From Methanobrevibacter ruminantium M1 (GTDB lineage Archaea > Methanobacteriota > Methanobacteria > Methanobacteriales > Methanobacteriaceae): DNA of 64,000 nt. Below the pieces are notes generated by a model. The model did no database searches. It saw nothing but the letters and a program-made list of their open reading frames with translations, and had not been told where the DNA came from. The translations under genes were made by a program, and so were the position numbers. Location: contig NC_013790.1 of assembly GCF_000024185.1 (NCBI RefSeq), positions 2,045,001 through 2,109,000 of the forward strand, given 5' to 3'. This document shows, in pieces, positions 1-64,000 of this stretch; the first letter of the stretch is position 1, and every line of letters begins with the position of its first letter.

Positions 1-1421
1 ATTTCTTCAACAGCTTCCTTATCAACGTCATCAAGCTCTCCTACAGGATCATCATAATTTCTATCTTGAACTGCAGCAAATCTTGCAAGGTAGTCAAATA
101 CCTTTACAGCAGTTTCAGGGAATACATAGGTAGGAATTCCATTATCCCTTAAGACATCGTTAGCATTTTCAAATATAGGTCCACCCATGTTAACAGCAAT
201 GACCGGCTTGTCAAATCCACTTGCACCTTCAACAAGTGCATCGGCAATTCCATCAGCATCTGCAGATGCAGTAGGACATACCATGACAACCAATCCGTCA
301 ACATCATCAGAATCTAAAACAGCTTCTAAAGATTCCTTATATCTTATAACAGGAGCGTCACCTAAAACATCAATAGGGTTTTTAATACTTCCCTCTTCAG
401 GAACTGCCTCTTTAAGTCTTGCATTGGTCTTCTCATCAAATTTAACTAAATCCAAATTATATCTTTCCATAGCATCTACAGACAATACTCCTCCACCACC
501 TGCATTTGTAATGATGGCAAGGTTACGTCCAGTAGGCAATGGACATTTGGAGAATGCCAAACCGACATCAAACAATTCATCCATAGTTGTTACTCTAAAT
601 ACACCAGATTGCTTGAATGCTGTGTCAAACGCAATGTCACTACCTGCCAATGCACCGGTATGTGAGGATGCAGCTTCAGCACCAGCAGAACTGGAACCGG
701 ATTTCAAGATAATGACCGGTTTCTTATAGGACACTTTTCTTAAGGTTCTAACGAAGTCGTCATCTTCAGTGATTGATTCTAAGTAACAGATAACCACCGC
801 AGTCTCATCGTCATATGATAAGTATTCGATAAGCTCGATTTCGGTTGTTCCAGCCTTGTTTCCTAAACTGATAATCTTACTGAAACCAATTCCGGAAGTT
901 ACGCTCCAATCGATAATAGCTACCATCATAGCTCCACTTTGGGAAATGAATGCAATATTTCCTTCAGGAGGCATGATCTGTGAAAATGAAGCATTTAATG
1001 GAGTGTGTGAATCGGTGATACCTAAACTGTTAGGACCAATAATATTTATGCCATATTTTTCTCCTAAAGCTACAAGCTGGTTTTCTCTTTCCACACCGTC
1101 TCCGCCAATTTCCTTAAATCCTGCAGTGATGACTACCATGTTTTTAACGCCGAATTCACCACATTCTTCAACGACAGGGTTTACTAAAACACTAGGAATG
1201 GAAACAATTACAAGGTCGGGTACCTCTGGTAAGTCAGATACATTTTTATATGCTTTTAATCCTTGAATTTCATCATCTTTAGGGTTAATTGGATATATAT
1301 TTCCTTTAAAACCATCATTGATCATATTATTTACAATAATATAACCAACTTTTCCTTCAGAGTTGGAAGCTCCAACAATAGCAACAGAGTCTGGATTAAA
1401 CATCTTATTAAGATCAGTCAT
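1..1421 (-). CDS. Acetate--CoA ligase (ADP-forming) family protein, partial
   Basis: The gene starts at ATG 1421 behind an AAGGAG site and runs off the left edge, so only about 473 N-terminal residues are visible. These begin with a CoA-binding Rossmann domain (SVAIVGASNSEGKVGY near residue 12), then succinyl-CoA-ligase-like flavodoxin-type domains. FISQSGAM lies near residue 140, and SSHTGALAGSD holds the His that is phosphorylated in this family. NDP-forming acyl-CoA synthetases convert acetyl-CoA, ADP and phosphate to acetate, CoA and ATP, or run in reverse to activate acetate. The visible end reaches the linker to the ATP-grasp part, so whether that part is fused cannot be seen. The exact acyl substrate is unknown. 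Confidence 0.85.
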   Translation of the reverse strand, partial: MTDLNKMFNPDSVAIVGASNSEGKVGYIIVNNMINDGFKGNIYPINPKDDEIQGLKAYKNVSDLPEVPDLVIVSIPSVLVNPVVEECGEFGVKNMVVITAGFKEIGGDGVERENQLVALGEKYGINIIGPNSLGITDSHTPLNASFSQIMPPEGNIAFISQSGAMMVAIIDWSVTSGIGFSKIISLGNKAGTTEIELIEYLSYDDETAVVICYLESITEDDDFVRTLRKVSYKKPVIILKSGSSSAGAEAASSHTGALAGSDIAFDTAFKQSGVFRVTTMDELFDVGLAFSKCPLPTGRNLAIITNAGGGGVLSVDAMERYNLDLVKFDEKTNARLKEAVPEEGSIKNPIDVLGDAPVIRYKESLEAVLDSDDVDGLVVMVCPTASADADGIADALVEGASGFDKPVIAVNMGGPIFENANDVLRDNGIPTYVFPETAVKVFDYLARFAAVQDRNYDDPVGELDDVDKEAVEE

Positions 1422-1899
1422 AGATTTTAACTCCTTTGTCTAATTAATTTTAAATTTTAACAATTTTAATAATCCTTAACGATTAGAAGATTTTATTAAA
1501 ATTATGCATACTAAAATAATTACTATTTAGATTTCAAACATGAAATTCACATGTGAAAAATAATAATTTTATAATATAATATAGTATATGTATTTTATCA
1601 TATTTATAATGATAAATAATTAAGAATTATTTTAATGTTTATTTTACTTTAAAATTAATATTATTTATATATTTCTAAAAAATTTTTGTTTATGATATAT
1701 GAAACTGTTTTATAAATATAAAATTAATTATGGGTCAAAAATAAACAAAATTATTAAAATTTATATTAAAATCAATAATTGAATAAAAAATTAATAAAAA
1801 ATTGAATATCTAATTGGATAAAAATTGGATAAAAAAAAGAATATCTGATTGGATAAAAAAAGAAAAATCCATTAAAAAAAAAAAAAAAGTAGATTAAAA
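1422..1899. other. AT-rich gene-free stretch between acetate--CoA ligase start and cysS end
   Basis: No convincing coding potential on either strand. The right side (about 1785-1890) repeats an AATATCTRATTGGATAAAA-like unit and ends in long A runs. On the minus strand these are T runs just past the cysS stop, as expected for archaeal U-tract termination. The left part should hold the promoter of the ligase gene, but no single TATA box stands out. Confidence 0.5.
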
Positions 1900-3360
1900 T
1901 TAATCACTTACTTCAATGCCTAATGATATAAGCTTATCTCTAATTTCATCAGACAAATCATACTTCTTTTCAGCTCTTAATTTTAAACGAACATCAGCAA
2001 TTATATCTAACAATTCCGCTTCATTTCCACTGGTTTCGTCCTTATAAACAAAGAAATCGATACCTAAAATTTGGCTAATGTCCTTAAACCAGTGTTTAAT
2101 TGCTAAAAGATCATCTATAATCAAATCATCTTCTTCTAAGTCCTTATTTGATTGCTTTATAAATGAGAAAATTGCAGCAATTGCCTTTGGAGTGCTGAAA
2201 TCATCATCCATACTTGTGAAAAACTCATTTACTCCTTCTTTTAAGGCAGGGTAATTTGATTTGAAATAATCAAAATTGATTAATTCTTCATCAAATTCAT
2301 TTTCTTCCAATTCTGCTAATTTAAGAAGGTCTTCAGAGAGATTTCCCTTTTCAAATATGTCATTTATTTTCTCATCAAGATTTTCAAGATAATTCTTGAT
2401 TCTAGAGACATTCCTTTCAGCCTGATGCAAGCTTACTTCACTGAAGTCAATTGGGCTCCTATAATGGGTTAAAAGAACAAATAGCCTAAAAGTGTCTCCA
2501 GAGTATTCCTTCAATAATTCTCTGATTGTAATGAAATTACCAAGAGACTTAGACATCTTTTCTCCTGAAACATTTAAGAATCCTGTATGCATCCAATATT
2601 GAACAAGAGGCTCCTTGCCAGAGACAGCTTCCATTTGAGCAATCTCAGAGTCATGGTGAGGGAAAATAAGGTCAAGTCCTCCTCCATGAATGTCATATTG
2701 AGGGCCAAAGTACTTTTCAGTGATTGCAGTATCTTCAATATGCCAGCCAGGTCTTCCTTTACCCCAAGGGGAATCCCAAACAGGTTCTCCTGCATATTCT
2801 GGAGCTTCCCTATTTTTCCATAAGGCAAAGTCATGTGGACTTTTCTTGGAACTGTCAATATCTATCCTATGGGTTTCTAAATCTTCCAATTTACGATTGG
2901 ACAATTTTCCATAATCTTCAAACTTGGCAACTTCAAAGTAGACTCCAGTTTCAGTAACATAAGCATATCCCTTATCTATAAGCCTTTGGATCTGATCTAA
3001 GATTTCTTCTATGTGGTCAGTTGCCCTTGCAAAATAGTTTACGCTTGTAACATTTAATGCAGCCATATCTTCTATAAATCTCTTTTCAAACTTCTCAGCT
3101 AAGTATTTAGAATCTATGCCGCTTTCTTTTGCACGATTAATAATCTTATCATCAATATCTGTAATGTTTTGCAAGTAGAATACTGAATATCCCTTAAATT
3201 CAAGATACCTCTTGATTGTATCAAAGGATATGTAGGTCCTTCCATGACCTATATGAGCATCATCATAAACTGTAGGGCCACATACAAAGAGTTTGATCTT
3301 ATCTGCGAATAATGTGTTCAACTCTCCTTTTTCCCTTGTCATTGTACTATAAATTTCCAT
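1900..3360 (-). CDS. cysS: Cysteinyl-tRNA synthetase
   Basis: This 486-residue protein charges tRNA-Cys with cysteine in the cytoplasm. The class I signature is clear: FVCGPTVYDDAHIGHGR contains the HIGH motif near residue 37, and KMSKSLGN is near residue 268. The zinc-binding Cys of FVCGPTVYD, the GWHIED segment and HHDSEIAQ are also present. Length is normal for CysRS. The start ATG is preceded by AAGGAGATATA. The gene follows the cysE/regulator genes on the same strand, placing direct charging of free cysteine beside cysteine synthesis. That makes sense if this methanogen relies on CysRS rather than only on the SepRS/SepCysS indirect route. Confidence 0.96.
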   Translation of the reverse strand: MEIYSTMTREKGELNTLFADKIKLFVCGPTVYDDAHIGHGRTYISFDTIKRYLEFKGYSVFYLQNITDIDDKIINRAKESGIDSKYLAEKFEKRFIEDMAALNVTSVNYFARATDHIEEILDQIQRLIDKGYAYVTETGVYFEVAKFEDYGKLSNRKLEDLETHRIDIDSSKKSPHDFALWKNREAPEYAGEPVWDSPWGKGRPGWHIEDTAITEKYFGPQYDIHGGGLDLIFPHHDSEIAQMEAVSGKEPLVQYWMHTGFLNVSGEKMSKSLGNFITIRELLKEYSGDTFRLFVLLTHYRSPIDFSEVSLHQAERNVSRIKNYLENLDEKINDIFEKGNLSEDLLKLAELEENEFDEELINFDYFKSNYPALKEGVNEFFTSMDDDFSTPKAIAAIFSFIKQSNKDLEEDDLIIDDLLAIKHWFKDISQILGIDFFVYKDETSGNEAELLDIIADVRLKLRAEKKYDLSDEIRDKLISLGIEVSD

Positions 3361-3399
3361 TATATCTCCTTAAAACTAATTTTAATAAAAATAGGATAA

Positions 3400-3566
3400 A
3401 AATAACTATTTAAACATAATCTAACTAAATCAACGAAAATAATTATCTAAACATAATCTAACTAAATCAATGAAAATAACTATGTAAACATAATCTAACT
3501 AAATCAATGAAAATAACTATGTAAACATAATCTAACTAAATCAATGAAAATAACTATTTAAACATG
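3400..3566. repeat. 37-bp tandem repeat, about 4.4 copies
   Basis: The core TAAACATAATCTAACTAAAT recurs at 3411, 3448, 3485 and 3522, with a partial copy at 3559: an exact 37-bp period with few substitutions. It fills the gap between the HTH regulator stop (3686) and the cysS start (3360). It is probably a minisatellite in the 3' region of the regulator gene. Confidence 0.9.
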
Positions 3567-3685
3567 ATTTGAAATAATTAAATAAAATTTTAAAAAATAC
3601 CTTATTAAATATAAAAATATGGCTGAAATTAGTTAAAATAAAGTCAAATCAACTAATATTCCAGCAATAGATAAAAAAAATAATA

Positions 3686-4066
3686 TTATAATAAATGTGC
3701 CTCTGAACCTAAACATGCTTGGCAATCTGCAGGCATATGTCCTTTTTCCTTATGGATTTGACAGATTACGTCTTCTGTTTTGATTCTTTTACATATATAA
3801 CAGGTACGTGGAATTATATCAAATTTGGTTGCGGTACCATCATTTAAGTCATTAGCAAATTCTTGAATCAATGCCTTAACATCATCATTAAACCCAATTC
3901 CGCTGCCTCTTTTATCAGTTAAATACTGGGATACAGCTGGTTGAGTAATATCCATTAATTCAGATATCTTTTTCTGTTTCATGCCTAATTTTAATAAGTC
4001 TTTAGCTAATTCAGATCTTATGGCTGGTATGATATACCATACTACCATTTCACAAGGTGGTTTCAT
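3686..4066 (-). CDS. Helix-turn-helix regulator with C-terminal Cys/His motif (COG2522-like)
   Basis: This 126-residue protein has an XRE-type HTH at about residues 15-55 (RSELAKDLLKLGMKQKKISE, then ITQPAVSQYL), which should bind DNA. The C-terminal third carries RTCYICKRI, DVICQIH and MPADCQACLG, two CxxC pairs plus extra Cys and His. These could bind zinc or an iron-sulfur cluster, or act as thiol sensors. A further Cys is at residue 5 (PPCEMVVWY). The architecture resembles archaeal COG2522 regulators. The start ATG follows GGAGG. It sits between cysE and cysS, so a thiol or cysteine-responsive role for the cluster is plausible, though no operator was identified. Confidence 0.75.
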   Translation of the reverse strand: MKPPCEMVVWYIIPAIRSELAKDLLKLGMKQKKISELMDITQPAVSQYLTDKRGSGIGFNDDVKALIQEFANDLNDGTATKFDIIPRTCYICKRIKTEDVICQIHKEKGHMPADCQACLGSEAHLL

Positions 4067-4143
4067 AAAATACCTCCTAATCGCTTAATATTTTTTATAT
4101 CATTAATATACATTTAACGTATAAAACAAATAATGAAGACCAA

Positions 4144-4884
4144 TCATTCATCTTCAATAATATTATTCAACTTATAAAAAGACTTTTCATCAGCGCCCTT
4201 AAATACCTCTTCAACTTTAGGGTCATGACTAAATTCAACATGATCGATATCGTGAAAGTGGCTTAGAATATTGATTCTTTTTTCAAGCTCTTCCTGACGT
4301 TCGAAAAGCAAATCAATAGCTGATGAGACAGGGTCTGGGAATTCGTGCTCTAAATCCAAAACACATTTACGGTCTTCATGAATGATTCTGCTTGGAACAC
4401 CAACTGCTGTAGCTCCCCTTGGAACATCCTGCAATACGACTGCTCCAGCTCCAATTTTAGAGGAACATCCTAATGTAATGTTTCCTAAAACCTTTGCTCC
4501 GGAGCCTATTACAACAGCATCTTCAACAGTAGGGTGTCTTTTTCCTTTGCTTAAACTTGTTCCACCAAGAACGACTCCTTGGTAAATCAAAACATCATCA
4601 CCAACAATAGTTGTCTCACCGATTACAATTCCCATTCCATGATCAATAAACACTCTTTTTCCTATTTGAGCACCAGGGTGGATTTCAATTCCTGTGAGGA
4701 ATCTTGAAATCTGTGAGAAGAATCTTCCCCAAAATGGCAAATTATGAGTCCAAAGCCAATGATTCCATCTGTGCAAAAGAATAGCCCATATTCCAGGATA
4801 ACAGCAAAGAATCTCTAAGCTACTTCTTGCAGCAGGGTCTCTTGCTTTTGCAGCTTGCAGATCATCTTTTAAATCATCAAACAT
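4144..4884 (-). CDS. cysE: Serine O-acetyltransferase
   Basis: This 246-residue enzyme transfers acetyl from acetyl-CoA to L-serine, giving O-acetylserine, the substrate of CysK. The N-terminal helical part is followed by a left-handed beta-helix of hexapeptide repeats (about residues 65-170). Hallmarks are GIEIHPGAQIGKRVFIDHG with the catalytic His, GIVIGE, GVVLGGTS, KRHP and GAVVLQDVP. After about residue 180 there is an acidic tail longer than in short bacterial CysE. The start ATG is preceded by GGTGAAATT. It lies downstream of cysK on the same strand, separated by a 444-bp gap, so it may have its own promoter. Confidence 0.94.
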   Translation of the reverse strand: MFDDLKDDLQAAKARDPAARSSLEILCCYPGIWAILLHRWNHWLWTHNLPFWGRFFSQISRFLTGIEIHPGAQIGKRVFIDHGMGIVIGETTIVGDDVLIYQGVVLGGTSLSKGKRHPTVEDAVVIGSGAKVLGNITLGCSSKIGAGAVVLQDVPRGATAVGVPSRIIHEDRKCVLDLEHEFPDPVSSAIDLLFERQEELEKRINILSHFHDIDHVEFSHDPKVEEVFKGADEKSFYKLNNIIEDE

Positions 4885-5328
4885 AATTTCACCATCTTTT
4901 TAAAGAATCTTATCTAAAATAAAACTTTATTGAATTTTAATTTAAAATACATTTTTATTTTAAATAATTCACTATTGTTATTAGAATATTCATATATTTA
5001 TAACTAATTTAATATAAACTTAACACAAGTTATATAATAACAAAGTTATATTTTATCGCTCTTAATATATAAACTATTTTAAAAATAATTATTTAAGGAG
5101 ATATAAATTATAAAAATAGTTTTAAAAATGATTTTAAAAAATAAAATATACTATTGTTTCAATAAGAAAAAAATAATAAGATATTCCTATTTCAATAAGA
5201 AAAAATAATAATATGCTCCTATTTCAATAAGAAAAAAAATAAATAAAAGTTTATTTTTTAAAATAAAACTCTTAAAAATGATTTAAACAAATAAACCAAT
5301 ATTTAAGAGTTATTTATAAATAAAAAAA
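4885..5328. other. AT-rich gap between cysK and cysE with a 32/33-bp repeat
   Basis: No gene is seen. TTTCAATAAG recurs at 5157, 5190 and 5222 within a 32-33-bp imperfect tandem repeat. On the minus strand each unit carries a run of about seven to nine T, just downstream of the cysK stop. The arrangement suits repeated U-tract terminators for cysK. The cysE promoter should lie in the left part but is not resolvable. Confidence 0.6.
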
Positions 5329-6285
5329 TTAGAATAAGTCTCCAAAGACCCATTCAGTAGACAAGTATCTCTCACCAGTGTCTGGCAAGATAACTACAAT
5401 AGTTTTTCCTTTGTTTTCAGGACGTTTAGCAAGCTCTAATCCGGCCCAAGTAGCTGCACCTGAAGATATACCTGTAAAGATACCTTCTTCTCTTGCAAGT
5501 CTAAGAAGAGTGTTTCCAGCGTCTTCATCCTTAACTGGAACGACCTCATCAATTAGGTCCACATCCAATACATCTGGAACGAAACCTGGTCCGATACCTT
5601 GGATTTTATGAGGTCCTTTTTCTCCTTTTCCTAAAGTCTGAGAACTTGCAGGCTCTACAGCAACTGCCTTAAATTCAGCCTTTAAAGGCTTAATGTATTG
5701 AGCAATACCTGTTACAGTTCCGCCGGTTCCAGCTGCAGATACGACAATATCCACTTCACCATCAGTGTCCCTCCAGATTTCAGGACCTGTAGTCAATCTG
5801 TGTATTTCAGAGTTTGCCTTGTTTTCAAACTGCTGTGGCATAAATGAATTTGGAGTGCTTTCAGCCAACTCTTTAGCCTTAGCAATAGCTCCGCCCATAC
5901 CTTCACTACCTGGAGTGAGGACAATTTCAGCACCGAAGACTGCTAAAAGCTTTCTTCTTTCAATAGACATGGTCTCAGGCATGGTTAAAATTAATTTATA
6001 GCCTTTTGCAGCTGCTACAAAGGAAAGACCAATACCAGTGTTACCGCTGGTAGGTTCAATAATTACTGAATCTTCCTTAAGCAATCCGTCTTTCTCTGCA
6101 GTTTCAATTAAGTTTACTGCTATACGATCTTTAATACTACTTACAGGATTAAAAGATTCTACTTTTACAAGCACTTCTGCTTCTAATCCTTCTGTTAATC
6201 TGTTTAATCTTACAAGAGGAGTGTTTCCAATAGCTTCAGTCATATCGTTAGCTATGCCTCTTTTTAGTTCTGGAATATTCACCAT
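5329..6285 (-). CDS. cysK: Cysteine synthase (O-acetylserine sulfhydrylase)
   Basis: This 318-residue PLP enzyme makes cysteine from O-acetylserine and sulfide. The PLP lysine lies in [11 protein letters not shown] (near residue 47). The phosphate-binding loop [12 protein letters not shown] and the later GTGGTVTGI glycine loop are present, as is TGISSGAA near the C-terminus. Length is typical of CysK/CysM. I place the start at ATG 6285, which is preceded by GGTGTGAT. An in-frame GTG nine bases upstream is less well spaced. With cysE and cysS it forms a cysteine production and use cluster. Sulfide assimilation of this type is patchy in methanogens, so an old transfer is possible. Confidence 0.95.
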
Positions 6286-6895
6286 AATAATCACACCATA
6301 ATAATTTTATAATAAAAATAATCATTTGACTTAGAAATAGATAATTATATACATTTTCAATACTAAATCAATAATTATATATTAAATTCATATTTTATAT
6401 TTAAATTTAATATTAATTTGCCAATTAATATTTATACAAAATCACATTTTTAATATTTGTTATCATAAAGAATTTTAGGCTTTATATAAAATTTATATAA
6501 TTTATATAGAATTTAATATAATTTTTAATATCAGCAAAAAAATGTTTTAGAGCTTTAATCGCTTAATTTACAATGATATATTAAGTTATATGATTAGGAC
6601 ATAATATTTCTTAAATTGAATTTAAGAAACTTGAATTAATAAGATATTTAATTTCTTGATTAAAAATTCTAAAACAAACTTTTACTGATATAAAAAAATA
6701 ACAATTGTTATATTTTAACGATTGTTATATTATAGTTGATTATGATAGTATATAAATATTTCTATGAAAACAGAGATTTTTAATAAGATAAATTGAAAAT
6801 ATATCTTTAAATGGGGATAAATGCACCCTCTAAAAATATTTAATCTTAAAAAAAAGGATTAATTTCCATTTAAAAATCTTAAAAAAGATGATAAA
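6286..6895. other. Divergent promoter region between cysK and ogt
   Basis: A 610-bp AT-rich gap separates oppositely oriented genes. It must contain the cysK promoter (minus) and the ogt promoter (plus). The only distinct elements are the paired palindromes at 6699-6727 and the TATA box near 6748-6762, listed separately. The rest is A/T-rich without clear structure. Confidence 0.6.
6699..6762 (+). promoter_or_regulatory. Paired palindromic operator plus TATA box upstream of ogt
   Basis: TAACAATTGTTA at 6699-6710 is a perfect 12-bp palindrome. The related TAACGATTGTTA at 6716-6727 starts 17 bp later. Downstream, GTATATAAATATTTC (6748-6762) is a good archaeal TATA box facing ogt. This arrangement suggests a dimeric regulator binding two sites just upstream of the promoter. 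The factor is unknown. Confidence 0.5.
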
Positions 6896-7501
6896 ATGAC
6901 TCTCTTTAAATACATTATAACTTCAAGCCCTATTGGAGAAATAACAATCATTTGGAGGAAAAAACCACAATTCCAAATTGAAGAAATTATTATTTCCAAT
7001 CCAAATCAGACATCATCACAAATAGCTAAAGAAAAATACGAAAAAGAAGGAGAATTAGCTATTAATAAAAAGTCAAAACAATTAAATAAGGTCTTAAGGG
7101 AAATGGAGAATTACTTTAATGAAAAGGACTATAAATTCTCCCTTAAATATCTTAATCTAGATAAATTAAAACCATTTCAAAGAGCTGTGCTTGAAGCTGA
7201 ATTCAAGACTGAAAAAGGAACTGTAAATACCTATAAAGACCTTGCAAAGGAAATTGGAAGTCCTAAAGCATATAGGGCAGTTGGAAGTGCACTTGCTAAA
7301 AATCCATTTCCAATCATCATTCCATGCCATAGAACAGTAAAAGGAGATAGGACAATTGGAGGATTCAGCGGATTTGCAGGAGGTCTTGAATCTAAGAAAA
7401 CACTTCTTGAATTGGATGGTTTAATGATTCAAGGCAAAAAAATAGTTGGAGATAGTCCTATAATTTCACTGGATAAGACTTCTCAAACAAAACTGGTTTA
7501 A
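6896..7501 (+). CDS. ogt: Methylated-DNA--protein-cysteine methyltransferase
   Basis: This 201-residue protein repairs O6-alkylguanine by moving the alkyl group to its own cysteine. The acceptor sits in IPCHRTVKGDRTIGGFSGF near residue 140. The helix-turn-helix DNA-reading part precedes it (FQRAVLEAEFKTEKGTVNTY, then GSPKAYRAVGSALAKNPFP). The N-terminal 75 residues are Lys/Glu/Asn-rich and poorly conserved, as in archaeal Ogt proteins. The site before the ATG is weak. The last codons (TSQTKLV) are part of a 46-bp tandem repeat that continues past the stop. Confidence 0.94.
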   Translation: MTLFKYIITSSPIGEITIIWRKKPQFQIEEIIISNPNQTSSQIAKEKYEKEGELAINKKSKQLNKVLREMENYFNEKDYKFSLKYLNLDKLKPFQRAVLEAEFKTEKGTVNTYKDLAKEIGSPKAYRAVGSALAKNPFPIIIPCHRTVKGDRTIGGFSGFAGGLESKKTLLELDGLMIQGKKIVGDSPIISLDKTSQTKLV

Positions 7502-7622
7502 AAACAATAAGTAAAGTAGATACGACTATCAAACAAAACTGGTTTAAAAACAATAAGTAAAGTAGATACGACTATCAAACAAAACTGGTTTAAAAACAAT
7601 AAGTAAAGTAAATACGATTTCT
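7484..7622. repeat. 46-bp tandem repeat, three copies, overlapping the ogt 3' end
   Basis: CAAACAAAACTGGTTTAAAA starts at 7484, 7530 and 7576, an exact 46-bp period. The first copy includes the last ogt codons and stop, so the gene end has been duplicated twice into the intergenic space. The third copy degenerates after CAATAAGTAAAGTA. Confidence 0.95.
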
Positions 7623-7647
7623 CAAAAAAAAGTTTAATGGCTTGATA

Positions 7648-8280
7648 CTATTCTAATTTACTCACATCATAGTCACAAAGATCACTAATAGGACATTTAT
7701 CACATTGAGGGCCAATAGGCCTGCAGATAGTCTGACCAAACTGAACCATCAAATCATTCAAGTCAACCCATAAGTCCTTTGGAACCTTTTCCATTAAAAC
7801 CTGTTCGGTTTCCTCTGGATCCTTTGTATCAGCAATTCCCCACCTGTTGGATATTCTATGAACATGAGTATCAACAGGAATAGCTGCATCCTGGAATGCA
7901 AAAACAATCACACAATTAGCTGTTTTTCTCCCTACACCTGGAAGCTTTAGCATCTCATCCATTTCTCTTGGAACTTCCCCGCCATATTGGTCTATCAATA
8001 TCCTTGAAACCTCTAAAATACGAGCTGCCTTTACCCTATAAAATCCTGCAGGCTTGATTAGCTCTTGAACATGCTCAACAGGAGCATCAGCAACTGCGTA
8101 AATATCTGGATAAACTTCAAATAAAGCGTTTGCAGCTTGATCTGTATTTTCATCCCTTGTCCTTTGAGATAAAATTGTTCTAATCAATACCTTGTATGGG
8201 TCATGGTCATGAAAAGTACGGATAGTATAAACTTCATTTAATCTCCTAAAGATCTCTCTTATTTTCTCTTCATCATTCAT
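7648..8280 (-). CDS. nth: Endonuclease III (DNA glycosylase/AP lyase)
   Basis: This 210-residue base-excision-repair enzyme removes oxidised pyrimidines and cleaves AP sites. The HhH motif LPGVGRKTANCVI carries the catalytic Lys, and VDTHVHR carries the catalytic Asp. The 4Fe-4S cysteines appear in order at the C-terminus (CRPIGPQCDKCPISDLC). I choose ATG 8280 because GAGAGG precedes it at good spacing. An ATG 15 bases upstream (8295) has no such site. It starts 18 bp after the aroA stop on the same strand, so the two are probably cotranscribed. Confidence 0.95.
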   Translation of the reverse strand: MNDEEKIREIFRRLNEVYTIRTFHDHDPYKVLIRTILSQRTRDENTDQAANALFEVYPDIYAVADAPVEHVQELIKPAGFYRVKAARILEVSRILIDQYGGEVPREMDEMLKLPGVGRKTANCVIVFAFQDAAIPVDTHVHRISNRWGIADTKDPEETEQVLMEKVPKDLWVDLNDLMVQFGQTICRPIGPQCDKCPISDLCDYDVSKLE

Positions 8281-8298
8281 TTTAAATCCTCTCATTAT

Positions 8299-9666
8299 TT
8301 ATTTAAGCTCCAAATCTATTCCAATCTCTGCCATAGCCTCTATAAAATTAGGGAATGAAACATCAAAGCATTCGCCATTTTCCACTTCAACATCATGTTT
8401 CAATCCAATCAATGAAAATGCCATAGCCAATCTATGGTCTCCATGAGACTCTACAATTCCATCTGAAATTGTATTTCCGTAGATAGTCATTCCATCTTCA
8501 AATTCCTCAAGTTTGCATCCTAATTTTTCAAGTTCCCTGCATGTAGTATCTATCCTATCGGTTTCCTTTAATCTGCCATGCTTTACTCCAGATATGGTTG
8601 TTTTTCCTTCTGCAAGTGCTCCAAGAACCGCTACAGTAAGGAGTAAGTCTGGAGCATTTGATAGGTTTACATCAATTCCCTTTAAGTTTCCATCAGACCT
8701 TAAAGAAACATAATCATCAAAAACAGTGACATTTGCACCCATTTCCTCTAAAATATCCAGAATTAACTTATCTCCCTGCTTGGAATCAGCGAATAAGTTT
8801 TGAACTCTTATATATCCACCTGCAATAGCTGTTGCTGCAAGCAAATAAGATGCAGATGAGAAATCTCCTTCAACAATATAATCACTTGCAATGTATTTTT
8901 GAGGCTTTACAATGAATTTAACCCCCAAACAATCAGTATGTTCTTTCTTGCAGGTTTCATGGAATTGATACTCTTCCTCTTCAACGGATATTCCGAATTT
9001 TTCCAAAATGGAAATGGTCATGTCAACATAAGGCTTTGATACAAATTCAGGATAAACCTCAAGCTCCACACCATTCTCAGATAAAGGAGCAGAAATAAGA
9101 ATGGAAGAGATAAATTGAGAGCTGATGCTTCCCAAAATGTCTGTCTGTCCTCCTTCATATCCTGGATAAATCTTAAGAGGAGCCTTATTGTTTTCATTCA
9201 ATGACTCTATCTTAACACCTAAAGTCTCCAATGCATCAATCAATGCACCCATAGGCCTTGTCTTAAGTGAATCGTCACCTGTAAATATCACTTCATTGTC
9301 AGATAAGGCTGCTACGCTTGTCATGATTCTAAGTGTGGTTCCAGAGTTTGCAAGATCAATCATGTCAGAAGAAGGGTCGTCACTAACATTATGCAATTTA
9401 CCCCCAGTTCCATAAACTTCCAAATAGTCAACTGTCTGACTTTTATCTCCCTTTAAGATGATTTCTTTCTTTTTATCTATCCTTGCCCCAAGGGCTTCAC
9501 ATGCCCTAATGGTTGATAGGACATCTTCAGAGTACAATACATCAAAGAGCTTGGATTTGCCTTCAGATAAAGAGGCAAGAATAACTGCCCTATGACTATA
9601 GCTTTTAGAGGATGGCGCTTTAACAGTTCCATTGATTTTAGAAAAGTTTTTTATTTTAAGATTCAT
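8299..9666 (-). CDS. aroA: 3-phosphoshikimate 1-carboxyvinyltransferase (EPSP synthase)
   Basis: This 455-residue enzyme joins shikimate-3-phosphate and phosphoenolpyruvate in the shikimate pathway to aromatic amino acids. KSYSHRAVILASLSEG near residue 21 carries the substrate-binding Lys, Ser and Arg. NSGTTLRIM is the PEP-binding loop, SSQFISS lies mid-chain, and ESHGDHRLAMAFSL is near the C-terminus. Two short insertions (around residues 70-80 and 225-240) make it slightly longer than bacterial AroA. The start ATG follows AAAGGA at a rather long distance. It probably forms an operon with nth downstream. Confidence 0.96.
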   Translation of the reverse strand: MNLKIKNFSKINGTVKAPSSKSYSHRAVILASLSEGKSKLFDVLYSEDVLSTIRACEALGARIDKKKEIILKGDKSQTVDYLEVYGTGGKLHNVSDDPSSDMIDLANSGTTLRIMTSVAALSDNEVIFTGDDSLKTRPMGALIDALETLGVKIESLNENNKAPLKIYPGYEGGQTDILGSISSQFISSILISAPLSENGVELEVYPEFVSKPYVDMTISILEKFGISVEEEEYQFHETCKKEHTDCLGVKFIVKPQKYIASDYIVEGDFSSASYLLAATAIAGGYIRVQNLFADSKQGDKLILDILEEMGANVTVFDDYVSLRSDGNLKGIDVNLSNAPDLLLTVAVLGALAEGKTTISGVKHGRLKETDRIDTTCRELEKLGCKLEEFEDGMTIYGNTISDGIVESHGDHRLAMAFSLIGLKHDVEVENGECFDVSFPNFIEAMAEIGIDLELK

Positions 9667-9855
9667 TTATTACAATCCTTTGATTAATTTCCTATTATAA
9701 TTAATCCTTTTTTAAATTAAATATTTCTTATTAATATTTATGATTAATATTATAATTAAATCTTTATCAAAAATTTAAAAAAACTAGAAAATAATAAAAG
9801 CAAAAAAATAAGAAAAAATAGGTAAAATAAAAAGCTTAAAAAAGTAAAAAGAGCC

Positions 9856-9912
9856 TATCTCAAGCAAAATGAGATAAAAATTTTGGTCAAGGTTATTTGG
9901 CCGAAGGCCAAA
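9856..9912 (-). terminator. Double-hairpin terminator downstream of the UbiB-type gene
   Basis: Read on the minus strand just past the stop at 9923, TTTGGCC/GGCCAAA (9906-9912 with 9896-9902) forms one hairpin. TATCTCA/TGAGATA (9870-9876 with 9856-9862) forms a second, followed by T-rich sequence. CTCAAGC and GCTTGAG around 9859 and 9915 can also pair across both. Confidence 0.7.
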
Positions 9913-9922
9913 AAAGCTTGAG

Positions 9923-11542
9923 TTAAAAATCCATAAAATACCTAACAACAGTAAAGACTCCAAGCGCCAAACTTATTGTAAATCCTACAAAACCAAGCAA
10001 AGGCAGTCCAAAGAGCTTTGGCCCTGCCTCAACCATCATTGCCAATGAAGAACCTATAACAAGAGCAGCAATAATGATAGCAAGGGAAATCTGGTTAGTT
10101 ATCTCACTTATCTGCTTGACTTCAATATTTATAGTCAGCTCCCCTTCATCAACCTTATAGAAGGTTTTTGAAACAAGGCTTGGCAATGCTCTTAGCATAT
10201 GCTCAACAGTGAAAAAGGTGTTCCTAGCATTATGAACCATTTTCTTAGGATTATACTTTTGAATCATAAGCTTGCGGGCAAATGGCTTAATGATTTCTAC
10301 AATATCAATATCTGGATCTAAACTCAAACCAATATTTTCAACCATTGACAATCCTCTTGCCATTAGAACAAACTCATTTGGCAACATCACATCATATTTT
10401 TGCATTAAAAAGAGCAAATCCTCAATAACACCATTAAAACGACTGAGCTCTACCCCATAATACTTTGCAAATAAGTCGTTAAGGTCACCTTTTAAAATGC
10501 TAATGTCTGTTTTAACATTTAGAATATTCATATAAATTAACTGATTGATTAGCCCATCAATGTCACGATTTGAGAAACAAATCATCAATTCAGCCAAATC
10601 TTGTCTGAAGTTTTCATCAAGAACTCCCATCATTCCAAAATCAATGAAACATATGGAATTGTCATCTGTAATGAAAATATTTCCAGGATGAGGGTCTGCA
10701 TGGAAAAATCCGTCAAGGAAAATTTGTTTAAAATAAGCACGAACCATCCTATCTGCAATGAGTATCTTATTATATTTTGGATCATCCCCTGCAATAACTT
10801 CAGATAATTTGACCCCATCAACATATTCCATAGTCAAGACTCTTTCAGAGGAATAGTCTGGATAAATAGTTGGAACAATGATCTTATCATTATGAATGAA
10901 ATTGTCTCTTAAATGTCTGATGTTCATCAGTTCATTGTCAAAATCCATTTCCTTATGAATGGACCTGTCAAATTCCTTAACGACAGCGGGAAGATTAAGA
11001 TGCTTAAAGGTGGTATTGAATCTGTCTGATTCATTAGCAAGGAATTTCATTATATTCAAGTCAGTTTCAACGATTTCTTGAACATTGGTTTTTTGTACCT
11101 TAACCGCTACCCTTTCGCCACTATGCAGTTTAGCCTCATGGACTTGAGCGATTGAAGCTGTAGCAAGGGCTGTATCGGAAAACTCTGTAAAAAAATCTTT
11201 TAGATTTCCTCCAAGATCCTCTTCGATAATTACCTTAATTTCCTCAAAGTCAATAGGAGGATTATCATCATGGAGCTGTGAAAGTTCTTCGCTGATTCTC
11301 TCTCCAACCAAATCAGGCCTTGTGCTTAACAATTGGCCAAATTTGATAAATGTGGTTCCAAGCTCTTGCAATGTCAATCTTAATCTTTCTGGAAAGTCTT
11401 CCTTTAATAATTCTTTATTTTCTGATCCACTTCTAAATGGGCTTATCCTATTACGGGTGGTTTGGCCTAAAACCTTATCCATATCATATTTCCTAAGAAT
11501 TTTTACAATTTCATCAAAACGTGATAATGTCTTTCTTTGCAT
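9923..11542 (-). CDS. ABC1/AarF/UbiB family atypical kinase
   Basis: This 539-residue membrane-associated protein has the ABC1 protein-kinase-like fold. TTFIKFGQLLSTRPDLV near residue 70 is the KxGQ signature. AVKVQK holds the nucleotide-binding Lys, FHADPHPGN is the catalytic loop and IDFGMMG the DFG-type metal site. Two hydrophobic helices end the chain (about residues 485-535). In bacteria and mitochondria the family supports ubiquinone synthesis; archaea without quinones keep homologues of unknown role, perhaps in prenyl lipid metabolism. I start at ATG 11542 because AAGGTG precedes it; an in-frame GTG lies inside that site. Confidence 0.9.
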   Translation of the reverse strand: MQRKTLSRFDEIVKILRKYDMDKVLGQTTRNRISPFRSGSENKELLKEDFPERLRLTLQELGTTFIKFGQLLSTRPDLVGERISEELSQLHDDNPPIDFEEIKVIIEEDLGGNLKDFFTEFSDTALATASIAQVHEAKLHSGERVAVKVQKTNVQEIVETDLNIMKFLANESDRFNTTFKHLNLPAVVKEFDRSIHKEMDFDNELMNIRHLRDNFIHNDKIIVPTIYPDYSSERVLTMEYVDGVKLSEVIAGDDPKYNKILIADRMVRAYFKQIFLDGFFHADPHPGNIFITDDNSICFIDFGMMGVLDENFRQDLAELMICFSNRDIDGLINQLIYMNILNVKTDISILKGDLNDLFAKYYGVELSRFNGVIEDLLFLMQKYDVMLPNEFVLMARGLSMVENIGLSLDPDIDIVEIIKPFARKLMIQKYNPKKMVHNARNTFFTVEHMLRALPSLVSKTFYKVDEGELTINIEVKQISEITNQISLAIIIAALVIGSSLAMMVEAGPKLFGLPLLGFVGFTISLALGVFTVVRYFMDF

Positions 11543-11860
11543 GATAAGCACCTTATTGAAGTTTATTTGAATAATAGATTATTAAATATTTATCTTAATA
11601 TTTATCAGAAACCATATGATTAAATGGGATTTAAATAAAACACTTTAGAACCAATTAATTTTATTCATTGAATTATTTTTATTTCATTAACTTAAATTTC
11701 ATTAAAGAAAAATTAATAAATTGCATTTTTAATTATTATATTTTCATATTAATATTTGATTTAGTAATAATATAAACTTATCTAAAATAATAAAATAGTT
11801 AAAAAATATAAATAAATGACCATTTAAAGGCAAAAATATAATTTTATGTCAGAACTTAGT
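11543..11860. other. AT-rich gap upstream of the UbiB-type gene
   Basis: This 318-bp interval contains the promoter region of the UbiB-type gene. I see no gene and no distinctive repeat or hairpin, only scattered A/T tracts. Confidence 0.5.
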
Positions 11861-12271
11861 TTATTTATTTGCTAAATCTAAAGTCCTCTCATCCCTATTT
11901 CCATCAAAATACTTTTCTAAAACCAAAGAAAAGACCTCATTATCACTAACCAATTCAAATAAAGTCATGGAACTCTTTAGCTTCTTGCTGTCAGTAGACC
12001 CAAATATCTCTATAGGGTCATCAGTCTCCAAATCCAATAATTTTTGAGAAATTTTTATTAGATTATTGCTTAAATACTCATTTTCCATATATTCCTTTGC
12101 TTCTTCAAGACCGTCAATTCCATAATATCTGGAAGTGGAACTATGGCCTAAGCCTTTGATTTGAGGAAATATATACCACATATAGTGATTTCTCTTTCTA
12201 CCATTGTTGATTTCTCTAAAAGCCATGTCATAATCTTCTTTTTGTGCTTCTATAAACCTATCAAGACTCAT
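11861..12271 (-). CDS. DUF1810 family protein
   Basis: This 136-residue soluble protein matches the small DUF1810 family: an N-terminal SLDRFIEAQ segment, then NHYMWYIFPQIKGLG, STSRYYGIDGLEEAKEY and a late MTLFELVS. The function is unestablished. The neighbour immediately upstream on the same strand is an ADP-ribosylglycohydrolase, which may hint at a shared role in ADP-ribose or NAD metabolism; that is inference. The start ATG has a very strong GGGGGAG site. Confidence 0.85.
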   Translation of the reverse strand: MSLDRFIEAQKEDYDMAFREINNGRKRNHYMWYIFPQIKGLGHSSTSRYYGIDGLEEAKEYMENEYLSNNLIKISQKLLDLETDDPIEIFGSTDSKKLKSSMTLFELVSDNEVFSLVLEKYFDGNRDERTLDLANK

Positions 12272-12285
12272 AATTCTCCCCCAAT

Positions 12286-12360
12286 GATTTTAGTAGAATT
12301 TACTAGATTCTACAAGATTTTAATAGATTTTAATAGATTTCAGTAGATTTTAAGATAAAT
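12286..12360. repeat. Short degenerate AGATTTTAAT repeats
   Basis: AGATTTTAAT/AGATTTTAGT-like units of about 10-13 bp recur five or six times between the ADP-ribosylglycohydrolase stop and the DUF1810 start. On the minus strand this is an A-rich leader for DUF1810. No further function is visible. Confidence 0.6.
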
Positions 12361-12398
12361 AATTATAAAAACTTATATCTTAAAATCCTTCTAAAAGT

Positions 12399-13184
12399 CT
12401 ATAAAAACTTGTCTTCAAATTTAATTAAAACATTCAAAAGCCTATAATCCAACCTATGAATTGATTTATATGCAATATTCCTAGGAACTTCCCAGTATGC
12501 AGCTGCAATAGGTCCTGCAATAGCAGCCATTGTATCTGCATCTCCTCCTAAAGAAACAGTGTTTCTAATGGTGTCTTCAAAGTCATCGGCCTCTAAAAAG
12601 CAGATGATTGATTCTGGAACACATCCTGCACAGGAAACATCAAACTTATAGCCTGGCCTTATCTCATCAACTGTTCTATCCAAGTCATAATCATATCTTA
12701 TTTCAATATGCTCCTTAATTTCTTCCTTAGATGAACCTATCCTTGCCAAATAAATGGCATCTGCAGTGGCAAGAGCTCCTTTGATTCCTTCAGGATGATT
12801 ATGAGTAACCTCAGAAGACAGCCTAGCCAATTGTTGAACTTCCTCCAGGCTCTCTCCAGCCCATGCAACAGGAGATACTCTCATGGCAGAGCCATTTCCC
12901 CAGCTTCCATAAGGCAATGGATTCTCTGACAGCACCCACTGCATAAACATTCTTCCATATCCTGCATTAGGATATTTCTGACCATAAAACTTTAATTTTT
13001 GAATTAATACATCTCTTGAATTCTTATCTTCAATTAACCAATCTGCAATCGCTAAAGTCATGACAGTATCGTCTGTAAAATGAGATTTTTTATTAAAAAG
13101 AGAAAAGTCTTTAGTTTTAATTGGATGAAACTCGTGAGTAGATCCAATTATGTCTCCGGCAATTGCTCCTATGATTCCTTTCAT
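12399..13184 (-). CDS. ADP-ribosylglycohydrolase family protein
   Basis: This 261-residue protein has the DraG/ARH fold that releases ADP-ribose from protein or small-molecule adducts using two magnesium ions. AGDIIGSTHEF opens the chain, HFTDDTVMTLA supplies the first Thr-Asp-Asp metal ligands, and SLGGDADTMAAIAGP the second set. NGSAMRVSPV and VTHNHPEGIKGA are also typical. It starts at ATG 13184 behind GGGGG. A palindrome and TATA box upstream suggest dedicated regulation. DUF1810 follows on the same strand. Whether it acts on proteins, nitrogenase regulation or free ADP-ribosyl groups cannot be read from sequence. Confidence 0.92.
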   Translation of the reverse strand: MKGIIGAIAGDIIGSTHEFHPIKTKDFSLFNKKSHFTDDTVMTLAIADWLIEDKNSRDVLIQKLKFYGQKYPNAGYGRMFMQWVLSENPLPYGSWGNGSAMRVSPVAWAGESLEEVQQLARLSSEVTHNHPEGIKGALATADAIYLARIGSSKEEIKEHIEIRYDYDLDRTVDEIRPGYKFDVSCAGCVPESIICFLEADDFEDTIRNTVSLGGDADTMAAIAGPIAAAYWEVPRNIAYKSIHRLDYRLLNVLIKFEDKFL

Positions 13185-13218
13185 ATTAAACCCCCTAAAT
13201 TTAATATTTATTTTAATT

Positions 13219-13274
13219 GTGATTAATTCATTAATTTATCACTATTAATATTATGTGCATCGGAATATATAAAA
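13219..13274 (-). promoter_or_regulatory. Promoter with operator-like palindrome for the ADP-ribosylglycohydrolase
   Basis: On the minus strand TTTTATATATT (13264-13274) is a TATA box whose expected start point is near 13243. Immediately downstream lies the inverted repeat GTGATTAATT (13219-13228) / AATTTATCAC (13233-13242), nine of ten pairs. A repressor bound there would cover the start point. Confidence 0.5.
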
Positions 13275-13344
13275 TCATCTTTTTTGATTGTTGGGGAGCC
13301 CTTAAAACAGATAATCCCTTGAAAATAAGGTTAAACAAATCTTT

Positions 13345-14073
13345 TTAATTCATAATGTCAATAATCACACCATCAATATCATCAATATTAACCCATGTAG
13401 TGATTCCCTTATATTCCACATAATAATCATCATAATACTCGCGAGTAACCTTCTTATTGTCACTGACAAGATAAACTGAATCTCCATCTATATCAGCAAC
13501 CCTTTTACAGATAGGGCCATACTCTGAAGAGTTTGCTGAAACAAGGTTTCCAACGTGAATATTATGACTCTTATTCACCAAGACCTTATCTCCACTTTTT
13601 ATGGTAGGAAGCATGGAATCTCCTTCAGTTGTAAAAATAACTGGAATTTCATCCTCTCCAATTACAGAATCCACATTAATCTTGACATCATCTGCACCAT
13701 ACTCAGAGCATATGTTCCTTATTCCATCCTTTAATGTAGTTATATTGGCTTTAGGATCTTCCATAACCTCAAATGTATAATCTATAATCTCATCATTTAA
13801 GTTATCCACATCAATGGTAGGATTTAAACTATAAAAGCTTACAGAGACATTTTCTCCATCGTTGTAAAGGTCTACGCTATCAAATGTTGGAACATACTCA
13901 AAGAGATCAAATTCTTTTTTAAAACCATCATTTAAAGCGCCATGATTAAAATCAAGATAAAAAATAGTTGGATTAAGTTGATTATCAGTTAATGGGTCAG
14001 CGTCAACTGCTGCAACAGCAGATAAGCCAAGTAAGGCAATCAACATCAAAATAAAAATGATTCTTTTAGACAT
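13345..14073 (-). CDS. Exported S26-like serine peptidase domain protein
   Basis: This 242-residue protein begins with a signal sequence or anchor (SKRIIFILMLIALLGLSAVAA). An acidic domain without recognised homology (about residues 25-145) follows. The C-terminal part resembles signal peptidase I/S26: TTEGDSMLPTIKSGDKVLVN supplies a Ser followed by Met, and PICKRVADIDGDSVYLVSDN carries the Lys-Arg pair that holds the general base. Unlike usual signal peptidases the domain is C-terminal and preceded by a large extracytoplasmic region. ATG 14073 has a GGGG site; an in-frame TTG 18 bases upstream is less likely. It could process surface proteins, or be a non-catalytic relative. Confidence 0.7.
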   Translation of the reverse strand: MSKRIIFILMLIALLGLSAVAAVDADPLTDNQLNPTIFYLDFNHGALNDGFKKEFDLFEYVPTFDSVDLYNDGENVSVSFYSLNPTIDVDNLNDEIIDYTFEVMEDPKANITTLKDGIRNICSEYGADDVKINVDSVIGEDEIPVIFTTEGDSMLPTIKSGDKVLVNKSHNIHVGNLVSANSSEYGPICKRVADIDGDSVYLVSDNKKVTREYYDDYYVEYKGITTWVNIDDIDGVIIDIMN

Positions 14074-14179
14074 TTCTCTACCCCAATACAATTATAAATA
14101 TTTCTTTATTTGTAAATGAGGGGTATAAATAATTTTTTAAAAAATTCTTCAAAGATGAAAAATCCTTTAATTATCTTAA

Positions 14180-14305
14180 TAAGATGGATATAAATTGATG
14201 AAAAAAATTCTTGAATTGCCTTAAGAAAGATAAAAATTGATGAAAAAAAATTCTTGAATTGCCTTAAGAAAGATAAAAATTGATGAAAATTATTGATATT
14301 AAATA
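14180..14305. repeat. 42/43-bp tandem repeat downstream of the DUF1858 gene
   Basis: ATTGATGAAAA recurs at 14194, 14236 and 14279, with TTCTTGAATTGCCTTAAGAA between copies. On the minus strand each unit has a run of seven or eight T. It lies just past the stop at 14326, so it behaves like a repeated U-tract terminator. Confidence 0.85.
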
Positions 14306-14325
14306 AAAAAAAAGAATTAAAAGAA

Positions 14326-14547
14326 TTAATAAGAGTTTACTAATTCAATAAATAAATTTACAGTATCTTCAACAGTCATTTCAGCACGTTCACTGACTTC
14401 GGAAAGGTCAGATTCCCATAAGCTAATTTTACCCATTGGAGTTACCAAAAATCCAAACTTAGGATTTTTCTTAACCAAATCTGTTTTAAGCAAAGGATAT
14501 TCATTTAAGAGATCCATATATTTTGTTTTGCTAGTAATTTCAACCAT
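14326..14547 (-). CDS. DUF1858-like small protein
   Basis: This 73-residue protein fits the DUF1858 domain, also found N-terminally in some iron-sulfur or redox proteins: an N-terminal ITSKTKYMDLLNEYP segment, then LVKKNPKFGFL and a C-terminal helix beginning MTVEDTVNLF. It has no cysteine and no membrane segment. AAGTGAT precedes the ATG. It is apparently monocistronic; the function is unknown. Confidence 0.65.
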   Translation of the reverse strand: MVEITSKTKYMDLLNEYPLLKTDLVKKNPKFGFLVTPMGKISLWESDLSEVSERAEMTVEDTVNLFIELVNSY

Positions 14548-14758
14548 AATATCACTTAAACATATCTTTTAAAATACTTATTTTTAAAGATTTTGTCACT
14601 AAAATAGGGTAAAAAGTAAAATTGGGATAGCTAGATAAAAATAGAAAATAAGAATAAAAAAAAGAAAATAAGAATAAAAAATGATTCCAATAAATGATTA
14701 GAGAAAACATCTGAAATGATTAAAAATATAATGGAAAATGAAAAAGAGTTTAAATTAT

Positions 14759-16020
14759 ATTTAGGGGCCTGAATTTTTTTATGTATGAAATCGTTCAGAT
14801 TTTCTATATTTTTATTCATTACCCTATAAAAATGTATTTATTTCTAAAAATACAATTGTATTATTAGTTATATAAAAAAATAGGTCTTTAATATCGTTAA
14901 ATTTAAATAATATGCTTTACAAATATATTATTGGCGATAATAATGAAGCATAGATTAAATTTAGATAATAAAGACCCAAATTATATTTTGTTGAAAGAAA
15001 TATTTAAAATTATGGATTCTAGAAAATCCAAAAGTATATTAGCATCCTATGGATTTAAAAACTTAAATAGAACAATATTTACTTTTAAAATTATATTTAT
15101 AAGTATGTTCTTTGGAATTGACATTCCATTCATTTTAAACGAGCTTAAATCCAAAAAAGAACTTCGCAAATACTTTAATATTTCTGAAGTTTTGACTGCA
15201 GATCAAGTTTATAAAATTTTTTCAGAAATAAACTCTGAAAAACTTATAAAATGTTTAAACAGAATCTTAAACTCAAGGAATATGGTTAAAAGAATAGGAA
15301 AAAAGACTTTTATTGTTGATGCGACCCCAGTGGACGTAGATATTAATTTCCACAGAAATAAAAAGACTAAAGAACATCTGGAAAAAATTAATCTCAAATG
15401 GAGTTATTCATCCTCTAAAGGTTATTATATTGGATTTAAAGCAACTGTTGTATTAGATTATGATTCTATGAATCCTGTTTGTATTTTAGTCCACTCTGGA
15501 GCTCCAAACGATGCAAAACTTTTCGAAGAAATTTTAGAAAACCTTCAAAAAAGACGAATAATCAGAAAAGGAGACACATTAATCTTTGATAAAGGATATT
15601 ACACCTATAAAAACTACCAAATCGGAATCAGCAAATACAAAATCATTCCTTTCATTTTTCCAAAAGAAAAATTCAGCAGAACCCGATTGGATGACATTTT
15701 AACTTATCCACTAGCCGTATTTAACAAAACAAAGAGAATAATGAAAGAAAAAAGATTATACAACAGTTTAAAAATGGAATTAATGAAAAAAATAGATTCA
15801 TGGGAAAAATTTAAACCAATAAGGGGCAAAATAGAAGATTTTTTCAAATTATTAAAACAAGGCTTGAATATGAGAGAAATCCACAAATATACTCCAAAAT
15901 CAGTAGAAAAAACCGTTTATCTAAATGTATTTTTGGGAGCACTGATTATATCACAAGGATTTTACTCAAAAACGACCATACAACAATTATCTGAAAACTA
16001 AAATCGTCAGGCCCCTAAAT
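14759..16020 (+). mobile_element. Complete insertion sequence with DDE transposase
   Basis: The ends match as inverted repeats: ATTTAGGGGCCTGA at 14759-14772 and its reverse complement at 16007-16020. The element is about 1.26 kb with one transposase gene. It is flanked by a direct repeat AATTAT at 14753-14758 and 16021-16026; AATTATAT at 14753-14760 and 16021-16028 gives an alternative 8-bp target duplication. Intact ends, gene and duplication point to fairly recent insertion. Size and organisation recall the ISM1 element of Methanobrevibacter smithii, but identity was not tested. Confidence 0.9.
14943..16001 (+). CDS. DDE transposase of the 14.8-16.0 kb IS
   Basis: This roughly 352-residue transposase has a DDE_Tnp_1-like catalytic core: IVDATPVDVD (first Asp), LIFDKGYYTYKNY (second Asp) and RGKIEDFFKLLK (Glu). 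The N-terminal 100 residues are helical and basic, likely for end binding. ATG 14943 is preferred; an in-frame TTG at 14931 is the only upstream alternative and neither has a strong ribosome-binding site, as is common for IS genes. The frame is intact, so the element may be active. Confidence 0.88.
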   Translation: MKHRLNLDNKDPNYILLKEIFKIMDSRKSKSILASYGFKNLNRTIFTFKIIFISMFFGIDIPFILNELKSKKELRKYFNISEVLTADQVYKIFSEINSEKLIKCLNRILNSRNMVKRIGKKTFIVDATPVDVDINFHRNKKTKEHLEKINLKWSYSSSKGYYIGFKATVVLDYDSMNPVCILVHSGAPNDAKLFEEILENLQKRRIIRKGDTLIFDKGYYTYKNYQIGISKYKIIPFIFPKEKFSRTRLDDILTYPLAVFNKTKRIMKEKRLYNSLKMELMKKIDSWEKFKPIRGKIEDFFKLLKQGLNMREIHKYTPKSVEKTVYLNVFLGALIISQGFYSKTTIQQLSEN

Positions 16021-16120
16021 AATTATATAAGAATAAATAAAAAAACCGATAAAAATAGATAAAAAAGAATAATTATATAAGAATAAATAAAAAAACCGAT
16101 AAAAATAGATAAAAAAGAAT
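16021..16120. repeat. Perfect 50-bp tandem duplication next to the IS
   Basis: 16021-16070 and 16071-16120 are the same 50 bp, beginning AATTATATAAGAATAAATAA. The IS target-site copy is the first bases of the first unit. On the minus strand each unit is T-rich and lies downstream of the valS stop, so it doubles as a terminator region. Confidence 0.9.
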
Positions 16121-16149
16121 GAAAAGTAAAAAAAAACAAGTTTTTTTAC

Positions 16150-18912
16150 TTATCTAACTACTTCTACAATTACGCCAAGTTTTTCAGATTGCAAAATGTC
16201 AACCTTCTTACCGCTTGCACCTACAATTTCCTTTTTCATCTTTAAGAAATCTTCAGTGATGACGCCGTCTGCAATAGCTATCTCGCCATCTTCCTCTAGC
16301 TGTTTAGCTATCTCATTCGGATCGGTTGATTTAATGAATCCAATGACCTGACCTGCATTCTTCTTAAAGGTAGGGCCTATCTTACTCATGTCTGGCTCAA
16401 TTTCAATAACCTTTTCATGAACTTCAGGCTTACCTGAGGTGACCTTAAAGTCTTGAATCTTTAAAGTGCCTTTAATGTCGTCTGCAAAGTATTCAAATAC
16501 ATCCTTAAGGTTCTCTGTTTTCTCATTGATGTAGACAGTAGTGCTTTCAACATCTGCATTCAATGGGATTTTGGAAGCAGACTTGAATCTTCTAACCTCT
16601 CCAATTAGTTCAATAGCCAAATCACCGTCTTCTTCCACTTGAGTGGAGTCTAAGTTAGGGTCAATCTCTGGCCAGAGAGTGCTGTGAATGCTTTTATCCT
16701 CATCAAAGTATTGATAAACCTCTTCTGCAAAGAATGGAGCAATTGGAGCAAGAAGTTTTAATGAATCTTCAATTACAGTTCTGAGAGTGTATTTTGCTGC
16801 AATCCTTGACTCTTCACTAATGTCATCATTGTATAATCTGTACTTTACAGCTTCAATGTATTCATCACAGAAATCATGCCAAATGAACTGTTCGATTGTA
16901 TTTATTGCAGTAGCATAGTTATAGTCATAGAATGCTGTATCAACTATCTTATTTACCTTGTTCAATTTTGCAAAAATCCATGTGTCCATTGGGTTTAGCT
17001 TTGCTTTGATTGATTCGATGTCTCCGCTTAAGGCCTTTTCAGACTCTTCATCAAAGATGTGCATGCTGATGAATCTGAATGCATTCCAGAATTTTCTGAT
17101 GAACTTGTATCCATGCTTGATGTTTTTCCAGTCAAATGCAACGTCAGAGCCTGGAACACTGTTTGCAGCCCATAATCTTAAAGGATCTGCACCATATTCA
17201 GCAATTACCTCTTCAGGACCTGTTACATTTCCACGGGATTTGCTCATCTTATATCCGTCTTCACCGAATACCATACCATTGATTACAATGTCATCAAATG
17301 GCTTCTGGCCAGTGAGGGCCAAGCATCTAAGGGTTGTGTAGAATGCCCAAGTTCTGATGATATCGTGTCCTTGCGGACGAATGCTTGATGGGAAAATCTC
17401 TTCCCAGCCAGGATTTGGCCAGTCAGCAACAGATAATGGAGATATGGAACTGTCCATCCATGTATCCAATACGTCTTCCTCAGGGATGAATTCGTTGCAT
17501 CCGCACTGGCAAGGTTCAAGTGGCTTGTCTATTGTAGGATCAATTGGCAATTGCTCCTCTTTTGGAAGTATAACCTTTCCACAGTCCTTACAATACCAGA
17601 CAGGAATAGGGGTTGCAAATAACCTTTGCCTTGAAATACACCAATCCCATTCCATAGCATCTGCCCAGTTTAATAAACGGCTTTCCATATGTTCTGGAAC
17701 CCAACGCATTTCATTTGAAGCCTTTTTGCTTTCTTCAATCAATTTGGTTACGCCAACAAACCATTGCTTTTTGACAAGAATCTCAATAGGGGTCTTGCAT
17801 CTCCAGCATTGGCCTACATTCTGGTCCACTTCCTCTTGCTTTGTAAGGTATCCTTCAGATTTTAAGTCTTCGATGGTCTGTTTCTTTGCATCCTGAAGTT
17901 CCATTCCTTCGTATCTGCCTGCAGCAGCAGTTAAGATACCTTGTTCAGAGATTGCTTCAATGACATCCAAATCATATTTATTTACCCAAGCGACGTCAGT
18001 CTTATCCCCAAATGTACAGATCATTACCGCACCGGTACCGTATTCCATATCTACCTCTTCATCTGCAATGATTTTAACTTTTTGGCCAGATAAAGGAACT
18101 TCCACATATTTTCCGAGCAATTGGTTGTACCTTTCATCATCAGGGTGAACCACTACAGCCACACAAGCAGACATAAGCTCAGGACGGGTGGTTGCAATCA
18201 ATACACCTGGTACGCTTGCATCAGCATTGTCTGGACAATCTGCATATCTTACATATGAATTGCCTTCAACATTAGCCAATACTTCCTCTGGAACGTCTGC
18301 TGGCGGGAAATTGACATAGTTTAGGAAGGTGGTGTTTTCGCTGTATTCCACCTCAGCAAAAGCGATAGCTGTCTCACATCTAGGACACCAGTTTACAGGG
18401 TGAATTCCCTGATAGATCAATCCCTGATCATACATCTTTAAAAAGGACAATTGGGTTCTTTTTCTGTACTCTGGAGTCATGGTAATGTATTCCCTGCTCC
18501 AGTCTTGTGAGAAACCTACTGAGCGCATCTGTCCTCTCATAAGCTCAATGTTATGTGAGGTCAATTCAGTACACATGTCCCTAAATTCTGCCCTTGTAAC
18601 ATCATTTTTCTTGATATTATGTGTCTCTTCCACTTTAACCTCAGTTGGAAGACCATGACAGTCCCAACCTTGCGGGAATAAAACATCCATGCCTTTTTCT
18701 CTTCTGTATCTTGCATTGAAATCCATATAAGCCCAATTTAAGATGTGGCCCATATGAAGAAGTCCAGTTGGATAAGGCGGCGGGGTGTCTATAATGTATC
18801 TTGGTCTTGTGCCATCACCTATGAATTTGTAAATCTCATCTCCTTCCCATTTTTTCTGCCATTTTTCTTCGCTCTTATGGTCATAATCTTTAGGAATTTC
18901 TTTATTTGTCAA
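16150..18912 (-). CDS. valS: Valyl-tRNA synthetase
   Basis: This 920-residue class I synthetase has [16 protein letters not shown] as the HIGH region, [14 protein letters not shown] (the GLPTE form marks ValRS rather than IleRS) and [15 protein letters not shown] as the KMSKS loop. The editing domain (ATTRPE, then DDERY) and zinc-binding CXXC pairs around WCPRCE and CWRCK are present. I start it at TTG 18912: GGAGG sits six bases upstream and the protein then opens [12 protein letters not shown]. The longer frame to 18969 adds a hydrophobic stretch with no ribosome site and is almost certainly untranslated. Confidence 0.95.
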
Positions 18913-18994
18913 AATATTCCTCCAAATAAAATGAATAATAAAAATAATTAAAGTTAAAAATGCATTCATTGAAAATTAATAGTTAAATAAATAA

Positions 18995-19190
18995 TTTAAA
19001 ATTCTAAAAAGAACTATTTTCTAAATTTAAAAAACAAACACAATAATCTATTTAAAATTCTAAAAAGAACTATTTTCTAATATTATAAAATCAATTTCAA
19101 TAAATAAAACATTCTATGTTAATATTTATTAAAAGTATTTATTAAAGATTTTGTAATTTTAGATTTAAGTATGTAATTTTAGATTTAAGT
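18995..19190. repeat. Two short direct-repeat pairs upstream of valS
   Basis: A 30-bp sequence beginning TTTAAAATTCTAAAAAGAAC is repeated exactly at 18995-19024 and 19051-19080. GTAATTTTAGATTTAAGT is repeated at 19153 and 19173, a 20-bp period. Both lie in the 466-bp divergent gap between valS and the next gene. No other feature is seen here except the TATA box listed separately. Confidence 0.85.
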
Positions 19191-19283
19191 TAGGGAATTA
19201 AAAAAATAATCATCATAAATTATTTAAAACTTCAAAAAACAATAGTTTTATAATAAATAATGTACATAAAGAAACATAGTATA

Positions 19284-19294
19284 ATATATAAAAG
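19284..19294 (+). promoter_or_regulatory. TATA box for the small membrane protein gene
   Basis: ATATATAAAAG is a strong archaeal TATA box facing right. The expected transcription start near 19315 would leave a leader of about 65 bases before the ATG at 19379. Confidence 0.5.
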
Positions 19295-19378
19295 AACATA
19301 TTGATGTCTTGTTGAAATGCAGGAAAAAATAAATCTAATGTTCAAAATTATTAAAAAACAAATTAACGAGGTGAAAAA

Positions 19379-19735
19379 ATGCACTTATTATGGTTTTATG
19401 TAGCTATCGTACTTGCCATAAGTGATGAAATCCATAGCAGAATAGTATGGGGCTATGTCAGAGACTTTTACATAGTTTTTGGCGGAATCATAAGCAGTTC
19501 TCTAGATTCTGTAATGGAAACTTGGATTGTCCATGAAGGATTAGAAGCATTATTCCATATGATATTCGTATCAATAGTCTTCTTTTCATTAAAAATAGGA
19601 TTTTTAGCGGCTTTAATCCATTTCCTATTAGATGTAAGTCATTCAATCGTCATAAGACATATGCCATGGTTACCTCATAGAGCATTGCACTTTGTTATTG
19701 AATGTTTATTCTTTATAGCCGTATTTGGATTATAG
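19379..19735 (+). CDS. Small His-rich integral membrane protein, unknown
   Basis: This 118-residue protein has about four hydrophobic segments: LLWFYVAIVLAI near the N-terminus, FYIVFGGIISS, MIFVSIVFFSLKIGFLAALI and a C-terminal FVIECLFFIAVF. Histidines fall in or beside the helices (EIHSR, VHEGLEALFH, IHFLLDVSHS, RHMPWLPHRALH), with several acidic residues. That pattern fits a metal-binding or metal-moving membrane protein but I do not recognise the family. GAGGTGAAAAA precedes the ATG and a clear TATA box lies upstream, so it is very likely expressed as a single gene. Confidence 0.8.
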   Translation: MHLLWFYVAIVLAISDEIHSRIVWGYVRDFYIVFGGIISSSLDSVMETWIVHEGLEALFHMIFVSIVFFSLKIGFLAALIHFLLDVSHSIVIRHMPWLPHRALHFVIECLFFIAVFGL

Positions 19736-19920
19736 CATTTTTTCTATTTTTATAGAGATATCTTAAAAATAGATTATTTAAGGCTCATATTCCAATATGT
19801 CAAAAAAAAATTATATTTAACAAATGAAATACGCTTAGAAAAATCATTTTTCTAAAATAAAATATTTTTTGAAAAATTATAATTACTAAAATAAATTATT
19901 AACTGATTATAGGAGATAAA

Positions 19921-21576
19921 ATGCCTGTTATTACATTTAAATATCAAGATTTAAAAGATTTAGGTATTGATATGGAAAAAGACGAACTTATCAATACTTT
20001 GCCAATGATGGCAAGCGATATAGAGGATTACGATGATGAGGAAATAAAAGTGGAATTCTTCCCAAATCGTCCGGACAACCTTTCTGTTGAAGGGGTTGCA
20101 AGATCATTTAAAGGTTTTTTAGGATTGGAAACTGGAATACCAAAATATGAAATAGTTCCATCAGGTGAAAAAGTCACAGTAAGTCCGGAAGTTGCAGAAA
20201 TACGTCCATTTATCAAGTTTGCAAAGATTGAAAATGTGGACTTCTCTGGAGATAAGATCAAATACATCATGGACTTTCAGGAAAACCTTCACTGGGTAAT
20301 CGGAAGGGACAGAAAGAAAGTAGCTATCGGAGTTCACAATGCAGATGTCATTAGCGGACCATACAAATACATAGCAACTCCAAAAGACGAAAATGCCTTT
20401 GTTGCCCTTGAAATGGAAGAGGAAATGACTCCAGGAGAAATATTGACCCAACATAAGAAAGGGGAAAAGTATGCTCACTTGATTGATAAGTTTGACAAAT
20501 ACCCTCTTATTCTCGATAAGGACAATCAAGTATTATCAATGCCTCCAATCATCAATGGAGAACTTACAAAGCTCACAGAAGACACTAAAAACATCATTGT
20601 GGATGTTACTGGAACTGATGAAATTGCAGTTACACAGGCTTTAGATATTTTATGCGCATCATTCGCTGAAGTGGGAGGCCAAGTCAAATCCATGGAAGTG
20701 GAATATGAAGATAGAACCGTCATAAGCCCTGACTTTACTCCAAAAGTCAAGACAGTTCATGTTGACTTGACAAACGAGCTTATCGGAGGAACTGACTTAA
20801 GCCCTGAAGATATTAAGAAGCTCCTTGAAAAGGCTAGATTTGATGCTAATATCCTTAATGAGAATGAATTGGAAGTATTCATCCCACCGTACAGAGTGGA
20901 TATCCTCCATGAAGTGGACATTGTAGAAAACATTACAATCCAATATCATATCAATGCAGTTGAAGCCAAATTGCCTGATATAACCACTGTAGCAAATGAA
21001 CATAATTGGTTTAAATCTGAAAAGACAATCAGAGAGCTTATGGTAGGACTTGGATTCCAGGAAATCATGAGCCTAATGCTTACCAGCGAAGAAAGCCAAT
21101 ATGAAAAAATGAATGCTGAGGAAATCGACCATGTTCAAGTCTCAAAGCCAATAACAATCAGCGGAACAATGATTAGAACAAGTCTTTTAAATAGCCTAAT
21201 GGAATTTTTAGAAGACAACAAGCATCAGGACCTTCCTCAAAAGATATTTGAAATAGGAGATGTCCTATATATGGATGAGTCAAAAGAAAACAAGACAAAA
21301 TCCGCGAAAAAACTAGCTGGAATGATTTGTCATAGCTCTGCAAACTTTACAGAAATAAAATCAACTGTTTCAAGCGTGCTTTCCAATTTAGGATACACTA
21401 TGGAAATATCCAACTCAACAAATGGTAGTTTTATTCCAGGAAGAGCAGCTGATGTGATTGGTGAATCTAAAAGTGGTAAAGTGGTTGGATTCTTTGGAGA
21501 AATCTCTCCAGAGGTTATTCGTAACTTTGAATTAGAGTATCCAGTTACTGCATTTGAAATAGAGTTCAAACTTTAA
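19921..21576 (+). CDS. pheT: Phenylalanyl-tRNA synthetase beta subunit
   Basis: This 551-residue protein is the archaeal/eukaryal-type beta subunit that pairs with PheS to charge tRNA-Phe. Recognisable parts are [20 protein letters not shown] near residue 46, the B3/B4 editing region with [10 protein letters not shown], the B5 domain ([12 protein letters not shown]-like [16 protein letters not shown]) and a catalytic-like C-terminal core with [16 protein letters not shown] precedes the ATG. The gene for the alpha subunit is not in this window. A strong hairpin plus T run directly follows the stop. Confidence 0.95.
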
Positions 21577-21579
21577 TAA

Positions 21580-21605
21580 AAAGTTTGAACAAACTTTCTT
21601 TTTTT
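21580..21605 (+). terminator. Hairpin and T-run terminator after pheT
   Basis: AAAGTTTG (21580-21587) pairs with CAAACTTT (21590-21597), followed by CTTTTTTT. The upstream arm can instead pair with GTTCAAACTTT at 21564-21574, inside the last pheT codons, giving a competing hairpin. The downstream 21606-21799 stretch is T/C-rich on the plus strand with repeated TTCATTTAAATTAT. Confidence 0.85.
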
Positions 21606-21799
21606 AAACTTAAACTTTAAATTAAATAAATCTTTAAACTTATTTTCTCTTTTTTTAACTAGAATAAAAGTTTTATCTTTCATTTAAATTATTATAAATT
21701 TCTTTTTTCATTAGAATTATTTTTAACTTCTTTTCTTTCATTTAAATTATATAACTCCTTTTTTCATTTAAATTATTAAAACTTGTTTTCTTTATTATT

Positions 21800-22498
21800 T
21801 TAATCAATCATTTCTCTAGACCTTTCCATCGTATTTTTACCACAGATAGGACAAGGATTCTTTAGACTGATTGGATAAAACTCCTCTCCGCACTCAGGAC
21901 AGACATCCATATCAAACATCTTTCCCTCCAAATCCAAATTATAATTATCCTCAGTCGAATTCATGCAAATAATAAAATCATCAAATCTATCTAGATTATC
22001 ATTAATGGCATCTAAATAAAGCCCAATATCCTTTATCAATTGATTTGAATTGAATCCGGACCTTTTAGTATTCAAATAATGATTTAAATTTAATTCATAA
22101 ATATTATAAACATGATTATCCTCTATAAAAGAACTAATCTTTTTCAAATTCTCATTATTCTCTATTAATTCAATCAATTCCTTATGAAAATCAATGGATT
22201 CTAAAAGAAAATCATGCTTTTTAGGAATATAGAATTTTAAAAAGTCAAAAGAAGCGTCTGTAGTGTAAATGCTAGAGTCAGGAGTGAACTGATAGATTCT
22301 TACAGTCTTCTGGCAACTTGAACAGTACTTTTCAATTACACGACCTTTGATTAAGGAATCATTACCATAATCAGAATCAGTGAATAAAGCCATATACTCT
22401 TCAATGCAATCCATTTTATCATCAAAGCAAAATCGATAGTTATGAATTGTAAAATAAAAATCACAAGATCTGCAATGATAATTAAAGACTTGAGCCAT
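21800..22498 (-). CDS. Zinc-ribbon protein of unknown function
   Basis: The 232-residue protein has three Cys pairs: YHCRSCDFYF near residue 9, YCSSCQKTV near residue 60, and VCPECGEEFYPISLKNPCPICGKNT at the C-terminus, a complete zinc ribbon. The middle is acidic and helical without signature. It looks like a soluble metal-binding or nucleic-acid-associated adaptor. AAGGAGATATT precedes the ATG. I do not recognise the family. It starts the minus-strand accessory stretch. Confidence 0.75.
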   Translation of the reverse strand: MAQVFNYHCRSCDFYFTIHNYRFCFDDKMDCIEEYMALFTDSDYGNDSLIKGRVIEKYCSSCQKTVRIYQFTPDSSIYTTDASFDFLKFYIPKKHDFLLESIDFHKELIELIENNENLKKISSFIEDNHVYNIYELNLNHYLNTKRSGFNSNQLIKDIGLYLDAINDNLDRFDDFIICMNSTEDNYNLDLEGKMFDMDVCPECGEEFYPISLKNPCPICGKNTMERSREMID

Positions 22499-22504
22499 AA
22501 TATC

Positions 22505-22640
22505 TCCTTAATAAACTAAATAAAATTAAGTAAATGAATAAACTAAATAAAATTAAGTAAATGAATAAACTAAATAAATAAAGTAAATAAATAAAGTAAA
22601 TAAATAAACTAATTAAATAAAGTAAATAAATAAAGTAAAA
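22505..22640. repeat. 26-bp and 12-bp tandem repeats behind the M14-like gene
   Basis: ATAAACTAAATAAAATTAAGTAAATGA-type units of 26 bp give way to AATAAAGTAAAT 12-bp units. The array sits between the stop of the M14-like surface protein (22693) and the start of the zinc-ribbon gene (22498). On the minus strand it is T-rich. Confidence 0.8.
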
Positions 22641-22692
22641 AGATAAATTAAGTGATTTAAAAATAAAAAGAATGATTAAAAAACCTTAAAAC

Positions 22693-24360
22693 TTAAATTG
22701 TAATCCCATAATACTTTAAAAGGGCTATCATCATATTATAAGACTTTCCAACACTGCCACTTGCTATCTTACCATGAGGAGTGAGAGCCTCACAAGTCAC
22801 TGAAGTTATTCCTTTTAAATTACAAACGTCCTCAACAGCTCCAGGATACTCTTCACCTGCCTTTTTATAAATCAAAGAGGAATATCCTGTTGTCTTGGAA
22901 ATATATTTAGCAAGAGTTGCACTTGATGCCATTGGAGAAGAGGTTCCCATAGCAACATTTTTACCTGGATCTCCATTTGGCCTTGTACAATGGAAATCGC
23001 CGAGAACATCCACCTTTAAAGACAAAGCAAGATTAACCAGTTTGTTTGAAACTGTTCCATTCTTATTTGCAACACTGTTTAAATTTACATTATTGAAATA
23101 TCTTGCATTCTGTTCAGTCATCTTAGGGCATAAGACAGGCACTATATAGACAGTACCATTTATCTTTTTCTTTGAATTATAAATATTATTGATGAGTTTA
23201 AATGCTGCCGCTTGAGAGGAAAGCTCATGTCCATGAACTCCCGCATTAATAAATACCTTCTTGCCGCTGCCATTACCAAATTGAATTAAAGGAGTTCCAT
23301 TATTACAAGCAGAGATTATAGCATTGGTTAAGCTTGATTTTGGAATATTATTCATAAGAACAGAATTCTTTTTAATGTTTCCCTTTGTTCCCCATTTTAA
23401 GACAGAGAGATTATAAGGATTTTGAGAGCTTACAATAATATTATTGGAATTTGTATTGCTATAATAAAACTTATTATCATATACAGATGAGTTTATAATA
23501 TATTTTCCAATTATAAGATTTATTGGCAGGCTCACTAAGCCATTCTTATCGCTTGTCCTATAATATGTCTTTGCTGAAAGCTTTAAAGCCACCTTTATAT
23601 CAGAAATAGGATTGCCGTTATCAGTTATCTTTACTTGAAAGCTATTTGAATCCCCATATTTCTTTGACAAGTCAGAGCTTGATATTGAAAGCTTCTTTTT
23701 GCTGATTGTAATGGAGTTTTTAACCACAGCAGATGAATAATTGCTATCTCCTTCAAATTTAGTGCTGATATTATATTTCCCCGGAGCCAGATTAATCATT
23801 AGACTAGCTAGGCCATCCTTATCTGTTGTTCTGTAATATGTCTTTGATAAAATGACAAATGACAGTTTTGCACCTGCAATTGGATTTTTGTTTAAATCAG
23901 TGAGTTTAGCTGTGAAATTCTTTGTCTTATAGCTAGCACTTAGATTGCTTGTGGTCAAAATAACCTTTGACTTGCTAGAAGCTGATAATGATTGGCTAGA
24001 GAGATAATTCTTAGAATGGTTCAAATTAGAGTCTTCCAAATAGGAATCTTCTGAATTAGAAACTACAAATGCAGAATCTGAATTAGAATCCTTTAAATAG
24101 GAATCTGAACTAGAACCTACAAAATAGGAACCTAAATTAGAATCCTTTTTATTAGAATAGACATTAATTAAAATAGAATCCGAACAATCAATATTTTCTA
24201 TATAAACATTATTAGAATCACTGAAAATTAAATCTGAACTTTTAGCACTATCAAAATTATCTGAATTTGCATAAACTGAATTAAAACTTGTAATTAGAAC
24301 TATTAGCAAAAATAAAATAGATAATGATTTTAATAGTTCAGATTTATCATTTAAAAGCAT
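22693..24360 (-). CDS. Surface protein with Ig-like repeats and an M14-type zinc peptidase domain
   Basis: This 555-residue protein has an N-terminal signal segment (LLKSLSILFLLIVLITSF) and a Ser/Asp/Asn-rich spacer to about residue 130. Two Ig-like domains of about 90 residues follow (each with TYYRTTDKDGLASL or TYYRTSDKNGLVSL), as in methanobacterial adhesin-like proteins. The C-terminal 240 residues look like an M14/AstE-type metallopeptidase or deacylase: VFINAGVHGHELSSQ (HxxE zinc ligands), GDFHCTRPNG (third ligand) and TCEALTPHG (candidate catalytic Glu). It probably acts outside the cell on peptides or the pseudomurein wall. GGTGTTAAA precedes the ATG. Confidence 0.85.
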   Translation of the reverse strand: MLLNDKSELLKSLSILFLLIVLITSFNSVYANSDNFDSAKSSDLIFSDSNNVYIENIDCSDSILINVYSNKKDSNLGSYFVGSSSDSYLKDSNSDSAFVVSNSEDSYLEDSNLNHSKNYLSSQSLSASSKSKVILTTSNLSASYKTKNFTAKLTDLNKNPIAGAKLSFVILSKTYYRTTDKDGLASLMINLAPGKYNISTKFEGDSNYSSAVVKNSITISKKKLSISSSDLSKKYGDSNSFQVKITDNGNPISDIKVALKLSAKTYYRTSDKNGLVSLPINLIIGKYIINSSVYDNKFYYSNTNSNNIIVSSQNPYNLSVLKWGTKGNIKKNSVLMNNIPKSSLTNAIISACNNGTPLIQFGNGSGKKVFINAGVHGHELSSQAAAFKLINNIYNSKKKINGTVYIVPVLCPKMTEQNARYFNNVNLNSVANKNGTVSNKLVNLALSLKVDVLGDFHCTRPNGDPGKNVAMGTSSPMASSATLAKYISKTTGYSSLIYKKAGEEYPGAVEDVCNLKGITSVTCEALTPHGKIASGSVGKSYNMMIALLKYYGITI

Positions 24361-24454
24361 TTTAACACCTATATTAACTTTATTTAAATTGCCTTATAAA
24401 TATTTTTGATATTTCTTAAAACGCACAAGTTTTGAGGTGATAAAAAAACAATTT

Positions 24455-24883
24455 TTATTCACCAATAAAAACCAAATCAATAGTCCTATTTCTTCTAGGA
24501 CCATCCAATTCAACAAAAAAGATAGATTGCCAAGTTCCCAAATCGATTTTCCCATCTACAATCGGAATTGTCTCAGATGAACCGAGCAAAAATGACTTAA
24601 GATGAGAAGAGGCATTGTTGTCAATCCGATCATGAGCATAATTATTCTTATCGGCGACTAATTCATCTAAAATAAACTCAAAATCAGATAAGAGTCCTCT
24701 TTCATTCTCATTTACAACAATGGCACTTGTGGAATGTTTAGTGAAAATTGTTAAAATGCCATTGGAAATCGAATTAGGTTCATTAAACTTTATTTCATCA
24801 AGGATTCTACTAATCTCATTTGTGATGTCAATTATTTGAAAATTAGAGTTAGAATTAATTTTTAAAGATTTATTTATTATCAT
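24455..24883 (-). CDS. YjbQ family protein (UPF0047, secondary thiamine-phosphate synthase-like)
   Basis: This 142-residue protein is a clear YjbQ: FTKHSTSAIVVNENERGL, DHAH-like YAHDRIDNNASSHLKS, LLGSSETIPIVDGKIDLG, TWQSIFFVELDGPRRNR. The family forms a compact trimer and can supply thiamine-phosphate synthase activity in some assays; its main role is debated. I start it at ATG 24883 because AGGTG sits ahead; the GTG at 24892 lies within that site. Confidence 0.93.
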   Translation of the reverse strand: MIINKSLKINSNSNFQIIDITNEISRILDEIKFNEPNSISNGILTIFTKHSTSAIVVNENERGLLSDFEFILDELVADKNNYAHDRIDNNASSHLKSFLLGSSETIPIVDGKIDLGTWQSIFFVELDGPRRNRTIDLVFIGE

Positions 24884-25016
24884 CTTAAGCACCTGTTTTT
24901 AATTTATGATTTGTCTTAAAGATTAATAATTTTTATTATCTAGAAACAAAAAGCAAAACAATAATTTTTCAAGGAATAAAAAACAATAGCATGAAAAAGG
25001 AAAAAATAACAAAAGC

Positions 25017-25026
25017 TTTTATATAA
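25017..25026 (+). promoter_or_regulatory. TATA box for the 40-residue zinc-ribbon gene
   Basis: TTTATATAAG is a strong TATA box, with a predicted start about 25 bases downstream and a short leader before the ATG at 25069. Confidence 0.55.
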
Positions 25027-25068
25027 GCAATCAAATATATTAATTAAATAAAACTAAAGGGTGAAAAA

Positions 25069-25191
25069 ATGATTACTTGTAATGTTTGTGGCCATTTAAA
25101 TCCTCCATCTGCTCTAGTCTGTGAAAACTGCGGTTCTGATTTGTCAGACAGCCCAGACTTAGGCGGCGGATTTGATGATGACGACCGGTAA
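25069..25191 (+). CDS. 40-residue zinc-ribbon mini-protein
   Basis: The short frame encodes MITCNVCGHLNPPSALVCEN-CG and an acidic tail ending FDDDDR, with two CxxC pairs spaced as in a zinc ribbon. GGGTGAAAAA precedes the ATG and a TATA box lies 45 bases upstream, so expression is likely. Such mini-ribbons often act as ubiquitin-like-free adaptors or subunits; the partner is unknown. It is the only plus-strand gene between 21.8 and 30.4 kb. Confidence 0.8.
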   Translation: MITCNVCGHLNPPSALVCENCGSDLSDSPDLGGGFDDDDR

Positions 25192-25372
25192 AAAAAATAA
25201 GTGAAAAGTAATTTTTAAAATTACTTCTTCATTTAAATCCAAATAAATTAAAATAAATAAAATAAAAATTTAAAAAAAGTATTATTTCAGTATTTCAACA
25301 AAAAAATATTAAAATAAGCTATTTTTAATAAAATAACTATTTAAAGAACAAAAGTTGTTTTTTATAAAACAA

Positions 25373-25891
25373 CTATTCAATATTAATCTTAATCTTTTTA
25401 GCTCTTTCTTTTTCTTGATCCTTTTGAATCTTGATTTCATTTAATTTTTCAGTGAATTCCTGAGCGTTCTTTAATTTTTCTTCAATTTCAGACAATTCTT
25501 CCTTTAATTGAATTTCATCCCTTTTTAAGGATTTGATATAATCATCACGACCATTATAAAATTCCTCATAAATTTCTAGGATTTCCCTTGCTGAAAGTAT
25601 AGAGTCTTCCTTTAGGAACCTTTTGGTATGTGGCTTTACCCTTACGCTTAATGGTTCCAATCTTTCTTTTTTGTCTTTTCTTCTGCCAGAGGCCTCTGTT
25701 TTGGATCCTTCATAGGCTTCCCAAAATTCATTGTTTAAATCCTGCAATATTTTTACTCTGTCCTTAAAGATTTGCTCCAAGTCCCAAATTTCAAACTCCT
25801 CTGCATCATCATAATCCTTAGCCTTAAATCCAGAGTTGTCAAATTCATAATTATTGGTTTTTCGTGTTTCATCTTCCTGATTTTCACTCAT
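25373..25891 (-). CDS. Charged coiled-coil protein, unknown
   Basis: This 172-residue protein is highly charged. The last 60 residues are predicted coiled coil (KRDEIQLKEELSEIEEKLKN and onward). The middle contains PLSVRVKPHTKRFL followed by two helices, which could be a DNA-binding ribbon-helix-helix-like unit, but this is uncertain. GGTGATAAA precedes the ATG. The promoter carries a conspicuous inverted repeat at the expected start site, implying regulated expression. No family recognised. Confidence 0.7.
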   Translation of the reverse strand: MSENQEDETRKTNNYEFDNSGFKAKDYDDAEEFEIWDLEQIFKDRVKILQDLNNEFWEAYEGSKTEASGRRKDKKERLEPLSVRVKPHTKRFLKEDSILSAREILEIYEEFYNGRDDYIKSLKRDEIQLKEELSEIEEKLKNAQEFTEKLNEIKIQKDQEKERAKKIKINIE

Positions 25892-25983
25892 TTTATCACC
25901 CTAAGTAAATAATATATAGCTTAACAAAATTTTAGATTAAATAAAAAAAATATCTAAAAACTAAAAAAATTTAAACGAATGTA

Positions 25984-26034
25984 ATACAAAAATTACTTTT
26001 GTATACTATTAAATTGTCATACAAAATATATAAA
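25984..26034 (-). promoter_or_regulatory. Promoter with ATACAAAA operator copies for the coiled-coil gene
   Basis: Read on the minus strand, TTTATATA (26027-26034) is the TATA box. ATACAAAA on the plus strand at 26019-26026 and TTTTGTAT at 25997-26004 form an inverted repeat with 14 bp between, and a third copy ATACAAAA is at 25984-25991. The middle copy coincides with the predicted start point. Confidence 0.5.
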
Positions 26035-26164
26035 TGTATTCATTTTTAGTGACAAAAAGAAAAAACTTAAACCCAAATCCTTAGAAAAAGAACTAGACTA
26101 GGCTGTAAAAATGAGAAAATATTTAAAAATAGTAAAAATAATAAAAAATAGTAAAAATTAAGCA

Positions 26165-26401
26165 TTATTTATCTTGATTTTGCTTTTTAGTAGCTTCCAC
26201 TTCCTTTAAGACCTCAAGAAGTCTTTTAGCATTCCAATATACATACTTTGAAGGAGTAGTGGGGTCTATTTCATGAGATGCCAATCTATCATTCTCATAT
26301 CTATACATAAAAGACAAAATCTTAACTCTTTCATGCTGTATAGTGCGTAATGATTGTTTTTCTAACCATTCCTTATAATCGCTTGGAAACATCAATGCCA
26401 T
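26165..26401 (-). CDS. Small hypothetical protein
   Basis: This 78-residue soluble, helical, charged protein (opening MALMFPSDYKEWLEKQ) has no recognised domain, cysteine pair or membrane segment. I start it at ATG 26401 with GGGGTGATTTT ahead; the frame is open 30 bases further upstream but has no ribosome site there. It lies downstream of a VWA gene, separated by an array of five terminator-like hairpins, so it is probably transcribed on its own. Confidence 0.7.
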   Translation of the reverse strand: MALMFPSDYKEWLEKQSLRTIQHERVKILSFMYRYENDRLASHEIDPTTPSKYVYWNAKRLLEVLKEVEATKKQNQDK

Positions 26402-26464
26402 AAAATCACCCCAAAAATTAATAAAATTCATTTTAAGTTAAAAATTCAAATTCCAATTTGTATT

Positions 26465-26660
26465 TTAAAAAAGAGATTAAAAATTAATCTAATCCCAATA
26501 AAGTTAAAAAAAGAGATTAAAAATTAATCTAATCTCCAATAAAGTTAAAAAAGAGATTAAAAATTAATCTAATCTCCAATAAAGTTAAAAAAAGAGATTA
26601 AAAATTAATCTAATCCCAATAAAGTTAAAAAAAAGAGATTAAAAATTAATCTAATCCTCA
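26465..26660 (-). terminator. Five tandem hairpin terminators (40/41-bp repeat) after the VWA gene
   Basis: The unit contains AGATTAA-AAA-TTAATCT, a perfect 7-bp stem with a 3-base loop, starting near 26472, 26512, 26552, 26593 and 26634 (period 40, 40, 41, 41). On the minus strand each hairpin is followed by CTTTTTT, exactly a terminator layout. All five follow the VWA gene stop. Confidence 0.88.
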
Positions 26661-26681
26661 TTTATCAAGAATAGACTAATT

Positions 26682-27314
26682 TTAACCTAATCTTCTTTTC
26701 CAACTCATGTCATCTAAAGATCCTCCACGACTGATTTCCTCGTGAGCATCTCCAACAGAATCAAACAAAGCACCTAATCCTGCAGAAGTTTTTTCATAAT
26801 TAGCTGCATGGGATTCGTCAATTCCAAGAGTTAATGCCTCTCCATAAGAGTCAATATCTGCACCGATGAATAAGAACTCCCAGTTATGATTAGCAATCAT
26901 GTTTTTAATGTCGGACTTTGAAAATTCCCTTGAAGAGTTTTCCAATCCATCAGTTGTAATTACAAATAAAACATCATTGTTGACTTGCCTATCAAGGCGA
27001 TTGATAGTTGTTCCAATTGCATCTAAAAGTGCAGTGCATCCATCTGCATAGTATTCATTTTTAGTGAGTTCTTCCACTTCAGCAATTGGCTTTCTAGTGT
27101 ATAATACATTATATTCAGTGTCAAAAAGCACAAGAGTCACATGAGTGTTCGGATTTTTCTCTCTTTCTCTTTCAATAAATGAATTGAATCCTCCGATAGT
27201 GTCTCTAACCACACCATACATGGATCCACTTTTATCAAGTAAAAAGACTAAATCTACATCTTTTACTTGAGTTTCTTCACTTTTTACTTCTTCTGCTTTT
27301 ACTTTGTCTGACAT
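26682..27314 (-). CDS. von Willebrand factor A domain protein
   Basis: This 210-residue protein is almost entirely a VWA domain. The metal-dependent adhesion site is complete: FLLDKSGSMYG (DxSxS) near residue 26, DGCTALLDAIG (Thr) and VITTDGLENS (Asp). The start of the chain is acidic. It has no signal peptide, so it probably works in the cytoplasm as a protein-interaction module, like TerY- or CoxE-type VWA proteins. The ATG lies inside the end of a 35-codon upstream frame that has the better ribosome site. Confidence 0.88.
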   Translation of the reverse strand: MSDKVKAEEVKSEETQVKDVDLVFLLDKSGSMYGVVRDTIGGFNSFIEREREKNPNTHVTLVLFDTEYNVLYTRKPIAEVEELTKNEYYADGCTALLDAIGTTINRLDRQVNNDVLFVITTDGLENSSREFSKSDIKNMIANHNWEFLFIGADIDSYGEALTLGIDESHAANYEKTSAGLGALFDSVGDAHEEISRGGSLDDMSWKRRLG

Positions 27315-27384
27315 TTGTCTTTTCTTCTAAACCGTTAAAAGATTCTAAATTAGTTACATTCTTTTCCATTTCAAACATAGCCAT
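27277..27384 (-). CDS. 35-residue upstream ORF overlapping the VWA gene start
   Basis: An ATG at 27384 has an excellent AAGGAG site and opens a frame (MAMFEMEKNVTNLESFNGLE...) that ends at TGA 27277, overlapping the VWA start at 27314 in another frame. The VWA ATG itself has no clear ribosome site and an in-frame TAG five codons upstream. This looks like a leader peptide for translational coupling, or the true N-terminus separated by a frameshift. Confidence 0.55.
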   Translation of the reverse strand: MAMFEMEKNVTNLESFNGLEEKTNVRQSKSRRSKK

Positions 27385-27716
27385 TTTTTAGTCTCCTTAA
27401 ATTCATTTATTCGTATAAAGTCTGTATTGGGAATTAATTTAATTATTTGTCTTATTCGAAAAGACAATTCTAATTAATTCTTTTTAGAGAATTCGTTTTA
27501 TTTCTCTTAAAACAAGTATGTTTTGGAGCATATATAAATTGAATAAAGGAAAATATTTATAGAAAAATGAGATAGTAGAATAATTTAAAAAAAAACCAGA
27601 TGAGAAAAAATAATCATAAACAAAAGAAAAAAAACCATAAAGAAATAACTTATAAAAGTAAATGAGAAAAAATAAGTTAAAAAGAAGAAAGAGTCATAAA
27701 AAATAAGTTTAAAAAC
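27385..27716. other. Leader and promoter region of the VWA gene; downstream of HEAT gene
   Basis: No gene. On the minus strand a TATA box (TTTATATATGC near 27529-27539) precedes a leader of about 130 bases. The leader contains an inverted repeat TTGTCTT/AAGACAA near 27457-27475. The right part (27560-27716) is T-rich on the minus strand, consistent with termination of the HEAT-repeat gene. Confidence 0.5.
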
Positions 27717-29330
27717 TCACACATTTTCATTTTCATCCAATTTTCTTAATCTGGATTCTGAGATAAGAGATATCCAAGGGTCTTTATCGTTTTCTGCAAT
27801 ATATTTTAAAACATCTTTATCATAAATGCGCTCTATTGCCTTTTCACGAGGATAGTTCCATGGATTATTGAGTGCAATGTCAATTAAAGTCTCATCATCT
27901 GTAAGAGGATGCTCTGCAATGATTTTAGTAACCCAAAAGTTTGGATAACTGCCTATCTTATTTATGGTTTGTCTATCATTGAGATTAGGATTCTTTAAAG
28001 CGGCTATGATAATCATAACGTTTGGATCGTTTAAAGCTCGATCTATTAAAATGGATTCGTCTCTAATTTTAGAAACCGCCTCCTCTCTTACAGCCCAATA
28101 GGAATCATCTACAGCTAATTTAGATAAAATTTCCTGGTCATTTATTTTTCGAACTGCATATAAGCGAACTCTGTCACAATCATCTTCAAAAACCAGCTTA
28201 GATAAAAGCTCCTTATTATTAAAGTTTGGCAAACTTACAATTTCCCTTCGAAATCCAGTATATGAATCGTTTAAAGCCCAGTATTCCAATAATTCCATAT
28301 CCCCTATATACTTAACCACTATTCTACGGGTCTTTTTAAATCCGGAATATACTGCCAAATCAATAAGCTCTTCTTGAGTGAACTTATGGATTGACAGGCA
28401 TTCATCAAGATCGTAAGAAAATCTCCTTTGCAAACTACCTAGGGTATCGTCATATAAAGAGTGTCCTGTTCGGAAATTTGAAACAATATCAATTAAAAAA
28501 TGCTCGGATTTTATCTTTTTAAGAGCAGCTAGGCGAATTCTTATATCATTTTGAACATTGAATATCTTTAACAGTTCATAATCATCTTCTGTATAATCAA
28601 TTATGGCAAAGGCCAAATCCCATGTCAATATGGCCATATTAGTTAATACGCGACGAGAGAATGATTTTTCTAAATGATATGGAACTTCCTTTAAGTCTGA
28701 AAGCTTAATATTAATTAAATCATTTAAATAATCTTTAAATTTATTTAAAGCATCATGGCTTTCCTTATTAAAATCTTTAGATAGACACAAGTCAATAAAG
28801 TCAATTAATTTTAATGCATTATCAACATAGCGTCCACTGCAATTAAAGTTGTAAAATAAAGAGTTTAAAGTGCTTAAAAAAGGATATAAATCAACTGCCT
28901 TAAATGAAACCAAATCATTTGAATCCTTTACTGCAATATCCAATCTTACAGCAATATCTGAAATCTTTTCCACTGCAATCAAGCGAGAGGCAAAATCAAG
29001 GCTTTCTCGAGCGATAATTGTGAGAGTATCCTGATCGGTGATTCTTTTAATGGCTGCACGGCGAATTTGAATATTCTCATCATTTAAGCCAATATCAATA
29101 AATAATGATTGATCATCTAAATTAAGATTTTTTATGGCACCACGACGTATCTTATAGTTTAAATTAATGTTTGAAGCCAGTTCTTTTAAAAAATCCTTAT
29201 TATTTAAGTTATAATTAGAAGCAGCAGCACTGCGCCTTAAATCATCTAAATTAGGATTTTGAATGATGCTTATTAATTCCTCTTGATTTTCCAATTCTTT
29301 GATTTCAGATAGTTGATAATCCAAAGTCAT
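27717..29330 (-). CDS. HEAT/LRV-type repeat protein
   Basis: This 537-residue soluble protein is built from about 20 short helical repeats of roughly 23 residues. Each has an Arg-Arg/Ala-Ala pair and a DxxxLxxIA-type end (for example LAVDDSYWAVREEAVSKI and YAENDKDPW-like IAENDKDPWISLI). The pattern matches leucine-rich-repeat-variant or HEAT-like solenoids. It is probably a protein-binding scaffold. AAGGAGATAAT precedes the ATG. There are no catalytic motifs and no membrane segment. Confidence 0.85.
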   Translation of the reverse strand: MTLDYQLSEIKELENQEELISIIQNPNLDDLRRSAAASNYNLNNKDFLKELASNINLNYKIRRGAIKNLNLDDQSLFIDIGLNDENIQIRRAAIKRITDQDTLTIIARESLDFASRLIAVEKISDIAVRLDIAVKDSNDLVSFKAVDLYPFLSTLNSLFYNFNCSGRYVDNALKLIDFIDLCLSKDFNKESHDALNKFKDYLNDLINIKLSDLKEVPYHLEKSFSRRVLTNMAILTWDLAFAIIDYTEDDYELLKIFNVQNDIRIRLAALKKIKSEHFLIDIVSNFRTGHSLYDDTLGSLQRRFSYDLDECLSIHKFTQEELIDLAVYSGFKKTRRIVVKYIGDMELLEYWALNDSYTGFRREIVSLPNFNNKELLSKLVFEDDCDRVRLYAVRKINDQEILSKLAVDDSYWAVREEAVSKIRDESILIDRALNDPNVMIIIAALKNPNLNDRQTINKIGSYPNFWVTKIIAEHPLTDDETLIDIALNNPWNYPREKAIERIYDKDVLKYIAENDKDPWISLISESRLRKLDENENV

Positions 29331-29635
29331 ATTATCTCCTTAAATTAGAATATTGGTAATTTAACTAATAAATTTATGCTTATAAAAAATAGATAATTTT
29401 AAATACCTTAAAAGTCCTAAAAGAGAAAATTAATATTAAAAAAGTAAATTGAGTAAAAATTCCAATAATAAAAGAGAAAAAAAGGATTGAAAGATTATTC
29501 TAAATCCTAAAAAATTAAATAAGGCTAGAGAATAAATAATTTTAAATCCTAAAAAATTAAATAAGGATAGAGAATAAATTATTTTAAATCCTGAAAATCA
29601 TGCTAAGAAATAAATTGAAAGCCTAATTAGTAAAA
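29331..29635. other. Gap with 50-bp repeat behind the 29.6 kb gene
   Basis: Two and a half copies of a unit with ATCCTAAAAAATTAAATAAG and AGAGAATAAAT (period about 50 bp) lie around 29500-29595. On the minus strand they bring repeated T runs after the stop at 29636. The left part should contain the promoter for the HEAT gene. Confidence 0.55.
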
Positions 29636-29941
29636 TTATTCTTTTAAAGCTTCCTCAGCAATGTCAAACATCTTAATTGCATATTTTCTATCAGAGTCCT
29701 TCATTTCTTCAGTTAAATCCTCATATGGAATCCATAAAGCACCCCATCGTTCAAGACGGGATTCAAATTTTTCAACCAGTTCAATAGCTTCCTTATTTTC
29801 AACGCCCTTTTCGTGAGCAAACTCAATGTCCTTTTTCAATACATCAATTGCAAGAGCCAATTCCTCAGAAATGTTCTTGCTCCATTTTACCCATTCATCA
29901 TGACATACTTCAGCCATATCTTCGATTACTTGATTTGTCAT
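29636..29941 (-). CDS. Hypothetical protein (RyR-domain-like sequence pattern)
   Basis: This 101-residue helical, acidic protein opens with IEDMAEVCHDEWVKWSKNIS and later has WIPYEDLTEEMKDSDRKYA. The latter echoes the LP-EK-DR pattern of RyR-like domains found in phage and defence proteins, but the match is by eye only. GGGAGTGATAAA precedes the ATG. Palindromes AACTTATATAAGTT (29996-30009) lie just upstream. Confidence 0.65.
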   Translation of the reverse strand: MTNQVIEDMAEVCHDEWVKWSKNISEELALAIDVLKKDIEFAHEKGVENKEAIELVEKFESRLERWGALWIPYEDLTEEMKDSDRKYAIKMFDIAEEALKE

Positions 29942-30061
29942 TTTATCACTCCCATTTTAAAAAAAATGTAATAAAAATAATTTTTTCTTAAATTAACTTA
30001 TATAAGTTTTAGTATATAAATTGTATAAAGCAAATCATTGATTTAATAAAATTAAAAATAG

Positions 30062-30078
30062 GTTATATTAAATATAAC
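30062..30078 (-). terminator. Terminator hairpin after the SWIM gene
   Basis: GTTATAT (30062-30068) and ATATAAC (30072-30078) form a 7-bp hairpin with a 3-base loop. On the minus strand it is followed by CTATTTTTAATTTT. Outer bases ATAGG/CCTAT can extend the structure. Confidence 0.65.
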
Positions 30079-30110
30079 TTATATTACAAATAGCCTATCT
30101 AATTATCTTT

Positions 30111-30350
30111 CTAGTCCAAATCGTCCCTAATCTCTAAGATCTTTTTTATGTGCTTGCAGTGATTGGCCTTATCACTTAGACGGACTCCTCCAAACCTTAA
30201 GTTTTCCTTTCTATACTTAAAGTCTTCACAGTCACAGCTTACAGTGCCTTCTAAAAGATCTATAGTGATAATGTATTCCTTATTGGATGATTTGCTTTTT
30301 ATGAAGTAATCTTCCCACTGGTCATTTTTAGAAACTTTCTCCACTATCAT
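30111..30350 (-). CDS. Small SWIM zinc-finger protein
   Basis: This 79-residue protein shows the SWIM pattern CxCx(n)CxH: VSCDCEDFKYRKEN, then HCKHIKKIL. SWIM fingers bind zinc and contact DNA or protein; standalone forms are uncharacterised. The beta-rich start (WEDYFIKSKSS...YIITID) is typical. The ribosome site is weak (GATGAT). It is the last gene of the accessory minus-strand stretch. Confidence 0.85.
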   Translation of the reverse strand: MIVEKVSKNDQWEDYFIKSKSSNKEYIITIDLLEGTVSCDCEDFKYRKENLRFGGVRLSDKANHCKHIKKILEIRDDLD

Positions 30351-30484
30351 AAATCATCATCAAATTTAATTAGAGATTCATAATTTATAAAGATTTTTAA
30401 AAATTTTTTCTCAAAAATCAAATAAAAGAGTTTTTACTTTAAGAAATAAAGAATAAAAATTAATAAAATAAAAATCATAAATAA

Positions 30485-30600
30485 AAAGAGCTAATAAAAA
30501 GAACTAATAAAAAGAGCTAACAAAAAAACAAGATAAAAAGAACTAACAAAAAGAACTAATAAAAAGAGCTAATAAAAAGACAGGACAAGAAGAACTAATA
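30485..30600. repeat. Degenerate 15-bp tandem repeat upstream of the EamA gene
   Basis: AAAAAGARCTAATA-like units of about 14-15 bp recur seven or eight times immediately before the EamA start. The area is purine-rich on the plus strand and lies between divergent genes. Confidence 0.75.
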
Positions 30601-30616
30601 AGAATTAAGTGAAAAA

Positions 30617-31507
30617 ATGAAAAAGATATATCTTATTTTCCCAATCCTTGCTGGAATAATGTTTGGATCTACAGGAATATTCGTTAGAACATTGACTGAA
30701 AACGGAATAGATTCTACAACATTGCTTTTCTTGCGTTTTTCAATTGCAATAATTTATATGCTAATTGCAATTGTCTTAACTGATAAAAGCCTAATAAAAG
30801 TGTCTAAGGAAGATATTCCACTATTTCTAATATGTGGATTATGCATACTTGGATTAAACCTATGCTATAATAATTCAATAAATACGGTGCCACTGTCCCT
30901 TGCTGCAGTTCTCTTAAGCACTGCCCCTGTATTTGTAGTGATATTTGCATATTTCATATTCAATGAGAAGATTAGCTCCGCTAAAGTAATTTCCATAATT
31001 CTAGTGATTATCGGATGCATATTGACAACCGGACTACTTGAAGAGAGCATGATTCCGATTACAAGCATTGGACTGATTAGCGGAATCGGATCTGCAATAT
31101 TTTGGGCAATCTATACAATAGCCTCTCGAAAATCAATCGATAGGGGAAAGCATACATTTACAATATTATTCTATTCATTGATTATAATTACAATCGTTAC
31201 AATACCGTTTACAAACTTTGGACAAATCGAAAGCTTTGTTTTGGCAAATCCGGCCAATAATATAATCTTTTTATTATTGCATTCATTGATTTCATTTGCT
31301 CTGCCGTATATTCTTATTACAATATCCTTAAACCATTTGGATGCAGGAACTGTGGTGATTCTATCCTCTGGAGAGCCTGTAGCTGCCCTCGTCTTTGGTG
31401 CAATAGTTTATAATGAGATTCCAAGCCCATTGATGTTTTGTGGAATAATTATAACAATTATTGCATTGATAAGCTTGAGTAGAAAAATAGAGATGAAAAG
31501 TGAATAA
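30617..31507 (+). CDS. EamA/DMT family transporter
   Basis: This 296-residue membrane protein has ten hydrophobic segments in two homologous halves, typical of drug/metabolite transporters of the RhaT/EamA type. FPILAGIMFGSTGIFVRTL opens the first half; the second half begins ISGIGSAIFWAIYTIASR, and ILSSGEPVAALVFGAI is the conserved GEP motif. It sits in the cytoplasmic membrane and probably exports a small metabolite; the substrate cannot be read. GTGAAAAA precedes the ATG. A short anchored protein gene follows after 48 bp. Confidence 0.93.
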   Translation: MKKIYLIFPILAGIMFGSTGIFVRTLTENGIDSTTLLFLRFSIAIIYMLIAIVLTDKSLIKVSKEDIPLFLICGLCILGLNLCYNNSINTVPLSLAAVLLSTAPVFVVIFAYFIFNEKISSAKVISIILVIIGCILTTGLLEESMIPITSIGLISGIGSAIFWAIYTIASRKSIDRGKHTFTILFYSLIIITIVTIPFTNFGQIESFVLANPANNIIFLLLHSLISFALPYILITISLNHLDAGTVVILSSGEPVAALVFGAIVYNEIPSPLMFCGIIITIIALISLSRKIEMKSE

Positions 31508-31555
31508 GAATTAAAAGATAAATAATTAATAATTTGAACCATTTTGGAGGTTTTT

Positions 31556-32068
31556 ATGAACAATAAATACTTTTTAGGAATAATTATAATAATAATTGCA
31601 GTTTTAGCAGTGATATTTGCTTTTTCACTAGATTATCAAACAAATTATTTGAATGGAAGTTCCAATGGATCTGTAAATACTAATGAAAATAGTTCATTTA
31701 ATCAATCAAATAATGGTCTTCAAACAAATGTCCAATTGACAATATCTGCCGAACAGTCATTCCCAATGGAAAAAATAGCTGAGGAAATTAAAACACACCC
31801 TGCTTATGAAGGCTACGATGAAGATACACTAAAATGGCTAGAAACCTTTAATGGAAGCATTATGTTTACATCAAAGGATTATTTTGTAGTTATGGATAAA
31901 AATGATGCAGAAAATCTACCTACAAGCTTTGTTAATGATGCATTTATTTATGATGACTTCACATGCGATATAATTGAAAAACGTTCCTTAGGAAAGGATT
32001 TAAAAGATATAATATATGTTAAAAATGTTAAATTTGAAAATCAAAGGATAGTGCCTATGATTTTTTAA
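31556..32068 (+). CDS. Membrane-anchored hypothetical protein
   Basis: The 170-residue protein begins with one transmembrane helix (YFLGIIIIIIAVLAVIFAFSL), then an Asn/Ser-rich linker and a soluble domain of about 110 residues with no signature. The domain would lie outside the cell. I start at ATG 31556 since GGAGG lies eight bases before it; a TTG at 31544 overlaps that site. It may be cotranscribed with the EamA transporter. Confidence 0.8.
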   Translation: MNNKYFLGIIIIIIAVLAVIFAFSLDYQTNYLNGSSNGSVNTNENSSFNQSNNGLQTNVQLTISAEQSFPMEKIAEEIKTHPAYEGYDEDTLKWLETFNGSIMFTSKDYFVVMDKNDAENLPTSFVNDAFIYDDFTCDIIEKRSLGKDLKDIIYVKNVKFENQRIVPMIF

Positions 32069-32567
32069 TCTAACATTTCCCATATATCCTTATTTTTCGT
32101 GTTTGTGTTTAAAAAGTCCCTATTAAAATAGCTACAAACTATTTTTTAAAATACAGATGATGTGAGTTGGCATATGGAATTAAATTCTAAAAATATTAAA
32201 AGTCAGGTCATTTAAAAATTTAATAAAATTTAAAAACTCTTTTAGCCTCCTTTTAAAATAATACAATCATCATCCATTTTAAAAATCAAGTTTGCATATT
32301 TGCCTTTTATAAAATTTTGCTTTTTTAAACTCTTTTCCTTTTCTATAAAATCTCCTTTATTAATAAAATCTTCTTTATGCGAAAAGAACCCCTTATACAT
32401 AAAAGATTCTTTATTTTTAAAGATTCTCCTTTCTATAAATCCTTGTTTTTCAAACATAATTTACATTTATACCTCTTTTTATTCGCCTTTCTACAAAATC
32501 ACCAAAATACAATCTTATCTCATTTTAATCAATTTTATAAAAGATAATGGGGAAATAAGGAATAAAT
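32069..32567. other. Gene-poor gap between convergent genes
   Basis: About 500 bp lie between the anchored protein (plus) and TFB (minus). A 71-codon minus frame (32242-32457) rich in Phe/Lys repeats has no well-spaced ribosome site and I do not accept it. The remainder is T-rich, fitting termination from both sides. Confidence 0.5.
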
Positions 32568-33599
32568 TTAATTTAAATTTAATCCTTTAGTCATTTCCTT
32601 ATATCGGGTCCTGATTGTTACCTCAGTTACACCTACAACGCTAGCAATCTCCTTTTGAGTTCTGCGTTCTCCAAGCACGCGAGAAGAGTAGTATAAAGCA
32701 GCTGCAGCTACACCAGCAGGGGTTTTACCTGCAATTAATCCCTTTTCATTAAGCTCATTAATTATTTCAATAGATTTAACCACTACTGGGCTAGATAACT
32801 CTAACATAGAGGCAAATCTAGGAATGTAATCAACTGGAGATGCAGGCCTTATTTTTAAAGCCAATTCTCTATTTAAAAACCTGTAGTTTTTAGCTATGGA
32901 TTTTTTGCTGCCAGTTGAAACTTCAGCGATTTCATCGAAGGTACGTGGAACTCTGCATACTCTGCATGCAGCGTATAAAGAAGCAGAGATTAATAAGCTA
33001 ATGCTTCTGCCTCTTACCAAATCCTTTTCAAGAGCTCTTCTGTAGATTGAAGCCGCTTCTTTATTAACGTCTCTAGGAAGGGACAGATTGGAAATTAATA
33101 AGGACAATTCACTGAATGCCCTTGCTAAATTTCTTTCACGACTGCCGCTGACTCTAGATTGTTTTTGTAATCTTCTAATACGTGCCCAACGAGCCCTGTC
33201 ATGTTTAAGGTTTTCTAATTTAAAATCAGTAGCTAAACCTTTATCGTGTTTAGTAATACTGCATGGTGCTCCGTTTTGAGTGAGATTTTGACCGTCCCTG
33301 TTTATTGCGGTTCCGCTAGGGCTAAAATCAATGATGTTTTCTTCAAGAACCAAACCGCAAGACTTACAAGAGACCTCAGAACGAGCGTAGTCGATTTCGA
33401 AATCAACAGATCCGCAAGAGGGACATTTTTTAGTAGCTTCATCATTGCTTTGGATGTTAACATCCCCTAAGCCAGTTTTCATGTTTCTGCTAGCTCTTAA
33501 ATTGGTTCTCATGCTTCTGTTGTCTCTTAAGTTGCTCCTTACATTTTTGCTGTTTCTTGAATTGTTTTTAACGCTTTTATTATCTAAAGTGGTTTTCAT
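32568..33599 (-). CDS. Transcription initiation factor TFB, divergent paralogue
   Basis: TFB bridges TBP-bound promoters and RNA polymerase. The 343 residues contain a zinc ribbon (CPSCGSVDFEIDYAR...CKSCGLVLEENIID, near residues 58-90) and two cyclin folds (GRSISLLISASLYAACRVCRVPRT and AGKTPAGVAAAALYYSSRVLGERRTQKEIASVVGVTEVTIR). Two things are odd. The B-reader segment reads SPSGTAINRDGQNLTQ, where canonical archaeal TFBs have a WRAFD-type sequence, and the B-linker is shorter. The first 55 residues are an Arg/Asn/Ser-rich repeat (SVKNNSR, NLRDNRSMRTNLRASRNMKT) not found in typical TFB. GGAG precedes the ATG. Upstream frames suggest the extension was once longer. Confidence 0.93.
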   Translation of the reverse strand: MKTTLDNKSVKNNSRNSKNVRSNLRDNRSMRTNLRASRNMKTGLGDVNIQSNDEATKKCPSCGSVDFEIDYARSEVSCKSCGLVLEENIIDFSPSGTAINRDGQNLTQNGAPCSITKHDKGLATDFKLENLKHDRARWARIRRLQKQSRVSGSRERNLARAFSELSLLISNLSLPRDVNKEAASIYRRALEKDLVRGRSISLLISASLYAACRVCRVPRTFDEIAEVSTGSKKSIAKNYRFLNRELALKIRPASPVDYIPRFASMLELSSPVVVKSIEIINELNEKGLIAGKTPAGVAAAALYYSSRVLGERRTQKEIASVVGVTEVTIRTRYKEMTKGLNLN

Positions 33600-33610
33600 T
33601 ATATCTACTC

Positions 33611-33895
33611 CTATAATGTTTTTTGTATGATTTTGTATTGAAACTGTTTTGACGTCTTTTGATTGTTTGAGATTATTTCTATTTGCGATATCACCTTCAT
33701 TTGTTTTTTCAATATTAACTTTAATATAAGACTTAGATTCAGAATGAACCGCGTTCCAAAGAAATTAGAATCGCTATCAGTCATTTCATTGAACTTGGTT
33801 TCATTAATATTACTGTTAATACTTAACTCATTTTCACCTTTAAAATAAGCTTTACTACTGGATACATCCTTTTCTAAATTTCTTGCTTGACTCAT
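33611..33895 (-). CDS. Upstream ORF, probably the frameshifted N-terminus of the TFB extension
   Basis: This frame starts at ATG 33895 behind AAGG and reads Asn/Ser/Lys-rich sequence to about 33750 (…NETKFNEMTDSDSNFFG). It then turns into an unnatural hydrophobic/basic tail. From just after a TAA near 33765, another frame stays open in phase with TFB through to its ATG, with matching low-complexity composition (SESKSYIKVNIEKTNEGDIA...). A single -1 shift near 33745-33765 would fuse both into a roughly 440-residue TFB. It is either a mutation, an assembly error or programmed. Confidence 0.5.
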   Translation of the reverse strand: MSQARNLEKDVSSSKAYFKGENELSINSNINETKFNEMTDSDSNFFGTRFILNLSLILKLILKKQMKVISQIEIISNNQKTSKQFQYKIIQKTL

Positions 33896-34159
33896 AATTA
33901 ACCTTAAAATACATATAATTCAGATTACTACTTCATTATCAAACGTTTGAATAAATAGGGAATATATGGTTTTATGCAATAGTGGTTTGATGGAAGTTGA
34001 CAATAAATAGTAATTAAAGTATACTATTTTTAATTAAATCCAGTTTATTGTCTAAACTCGAATTAAACAAACAACAATGGGTGGATTCAAAATTAGAGAG
34101 AGAATAGGCTTTAAATTAAAAATATCAGAAATTAAGCGATGGAATGGTCTTAAAAGTGT

Positions 34160-34268
34160 TATTTTTAACTTCTTAAAGCTCAAGTCTCATTAGAACTAAA
34201 GTCAAGATCATTATCTGCCGGTTAACTCAGATAATCCAAGACTAAATTCCAAGAGCAATCTCTAAGAA
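34160..34268 (-). ncRNA. Candidate structured ncRNA
   Basis: Four helices nest without conflict: TTCTTA/TAAGAA (34170-34175 with 34263-34268), GCTC/GAGC (34178-34181 with 34253-34256), AGTCT/AGACT (34183-34187 with 34239-34243) and ATTATCTG/CAGATAAT (34210-34217 with 34228-34235). On the minus strand AATTATATATAG at 34286-34296 is a TATA box placing a start near 34264, right at the outer helix. It is not a tRNA and matches no class I know. It could also be a leader of the TFB transcript. Confidence 0.45.
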
Positions 34269-34285
34269 TTAACCCCCTTTATTGC

Positions 34286-34296
34286 TATATATAATT
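34286..34296 (-). promoter_or_regulatory. TATA box for the ncRNA candidate
   Basis: On the minus strand AATTATATATA forms a strong TATA box. Its expected start point about 25 bases downstream coincides with the first helix of the structured region. Confidence 0.45.
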
Positions 34297-34446
34297 CAAA
34301 TTATAGAATCATCTAAACTCCAATTTAATTTTTTTAATTAAATCTAGAACCAAAAAAAGAAACGTTCTATAGCAAATAAAAATTTTAAATATTATTATAG
34401 ATGCCGCTGTCCTTCAGCAGTATAAATCAAACTCTCGTGATTCTGT

Positions 34447-34568
34447 ATGTGTAATGGCAAATTGTCCCAAAATATGGTGTTCTTAAGGCGACTTTACCCT
34501 AAGATATAGGCGTTCTTATGACAACCTTGCCTCAACTAATAGGCATCGTTACTACAATCCCAAATTTA
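34447..34568. repeat. Degenerate 33-bp repeats, three to four units
   Basis: Units start at 34447, 34480, 34513 and 34546. Units two and three share 22 of 33 bases (TTCTTA-G-C-AC-TT-CC...ATAGGC). Several differences are transitions spaced three bases apart, as in old coding repeats; translated from 34476 they read GVLKATLP then GVLMTTLPQLI then GIVTTIPNLKI, with one stop. No intact frame remains. Confidence 0.5.
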
Positions 34569-34741
34569 AAAATTAACATTTGCAAAATTTATTGAAATGT
34601 TAATTAAATTATTTAAATTAAATTATTTAAATAAATATGATGATTTAAGTGTGTAAATTAATTATAAAAGAAATATAATTAAAATAATTTTTATAAAAAA
34701 TTAAATTAGATGATTGAAACAATCATCCATAGAAAATTAAT

Positions 34742-35269
34742 CTAATAATCTTCTTTTAATACTTTTAATTCACCAGTTACAATATCAATTATAAGACCAT
34801 GCACTGGAACTTCAGGAATTAATGGGTGGTTTTTAATCTTTTCTACAACATTGAGGACGTTTTCTTCCTCATCGTCAAATCCACCAATCCATTCAGCGAT
34901 ATCGTATTTGGCGATGTCTTCTTCTTTGATGCCTCTTGCAAGCATTTTTTCCTTTAATGCTTCAGCGTCAGCACCTGCCATACCACATTCAGTGTGGCCG
35001 ACAACCAATACTTCTTCAGCGCCTAAATTGTATAATGCTGCGCCAATGGATCTGATTGCGTCTTCTCCTACAATGGAGTTTCCAGCATTTCTTACAATCT
35101 TTGCATCTCCTCTTTCAAGTCCTAAAGCAGGTTCGAAAAAGTCAATCAATCTGCAGTCCATACAAGTTAAAATAGCTAATTTTTTCTGTGCATGGTGAGA
35201 CATTTCTTCTCCTTCAAAGCTTTCTACAAATTTCTTATTATCTTCTAAAATACCATCTAAAATAGTCAC
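34742..35269 (-). CDS. Beta-class carbonic anhydrase
   Basis: This 175-residue zinc enzyme interconverts CO2 and bicarbonate, useful for a CO2-reducing methanogen. LTCMDCRLIDFF gives the first zinc Cys with the Asp-Arg dyad, and VGHTECGMAG the His and second Cys. IVRNAGNS is the conserved loop. I start it at GTG 35269 because GAGGTGAAAAT precedes it. The frame extends 60 bases upstream with a hydrophobic stretch that lacks a ribosome site and is not part of the family. An AT-rich gap separates it from mrp. Confidence 0.94.
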   Translation of the reverse strand: MTILDGILEDNKKFVESFEGEEMSHHAQKKLAILTCMDCRLIDFFEPALGLERGDAKIVRNAGNSIVGEDAIRSIGAALYNLGAEEVLVVGHTECGMAGADAEALKEKMLARGIKEEDIAKYDIAEWIGGFDDEEENVLNVVEKIKNHPLIPEVPVHGLIIDIVTGELKVLKEDY

Positions 35270-35726
35270 ATTTTCACCTCTTAACTTTAAGACATACAAG
35301 AAAATGATTAAAGTCTTTATTAATTGCAACTATATAATAATATGTTTTACAAACTATATAAATCTTACCAAAAGATAAATTAAATTGATTAAAATTGTTT
35401 AAAAAGAATCAAACCAACCAAGAATATTCAAATTAATCTTTAACAATTTTAAAATCTTTAAAAATAGTTTTAGCCCATTATATGAGTCATAAAAATATTT
35501 AAAAAATAGGATAAAACAATTTACAAAAATAAGGAGTTTTTTATGAAAAAAGTTTAATAAAATTTAAAAAAATACAATAAAACTTATAAAAAATAGATAA
35601 AAAACTAGATAAAATTAAAAAAGAGATAATAAAGCTCTCTTAAAAAAACGATAAAAAGTTAATAAAATTAAAAAAGAACTAAAAAGCCCTCTTAAAAAAA
35701 ATGATAAAAAGTTAATAAAATTAAAA
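35270..35726. other. AT-rich gap with a 53-bp repeat between carbonic anhydrase and mrp
   Basis: No gene. A unit beginning GATAAAAAGTTAATAAAATT occurs at 35650 and 35703 (53-bp period), with a related partial copy before. On the minus strand these bring T runs after the mrp stop. The carbonic anhydrase promoter should lie around 35300-35370 but is not sharply defined. Confidence 0.55.
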
Positions 35727-35748
35727 AAGAGTTAGTCTAAAAACTCTT
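35715..35748 (-). terminator. Hairpin terminator after mrp
   Basis: AAGAGTT (35727-35733) pairs with AACTCTT (35742-35748). On the minus strand the hairpin is followed by TTTTTTAATTTT, directly downstream of the mrp stop. Confidence 0.8.
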
Positions 35749-35759
35749 CTTGAATCTTA

Positions 35760-36596
35760 TCAATCATTTCTAAAAAACTTAGTGGCAACTTCAGACTCTG
35801 CATAGGCATTTACCATAGTGCTGTCCTTATTGGCAGATTCTGGAACTTGCTCAGTTAGTGGAAGGTTTCCTAAATATTTAACTCCCATCTCATTTGCAAA
35901 GTCCTCCCCTTGGCTTTCACCAAATATATTAGTCTTTTCACCACAGTGAGGACATACATAATAAGACATATTCTCAATAAGCCCAATCTTATCAATATGG
36001 AGCATCTTAACCATTCCCACACATTTTAAAACATCCTCATGGGATAGGCTGTTAGGTGTTGTGACCATAATTACTGCATCGACTTCAGGCAAGGACTGAA
36101 GCACTGTCAATGGCTCGTCTCCAGTTCCAGGAGGGTTGTCTATGATGAGAACATCAAGATCTCCCCAAGCGGTATCTGCCATAAACTGCTTAATGGAACC
36201 TGACTTTTGAGGCCCTCTCCAAATGATAGGAGTGTCTTGAGAGTCAATTAAAAATCCCATAGACATTACCTTGATCCCGTTTCTGCTCATGACAGGAATC
36301 ATTTCCCCATTTGAGATGATTACATCCTCTCCTTCGACATCCAACATTTTAGGAATATTAGGTCCGTGAATGTCAGCGTCAAGAATACCTGTCAGCAATC
36401 CTTTTTTCTGGAATGCCTCAGCTAGATTAGCAGCTACTGTAGATTTTCCTACACCGCCTTTACCGCTCATAACAGCAATTTTGTATTTGATGTTTTTCAT
36501 ATGTTCAAAGAGCTTCATCTCTTGCTCTATCATCTTTTTCTGTTGTTCTGGAGTTAAATTTGCAGCTCCATGATGTCCATGTCCATTATTCGCCAT
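35760..36596 (-). CDS. Mrp/NBP35-type ATP-binding Fe-S carrier
   Basis: The 278-residue P-loop ATPase assembles or transfers iron-sulfur clusters. The deviant Walker A motif MSGKGGVGKSTVAANLA is near residue 42, and LLVIIDNPPGTGDEP-like VLIIDNPPGTGDEPLT is the switch region. Near the C-terminus YVCPHCGEKTNIFG carries the CPXC pair that binds the bridging cluster. The first 15 residues are His/Gly-rich (NNGHGHHGAA). GAGG precedes the ATG. No other Fe-S assembly gene is adjacent. Confidence 0.94.
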   Translation of the reverse strand: MANNGHGHHGAANLTPEQQKKMIEQEMKLFEHMKNIKYKIAVMSGKGGVGKSTVAANLAEAFQKKGLLTGILDADIHGPNIPKMLDVEGEDVIISNGEMIPVMSRNGIKVMSMGFLIDSQDTPIIWRGPQKSGSIKQFMADTAWGDLDVLIIDNPPGTGDEPLTVLQSLPEVDAVIMVTTPNSLSHEDVLKCVGMVKMLHIDKIGLIENMSYYVCPHCGEKTNIFGESQGEDFANEMGVKYLGNLPLTEQVPESANKDSTMVNAYAESEVATKFFRND

Positions 36597-37133
36597 CCAA
36601 TTCCTCGCATAATCTTTTAAAACTTTAAATCAATATGATCTCTTTAAATCCTAAATTGATATATTTAAAGCAATTTAATCATATATGAGATAAATTTAAA
36701 ATATCTTTTATTATCATTTAAAGATGTTTATAAATTTCTTAACAGTTTAATATTTACTGATTTTGATATTTAAATCTATTTTTTAACTGTTGAAATAGGG
36801 ATAAAAATAAGATGAAACTGGAGCAAAAATAAGTTTCTACTAAAGAAGATGTATATGTTAACCAACAATATTTATATGAAAGAATAATAAACTTATTTAA
36901 AATGATTTATTGTTTAATTAAAAACAATGAACATTAATCAAATAGCACTTTTGTGATAGCTAAAATTAAAATAAATTAAGAAAAATTTCTTCTAAAAATT
37001 GAATGGCAAAAATATCATTTTTGAATGAATGAAAAATTAATCAGGATTGAAAGAATAAAATTATAAAAAAAGAAAAATAGTTGAAGTTAAAAAAGTTATA
37101 AAAATTAAAAATAAAAAAATCTAGGTTTAAAAC
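36597..37133. other. AT-rich gap upstream of mrp
   Basis: The 537 bp contain no gene. The mrp promoter should be near 36620-36700. TTATATGAAAG around 36870 is a possible TATA box without a matching gene. Apart from the terminator hairpin at the right end, listed separately, I see nothing distinctive. Confidence 0.5.
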
Positions 37134-37138
37134 CTAGA
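37111..37138 (-). terminator. Hairpin terminator overlapping the surface-protein stop codon
   Basis: TCTAGGTT (37120-37127) pairs with AACCTAGA (37131-37138) around a 3-base loop. The stop codon TAG lies inside the stem. On the minus strand ATTTTTTTATTTTT follows, giving a textbook hairpin-T-run. Confidence 0.85.
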
Positions 37139-40100
37139 AAGATAAGTGATCATACTGTTTTAAAGTATTATAATGATTGGTATTCCAATTTACAATATTT
37201 CCCAAGCTGTTTCTTCGGCTTGTAGCATCTGCAGTGTACCAAACACCATCAATGTATATCTGAGCCCATACATGACCTGCAACCAAACCGCTTGAGAAAG
37301 TACATCCTTGTGCATGTGAGAATCTTGCAGTTATATTAGCTGCTCTGCAGAGGGATACAATCAAATTGGAGTGATCACAACAGTTTCCGCTCTTTGAACT
37401 CAAAGTCCCTGCTGCGCCTTTTTTGGAATCCGCATAATAACTATAGGTAATGTTGTCTCTTGCAAAAGTAAATATTGCATTTGCCTTATCCCAAAGGGAA
37501 GTCTTTCCTGAAACCAACTTAGCTGCCAATGCTTTAATTTCAGAGTTTGTAGCATCATGGCCTGAAGCAACAAGGTATTTTGCAATCTGAGCAGCAGTCA
37601 AGGTCTCTGCCTCATTCAATCCTGCCTTGAATTGGGATGCATTTCCCCTTGCATTGCTAGGGATTACAGTTGAATGTTTCTCGCCAACATCGTCACTGCT
37701 TAAAATCAAGTAGTTTGGCAGGTAATGATCGCTGTTAAAGAAGACCAATGCCTTAGCAAGGCCAAAGCTATAGAGGTCATGGGAAACAAGACCTATATTA
37801 GTGGAAACGCTATTTGGAACGAGTTTATTTGCCTCAGCAGAGCTTATTACCTTTTTAGCCAAATCAATATAATTTGCCTTATAGAGATTAGCGTTGATAC
37901 GGCTGCCGTTATTTGTATAATTAGAATCTACAGGAACTAACAATATGCTTCCAGAGGTCTTATTTGAATTAATGCTTATTGTTGCCTTAGCCATAAGATA
38001 TGTAAAGCTTGTTAAGTTAAGGGAGACTCCATTCACACTAACTGTAGCTGGAACCTTCTTATTCTTCAATACATATGACTTTAAGCTTGAAGACGCTGAT
38101 ATAATCTGAGAGATGGTGAAGGCGTTCTTGAATTTAACAGTTAGATTGACAGTTCCAGAGGATGCTCCATAATCGCTGTCTCCAGCGAACTTATAAGTCA
38201 TCTTATATGTTTTAGGAACGTTTGCATCAATCAATAGAGTGACTGTTCCGTTTGCATCAGTTATTTCATCATAGGTCTTTCCATTGAATCCAATTGATAT
38301 TGTCTTATTGGAGACTAAATTGGATTTAGAATCCTTCAAGACAATATTATAGCCAGTTCCATTCATTACAGACTTACCAGAGTTTGTAAGACTTGTTGGG
38401 AACTTGACTTTTAATTTTACAGATCCTGAAGAGCCATTATAATATGAAGTACCTGAGTACTTATAAGCCAAATTATAAGTCTTTCCTGCAGCCAATCCGA
38501 TTTTTAGGCTTGCTTGACCTTTAGCATTTGTAGTTCTGTTATATTTCTTAGTATCTAAAGTGAATACGATAGTCTGATTAGCTAAAGGAGTGCTATTGGA
38601 ATCCTTCAAAGTTACAGTATAGGATTTTCCTTGAACAATGCTAGATGCGGAACCCTTAAGGCTTGTTGCCTTCTTGACCCTAAGACATAATGAACCGGAG
38701 CTAGGTCCGTATTTGCTGTCTCCTGCAAACTTATAGCTTAAAGGATATGACCTTCCAAAGGTCCCTTTGATTGTTAAGCTGGCTTGACCGTTGGAATTGG
38801 TTGTTTTGGCATAGGTCTTATTATTGAAAGTTATGGAAACTTTCTTATTAGCCAAAGATTTTCCATCAGCATCCTTTAAAGTGACCTTATAAGTCTCTCC
38901 GCTCACAATGGTCTTGCCAGAGTTCTTCATAGTGGTTGGAGTCTTGACAAAGAGGGAAACCTTGCCGGAAGATCCTCCATAATATGAATTGCCGGCATAC
39001 TTATAAGTCAAATTATAGGTCTTTCCAGAGCTTAAACCTATCTTTAGGCTTGCTTGACCTTTTGCATTTGTAGTTCTGTTGTAAGTCTTGCCGCTTAAAG
39101 TAAAGGCTATCTTTTGATTAGACAAAACAGCACCATTGGCATTCTTTAGGGTGACTGTATAGGACTTTCCCTTGACGATGCTTGATCCGGAACCGATTAT
39201 GGAAGTGCCCATCTTGACCTTAATGCTTACAGAGCCTGAACTTGAGAGATAATTGGAATCTCCTGCAAACTTATAGGTCATTTTATAAGTTTTACCTACA
39301 TTTACATTTATGGTTAGGTTGACTTGGCCATTTGAATTTGTAGTCTTGGTATATTTCTTTCCATTAAAGCTAATGCTGATTTTCTTGCCGGATAAGGCCT
39401 TTCCTTTAGCATCCTTTAATGTAAGCTTATATAATTTGCCCCTGACTATTGACTTGCCTGAGTTTGAAATGCTGGTTGGAGTCTTGCTTAGAGTGACATT
39501 CACTGATTTTGAAGAGGCCTCATAAAGCTCATCACCAACAAAGGCAATTTTCACCAAGTACTTTTTAGGAGTCGCTGTAAGAGTTAAGCTAGCAATTCCT
39601 TTAGCATTTGTGGTTTTATTATAAGTTTTACCATTGAAGGTAAATGTGACTGTCTTATTAGATAATAAGGTGCTAGCATTATCCTTTAAAGTAATATTGA
39701 GAGAATTTCCTCTAACAACAGTTTTAGAAGAAACTGATATGCTGGTTGCATTTTTGATGACAGTTTCTGAACTATCAGAGGAATCACTTGATTCTGAATT
39801 GGATTGATTATTTGACTGTGAATCTAATAATGTTGAATTATCAGAATCTAAACCAGATTGAGATTGATTATTAGAATCCAAAGTAGATTGAGACTGATTA
39901 TTTGATTCATTGCTTGATACATCAGAACCAAGAACATCACCAGAAGCATCATTTGAACTATCATCAGAACTAACACCACTATCAGAAGATAAAATATCTG
40001 AATTTGATGTAGATACAAGATCTAGTGAATTACTGTCTGAAATGGTTAAATCATCCAAATTATCACTTGCATTGCTTGCAGACACACATGACATTGCAAG

Positions 40101-40151
40101 AATAAGCAAAGCCATTAGAACTAAAAGCAATGATTTGTTTTTAATTGAAAT
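37134..40151 (-). CDS. Pseudomurein-binding surface protein with Ig-like repeats and a transglutaminase/C71-like domain
   Basis: About 1005 residues: a signal peptide (KNKSLLLVLMALLILAM), a Ser/Asp/Asn-rich stalk to about residue 130, six Ig-like repeats of about 88-90 residues in which types alternate, a pseudomurein-binding-like repeat (FTISQIISASSSLKSYV...ATVSVNGVSL), and a C-terminal papain/transglutaminase-like fold. The likely triad is Cys in SGNCCDHSNL, His in AGHVWAQIYI and Asp in YTADATSRR. This resembles PeiW/PeiP pseudomurein endoisopeptidases (C71), so it probably cleaves or remodels the wall. The start is unusual: GAGGTG faces ATT 40151; the first ordinary start in frame is TTG 40130, too far away. 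Confidence 0.88.
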   Translation of the reverse strand: MSIKNKSLLLVLMALLILAMSCVSASNASDNLDDLTISDSNSLDLVSTSNSDILSSDSGVSSDDSSNDASGDVLGSDVSSNESNNQSQSTLDSNNQSQSGLDSDNSTLLDSQSNNQSNSESSDSSDSSETVIKNATSISVSSKTVVRGNSLNITLKDNASTLLSNKTVTFTFNGKTYNKTTNAKGIASLTLTATPKKYLVKIAFVGDELYEASSKSVNVTLSKTPTSISNSGKSIVRGKLYKLTLKDAKGKALSGKKISISFNGKKYTKTTNSNGQVNLTINVNVGKTYKMTYKFAGDSNYLSSSGSVSIKVKMGTSIIGSGSSIVKGKSYTVTLKNANGAVLSNQKIAFTLSGKTYNRTTNAKGQASLKIGLSSGKTYNLTYKYAGNSYYGGSSGKVSLFVKTPTTMKNSGKTIVSGETYKVTLKDADGKSLANKKVSITFNNKTYAKTTNSNGQASLTIKGTFGRSYPLSYKFAGDSKYGPSSGSLCLRVKKATSLKGSASSIVQGKSYTVTLKDSNSTPLANQTIVFTLDTKKYNRTTNAKGQASLKIGLAAGKTYNLAYKYSGTSYYNGSSGSVKLKVKFPTSLTNSGKSVMNGTGYNIVLKDSKSNLVSNKTISIGFNGKTYDEITDANGTVTLLIDANVPKTYKMTYKFAGDSDYGASSGTVNLTVKFKNAFTISQIISASSSLKSYVLKNKKVPATVSVNGVSLNLTSFTYLMAKATISINSNKTSGSILLVPVDSNYTNNGSRINANLYKANYIDLAKKVISSAEANKLVPNSVSTNIGLVSHDLYSFGLAKALVFFNSDHYLPNYLILSSDDVGEKHSTVIPSNARGNASQFKAGLNEAETLTAAQIAKYLVASGHDATNSEIKALAAKLVSGKTSLWDKANAIFTFARDNITYSYYADSKKGAAGTLSSKSGNCCDHSNLIVSLCRAANITARFSHAQGCTFSSGLVAGHVWAQIYIDGVWYTADATSRRNSLGNIVNWNTNHYNTLKQYDHLSF

Positions 40152-41267
40152 TGTTTCACCTCATTATACAAAAAGACATTTAATGATTTGTTAAAATTGA
40201 ATTAAGAATTAAATAAGAATCTGATTCAATGAAAATCATTAGCATATTAATTTATAAAAAAACTTTTACGATATTTTATTATAATTTTTGAGATACAATA
40301 CTTTTATTGTAATTTTTGAAAAATTAAAAAAATAAATTTTTAAAATGATAAAATTAATTAAAGAAATTTAAACATAGTTTTGTCTAAATTAAAGATTAAT
40401 TAATCCTAATAAAAGGTTTAATAATAATATAATATAAATCTTTCCATTAAAAAAAGTCAAATAAAAGGAATTTAAAGAGATTAAATAGAATATAAAGACT
40501 CATAAAAGACCCTATAAAAAAATTATACATTTATACCAGGAGAACAATTAAAATAAATACAAAAATAAATTTTTATTTAAAATAATAACAAATAATAAAT
40601 TAAAATAAAAACAATATAATTAGGCTCCATTAGATAAATAAAGAGTTTATAATAACTATTTTAATAAAATATAACTAAATTAAAATTATTTAAATGAAAT
40701 ATTAATAATATAAAACGAATTAAATAAAAATAACTCTTATTAGACTTTATTAAATTGAAATTGAAAAAAGGTAACTTAAATATATTTATTTATAAAAAGA
40801 CTTATAAGAATGTTTTTATTTTAAAGAACAGAATAAGCCCCAATAATAAAAAATAATTAAAAATCAAGAGATTTAGCCCCAAATATCCATTCTTATAAGA
40901 AATAGAAAAAAAGATAGAAAATGCTTAAATTTGGCCTTTAAAAATTGTGAAAAAATGAAGATGAATAAGAAAAAACAGGACTAAAAAACTGAAAAAAAAT
41001 GAAAAATATAAAGAAAAAAAATGACTAAAAGAAATGAATAATAACTTGATTTAGTTAATATTCAAATAAAAAAATCACAAAGAATTAATAATAATAAATA
41101 AATAAAAATTACCAAATATAATATAAAATAATAGCTATAAAAATAAAAATTCCAAATTTTGATAGCAATAAATATAAAATAATAATTATAAAACCATAAT
41201 CTCTCATTATGGGCAGGGATTAAAAAAATGACAAAAGCCATTTAAAACAAGTTATAAGGGTAATAAA
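40152..41267. other. 1.1-kb AT-rich gene desert
   Basis: The divergent gap between two cell-surface genes contains no frame with a ribosome site, no clear tandem array and no strong hairpin. It must hold promoters for both. A faint GGTAATAAA/TATA context precedes 41268. Possibly it carries long leaders; nothing more can be supported. Confidence 0.6.
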
Positions 41268-43745
41268 ATGATAAATAGACTAAGAAAAGACTTTGGAAGA
41301 ATAATAAAACTCATAATCTTCCTTATATTGGAAGTAATTCTTTTCTTTGCAATCACCCAAACATTTGGCGGGATCATAATCCCCGACTTAAAGACTGCAT
41401 TTGCAATAATCATCGCTTTATCAATATTAAACGCCCTACTTTGGCCAACTATCACTTACCTATCCCTAAGATTCATAGTCTTGACCTTAGGATTTGGAAC
41501 CTTTTTAATAGACGGAGTCCTTCTTTATATAATAAGCTTATTCATACCTGGAGTGTCCATTAACGGAATAGCATTATTTTCAATTCCCCTGCTTATCGGA
41601 CTAATATCCTCTATGCTTTCAATAATCCTAAACATTGATGACGACTATACCTACTATCGATACATCTTGGAAAAGGAGATGAAGGTGATACATAGGAACA
41701 TCCCCAAAAAGGAGGGATTCCTATTCCTGGAAATAGATGGATTATCTTATAGAATCATAAAAGAAGCCCTAGACAACGGAGATATGCCTACCCTCAAATC
41801 ATGGATTGACAAAGGCAGCCACAGATTGATCTCTTGGGAAACCGATCTTTCAAGCCAGACAAGCTCATCCCAAGCAGGAATTCTCCATGGAAACAATAAC
41901 AACATACCTGCATTCCGATGGGTTGAAAAGGATCATGAAAACAGAATCATCTCCTCAAACGGAAGGACAGATTCGAAATTGATTGAAAAAAGAATATCCA
42001 ATGGAAAAGGCTTATTGTCATTAAATGGAGCAAGCAGAAGCAATCTGTTCTCAGGAGATGCCAAGGACCATCTTTTAACATTCAGCAGATTCAGCGATTC
42101 AGAAAGCATCAATTCAAACAGCTGGTTTTATCTTTATTCAACTCCCTATGTAATTGCAAGAATATTGGTTCTCTTCATCTTTGACATGATTATGGAACTG
42201 TTATCAAGAGTCAGGCATCTGTTCAAGAACATTCAGCCTCGCCTCAAATGGAGAGGATTGAAGTATTTTGTAGCACGTGCAGGAACCAATGTTGTTCTAA
42301 GGGAAGCAACAACATTCACATTAATCGGAGACGTCTTTGCAGGAGAGCACAATGTAATCTATGCAACATATATGGGCTATGATGAGATTGCACATCACTC
42401 AGGGATAGAGGACTTTGACTCATTCTATAGCCTAAGGCAAATCGACAAGCAATTCAAGCATATAGAAAATGCGATAAACAATTCAAATAGGGACTATAAG
42501 ATAATTGTGCTCTCAGATCATGGTCAATCAAATGGTCCAAGCTTTAAACAGAAGTTTGATATTAGCTTAAATGACTTGTTAAGTGAATTCCTACCTGAAA
42601 ACATTACAGTACATAGTATTTTGCATTCAAATGATGACCACTTCAGCAAAGAGTTTTCCATAAATCACCTTGGCTCAGAAAACCTTGAAAAATTAGATAA
42701 AAGAGTGGAAAATACTAAGGAAAAGCTGGATATCAAGATAGACAATACAAAAGAAAAACTAGACCACAGAATAGACAACACAAAAGAAAAACTAGACCAC
42801 AGAATAGACAACACAAAAGAAAAACTAGACCACAGAATAGACAACACAAAAGAAAAAATAGACACCACAAAAGAAAAACTAGACCACAGAATAGACAACA
42901 CAAAAGAAAAAATAGACACCACAAAAGAAAAACTAGACCACAGAATAGACAATACAAAAGAAAGGATAGATTCCAACTTGGACTACACTAAAGAAAAGAT
43001 CAACACCAGTTTTGATGGAGAATTAATAAATACATGGGATAAATTAATCAAATTTAAAAACAAATCATCCAATAAGGCCTTTTTAGACAAATTAAGAAAG
43101 AAAAGAACTTTAATCAATAACGATGAGCCAATAATAGATAGGATAAACAATGTTTCAGAGGACCTCTCTGAGGATTTGGAAGTTAATATAGAGCTTTCCA
43201 AAGAGAAGATAACAAGTGACAAGGCGGCTCAGACAATTGTTCTATCTTCAGGAAATCTTGGATTGATTTATTTTACAGACTGGTCCAATAGAATGAGCTA
43301 TGAACAGATAGAGGATGCATTTCCTGGACTCATCAATCAACTTGCTTCACATGATGGAATAGGTTTTGTAATGGTTAAATCAGATATATATGGCACATTG
43401 GTTTTCTCCAATGACAATTTATTTTATCTTGAAAGCGAAGAGTATGTGGGAGAGAACTTTTTAGACAAGTTTGGTAAAAATACAGTACAAAAACTTAAAA
43501 GAACTGATAAATTCGCTCATGTTCCGGACATACTTGTAAACAGCGAATACAATATGGAGACAAATGAGGTCTATGCATTTGAAGAATTGATTGGAAGCCA
43601 TGGAGGCATTGGAGGAACACAACAATATCCATTCATATTATGTCCAAGCAATTGGGAAAGCGAAGAGATCTTTGGTGCTGAAAATGTATATAAATTCTTT
43701 ATGAAAGAGATAAATAAATCATGGAATCAAAGCAAGAATAAATAG
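41268..43745 (+). CDS. Membrane phosphodiesterase/alkaline-phosphatase-superfamily protein with coiled-coil insert
   Basis: The 825-residue protein starts with four transmembrane helices of the phage-holin-like 4TMS type (residues 10-125). A type I phosphodiesterase/nucleotide pyrophosphatase domain follows: LEIDGLSYRII (metal Asp), SSQTSSSQAGILHG (nucleophile Thr/Ser), YMGYDEIAHHSG and IVLSDHGQSNG (metal Asp/His), with HGGIGG near the end. Between about residues 465 and 585 lies an insert of 11-residue repeats (KEKLDHRIDNT) that should form a long coiled coil. The active domain probably faces outside and acts on lipid- or sugar-linked phosphates. GGGTAATAAA precedes the ATG. Confidence 0.87.
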   Translation: MINRLRKDFGRIIKLIIFLILEVILFFAITQTFGGIIIPDLKTAFAIIIALSILNALLWPTITYLSLRFIVLTLGFGTFLIDGVLLYIISLFIPGVSINGIALFSIPLLIGLISSMLSIILNIDDDYTYYRYILEKEMKVIHRNIPKKEGFLFLEIDGLSYRIIKEALDNGDMPTLKSWIDKGSHRLISWETDLSSQTSSSQAGILHGNNNNIPAFRWVEKDHENRIISSNGRTDSKLIEKRISNGKGLLSLNGASRSNLFSGDAKDHLLTFSRFSDSESINSNSWFYLYSTPYVIARILVLFIFDMIMELLSRVRHLFKNIQPRLKWRGLKYFVARAGTNVVLREATTFTLIGDVFAGEHNVIYATYMGYDEIAHHSGIEDFDSFYSLRQIDKQFKHIENAINNSNRDYKIIVLSDHGQSNGPSFKQKFDISLNDLLSEFLPENITVHSILHSNDDHFSKEFSINHLGSENLEKLDKRVENTKEKLDIKIDNTKEKLDHRIDNTKEKLDHRIDNTKEKLDHRIDNTKEKIDTTKEKLDHRIDNTKEKIDTTKEKLDHRIDNTKERIDSNLDYTKEKINTSFDGELINTWDKLIKFKNKSSNKAFLDKLRKKRTLINNDEPIIDRINNVSEDLSEDLEVNIELSKEKITSDKAAQTIVLSSGNLGLIYFTDWSNRMSYEQIEDAFPGLINQLASHDGIGFVMVKSDIYGTLVFSNDNLFYLESEEYVGENFLDKFGKNTVQKLKRTDKFAHVPDILVNSEYNMETNEVYAFEELIGSHGGIGGTQQYPFILCPSNWESEEIFGAENVYKFFMKEINKSWNQSKNK
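42715..43000 (+). repeat. 33-bp in-frame repeat coding KEKLDHRIDNT
   Basis: The DNA repeats AAAGAAAAACTAGACCACAG plus AATAGACAACACA nearly perfectly, with shortened ACCACAAAAGAAAA variants. Eleven residues per unit equals a hendecad, a coiled-coil period. Near-identity at the DNA level shows recent expansion. Confidence 0.93.
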
Positions 43746-43957
43746 TAAATTAATAGAATAGTGAAATAATTGAAAAATAATTAAAATAAGTAAATTAATG
43801 ATAATAAATGACCAGATTAAATTACTAAAAAAGTGAAAATAATTAGAAAAATGGATTAAAATAAGTAAATTTGTGAAAATAAGAATAAAAAGTTAAAAAA
43901 AGTAAAAAATATTGGTTAATAAAAGATTAAAAAAATAAAAGATTAGCGATAAGTCGA

Positions 43958-44446
43958 TTACCAATCGAGCTCATCACCAGAGTTTACATCATAATAATGT
44001 CCGCCAGATTCAACAACGCTGCCTCCAGAGCCTGAATCATAGCTAGAACCAGAACTGGACTGGCTAGAACTAGAACTTGAACTTGAACTAGAGGAACTAG
44101 ACTGACTAGAACTAGATTGACTTGAACTAGACTGACTAGAACTAGAACTAGAAGAACTTGAACTACGCGCAGGGGAAGAACTAGACTGACTAGAACTGGA
44201 ACCAGTATTTGAATTGCTTGAACTTGAATCTGAAGAATCGCCGGAATTAAAAATGCCTAATAAACCATCATCACTATTATTGCCATCATCGCTTACATTT
44301 CCAGAAGGACCTGCAATTGTAATATTGTCCCAAGAGAGAGAATTATTGCCTCCGCCATTTGAAACAATAGCAAATACCGAATAAGATCCTCCTATAACAA
44401 TAAATGCAAATAATAATATAACCAAAAACATCTTTTTAGTTTCCAA
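43958..44446 (-). CDS. Ser-rich membrane-anchored protein
   Basis: This 162-residue protein has one N-terminal transmembrane helix (MFLVILLFAFIVIGGSYSVFAIV), an Asp/Asn-rich stretch, then about 70 residues of almost pure Ser with Gln interruptions. It ends in VVESGGHYYDVNSGDELDW. It probably protrudes from the cell and may be glycosylated. The start is TTG 44446, with AAGGAGG seven bases upstream. The gene upstream encodes a sister protein with the same opening (MET...VILL). Confidence 0.8.
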   Translation of the reverse strand: METKKMFLVILLFAFIVIGGSYSVFAIVSNGGGNNSLSWDNITIAGPSGNVSDDGNNSDDGLLGIFNSGDSSDSSSSNSNTGSSSSQSSSSPARSSSSSSSSSSQSSSSQSSSSQSSSSSSSSSSSSSQSSSGSSYDSGSGGSVVESGGHYYDVNSGDELDW

Positions 44447-44506
44447 GAGAAATCCTCCTTAAAATTTAAGATAAATGTTATTTTCTATATAATATCTGCT
44501 TTGGAT

Positions 44507-45013
44507 TTAATTTGAAGATTCGCCACTGGCTGCAGGTTCAGAACCACCACTGGATGAACCGCCCCCACCAGAATCAGGAGCGACAGAACCACCATTACCA
44601 GAATCTGATGAACCACCATTACCAGAATCAGGAGCGACAGAACCGCCATTACCAGAATCAGAAGAGGAAGATCCACCATTATTGGTGTTAGAACCGCCAT
44701 TATTAGTATTTGAACCGCCATTATAGGTGTTAGAGCCACCATTATAAGAGTTAGATCCACTCAAGCCATTAGAACTAGAACTGTCTATGGAACTGGATCC
44801 ATAAGCCCCATTATTTAAAGGAGCATCAACTGTTGTAGCGTTAGCAGTATCATTAGTCATGTTTGTAACATTAGTTTGATTAGCTGTGAGATTTGGCTCA
44901 ACAGGAGCTAAATCATTGCCTCCTGTACCGAATGTGTATAAAAATGCACAGAAAATTCCGGCCATAGCTATTAAAACTAAAAGAATTACAATAATTAAAT
45001 TTTCTGTTTCCAT
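44507..45013 (-). CDS. Gly/Asn/Ser-rich membrane-anchored protein
   Basis: This 168-residue protein has one transmembrane helix (LIIVILLVLIAMAGIFCAFLY), a Thr/Asn-rich part with many N-x-T/S sites, then YNGGSNTNNGGS and SGNGGSVAPD tandem repeats. It would be an extracellular low-complexity fibre, possibly N-glycosylated. AGGAGAT precedes the ATG. It is followed 60 bp later by its Ser-rich paralogue, so the two likely form an operon. Confidence 0.8.
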   Translation of the reverse strand: METENLIIVILLVLIAMAGIFCAFLYTFGTGGNDLAPVEPNLTANQTNVTNMTNDTANATTVDAPLNNGAYGSSSIDSSSSNGLSGSNSYNGGSNTYNGGSNTNNGGSNTNNGGSSSSDSGNGGSVAPDSGNGGSSDSGNGGSVAPDSGGGGSSSGGSEPAASGESSN

Positions 45014-45301
45014 ATATAATTATCTCCTAAAAGATTAAATTCAAAAATATAAGCCAAATTCAATCCAAATGATTATGAAAATCCGATTGAAATTAGTTAA
45101 TATTTTTTTCTTGTAAAAATTTATAATTATATTTTATTTATAATTATCTATTAATATATAATTTAATTTTTTAATAATATAAATATTTTTATAAAAAATC
45201 CCAGAAAATGGTTAAAATTAGGGTAAAAATAAAAAACTTAGAATAAAAAATTAAGAAAAAAGTTTAGGGTGTCCGCCAAAATAAAATTTTGACAACACCA
45301 G

Positions 45302-46798
45302 TTAAAATATGGTTGCTCTGACCTCTAATTTCTCTTGGACAGAAATTTTCTCACAGAAATCAACTATATCTTCTTTATCATTTTTTATTTCTTGTTCTAA
45401 GTTAAATAATCGTATTAAATTATAAGCCACGGCATCTAATAGTATTCTTTCTTCTGTCTTTGTTTTTCCTATCACTACTTCGCTTTCTATATGGAATTGT
45501 TCCTTTAAAATGCCAAAAGGTCCTTCGACAGATGACCTTTTTGCATATTCTTCCTTATATTCCTCTGTTTCCATTTTTTCCCACATTGCTTTCTTTAAAC
45601 TTCCGCCATATTCGGTGATTGTTCTGTGGGTTTGGGTGGATGAAAGGCAGTTTTCACGGCAATTGCAAGCCTTACAAGCACCATAATTGGAATATAAACG
45701 CTTAATTTTGTCTGGCTTGTCCAAATCATCATTTTTTTCAGTGTATTTGTTGAAAAAATACATTATTTGGCCTTCTGGACATTCAAATGCATCAATTTCA
45801 GGGAAGTATTTGAAGTGATCCTTGTGATATGGGTTCTTGTTCAATCTTCCGATTTTTTCCTTGGATTGCTTTCTATCTGGTATAACTCCATTTATTTGAT
45901 TATCTGCAAGATATGATAAGCTTTCTTCATTCAGATAGATTGTATCTGCCAATACGAATCTTGGTATTACGTTTGTGTTGTTTATTGCCTTATCTACGAT
46001 TTTTGGCAATTGGTAATGGTCTGTAGGGGCTTGTACGACGTTTATTGCACAAATCATTTTTGTATCGTAATCGACTGCAGATTGGATATTATAGCTTATT
46101 TGTGAGTTTCCTTTCTTGCTTTTCATCCAACGTGCTTCTATGTCGGTTACTGGCACTGATTTTTGACCAGACAGTGTGAATTGTGTTTTAATGTCATCCA
46201 AGAGGTATAATTTTTCTTGGTTGCTGATTTTTTTATTTTCAAGAATCTCTCGGGCCGGTTTATGGAGTTTATCTAGCTCTTCCTGACTTACACGGCCTCC
46301 TTCGAAGTAACGGGTTAATATTTCAGTTTCTTTTTCTGTGATCACTTTATTTTTTGAATTGTATGCTTTTTTGATGGTTCCGTCAATGGAAACTTCGTTG
46401 AAATCAGTGTAATCCACATCTGAAGCTTTTTTTAAGGTTGCTTTTAACAATTCATTGTAATATTTGCCGTATTTTTCTCTGTATCGTTGTAATGATCGTT
46501 CTGAAGGACAAATTCCATTTCCAACGAATTTATATACGTCATGATATTTTACCATGTCTGCTAAGAATCTCATACTATCAATATGCTCGATTTTAGCATA
46601 AATAAGCAATTTTAACATCTCTTTCACAGGAAAACTGTCACGCCCTTTCTTCTTTTTATTTTCTTTGATTCCTAAAAGAGGATAATATTCGTCAATGAAA
46701 TCCACAACAAAACGAGAAATATGATCCTCTGGAATGTTAAAATCTAAAGTTCTAATGCCTAATTTTATTTGTTCTTCATCAGGAATTCTTTTAACCAT
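45302..46798 (-). CDS. IS1182-family transposase
   Basis: The 498-residue transposase has an N-terminal DUF772-like helical domain (FPVKEMLKLLIYAKIEHIDS...CPSERSLQRYREKYG) and a DDE core: VSIDGTIKKAYNSK (first Asp), FVLADTIYLNEESL (second Asp) and KRSSVEGPFGILKEQF (Glu). A Cys-rich patch (ACKACNCRENCLSS) lies before the Glu, as usual for this family. ATG 46798 follows GGTGTTATTT; the TTG at 46810 is less likely. The frame is intact. Confidence 0.93.
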   Translation of the reverse strand: MVKRIPDEEQIKLGIRTLDFNIPEDHISRFVVDFIDEYYPLLGIKENKKKKGRDSFPVKEMLKLLIYAKIEHIDSMRFLADMVKYHDVYKFVGNGICPSERSLQRYREKYGKYYNELLKATLKKASDVDYTDFNEVSIDGTIKKAYNSKNKVITEKETEILTRYFEGGRVSQEELDKLHKPAREILENKKISNQEKLYLLDDIKTQFTLSGQKSVPVTDIEARWMKSKKGNSQISYNIQSAVDYDTKMICAINVVQAPTDHYQLPKIVDKAINNTNVIPRFVLADTIYLNEESLSYLADNQINGVIPDRKQSKEKIGRLNKNPYHKDHFKYFPEIDAFECPEGQIMYFFNKYTEKNDDLDKPDKIKRLYSNYGACKACNCRENCLSSTQTHRTITEYGGSLKKAMWEKMETEEYKEEYAKRSSVEGPFGILKEQFHIESEVVIGKTKTEERILLDAVAYNLIRLFNLEQEIKNDKEDIVDFCEKISVQEKLEVRATIF

Positions 46799-46925
46799 AA
46801 ATAACACCAAAATATTAACCCTTTGTTGATATTATTTATGTTTAAAGTAGTATATAAAGTTTACTATAATATTATTGCTTTATTTCATATTTAAAGAATA
46901 ATTAACAAGTAAAAAATTTTTTCAA

Positions 46926-46937
46926 GGTGCAAGCACC
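46926..46937 (-). terminator. Hairpin upstream of the IS1182 transposase
   Basis: GGTGC-AA-GCACC forms a 5-bp GC-rich stem between the IS right end and the transposase. On the minus strand TTGAAAAAATTTTTT follows. It sits where many IS elements carry a read-through block. Confidence 0.5.
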
Positions 46938-47144
46938 AAAATTAAAAGAAAACAATAGAAAAAACATCGAATTTTAAAAAAATAACTAAAATAAATAACT
47001 TAAAAAATTGAAAATTTTAAACTTTTTTAAAAAAATAGCTTTTTGGCGGACCCTCTTTAAGAAAAAAAAGTTTAAAAAAAAGAATTTTATAAAAAAATAA
47101 TGATTTTAGAAAGACCAGAAAATTAGAATCTGAATAAAATCAAA

Positions 47145-47756
47145 CTATCTCACAAAGTTAGTGGCTATTTTATCTTCAAGATTAGGCAAATCACTGTTTT
47201 CAATGGATTTAAGCATCCAAGCCATATTCTTTGCCAAGGTTCTCATTGTTTGAAGCCCTTCCAAGTCTTGTCTTACTTCCTCTGGAGTGTTTCCATGAAC
47301 CATATTCCAATACTGTGAGGATATGATTGGCATATTTGAAATTGTGAAATACTTATTCAATCTGTCAAAGCTAGCGCTTGCTCCACCTCTGCGGCCGCTT
47401 ACAACGGATGCTGCAGGCTTAAATGCAAATCTGCCACCTGATGCATAGAAAACCCTATCAAGCACAGCGCATAATGCACCGTTAGGCCCTGCATAATAAA
47501 CAGGAGATCCGACAATTACCCCGTCAGCCTCAATTAGTTTATCGATTATCTCATTTGCAGGGTCATCATCAAAGGCACATTTTCCTTCCTTATGTCCGCA
47601 TTTCTTACAAGCAATGCAACCTCTTACAGGCTTTGTTCCTATCCAAAAAATCTCACTATCGATATCTTCCTTTTCTAATTGGTTTTTTATTTCGCTTAAA
47701 GCTGTAAAGGTACATCCTTCCTTATGAGGGCTTCCGTTAATTAATAATACTTTCAT
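47145..47756 (-). CDS. Flavodoxin-fold NAD(P)H-dependent FMN reductase / iron-sulfur flavoprotein
   Basis: This 203-residue protein begins with the FMN phosphate loop LLINGSPHKEGCT. GCIACKKCGHKEGKC provides closely spaced Cys as in archaeal iron-sulfur flavoproteins, and VGSPVYYAGPNGALC is the second flavin loop. ASVVSGRRGG is also typical. It would transfer electrons in the cytoplasm, perhaps in oxygen or peroxide defence; the partner is unknown. It stands alone between the IS1182 element and tlyA. Confidence 0.88.
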   Translation of the reverse strand: MKVLLINGSPHKEGCTFTALSEIKNQLEKEDIDSEIFWIGTKPVRGCIACKKCGHKEGKCAFDDDPANEIIDKLIEADGVIVGSPVYYAGPNGALCAVLDRVFYASGGRFAFKPAASVVSGRRGGASASFDRLNKYFTISNMPIISSQYWNMVHGNTPEEVRQDLEGLQTMRTLAKNMAWMLKSIENSDLPNLEDKIATNFVR

Positions 47757-48064
47757 TTTATCTCTCCAAAGCTTAATAGATTAATGATTAATTAAATTAA
47801 TAATCAAATAATTTATTTTAATTAGTATTATTTAATAAACTAATTATTCTTATAATTTTAGGAAATGATAATCGAATAAAGTTAAATCAGACAATATCCT
47901 TAGAAAGTTTTTTTAAACAATTTAAATAAATAACTAAATAAGTGAAATTTCTAAAAATCTAAATGAATAAGCAAAAATTCCGAATAAACAAGCAAAATTT
48001 CTAAAAATTTAAAGAAATAATTAAAATTTCTAAAAATTAAAAATATTATTTTATTGGTGCTCTA
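47757..48064. other. Divergent promoter gap with AATTTCTAAAAAT repeats
   Basis: No gene. AAATTTCTAAAAATYTAAA-type units recur irregularly from about 47945 to 48045, just before the tlyA start. The flavoprotein promoter should lie to the left. Confidence 0.5.
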
Positions 48065-48859
48065 ATGAAAGAAAGATTAGATAAGTATTTGGTAAACAAC
48101 AATCTTATCGCTAGCAGAACAAAATCAAAGGAAATGATTAAATCCAAGAACGTTAAGGTAAACGATAAAATTATCACCAAAGCAAGCTATACAGTCAGAG
48201 ATGGAGATAAGGTGGAAATAATCAACGACGAATCCTTAAGATATGTCTCCAGAGGCGGATTGAAGCTTGAAGGAGCGATAGATTCATTCAATCTCAACTT
48301 TAATGAAAAATCCATTATGGACATTGGATCTTCAACAGGAGGATTTACCGACTGTGGGCTGCAACATGGAGCAAAGAGAGTGGTGGCTATAGATGTAGGA
48401 ACAGACATAATGACAACCAGCCTTAGGGATGATGATAGAGTCGACTTATATGAACAAATGAATTTCAAAAATGCTCCAAGTTCATTATTTAAAGATATAG
48501 ACATTATCGTTTCAGATGTGTCTTTTATTTCATTAAAGCACATTATTGATAGAATTGCCCAAGAAGATGATGACTTTGAATTGGTGTTTCTCATAAAACC
48601 GCAATTCGAGTGTGGAAAAGAAATAGCCGACCAATTTAAGGGAATAATTACAGATAAGGAAGTCCATAAGGATGTTATTTTAGAGATAAAAGAATATTTT
48701 AAAACAAAAGGATATTATCTAATAGATTTAGATGTGTCTAAAATAAAAGGCAAAAGTGGAAACATTGAATATTTAGGCCATTTTAAAGCAAATGAAAAAG
48801 TTAGAGAAATAGATATAGAAGAAGTAATCGATAGGGCCTTTATAGATGAAGAAAATTAA
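48065..48859 (+). CDS. tlyA: TlyA family rRNA 2'-O-methyltransferase
   Basis: The 264-residue protein has an S4 RNA-binding domain (residues 1-60: RLDKYLVNNNLIASRTKSKE, VNDKIITKASYTV), then an FtsJ/RrmJ-like methyltransferase: IMDIGSSTGGFTDCGLQ binds S-adenosylmethionine, VSDVSFISLKHI and FLIKPQFECGK supply the KDKE-type catalytic residues. In bacteria TlyA methylates cytidines in 16S and 23S rRNA; the archaeal substrate is not established. The ribosome site is weak (GGTGCTCTA). It is monocistronic. Confidence 0.92.
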   Translation: MKERLDKYLVNNNLIASRTKSKEMIKSKNVKVNDKIITKASYTVRDGDKVEIINDESLRYVSRGGLKLEGAIDSFNLNFNEKSIMDIGSSTGGFTDCGLQHGAKRVVAIDVGTDIMTTSLRDDDRVDLYEQMNFKNAPSSLFKDIDIIVSDVSFISLKHIIDRIAQEDDDFELVFLIKPQFECGKEIADQFKGIITDKEVHKDVILEIKEYFKTKGYYLIDLDVSKIKGKSGNIEYLGHFKANEKVREIDIEEVIDRAFIDEEN

Positions 48860-49042
48860 AAAAATAACATAGAAGAGTTATAGAGTAAGAAAAATAAATA
48901 AAATTAATAAAATAATTAAATAAAATAATTAATAACTAATTAATAACTCATTAATAATTAAAATAAAATAATAAAAAAAGCTAATTATCCTTTAATAAAT
49001 AAAAAAAGAAAATGGATAAAAATTAATTTAAAAGAATAAAAA

Positions 49043-49435
49043 TTATTCTTTTAAGTATTCACAGACCTTTTCACCTGCAAATAAACATACTTCAACACAT
49101 GGAGACTTGTCATCACCATCTTTTGAGATGTATCCACAAGTTACAGACTCATACTTATCTTTAAATTCATTAAATAACTTTTTAGAAGCTGAAATAATCT
49201 GTTTTTCATCAGCACCTAAAAATCCTAAAGCCATTACAGCACCGGTTACAGCACCACAGGTTCCTTCAGAGAAGGTTCCGCCAATACCACCAGAGAATCC
49301 TTTTGCAAGAAGGGCCAATTCCTCAGTAGGCATGCCTCCAACTTCACAAATTCCCATAAGGGTTGCTTGTGAACAACTGTAATCTTTTCTGAGTTCTTCT
49401 ATTCTTTTTACAACTTGTTCTGAGTCTAATTCCAT
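49043..49435 (-). CDS. C_GCAxxG_C_C family protein
   Basis: The 130-residue protein shows the family's conserved cysteines: YSCSQATLMG, ICEVGG, GTCGAVTGAVMALG, VTCGYIS and SPCVEVCLFAGEKVCEYL. These proteins are thought to be redox-active or to bind a cofactor, in some genomes next to membrane or selenium-related genes; no activity is proven. GAGGGATTATT precedes the ATG. It lies downstream of the metal ATPase, but a gap of 267 bp separates them. Confidence 0.9.
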   Translation of the reverse strand: MELDSEQVVKRIEELRKDYSCSQATLMGICEVGGMPTEELALLAKGFSGGIGGTFSEGTCGAVTGAVMALGFLGADEKQIISASKKLFNEFKDKYESVTCGYISKDGDDKSPCVEVCLFAGEKVCEYLKE

Positions 49436-49702
49436 AATAATCCCTCAATAATTAATTTAAATCAAATTTTACTTTATTCAAATCAATATCTTATTAATTT
49501 AAATAATTTAAAACATTGTTATATTTAATATAAATTTTAATGTTTATATATTTTTATAAATCATTTTAAGAAATAATTAAATTAAAAAAAGGAAAAAGTA
49601 AAAAAAGGAAGAAAGTAAAAAAAGGAAAAAGAAGTAAAAATTTAAACTAAAAAAATTAAAGCTCAAAAACTCGAAATCTAACTTTTTCTAAAAGTTTGAG
49701 GG

Positions 49703-51775
49703 CTAGTTGTGATAAGCCTCACAACTCTGCCGATTTAATGCATGCTTATGAATATGCATATGCTTTATTCCATTATCTGTCTTGATTTCATCAATTATCC
49801 TAATGCCTTCATGAGAATGGGAATGTTCTCCGTCATTATGGAAATGATAATGGGAGTGCTCCACATTTTCAGTGTCGATTCTTTTGATTGAATCATCAAA
49901 TTTCCTATCATAAAGCAATGCTGCATTGAGCACTACAAGACAAGATCCTGCATTATGGACTATGGCACCAGTCACTGGATTCAAGAGTCCTAAAACAGAG
50001 CAAACAATAGCTACAGCATTTATTGTCATGGAAATTATAATATTTGCCTTAATTGTAAATAAAGTTGAATTTGAAAGCTTCTTAAGATATGGAATCTTGC
50101 CAATGTCATCACCTAAAAGTGCAATGTCTGCTGCCTCGATTGCAACATCACTTCCAACTGAACCCATTGCCACGCTTACATCGGCAGTCTTAAGAGCAGG
50201 TGCGTCATTCACCCCATCTCCAATCATGCAGACCTTCTTGCCTTCATCCTTAAACCTTTCAATCCAATCAAGCTTTTCCTGAGGAAGGAGATTGCCATAT
50301 ACCTTTCCAATTCCAAGACGTGAAGCAAAATAATTTGCAGTTTCAGTATTATCTCCTGTAAGCAATACTGTTTCGGTTCCTAAGTCATGCAAGCTCTCAA
50401 TCATGGCTTTAGAATCCTCACGCATTACATCAGACAATCCGATTAAAGCTATGATCTCACCATTTAATGCAACTATAATTGAAGCCTTTCCTTCTTGTTT
50501 TAAATGATTTAATATGGAATCAACGTCCAAGTCATCCTTAGAACCAATATTAAAATCAATATTATTTTCATTTAAAAATTTGGAGTTACCTGCACATATA
50601 TGGCCATAGGAATTCTTACAATATACCCCTTTGCCAGGATACATCTTAAAGTCTTCTGGCTCTTCAATATCAACTTTAGCTTCATTTGCATAATTTACAA
50701 TAGCTTTAGCCAATGGATGTTCGCTTAATTTCTCACAAGATGCAACAATCCTTAATACATCCATTTCGTCTAAATCATCCTTTAAGGAGATAATATCTGA
50801 AACTGCTAAATTACCATAAGTTAATGTACCAGTCTTATCAAATACAAGAGTGTTCAATGCACCTAATGTTTCAAGCGCCTCACCAGACTTGATTAAGACT
50901 CCATATTTTGTCGCTTGGCCAATGGCTGCCATAATCGCAGTGGGTGTGGCAAGTATCAATGCACATGGACAGAAGACTACAAGAACAGTCACTCCCCTTT
51001 CAATATTACCTGTAACTAGCCAAGCTACGATTGCAATGGCCAATGCAACTGGAACAAGCCAAGTGGCCCATTTGTCTGCAATCCTTTGAGTCGGAGCCTG
51101 CTTTTCATCAGCTGCCTTTACAAGGTCAATCAATTTTTGAAGAGAGGAGTTTTCACCTAAGCTTGTTGCCTTAATGTCAATGGCACCATACATATTCATG
51201 GTACCGCAAAATACTTCATCGCCAACTTCCTTATCAATAGGTAATGATTCCCCAGTCATGATAGATTGATCAAGAGAGGAACTGCCCTTTATGATTTCAC
51301 CATCAACGGGAACGCTTTCACCAGGAAGGATTCTTAAGACATCGCCAATCCTTATCTCATCAACAGAAATCACTTCTTCGCTATCTCCAACGATTCTTCT
51401 TCCAGTCTGTGGAGTTAAATTGATAAGATTTCTCAATCCTTTCTTAGCTCGCTCTACAGTCCAATCCTCTAGAAGAGCACCTAATGCCATAATCCATGCA
51501 ACTTCACCTGCTGCAAAGATTTCGCCAATCAATAGTGATGCCACCATGGCTATTGCAATAAGAAGAGCAGAGGAAACCCATTTTTCGCGAATCAATCTTG
51601 TCATGGCAAGAAGAAGCATTGGAATTCCGCTAATTATTACTGTACCCCATGCAGGATTTAGATAAATCGGAGTGTCTATTCCAAAAATCATAAAAATAAC
51701 AGCAATCAAGAGAAATATCCCTGAAATAATAGTCATCTTTAAGCCAAATAGGAAATCGGTTATTTCATCAATCAC
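49703..51775 (-). CDS. P1B-type heavy-metal-transporting ATPase
   Basis: This roughly 690-residue membrane pump moves a transition metal across the cytoplasmic membrane. TGESLPIDK (actuator), FCPCALILATPTA (transmembrane metal site), FDKTGTLTYG (phosphorylated Asp) and GDGVNDAPAL are present, plus SEHPLAKAI. There is no N-terminal metal-binding domain; instead the C-terminus is His-rich (HSHYHFHNDGEHSHSHEG, HMHIHKH). The last membrane pair reads VHNAGSCLVVLNAALL. These signs suit divalent Ni, Zn or Co, but the metal is not decided. AAGGTGA faces GTG 51775; ATG 51796 upstream is the alternative. Three tandem promoters with GTAWTAC boxes lie upstream. Confidence 0.92.
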   Translation of the reverse strand: MIDEITDFLFGLKMTIISGIFLLIAVIFMIFGIDTPIYLNPAWGTVIISGIPMLLLAMTRLIREKWVSSALLIAIAMVASLLIGEIFAAGEVAWIMALGALLEDWTVERAKKGLRNLINLTPQTGRRIVGDSEEVISVDEIRIGDVLRILPGESVPVDGEIIKGSSSLDQSIMTGESLPIDKEVGDEVFCGTMNMYGAIDIKATSLGENSSLQKLIDLVKAADEKQAPTQRIADKWATWLVPVALAIAIVAWLVTGNIERGVTVLVVFCPCALILATPTAIMAAIGQATKYGVLIKSGEALETLGALNTLVFDKTGTLTYGNLAVSDIISLKDDLDEMDVLRIVASCEKLSEHPLAKAIVNYANEAKVDIEEPEDFKMYPGKGVYCKNSYGHICAGNSKFLNENNIDFNIGSKDDLDVDSILNHLKQEGKASIIVALNGEIIALIGLSDVMREDSKAMIESLHDLGTETVLLTGDNTETANYFASRLGIGKVYGNLLPQEKLDWIERFKDEGKKVCMIGDGVNDAPALKTADVSVAMGSVGSDVAIEAADIALLGDDIGKIPYLKKLSNSTLFTIKANIIISMTINAVAIVCSVLGLLNPVTGAIVHNAGSCLVVLNAALLYDRKFDDSIKRIDTENVEHSHYHFHNDGEHSHSHEGIRIIDEIKTDNGIKHMHIHKHALNRQSCEAYHN

Positions 51776-51825
51776 ATTTGTCACCTTCTTTATCATTTTA
51801 TATTAAACCATAATTTTTATTTAAT

Positions 51826-52064
51826 TAAAAAGTATTACTTTTTTTAAGTTCATTTATATACTCAGTATTACTTTTTTAAATTTTTAAAAAAATCCCCACA
51901 AAAATCAAGAAGTTTTTAAAAAAAATAGGGGTTATAAAATAAAAAGTATTACTTTTTTTTGAGTTCATTTATATACTTAGTATTACTATTAATAATATGT
52001 GCAAACTCAAATATAAATGTTATTACTTTTTTTAAGTTCATTTATATACTCAGTATTACTTTTT
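51826..52064 (-). promoter_or_regulatory. Triplicated promoter with GTATTAC boxes upstream of the metal ATPase
   Basis: Three near-identical modules each contain a minus-strand TATA box (GTATATAAAT; 51850-51862, about 51966-51977, 52038-52050). Each is flanked by a GTATTAC box on both sides: 51832 and 51865, 51946 and 51980, 52020 (TTATTAC) and 52053. Box spacing is 33-34 bp, three helical turns. The inner box of the nearest module covers its predicted start point. A metal-sensing repressor of the NikR kind is a good candidate. Confidence 0.75.
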
Positions 52065-52079
52065 GAAAAAATTGATAAA

Positions 52080-52270
52080 AAGAAGATAGCAAGAGGTATA
52101 AAAATAATAAAAAGGAATTATAAAGATAAAAAAAATAATAAAAGAAGTATAAAGATAAAAGAAATAATAAAAAAAGAATTATAAAGATAAAAAAAATAAT
52201 AAAAGAAGTATAAAGATAAAAGAAATAATAAAAAAAGAATTATAAAGATAAAAAAATTATAAAAAAAGAT
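52080..52270. repeat. T-rich tandem repeat behind the nicotianamine synthase-like gene
   Basis: Units of AAAAAGAATTATAAAGATAA and AAAAGAAGTATAAAGATAAA alternate with a combined period of about 62 bp. On the minus strand this is a run of T tracts just past the stop at 52288, resembling a repeated terminator. Confidence 0.8.
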
Positions 52271-52287
52271 TTATTTAAACCATCATA

Positions 52288-53109
52288 TTAACTAATTTTT
52301 CTAATTAAAACAGAAGTATTATTTGTTTTTCCTCTAGGAAGCAACATGACTTCCTTATGGAATCCTCTTGTGTCCTTTTCAGTTACAGGAGAATAAAGAA
52401 TAGCTCTCATACCTGTATAAGTCCTATAAAGCACAGGAGTGTCTTCATCTACAATGTCCCAGACATTTGCAAATACTCTGTCTTTAGGCTCTGCAAATGC
52501 AGCAATCATTAGAATGTCATAATCTAATTCTGCAATTGTCTTTTCATTACCTGTTACGATTTCAATTCCTTCATCAAGATCTAAACGCTTTAATACTTTT
52601 CTAGAAAGGTCTGCAACATCAGGGTCCTGTTCAATGCCTATGCACTTGCAGCCTGTCACCATATTAAACATGATAATTGTAAGAGGCAATGGCCCGCTTC
52701 CCAAGAATACAAAGGTCTTGTTTTCATTGAAATTAGCTAATTGCCTTTCATTATCTATAAGGCCTATGTATCTATCATAAAAGTGGAATGAATCCAAAGC
52801 GACCTTAGGATCATCGGCCTCCAATATTGTCAATGCATTTTCCCTCTCTAGCCTTGCTCCTATATAGACATAGAACTTACGAATCAATTGCAATGCCTTG
52901 TTCATCTTTTCATCGTCTAGAATGTGCTTTGCAGAGTCAAAATCGATTTCCTTATCGTGGGCTATGACTTCAATCTCATCTAAAATCTTTGTAATCTCAT
53001 CAATATCAGTACCATCCAATGCAGAAAGGCCTTCATTATCCAAATCACCATAGCTTGAAAGTTTGTTTGCGATTTCTTCAATTTTTCCCCAGTATTTATA
53101 ACAACTCAT
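52288..53109 (-). CDS. Nicotianamine synthase-family protein
   Basis: The 273-residue protein matches archaeal nicotianamine synthase (the MTH675 type): helical N-terminal domain, then a Rossmann-like methyltransferase fold with TFVFLGSGPLPLTIIMFN as the SAM-binding loop, GCKCIGIEQDPDVADLSRKV, and a conserved VLYRTYTGMRAILY segment. The enzyme joins aminocarboxypropyl groups from SAM (and glutamate in the archaeal case) into a metal-chelating opine-like molecule. I start it at ATG 53109 with GTGAT ahead. It lies between a nickel/opine-type ABC importer and a metal ATPase, supporting a metallophore role. Confidence 0.87.
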   Translation of the reverse strand: MSCYKYWGKIEEIANKLSSYGDLDNEGLSALDGTDIDEITKILDEIEVIAHDKEIDFDSAKHILDDEKMNKALQLIRKFYVYIGARLERENALTILEADDPKVALDSFHFYDRYIGLIDNERQLANFNENKTFVFLGSGPLPLTIIMFNMVTGCKCIGIEQDPDVADLSRKVLKRLDLDEGIEIVTGNEKTIAELDYDILMIAAFAEPKDRVFANVWDIVDEDTPVLYRTYTGMRAILYSPVTEKDTRGFHKEVMLLPRGKTNNTSVLIRKIS

Positions 53110-53581
53110 ATTAATCACAACATAAATCAATTATTTAATTATCTGACAGTCTAATTATCTATTATCCAATTATCCAATTATCTAATTTAAAATTTTTTTA
53201 GCTAATTATTACATGAATTCTTCAATATTAATACTAATTTATATAGAATTAAGAAATCCGAAATTCATTGAATTATAAATAATAAAAACATTAAAAAAAT
53301 TATTAAATTGTTTCTAATAATAAGAACAAATTTTTTACATACATTTTATATAAAATATGTTTTATAAAGTTTTGCAAAAAATAGAAAAAAATAGAAAAGA
53401 TATTTTATTAAATTTTTTACTCAAGCGAATTTAAATAAGATTAAAACATATTTTTAATAATTTAAAAAAAAATCAAATCATATTAATAAAATCTCTTCTA
53501 AAAAAAATAAAAATAGATATTAAAAGTGAATAATATTCTAAAGAAAAACATAAGAAATGTTAATCCTTAGAATAAAGACAA
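53110..53581. other. AT-rich gap between the importer and nicotianamine synthase gene
   Basis: No gene. CCAATTATCCAATTATCTAATT forms a short repeat near 53160. TATTAC at 53204 and TTAATAC at 53231 weakly resemble the GTAWTAC boxes next to a possible TATA box (TTTATATAG near 53239), but less clearly than at the neighbouring genes. The right side is T-rich after the nikE-like stop. Confidence 0.45.
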
Positions 53582-54193
53582 TTAAATATTATTAATGTCA
53601 TCAAGGTAAATGACTTCATCACAGATAATATCCATTAAGTCCCTATCGTGGCTTACAACCAATAAACCCATATTGCGCTCTTTAACTATCTTTAAAACTG
53701 ATTCGAATATCTGAACCTGTGTAATGGCGTCCAGCATAGTAGTCATCTCATCAGCTATTAAGAACTTGGTATTAGGGTTTAATGCTCTTAAGACAGAGAA
53801 TCTTTGCAATTCACCACCGGAAAGCTCTGCAGGCCATCTGTTAAGCCAAGACTTTTGAATACCAAAGTCTTCCAACAAGTCATCAGGAACTTCCCAGGAT
53901 TCTCCTAAAACATCATGCATCTTCCATTTAGGATTCATAACCTTTTCCGGGTGTTGGTAAATCAATTGAATAGGATCGAAGCCCTTTGGAATCTCCTGTC
54001 CATCTAGCCTTACCTCACCTTCATATCTTTTGATATGTCCTGCAAGAATCTTGCATAAGCTTGATTTTCCGCTTCCGCTGTCTCCAAACAATCCTAAAAT
54101 CTTCTTGTTGTCAACGGTTATGTTAACATCCTTTAAGATTTGTCTGGATCCGGAACTGTATTTAAAGGATATGTTTTTACCAGTTAATTCCAT
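53582..54193 (-). CDS. Ni/peptide-type ABC importer ATPase (NikE/OppF-like)
   Basis: The 203-residue ATPase has Walker A GLFGDSGSGKSSLCK, the ABC signature LSGGELQRFSVLRAL, Walker B FLIADEMTTMLDA, and an H-loop VVSHDRD. It is short, without the C-terminal oligopeptide-transporter extension. GAGGT precedes ATG 54193. It is last in the nikB-C-D-E gene order and powers import with its partner ATPase. Confidence 0.9.
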   Translation of the reverse strand: MELTGKNISFKYSSGSRQILKDVNITVDNKKILGLFGDSGSGKSSLCKILAGHIKRYEGEVRLDGQEIPKGFDPIQLIYQHPEKVMNPKWKMHDVLGESWEVPDDLLEDFGIQKSWLNRWPAELSGGELQRFSVLRALNPNTKFLIADEMTTMLDAITQVQIFESVLKIVKERNMGLLVVSHDRDLMDIICDEVIYLDDINNI

Positions 54194-54239
54194 AGAACTA
54201 CCTCGCATATCTTAAATAAATAAAATTCATCCATCAAAT

Positions 54240-55304
54240 CTACTCCTCAGAGCCATCCTTTATCTGATCCTCAGAACTGTCCATAACCTGCTCCTCAGAA
54301 CTATCCACAACCTGCTCCTCAGAACTATCCACAACCTGCTCCTCAGAACTGTCCTTTATCTCTCCCTCATACTTAAAGCATCTAACCCTTTTATTCTCAT
54401 CAATAGGGATTAAATGAGGTCTTGTCTTATCACAATCATCCATTTTATGAGGGCATCTGTCATAATATGGACAGCCTACCGGAATCTCACCATGCAATGG
54501 CTGATGTCCCTTTGTAAGTTCAAATCCGTTAAGAGGCAATGCCTTAAAGAGAGACTTGGTATATGGATGGAGCAAGTTCTCACCTTCGCCACTGAAATCC
54601 TCTGCATTGGCAATTTCAATTACATAGCCTGAATAGAAAATCGCAATCCTGTTTGCAACCTTCAATGCAGCATCAATATCGTGGGTAATGAGCAATACTC
54701 CCACATTGTCTGCAGCCATCTGCCTTAAATGGTTCAAGGTTTCCTCTACAGACTCCTCATCAAGCCCAGGAGTAGGCTCATCTGCAATTACAAGCTTAGG
54801 ATTTGTTAGAAGAGCGGTTGATACAAGAACCCTCCTTGCCATACCACCAGAAAGCTGGAATGGGTACATGTCATCCACTTCCTCAGAGAGATTGTACTTT
54901 TCAAAGATAGCTCTTTGCTTGGCTCTTTTTTCCTTTTCCTCTGCTTCATCCTTACATTCGCCGATTACCTGATCTGAAACCTTCATCAATGGGTCTAGGA
55001 AATTGACAGACTGTGGAATAAGTGCAATCTCATCACCACGCAATTTTTCCTTTAGCTCTTCTGTCAAGACTTCTCCCTTATAGACCATTGTACCTGAAAG
55101 GTTTGCGTTATGTGGCAATATTCCAAGTATTGCATGTGCAAGCAAACTCTTACCTGACCCGCTTGAACCTAAGACAGCTACGATTTCCCCTTCCTTAATG
55201 TCTAAGGTCAAGTCGGTGATAACCTTCAATTCCCTTTGGTTAAGGCCTTTTACATATTGTGTAAATGAAATGGAAATATTTGAAACATTAATTAAATCAC
55301 TCAT
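54240..55304 (-). CDS. Ni/peptide-type ABC importer ATPase (NikD/OppD-like)
   Basis: The 354-residue ATPase has Walker A AVLGSSGSGKSLLAHA, the signature LSGGMARRVLVSTAL and Walker B LVIADEPTPGLD. The C-terminal oligopeptide-transporter domain has GCPYYDRCPHKMDDC with clustered Cys. The last 45 residues are an acidic repeat (SSEEQVVD, five copies, 24-bp DNA period), an unusual tail. GGTGATATT precedes the ATG, eight bases after the permease stop. Confidence 0.92.
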   Translation of the reverse strand: MSDLINVSNISISFTQYVKGLNQRELKVITDLTLDIKEGEIVAVLGSSGSGKSLLAHAILGILPHNANLSGTMVYKGEVLTEELKEKLRGDEIALIPQSVNFLDPLMKVSDQVIGECKDEAEEKEKRAKQRAIFEKYNLSEEVDDMYPFQLSGGMARRVLVSTALLTNPKLVIADEPTPGLDEESVEETLNHLRQMAADNVGVLLITHDIDAALKVANRIAIFYSGYVIEIANAEDFSGEGENLLHPYTKSLFKALPLNGFELTKGHQPLHGEIPVGCPYYDRCPHKMDDCDKTRPHLIPIDENKRVRCFKYEGEIKDSSEEQVVDSSEEQVVDSSEEQVMDSSEDQIKDGSEE

Positions 55305-55312
55305 AATATCAC

Positions 55313-56173
55313 CTAATCATTTGCGCTTGCCGGATCTAGCATCTTCTTGATGTTTTCTCCTGCAATATCAAAGAGCAATACAAGAATCAATAATGCTAAA
55401 CCAGGGAATAAAGCCAACCACCAATTACCAGTTGCAAGATATTTCATGGATTCGGAAAGAATGATACCGATAGCCGGTTCGTGTGGAGATAAACCGAAAC
55501 CTAAGAATGTTACACTAGCTTCGTGCATGATTGCGTGAGGGAAAATCAATATTGTACCAACGATAACTTGGCTGATTACCAATGGCAAGATTTGCTTTCT
55601 TGCAATCCAGAACTTGGATTTTCCTAATCTTTCAGAGATTGTTACAAACTCTGAAGTCTTGATACGTTTGATTTCAGCCCTAAGGACCCTAGCAAGAGAT
55701 GTCCAGTGAGTGAATGCCACACCAACCAATACACCGAATGCTCCTCCACCGAGAGCGATGGAAATAAGAATGATAAGCAAAATATGCGGAATAGAGAGGA
55801 ACACATCTATAAGCCAAGATACAAAGCTGTCTAAATATTTGTTGAAGCTTGAAAGGAAAGCTAAAGCAACAGCAATGATGCTACTTAATATGGAAGCGAA
55901 GAATCCTATCTGAACACTTAATCCTAAACCCTTGATTGTACGTGTGAACATATCTCTTCCCATCCAGTCAGTACCGAATAGGTGCTCAAGGGAAGGTGGC
56001 TGATTCATAATGGACCAATCGGTTGTGATGCTTGTAGGGTCAATGAAGAAACTGACAAGAACCACTACAATCAATATGAAGGCAGAGAGTCCTATTGCAA
56101 GCAGGGTCTTGGTTCTTAAGTTCATGCTTCCTAAAACGTCAAACTTATTCATCTTATTAGCTGACTCATCCAT
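55313..56173 (-). CDS. Ni/peptide-type ABC importer permease (NikC/OppC-like)
   Basis: The 286-residue permease has six membrane segments and the BPD_transp_1 EAA loop (SERLGKSKFWIARKQILPLVIS). An N-terminal extracellular loop holds HLFGTDWMGRDMFTR, typical of the OppC/NikC half. I start it at ATG 56173 with AAGGTGA ahead; it overlaps the upstream permease stop by eight bases, so translation is coupled. Confidence 0.92.
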   Translation of the reverse strand: MDESANKMNKFDVLGSMNLRTKTLLAIGLSAFILIVVVLVSFFIDPTSITTDWSIMNQPPSLEHLFGTDWMGRDMFTRTIKGLGLSVQIGFFASILSSIIAVALAFLSSFNKYLDSFVSWLIDVFLSIPHILLIILISIALGGGAFGVLVGVAFTHWTSLARVLRAEIKRIKTSEFVTISERLGKSKFWIARKQILPLVISQVIVGTILIFPHAIMHEASVTFLGFGLSPHEPAIGIILSESMKYLATGNWWLALFPGLALLILVLLFDIAGENIKKMLDPASAND

Positions 56174-57158
56174 TTTCCTCACCTTCTCTTATTCTTGGAT
56201 CTACAAAGTTATAGAGAATATCTGCAATCAGGTTACCGCAATAAACGAATATCGCACTGAAGATAACGATTCCCAACAGCAGAGGTACGTCGCTTCTCAA
56301 ACCTGCTGAAACGGCTGCCTGACCGATTCCAGGATACATGAATACCTGTTCGACAAGAACGGTTCCACCGAAGAGTTCACTGAATGATAAGAACTGCAAG
56401 GTGATTGCAGGTAGTAGAATGTTTCTTATACCGTGCCTTTTAATCAAGGTCCATCCGGATTCCCCTCTTGCCTTTGCAAAGAGGAAGTAATCGGTTGTCA
56501 TTACTTCAATAAGCTTGTCACGAGTATAGAGTGCAATTGATGCAACTCCTAAAATGCTCAGCGTAAATGCCGGCAATATCAGGTGCTTCAACCAATCGAA
56601 GAAGGACACATCCTGACTCAGCGCCCCAATCGGAACGCCCCCGCTTACTGGGAACCATCCCAGATAAATACTGAATACCATTACAACAAGCAAAGCAATC
56701 CAGAAGGTAGGTGCAGATTGCAATACGTAACAGTATACCTTTACAACCCTATCAATCCAAGTGTCTCTTTTAAATCCTGCAAGAACTCCTAAAGCAAAGC
56801 CCAATATTCCAGAAATCACCCAACTGGTTAGCATCAAGATAAGGGATGCTGTGAACTTTTCAGCAATTACCTGCAATACAGGAGTTCTGTATATTAAGGA
56901 AGTTCCAAAATCACCAGTGATAATATTTCCTAACCAATTGATCAGTTTTTCAGTAATCGGCTGATTTACACCCCAATATGCTTCTAGTTTAGCAATCTTT
57001 TCAGGGCTTACAACCATATTGGAAATATAAGCGTTAACCGGATTAATAGGAGACATGTCAATTAATATAAAACTTAATAATATTACAACTATTAATAAAA
57101 TAGCAAAACGAACGAGTTTATAACCTAAAAACTTAAGTATTTTCTGTTTGTCTAACAA
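56166..57158 (-). CDS. Ni/peptide-type ABC importer permease (NikB/OppB-like)
   Basis: The 330-residue permease has six membrane segments, the N-terminal signature FILIDMSPINPVNAYI, TSLIYRTPVLQVI and the EAA loop ARGESGWTLIKRHGIRNILLPAI. It starts at TTG 57158 with GGAGG seven bases upstream. The substrate-binding gene is separated by a 628-bp structured gap, so the permease may have its own promoter or depend on read-through. Confidence 0.92.
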   Translation of the reverse strand: MLDKQKILKFLGYKLVRFAILLIVVILLSFILIDMSPINPVNAYISNMVVSPEKIAKLEAYWGVNQPITEKLINWLGNIITGDFGTSLIYRTPVLQVIAEKFTASLILMLTSWVISGILGFALGVLAGFKRDTWIDRVVKVYCYVLQSAPTFWIALLVVMVFSIYLGWFPVSGGVPIGALSQDVSFFDWLKHLILPAFTLSILGVASIALYTRDKLIEVMTTDYFLFAKARGESGWTLIKRHGIRNILLPAITLQFLSFSELFGGTVLVEQVFMYPGIGQAAVSAGLRSDVPLLLGIVIFSAIFVYCGNLIADILYNFVDPRIREGEENG

Positions 57159-57786
57159 AAAATAACCTCCTATATCTAAATTTTTGTATAATAATTATAA
57201 ATAACTCAAAAACTTATTATATAATGCCAATCCCCAACTTAAGAATACTTATACAGACAATCTCCAACTTAAAGGGGGCATATAATAATTTAAGAGAATA
57301 ATGAAAAAATTTAGGTAAAACTAAATTATGAAATCTTAAAACACATTATAATAACTAAATACACATAATGAAAAATCATGCCCTTAAAAAACTTTTCATA
57401 AATCATCTGGGAAAAAATGAAAAAGGTATAAATTATTTTTTAAGGAAAAAATAAAACTAATTTTTTTAATATGAATTAAAAAAACCAATTTAAAACTTGA
57501 AACTAAATTAATTTTTTTAATAAAATTAAAAAAACTAATTTAAAATGATAAAACTGATTCTTTTATAAAAAAAATCATATGATTAATATTTTAATGAAAA
57601 TAATAATTTCTTAAAACTAAAAATATTCTTTATAATAATTAAAAAAATGCAATTTTAATTAATAAAAAAAGTAGAAAAGGTTTTTAAACTTTTAGAGTTT
57701 TTAAAACTTTCTAAAGTGTTTAAAACTTTTTAAACTGTTTAAAACTTTCTAAAGTGTTTAAAACTTTTCTACTTAATTGATATTAA
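57159..57786. other. Structured gap between substrate-binding protein and permease genes
   Basis: At the left, GCCAATCCCCAACTTAA (57226-57242) is repeated as GACAATCTCCAACTTAA (57256-57272) beside minus-strand TATA-like sequence, suggesting a permease promoter. At the right, AAGTAGAAAAG...TTTAAAC (57669-57689) pairs with GTTTAAAACTTTTCTACTT (57756-57774) in a long hairpin, enclosing 38-bp repeats. The middle is plain AT-rich DNA. Confidence 0.65.
57669..57774 (-). terminator. Large hairpin behind the substrate-binding protein gene
   Basis: Two arms of 19-21 bases match at 19 positions and enclose about 65 bases with two copies of CTTTCTAAAGTGTTTAAAAC (38-bp period) that can fold on their own. 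It begins 12 bases after the stop. It likely ends or attenuates the transcript, keeping the binding protein in excess over the permease. Confidence 0.6.
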
Positions 57787-59400
57787 TTATTTTTCTGCAG
57801 TAGCGTTAGTCATGGTCCAATCATATACGTTACTGAATAAGTCTCCTCCGTGAGGTTGTAAGAGAGCGGTGTCATTGGAAATGTCCACTCTGTCGTTTAC
57901 GAAGTAACCATATTTGATTTCACCTAACCATAACCAGTTTGCGTCACCTTTAGGGGAAATACCGGTAGAACCGTCCCAGGATACTGCAGACCAATCTTTG
58001 TAAGAGTCTTCACGGGATTCAGCAAATGCGTCATCCATGTGTTTGTCAACAGCACTGTTGTTTACTCTTGCAGGGTTGAAGTCAGAGGAACTGTAGTATT
58101 CTCCATACATGTCAGATGGATCTGTGGAACCGTATCCCCAGAGAACTCCTTGTGAGAATTCGTTAGGATAGATTTCGTCCCATTCAGCACCTACAGGTTC
58201 GATTTCAATACCGAATTGTTTAGCTTGTTCAGCAGCACCGACAGCTAAAGCTTGTCTTTCAGGTGCACTTGCAGAGTAGTAGATCTTAAATGAAGCTTTG
58301 GTTCCGTTTTTCTCTCTGATTCCATCTCCGTCAGAGTCAACCCAACCAGCTTCTTCTAAGGTTTTGTTTGCGTATGCAACGTCACCGTCTTCAATTGCTG
58401 CTTCTTTGTTAGCCCATGGTAATTGGTGAGCAATACCGTCATAGGAAGGATAACCTAATCCGTTTAATGCTCCTTCAGCTAAAGCAGTTCTGTTAATACC
58501 ATAGTTCAATGCTTTTCTGATTGCAATATCGCAGGTTACATTGTTACCGATTGTGTAGTTGTCATCTGGAGATAATTCTCCGGTATCAGGTACACTAGGT
58601 AAAGATACACCACGAACGTCGATGGTGTCTTGTAAGTACATTGTGTAACCGTCAAGTTTTTCTTTACCATATTCGAGAGGTACAGCTACGATATCAGCTT
58701 CTCCGTTTTTAGCTAAGTTGAACGCAGCTTCGTTTTGAGCAAAGAGAATGGTTATCTTTTCGATTTCAGGTTGTTTACCATAGTAATCAGGGTTTTTCTC
58801 TAAGATAACTTGTTGACCTTTGTCCCATTGTACGAATTTGTATGGTCCAGAACCGATTGGGTTTTCACCATATGATTCGTTGTTATAAGAATCGGAAGGA
58901 ACAATACCAATGTAAGCCATCTTATCTAAGAAAGTGGAATCTGATTTGTTTAAGGTGAATTTGACTTTGTAATCACCTTGAGCTTCAGCCTTATCTAAAG
59001 CGGATAAGTCTAAGCTTGCGCCAGATTCTTTAGCTGCGTTGTATGTGAATGCTACATCTTCAGCAGTCAAGTCAGAACCGTCAGTGAATTTGACATCTTT
59101 TCTTAAGTCTACAGTGTATGTCTTATAATCATCGCTAATCTCATAGTCTGTAGCCAAATCTTTTGCGTAAGTACCGTTAGGGGTCATTTTCAATAAGGTA
59201 CTTTGAATGAGTGGCTCAGCATAATAGTTCCAACCTGCAATTGGATCGAAACCAGCTTCTGGTTCTCCTCCGTGACTGTAAGCTGCAACTACGATTTCTC
59301 CAGGACCTCTTTCAGTAGTGCCTCCTCCCATGAGGACAGCAGCACCAACAATTATAACAAGAAGTGCAACAACTGCACCGATAATAATTTTTTTATCCAT
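57787..59400 (-). CDS. Nickel/peptide/opine-type ABC importer substrate-binding protein (NikA/CntA-like)
   Basis: The 537-residue SBP family 5 protein is anchored by an N-terminal helix (IIIGAVVALLVIIVGAAVLM) with no lipobox Cys. Family features include DLATDYEISDDYKTYTVDLRKDVKFTDG, AEDVAFTYN and NPIGSGPYKFVQWDKGQQV. Binding-site residues for nickel, metallophore or peptide cannot be told apart by eye. AAGGAG precedes the ATG. A dense cluster of GTAATAC boxes lies upstream. The nicotianamine synthase-like gene in the same locus suggests its ligand is a metal-opine complex. Confidence 0.9.
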   Translation of the reverse strand: MDKKIIIGAVVALLVIIVGAAVLMGGGTTERGPGEIVVAAYSHGGEPEAGFDPIAGWNYYAEPLIQSTLLKMTPNGTYAKDLATDYEISDDYKTYTVDLRKDVKFTDGSDLTAEDVAFTYNAAKESGASLDLSALDKAEAQGDYKVKFTLNKSDSTFLDKMAYIGIVPSDSYNNESYGENPIGSGPYKFVQWDKGQQVILEKNPDYYGKQPEIEKITILFAQNEAAFNLAKNGEADIVAVPLEYGKEKLDGYTMYLQDTIDVRGVSLPSVPDTGELSPDDNYTIGNNVTCDIAIRKALNYGINRTALAEGALNGLGYPSYDGIAHQLPWANKEAAIEDGDVAYANKTLEEAGWVDSDGDGIREKNGTKASFKIYYSASAPERQALAVGAAEQAKQFGIEIEPVGAEWDEIYPNEFSQGVLWGYGSTDPSDMYGEYYSSSDFNPARVNNSAVDKHMDDAFAESREDSYKDWSAVSWDGSTGISPKGDANWLWLGEIKYGYFVNDRVDISNDTALLQPHGGDLFSNVYDWTMTNATAEK

Positions 59401-59488
59401 AATTAAACTCCTTAAAGTTACAAAAATAATAAAATATCAAACAAACAATTTTAATTGGAAAGTTTTAGAATACTTTCCAAGATTAAGA

Positions 59489-59690
59489 AGTAATACTAAT
59501 TTTAAAATTGTTAATAATTTAATACTTTATATTTATTTATTATTACTTAGGAATATAAAAATATTTCTAAAAAAAGTAATACAAAATTGATTAATTTGGA
59601 CTATAAAGTAATAATTATTACTGAAATTAATTTATTTTAAATATAAAGTAATACTAGGCAAATAGAATAAGTAATACTTATTAGTATTAC
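59489..59690 (-). promoter_or_regulatory. GTAATAC operator array upstream of the substrate-binding protein gene
   Basis: GTAATAC or its complement GTATTAC occurs at 59490, 59576, 59648, 59671 and 59684. TATTAC lies at 59541. A perfect 16-bp palindrome AGTAATAATTATTACT is at 59607-59622. Spacings of about 32-36 bp recur, as in the ATPase promoter. 59671-59690 forms an inverted pair with a 6-bp spacer. A minus-strand TATA box (AAATATAAAG near 59525-59534) lies inside. Confidence 0.75.
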
Positions 59691-59814
59691 AAAACAAGCA
59701 AAAATAGGCAAAATAATAATACTTTTAAAATGCAAAAACATATATTCAAAAATATGAAGATTTAAATCAAAAAAGTAAAAAATCAATTATCAGAACCATG
59801 ATAAAATTAAGGAT

Positions 59815-60060
59815 TATAAAAGAATATATTATAAAAAAAATAATTATAAAAAAAATATCCTAAAAAAGAAATATTATAAAAAAAATATCCTAAAAAAGAA
59901 ACTATTATAAAAAAAAATATCCTAAAAAAGAAACTATTATAAAAAAAAAATATCCTAAAAAAGAAACTATTATAAAAAAAAATAATCTAAAAAAAATATC
60001 CTAAAAAAGAAACTATTATAAAAAAAATAATCTAAAAAAAATAGCCCATAAAAGTAGATT
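59815..60060. repeat. Tandem U-tract repeat behind mch
   Basis: AAATATCCTAAAAAAGAAACTATTATAAAA recurs five to six times with period 31-33 bp and inserts of AATAATCTAAAAA. On the minus strand each unit contains one or two runs of six to ten T, just past the mch stop. The rest of 59401-60123 is described by the operator array. Confidence 0.9.
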
Positions 60061-60123
60061 AAAAAAAAAAAATTAAAAAAGAAAAAGGAAATAATAGCTA
60101 AAAATAGCTACTATTTATTAAAT

Positions 60124-61089
60124 TTATTCTATACCAAAGGATTTTTTAAGCAATTCAGCGTTAACGAAACCTTCTTTGTATAATTTACCAGTGGTTAAAT
60201 CGTTGATAACAACTTCAGCTGGTGCAAACATTCCTTTGTCGATTTGGTAGAAGTCAAATCCTGCATCTTTAAATACGTCAAAGAATGGTTTGCCGTATCC
60301 GTCAGCTGCTGAGGATGGTAATTGAGCTGCAACTGCTGCAATGTCATCTCCTTCTTCTGATTTGACATAATAGTAAGTTCTTCCGCCAAAGAGCACTGCA
60401 TCGTTGGTTTTACCCATAGCCTTTAATCCGTCTGGGTCGATAGGAGCGATTGGTGCAATACCTGCTGCATGTACAACCTTTTTAACATCGAACTTTAAGA
60501 ATTCTAACATTTTGTAGGTACCGTTTTCAACGACTCTTCCTGCAATTTGAATGGATCCAACTAAGGAAGCGGTAGGAGCTACAAGCAAGAATACGTTTGC
60601 AACATCTACGCCACATTCATCTGCAATGTATTGAGCTACATCTTCACCAGGCAATACGTCAGCTTCTAAAGTTAGAATTGCAAGATCAGCTTCATCTTTG
60701 TAATCAATTTCTTCATAGGTTTCAGCTGGTTTTAAGGATAATGCTCTAGCTGGACCGGAACCTAATGCAAAGAAGTCTCCTACACTGACGGACCAACCTG
60801 CTTTTTGTGCACCTAAGGTGGAAATAGCTGGGAAGTCTGTTTTTATTTTTACAGAAGGCAATGCGAATTTTTCAGATAAGTCTCCAGGAATGGAAATGCC
60901 TACATCAGCTAATCCTCCAAGACATACTTTAGTATATAATTCACCTGCTTTGAAACTACCTGCGACATTTACACCACAGTCAATGACAGTTGCGCCGTTT
61001 TCTAATTTGGAAACAGCAATGTTAAGATCGTCAGCCTTTTCAATCATTACATCTACAGTTTTTTTAGCTTCTAAATTGACACTAACCAT
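60124..61089 (-). CDS. mch: Methenyltetrahydromethanopterin cyclohydrolase
   Basis: The 321-residue cytoplasmic enzyme interconverts formyl- and methenyl-tetrahydromethanopterin in CO2 reduction to methane. Conserved stretches are NVAGSFKAGELYTKVCLGGLADVGI near residue 40, GWSVSVGDFFALGSGPARAL near residue 100, LVAPTASLVGSIQIAGRVVE and HAAGIAPIAPIDPDGLKAMG. Length is exactly as expected. The start ATG follows GAGGTTAAAAT. Codon use is the tidy kind expected of a highly expressed gene. Confidence 0.97.
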   Translation of the reverse strand: MVSVNLEAKKTVDVMIEKADDLNIAVSKLENGATVIDCGVNVAGSFKAGELYTKVCLGGLADVGISIPGDLSEKFALPSVKIKTDFPAISTLGAQKAGWSVSVGDFFALGSGPARALSLKPAETYEEIDYKDEADLAILTLEADVLPGEDVAQYIADECGVDVANVFLLVAPTASLVGSIQIAGRVVENGTYKMLEFLKFDVKKVVHAAGIAPIAPIDPDGLKAMGKTNDAVLFGGRTYYYVKSEEGDDIAAVAAQLPSSAADGYGKPFFDVFKDAGFDFYQIDKGMFAPAEVVINDLTTGKLYKEGFVNAELLKKSFGIE

Positions 61090-61401
61090 ATTTTAACCTC
61101 AATTAAAATATTTTTAATATTTAATATCTAATTCTATTAAATAGTTTTATAATCTTTATTCAAATAAAATGAATGAATTTTATTTAAAAATGAATAAAAT
61201 ATTATAATTATAATTTTGCTTATTAAACTATTTAAAATTTTATAAATCATGTTTCATTTAAATTAGAAAAATAAATAAAAATAGTTCTTAAAAAAATACG
61301 ATTAATTAAAAAACGACATAAAAAAGAATATAGAATATAAATAAAAATAAAAATAGATGAATAAAAAAAGAATATGGAAAAAAATAGTTAAAAAAATAAC
61401 T
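61090..61401. other. AT-rich gap upstream of mch
   Basis: The 312-bp gap holds the mch promoter (AT-rich, no unique TATA box resolved) and A/T runs that terminate the methionine synthase gene. No repeat array or other gene is seen. Confidence 0.5.
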
Positions 61402-62358
61402 CTAATTAAACTCACGAGCTAAATCAGAGAGTATTTTTAACTTTTCCATAGCTATTGGAATATCCACTTTTCTAAGTCCGCAGTCCGGATCAAGAAGCAT
61501 GTTTTCCTTGCCTACCGCATCGATTCCTCTTTGAACGAGTGCTCTTACCTCTTCCTTATCGTCAACTGCATTCATAGCAGAATCCACACAGCCGAATCCT
61601 AATTTCTTACCTGAAAGCAAGCTAGCGTTTTCTTCTAGAATTCCAATATTCACATTGTTTCCAGCAAACTCACAGTCCAAAATATCAATTGGAAACTTGG
61701 CAATCTCCTTAAAGCAGCCATCAAGATTACCACAGACATGCATTGCCATAGGCATTTCGATTCCATCTGTAAGGATTCCAATGGATTCCTTTGCAACCTT
61801 TAAGTCAACCATTCCAGTGGATAAAAATGGATCATCGATTTGTACATAACTGGCTCCTGCCTTCTCTGCTGACTCGACCTCACGCCTTAATGCATAGGCA
61901 CAATCAATGATTGCCGGATTACGCTCCTTATAGAAAGATTCTAACCTTGAAGAGTGTACAATGGTTGAAGGTCCTGTCAGCATAAGCTTTACTCCTTTTC
62001 TATTGGCCTCATCCCCACTCATGTTTCTTGCTTTTATTTCCGCTTCAAGAACCTTTTTAGCATATTTTAAATCCTTTATCATTATATCCACTTGAGGAGC
62101 CCTTATCTTAGATACAATGACTGAAGAGTTCATTTCATAAGAGAATCCTGGAATATGCTTTACAAAAGAGCCTACCATATCTCCCCTTGGCTGACCGTCC
62201 CCTATGATGTCTATGCCACAGTCAAGCTGCAGTTTGACAGCCTCTTCGATTGCTATCTTATATGGGTCGTACATTCCAATTGAAGACTTTATCTTTTCGC
62301 CTAGAGTCTTAGGCTCCTTTAAGTCAATTCCAAAACTACCTACAACAGTTGTAATCAA
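61402..62358 (-). CDS. Cobalamin-independent-type methionine synthase, archaeal core MetE
   Basis: The 318-residue protein is the catalytic C-terminal-type domain of MetE alone, a TIM barrel that methylates homocysteine; archaeal forms use a methyl-corrinoid donor. ITTVVGSFG opens the chain. Zinc ligands are visible as MHVCGN (His and Cys), ILDCEFAGNN and DPDCGLR. DIIGDGQPRGDMVG is typical. I start it at TTG 62358 with GGTGAT before it; the frame extends ten codons further without support. It is followed upstream by the DUF1894 and DUF1890 genes on the same strand. Confidence 0.88.
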   Translation of the reverse strand: MITTVVGSFGIDLKEPKTLGEKIKSSIGMYDPYKIAIEEAVKLQLDCGIDIIGDGQPRGDMVGSFVKHIPGFSYEMNSSVIVSKIRAPQVDIMIKDLKYAKKVLEAEIKARNMSGDEANRKGVKLMLTGPSTIVHSSRLESFYKERNPAIIDCAYALRREVESAEKAGASYVQIDDPFLSTGMVDLKVAKESIGILTDGIEMPMAMHVCGNLDGCFKEIAKFPIDILDCEFAGNNVNIGILEENASLLSGKKLGFGCVDSAMNAVDDKEEVRALVQRGIDAVGKENMLLDPDCGLRKVDIPIAMEKLKILSDLAREFN

Positions 62359-62444
62359 ATAATCACCAGAAAATAAAAATATATCCAAATATAAAAATTA
62401 AAAGTTTATTTACAAATTAAGACATAATTAAGAATAGACCTTAA

Positions 62445-62753
62445 TTAAGCACCAATATCCATGTCCCTAACGTTTTGAATCTCTTCCTGAGAGATTGGAA
62501 TCTCAATAGCTGCAGTTCCATGGCATGGCTTGGTATAAGTAATCAAAATGGTCCCTTCCTCTTCGTTTATTCCAACAGGTATTGGAGGAAGTCCAATCAA
62601 TCTAGCACCTAATACTTTATCTCCAGGGTTTACATGAATAATCTCTTTTGCATTATCTTCAATGAGCTTATAGCATTGCTTGACCCCAGAACGTTGTATA
62701 AGTATTTTATAATCATCATTTTGTTGCAAATAAGTTTCTAAACAGAAAGACAT
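62445..62753 (-). CDS. DUF1894 family protein
   Basis: This 102-residue methanogen-restricted protein has LIEDNAKEIIHVNPGDKVLG, LIGLPPIPVGINEEEG and TKPCHGTAAIEIP. Its function is unknown; its neighbourhood (MetE, DUF1890, Mch) is conserved in Methanobacteriales by my recollection. The start is the first ATG with a GGTGATTAT site. Confidence 0.75.
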   Translation of the reverse strand: MSFCLETYLQQNDDYKILIQRSGVKQCYKLIEDNAKEIIHVNPGDKVLGARLIGLPPIPVGINEEEGTILITYTKPCHGTAAIEIPISQEEIQNVRDMDIGA

Positions 62754-62826
62754 ATAATCACCATCATTTTCTTCTAAATATCAACTGTAAAAATTAAAAT
62801 ATTTTTAATTGTAAATATAAAATTTA

Positions 62827-63288
62827 TTATTCTTCCTCTAAAGTCTTTAAATATTTGTCAAATCTTACCTTGATCGGATTCGGATTATGGAAAGCCCTTA
62901 CAGCAATGATATCTGCATCGGTAGAGGATTCAACCATATCAGCAAACTCTGCAACCTCTTCTGCATCTCTTGAGAAGACAAGGGCAAGAGCCTTGCATTT
63001 TAATATATGATAATAAGTTATAAAGAAGGTGGCTGCAGCATCCTTGTGAACACAACCGACCAAGAGGTCATAATCTCCCTCTTCGATTTCATCCAAACAC
63101 TTTTCAATATCTACCCTCTTCTTTACATAAACCCCTTCAGGATCTGAAATGTCCAATATCTTTCCCGCTGCAGGGTTGCTTGATACTGTAACGTCATATC
63201 CCATTTGGCCTAGCTTATAAGAAGCATACAATCCAATGGGGGTCTGTGAAGGAGCTTCAGGACATCCGAGTAAAACTAATGCTTTCAT
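62827..63288 (-). CDS. DUF1890 family protein
   Basis: The 153-residue Rossmann-like protein starts KALVLLGCPEAPSQTPIGLYASYKL and has DYDLLVGCVHKDAAATFFITYYHILKC and RAFHNPNPIKVRFDKYL. DUF1890 is confined to methanogens and of unknown function. Cys9 and the later Cys-Val-His suggest a cofactor or metal site. GTGATAAA precedes the ATG. It is the first gene of the DUF1890-DUF1894-MetE run. Confidence 0.8.
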   Translation of the reverse strand: MKALVLLGCPEAPSQTPIGLYASYKLGQMGYDVTVSSNPAAGKILDISDPEGVYVKKRVDIEKCLDEIEEGDYDLLVGCVHKDAAATFFITYYHILKCKALALVFSRDAEEVAEFADMVESSTDADIIAVRAFHNPNPIKVRFDKYLKTLEEE

Positions 63289-63455
63289 TTTATCACTTTA
63301 ATAATTTTTTTAAATAGATTTTATAATAATCAATCACTTAATATTTATGTTAAATCTTATACATATAATTAATCTAAATTAACTTAAATAAAATAATTTA
63401 TCATAAGACAAATACAAAAATAATATTATAAAAAATCATATCTTAAGGCAAAATC

Positions 63456-63971
63456 ATGAAAATGGGATTAATATCAGACACACATATAAGTGAAAAGAGA
63501 GGAAAATTGTCCAATCAAATATTGGAATCTTTTAAAGGAGTCGATTTGATACTTCATGCAGGAGATATAAGTTCACAAACCGTTTTGGATAAATTGAATT
63601 CGATAGCACCAACCATAGCAGTTGAAGGAAATAATGACAGAGCTCGAAAAACCCTTGATTTAAATCCCTCTGAAATTATAGAGATCGATGGGATAAGAAT
63701 ACTTTTAATTCATGGCGATAAGCTTCCAAGCAGAGATTTTGATAAATACTGCAAATTTGCACTTAAAGAGAATGCAGACATTCTAATAAGTGGACATAGC
63801 CACAGACCACATCTTGAAAGACAAGAAGATATTCTTATGATTAATCCTGGGAGCCCTAACAGACCAATAAAAAGCGACGCATCAATAGCCATTTTAACAA
63901 TTGATGAAGAAAAAGAGCATAAAAATAAATTAGATAAGGTTAAAGTAGAATTTATAAAAATAGAAAAATAA
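63456..63971 (+). CDS. YfcE-type metallophosphoesterase
   Basis: The 171-residue enzyme has all motifs of small calcineurin-like phosphodiesterases: GLISDTHIS (DxH), LILHAGDISS (GD), VEGNNDRARK (GN-D), LLIHGDKLP and ISGHSHRPHL (GHxH), with LMINPGSPNRP. Two metal ions are bound. It probably hydrolyses phosphodiesters in the cytoplasm. AAGGCAAAATC precedes the ATG. A short AT-rich tail follows to the window end. Confidence 0.94.
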   Translation: MKMGLISDTHISEKRGKLSNQILESFKGVDLILHAGDISSQTVLDKLNSIAPTIAVEGNNDRARKTLDLNPSEIIEIDGIRILLIHGDKLPSRDFDKYCKFALKENADILISGHSHRPHLERQEDILMINPGSPNRPIKSDASIAILTIDEEKEHKNKLDKVKVEFIKIEK

Positions 63972-64000
63972 AAATGAAGATTAAAGATAATAAAAGATAA

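Follow-up and report, generated by a model that had tools for sequence, protein, structure and literature searches.

Tandem promoter-operator modules upstream of a heavy-metal ATPase gene in Methanobrevibacter ruminantium M1 as candidate elements of a nickel-limitation regulon

The known operators of the nickel regulator NikR are inverted repeats whose half-sites lie 20-22 bp apart (13-16 bp spacer), as in the Escherichia coli operator GTATGA-N16-TCATAC, and NikR acts at them mainly as a repressor. The NikR site predicted in delta-proteobacteria is GTGTTAC-N13/14-GTAACAC, with GTATTAC appearing once, at a nickel-free hydrogenase (PMC545781). In Methanothermobacter marburgensis, the proteins Hmd, HcgG and Elp go up under nickel limitation (PMC12350162). 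That work addressed protein levels, and no promoter or operator motif was found in its text; in M. ruminantium, the homologues of hmd, hmdC and elpABC carry the boxes described below. A further comparison is offered by the staphylopine/pseudopaline-type clusters, which combine a nicotianamine synthase (NAS)-like enzyme with a Nik/Opp-type ABC importer. In M. ruminantium a NAS-like gene likewise lies beside a nikABCDE-type operon; the locus differs by the addition of a P1B ATPase and, in relatives, of a GNAT acetyltransferase.

The window analyzed here is a 64-kb stretch of the M. ruminantium M1 genome, whose relevant features are listed in Table 1. The 491-bp gap between the NAS-like gene and the ATPase gene, both on the minus strand, was described in the initial annotation as containing three modules with a TATA box between two boxes, and this arrangement was confirmed. 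Five out of the six boxes are exact, and the one at 52020 reads TTATTAC (GTAATAA on the gene strand), a single mismatch that is also present as GTAATAA in several relatives. The sequence TTTATATA (+ strand) occurs between the boxes of every pair, at 51853, 51968 and 52041, and the gene-strand consensus of the module is GTAATAC-tgaGTATATAAATgAACTy-A-tract-GTAATAC. Since the modules measure 40-41 bp from box to box and the distances between successive module starts are 114 and 74 bp, they are dispersed rather than arranged head-to-tail. The intergenic region holds five GTAWTAC boxes, as compared with a mean of 0.04 and a maximum of 2 in 5000 dinucleotide shuffles, and a chance origin of the boxes upstream of the ATPase gene is excluded. 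The cluster upstream of nikA, with the same number of boxes, is likewise far above the shuffle expectation. Boxes are not equally common in unrelated intergenic DNA, since just three more are found in the window beyond the two clusters. The nikA cluster includes an inverted pair, GTAATAC-N6-GTATTAC (59671-59690), and A/T-rich imperfect tandem repeats adjoin both clusters, at 52080-52260 (units near 61 bp) and 59830-60040 (repeated TATCCTAAAAAAGAAACTATTATAAAA).

Table 1. Features of the ATPase and nik loci (coordinates within the 64-kb window)
Feature	Coordinates	Strand	Details
Proximal module	51832..51871	-	Boxes GTAATAC 51865-51871 and 51832-51838 (+ strand 51832/51865, 33 bp); TATATAAA 51853-51860; A-tract; reads toward ATPase
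Middle module	51946..51986	-	Boxes 51980-51986 and 51946-51952 (+ strand 51946/51980, 34 bp); TATA 51968-51975
Distal module	52020..52059	-	Boxes 52053-52059 and 52020-52026 (+ strand 52020/52053, 33 bp); TATA 52041-52048
Heavy-metal P1B ATPase	49703..51796	-	CPC motif, His-rich C-terminus
Nicotianamine-synthase-like gene, candidate metallophore enzyme	52288..53130	-	Pfam NAS E=3e-20; CntL-like; next upstream of ATPase
nikABCDE-type nickel ABC transporter operon	53582..59400	-	Same regulon as ATPase
Second GTAWTAC cluster upstream of nikA	59490..59690	.	Boxes 59490, 59576, 59648, 59671, 59684; palindrome GTAATAATTATTAC near 59608

Translation of the ATPase probably begins at the GTG at 51775, seven codons into the longest open reading frame, rather than at the ATG at 51796; in this stretch (window 51773-51796), the GTG and the ribosome site AAGGTGA are conserved in the orthologues. 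Several g5 relatives have the proximal module immediately followed by the ribosome site and start codon, and in several relatives its TATA box is at the right distance from both gene and ribosome site. In those genomes this close contact means that the proximal TATA box would face the ATPase gene and the expected start point would lie at the downstream box. In M. ruminantium, the start site predicted about 25 bp past the proximal TATA box falls in or beside the second box. In the TATA orientation test on genome k-mers, TTTATATA and TATATAAA were equally frequent upstream of genes, and the tRNA genes in the DNA examined for this purpose were only two, too few to help. No clear BRE was seen at the TATA boxes of the modules. 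A structured RNA or riboswitch in the spacer 51872-51945 was considered and rejected, given that this spacer had no Rfam match, a fold z of -1.75, and no conservation in relatives.

The motif is rare in the genome, a single contig of 2,937,203 bp, with 191 GTAWTAC sites in 2.94 Mb; individual sites were listed in full up to 1.96 Mb, and the pair searches covered the whole genome, in the case of same-orientation pairs at distances of 27 bp or more. A genome scan for paired boxes, proposed in the initial annotation, yielded 10 distinct pairs at 31-34 bp, mostly at nickel genes. The ATPase gene has two exact pairs plus a third one with one mismatch, three pairs precede cbiM (cbiMNQ), hmd, a GNAT gene and a second nikA-like gene each have a pair upstream, a further pair lies between elpABC and leuS, and one belongs to a prophage-like region. 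Boxes at other spacings were found upstream of the nikA gene of the window and of elpABC (28 bp), and a single box precedes cfbB. The target genes were identified as encoding HmdC, Hmd, CbiM, CbiN, CbiQ, a NikA-like binding protein, the F430 enzyme CfbB and ElpA/B/C-like proteins; the Elp assignment relies on how these proteins are described in PMC12350162. At the sequence level, the sites thus precede nickel transport and nickel-sparing genes and are conserved in relatives. This concentration of pairs at a nickel gene set supports the earlier suggestion of promoter-operators belonging to a metal regulon, and points to nickel as the likely metal.

Boxes were also observed elsewhere. The prophage-like region (L031; portal, Mu F-like proteins) contains a 32-bp pair (4482-4520) and a 10-bp pair (10052-10068), and genes for large adhesin-like proteins are preceded by GTAWTAC boxes (L045 4776-4833 and 10701-10856, L046 4653; genome 2622775-2639658) at spacings that do not match the 32-bp pair. 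The GNAT acetyltransferase gene recurs together with boxes (L042 5060-5620, minus strand; L265 10320-10793; L266 3959-4513).

The organization of the ATPase locus is shared by related genomes. Boxes are present at the ATPase loci of 29 records of related genomes, and the orthologues from several genera typically carry 2-4 pairs at about 31-34 bp. The initial annotation had regarded the triplicated promoter as peculiar to the ATPase gene, a view that is not supported, given these orthologues and the three pairs at cbiMNQ. The histogram of box distances in relatives has its peak at 32-33 bp (56 pairs) and further peaks at 40-44 and 72-74 bp, so that distances are near whole numbers of helical turns; these relatives share ancestry, and the locus counts are not independent. 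Phasing of adjacent core boxes within the M. ruminantium genome is weaker than in relatives (R=0.60, n=18, p ~0.002). In four g1 relatives (L053, L055, L056 and L057) the TATA box of the module is weak or absent and the box pairs are kept, indicating that the paired operator is better conserved than the TATA box. Exact same-orientation pairs occur in 68 of 80 family genomes, and a reversed control pattern gave few matches.

Conservation extends to other target genes. The box density upstream of hmd was 3.08/kb, in comparison with 0.11 over the remainder of these loci, and in a second, overlapping locus set the values were 4.28/kb and 0.04 elsewhere, corresponding to an enrichment of 28- to 100-fold. 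In two loci from other genera or species, pairs are located between divergent GNAT and NAS genes (L266) or beside GNAT, NAS and ATPase genes clustered with elpABC (L265); in both of them the GNAT gene lies beside the NAS-like gene, and its product may modify a nicotianamine-like metallophore. In genus g16 (L263 5531-6835, L264 5129-6439), a TATA-containing module is found inside the cbiMNQ/O operon, ahead of a gene for an EamA-like transporter, named as such by eye; the slot of this module in the operon is comparable to that of the ATPase.

We estimate a probability of roughly 60% that the modules are nickel-regulated promoter-operators of the ATPase gene within a genome-wide nickel-limitation regulon, most likely read by NikR, a reading that draws on the boxes, their spacing, their conservation and their target genes as they stand in the DNA. 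The operator unit would consist of two near-palindromic aGTAWTACt boxes about 32 bp, that is, three helical turns, apart. In the ATPase module the upstream box adjoins the putative TFB/TBP site and the downstream box would be placed at the expected start point. As for the direction of regulation that we infer, under nickel sufficiency a nickel-loaded dimer of dimers, most likely NikR, would grip both boxes and block access of TBP/TFB and RNA polymerase. When nickel becomes scarce the regulator would release the DNA, and the ATPase would be transcribed along with the genes for nickel uptake, those of the metallophore type and those for Hmd and Elp, the enzymes of the nickel-free bypass. The presence of 2-4 helically phased modules may make this switch cooperative and steeper, and each module that keeps its TATA box may provide an extra start point. 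Simple occlusion may not hold everywhere, since about 200-450 bp separate the boxes of hmd and cbiM from the start codon downstream of them. P1B ATPases of this class are usually thought of as exporters; the presence of such an ATPase in a nickel-starvation regulon is odd and counts against the explanation that we favor.

Several observations bear on whether NikR reads the boxes, as the initial annotation had sensibly suggested. The genome encodes one NikR copy (E=3.7e-31), and the protein was found in 72 of 80 family genomes; among the family members read, its DNA-binding strand RISMS shows no variation. Solved structures of NikR relatives exist, with 2bj1 as the best match. Both this NikR (L001 1333-1839) and the ATPase (window 49703-51796) have histidine-rich C-terminal tails. 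Bacterial NikR systems share with the boxes described here a close half-site, GTAWTAC being of the GTRTTAC type and one substitution away from the delta-proteobacterial consensus GTGTTAC, as well as targets in nickel transport and nickel-free hydrogenase functions. On the other hand, the half-sites of bacterial operators are two turns apart, whereas here the distance is 32-33 bp, or three turns, the boxes are near-palindromic and form arrays of 2-4 pairs, and the TATA box is placed inside the pair. The 20-22 bp spacing of NikR operators was not found among mixed-orientation pairs at 10-40 bp in the whole genome, core-box distances included none at 20-21 bp and peaked at 31-34 bp, and no classical NikR spacing was detected in the loci upstream of hmd. 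The array may function like a NikR operator; it was not classed as one, because a spacing of 32-33 bp departs from the defining feature of the known ones. This divergence leaves room for a protein other than NikR that would read the same nickel-regulon operator with one dimer per palindromic box. Each box is by itself palindromic or near-palindromic (AGTAWTACT), there is no box near nikR itself, and genus g4 has kept NikR and lacks exact pairs, all of which would fit such a reader. We nevertheless consider it rather unlikely, since the loci read showed no further regulator gene next to the regulon, the NikR of delta-proteobacteria has a similar half-site, and a ribbon-helix-helix dimer should itself favor a symmetric box. 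In spite of the difference in spacing, NikR would be the likeliest reader of the boxes.

The two remaining explanations concern what the boxes do. They might be activator sites, to which a regulator bound at low nickel would recruit TBP/TFB, with more copies leading to more output; the distant location of the hmd and cbiM boxes would suit this possibility, which is nonetheless improbable considering that the boxes of the ATPase gene bracket the TATA box and the expected start point, as would suit blocking, and that known NikR proteins mainly repress. Alternatively, AT-rich DNA might have been duplicated recently and neutrally, with no regulatory meaning; modules are 81% alike within a genome vs 76% for same-rank modules of other genomes, which might point that way. 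However, pairs at a constant 31-34 bp with a module period of 72-74 bp recur in several genera, and boxes were retained where the TATA box decayed, which makes a neutral origin extremely improbable. The 2-4 pairs of the ATPase orthologues rule out a recent triplication and indicate that the multiplication of the modules is old.

Published expression data were compared with the distribution of boxes. In lauric acid-treated M. ruminantium M1, RNA-seq revealed that hmd, cbiM1, cbiN1, nikB1, nikA2-D2 and mru_1613 were up by 1.1-1.6 log2 (PMC5816558). The value for mru_1613, annotated as a SAM-dependent methyltransferase, was 1.58 log2 (PMC5816558); by gene order, this is probably the NAS-like gene. 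The ATPase is absent from the table of that non-nickel experiment (PMC5816558). Altogether, 10 box genes were raised out of a regulon of about 24 genes by our own count, with p ~2e-7 by gene and only 0.06 by operon. These data indicate co-regulation at best, and not the signal involved.

The modules provide a concrete candidate operator through which Methanobrevibacter could respond to nickel limitation, Hmd and Elp included; a regulatory sequence for the induction of Hmd and Elp in methanogens was not found in the literature searched. It is tempting, although still tentative, to consider the array as an undescribed archaeal nickel-sensor operator, made of three-turn box pairs that enclose a TATA box in 2-4 phased copies. 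NikR, or a new regulator, would then bind DNA in a way unseen in bacteria, and the array would switch hydrogen metabolism from nickel-dependent to nickel-free and back; an archaeal NikR motif may have been reported before. The arrangement suggests that an operator wide enough to enclose the TATA box can be used by NikR or a different sensor, which, if true, would represent an archaea-specific way to join metal sensing with the exclusion of TBP. Since nickel supply sets which hydrogenases these methane producers use, such an element would tie metal supply to methanogenesis.
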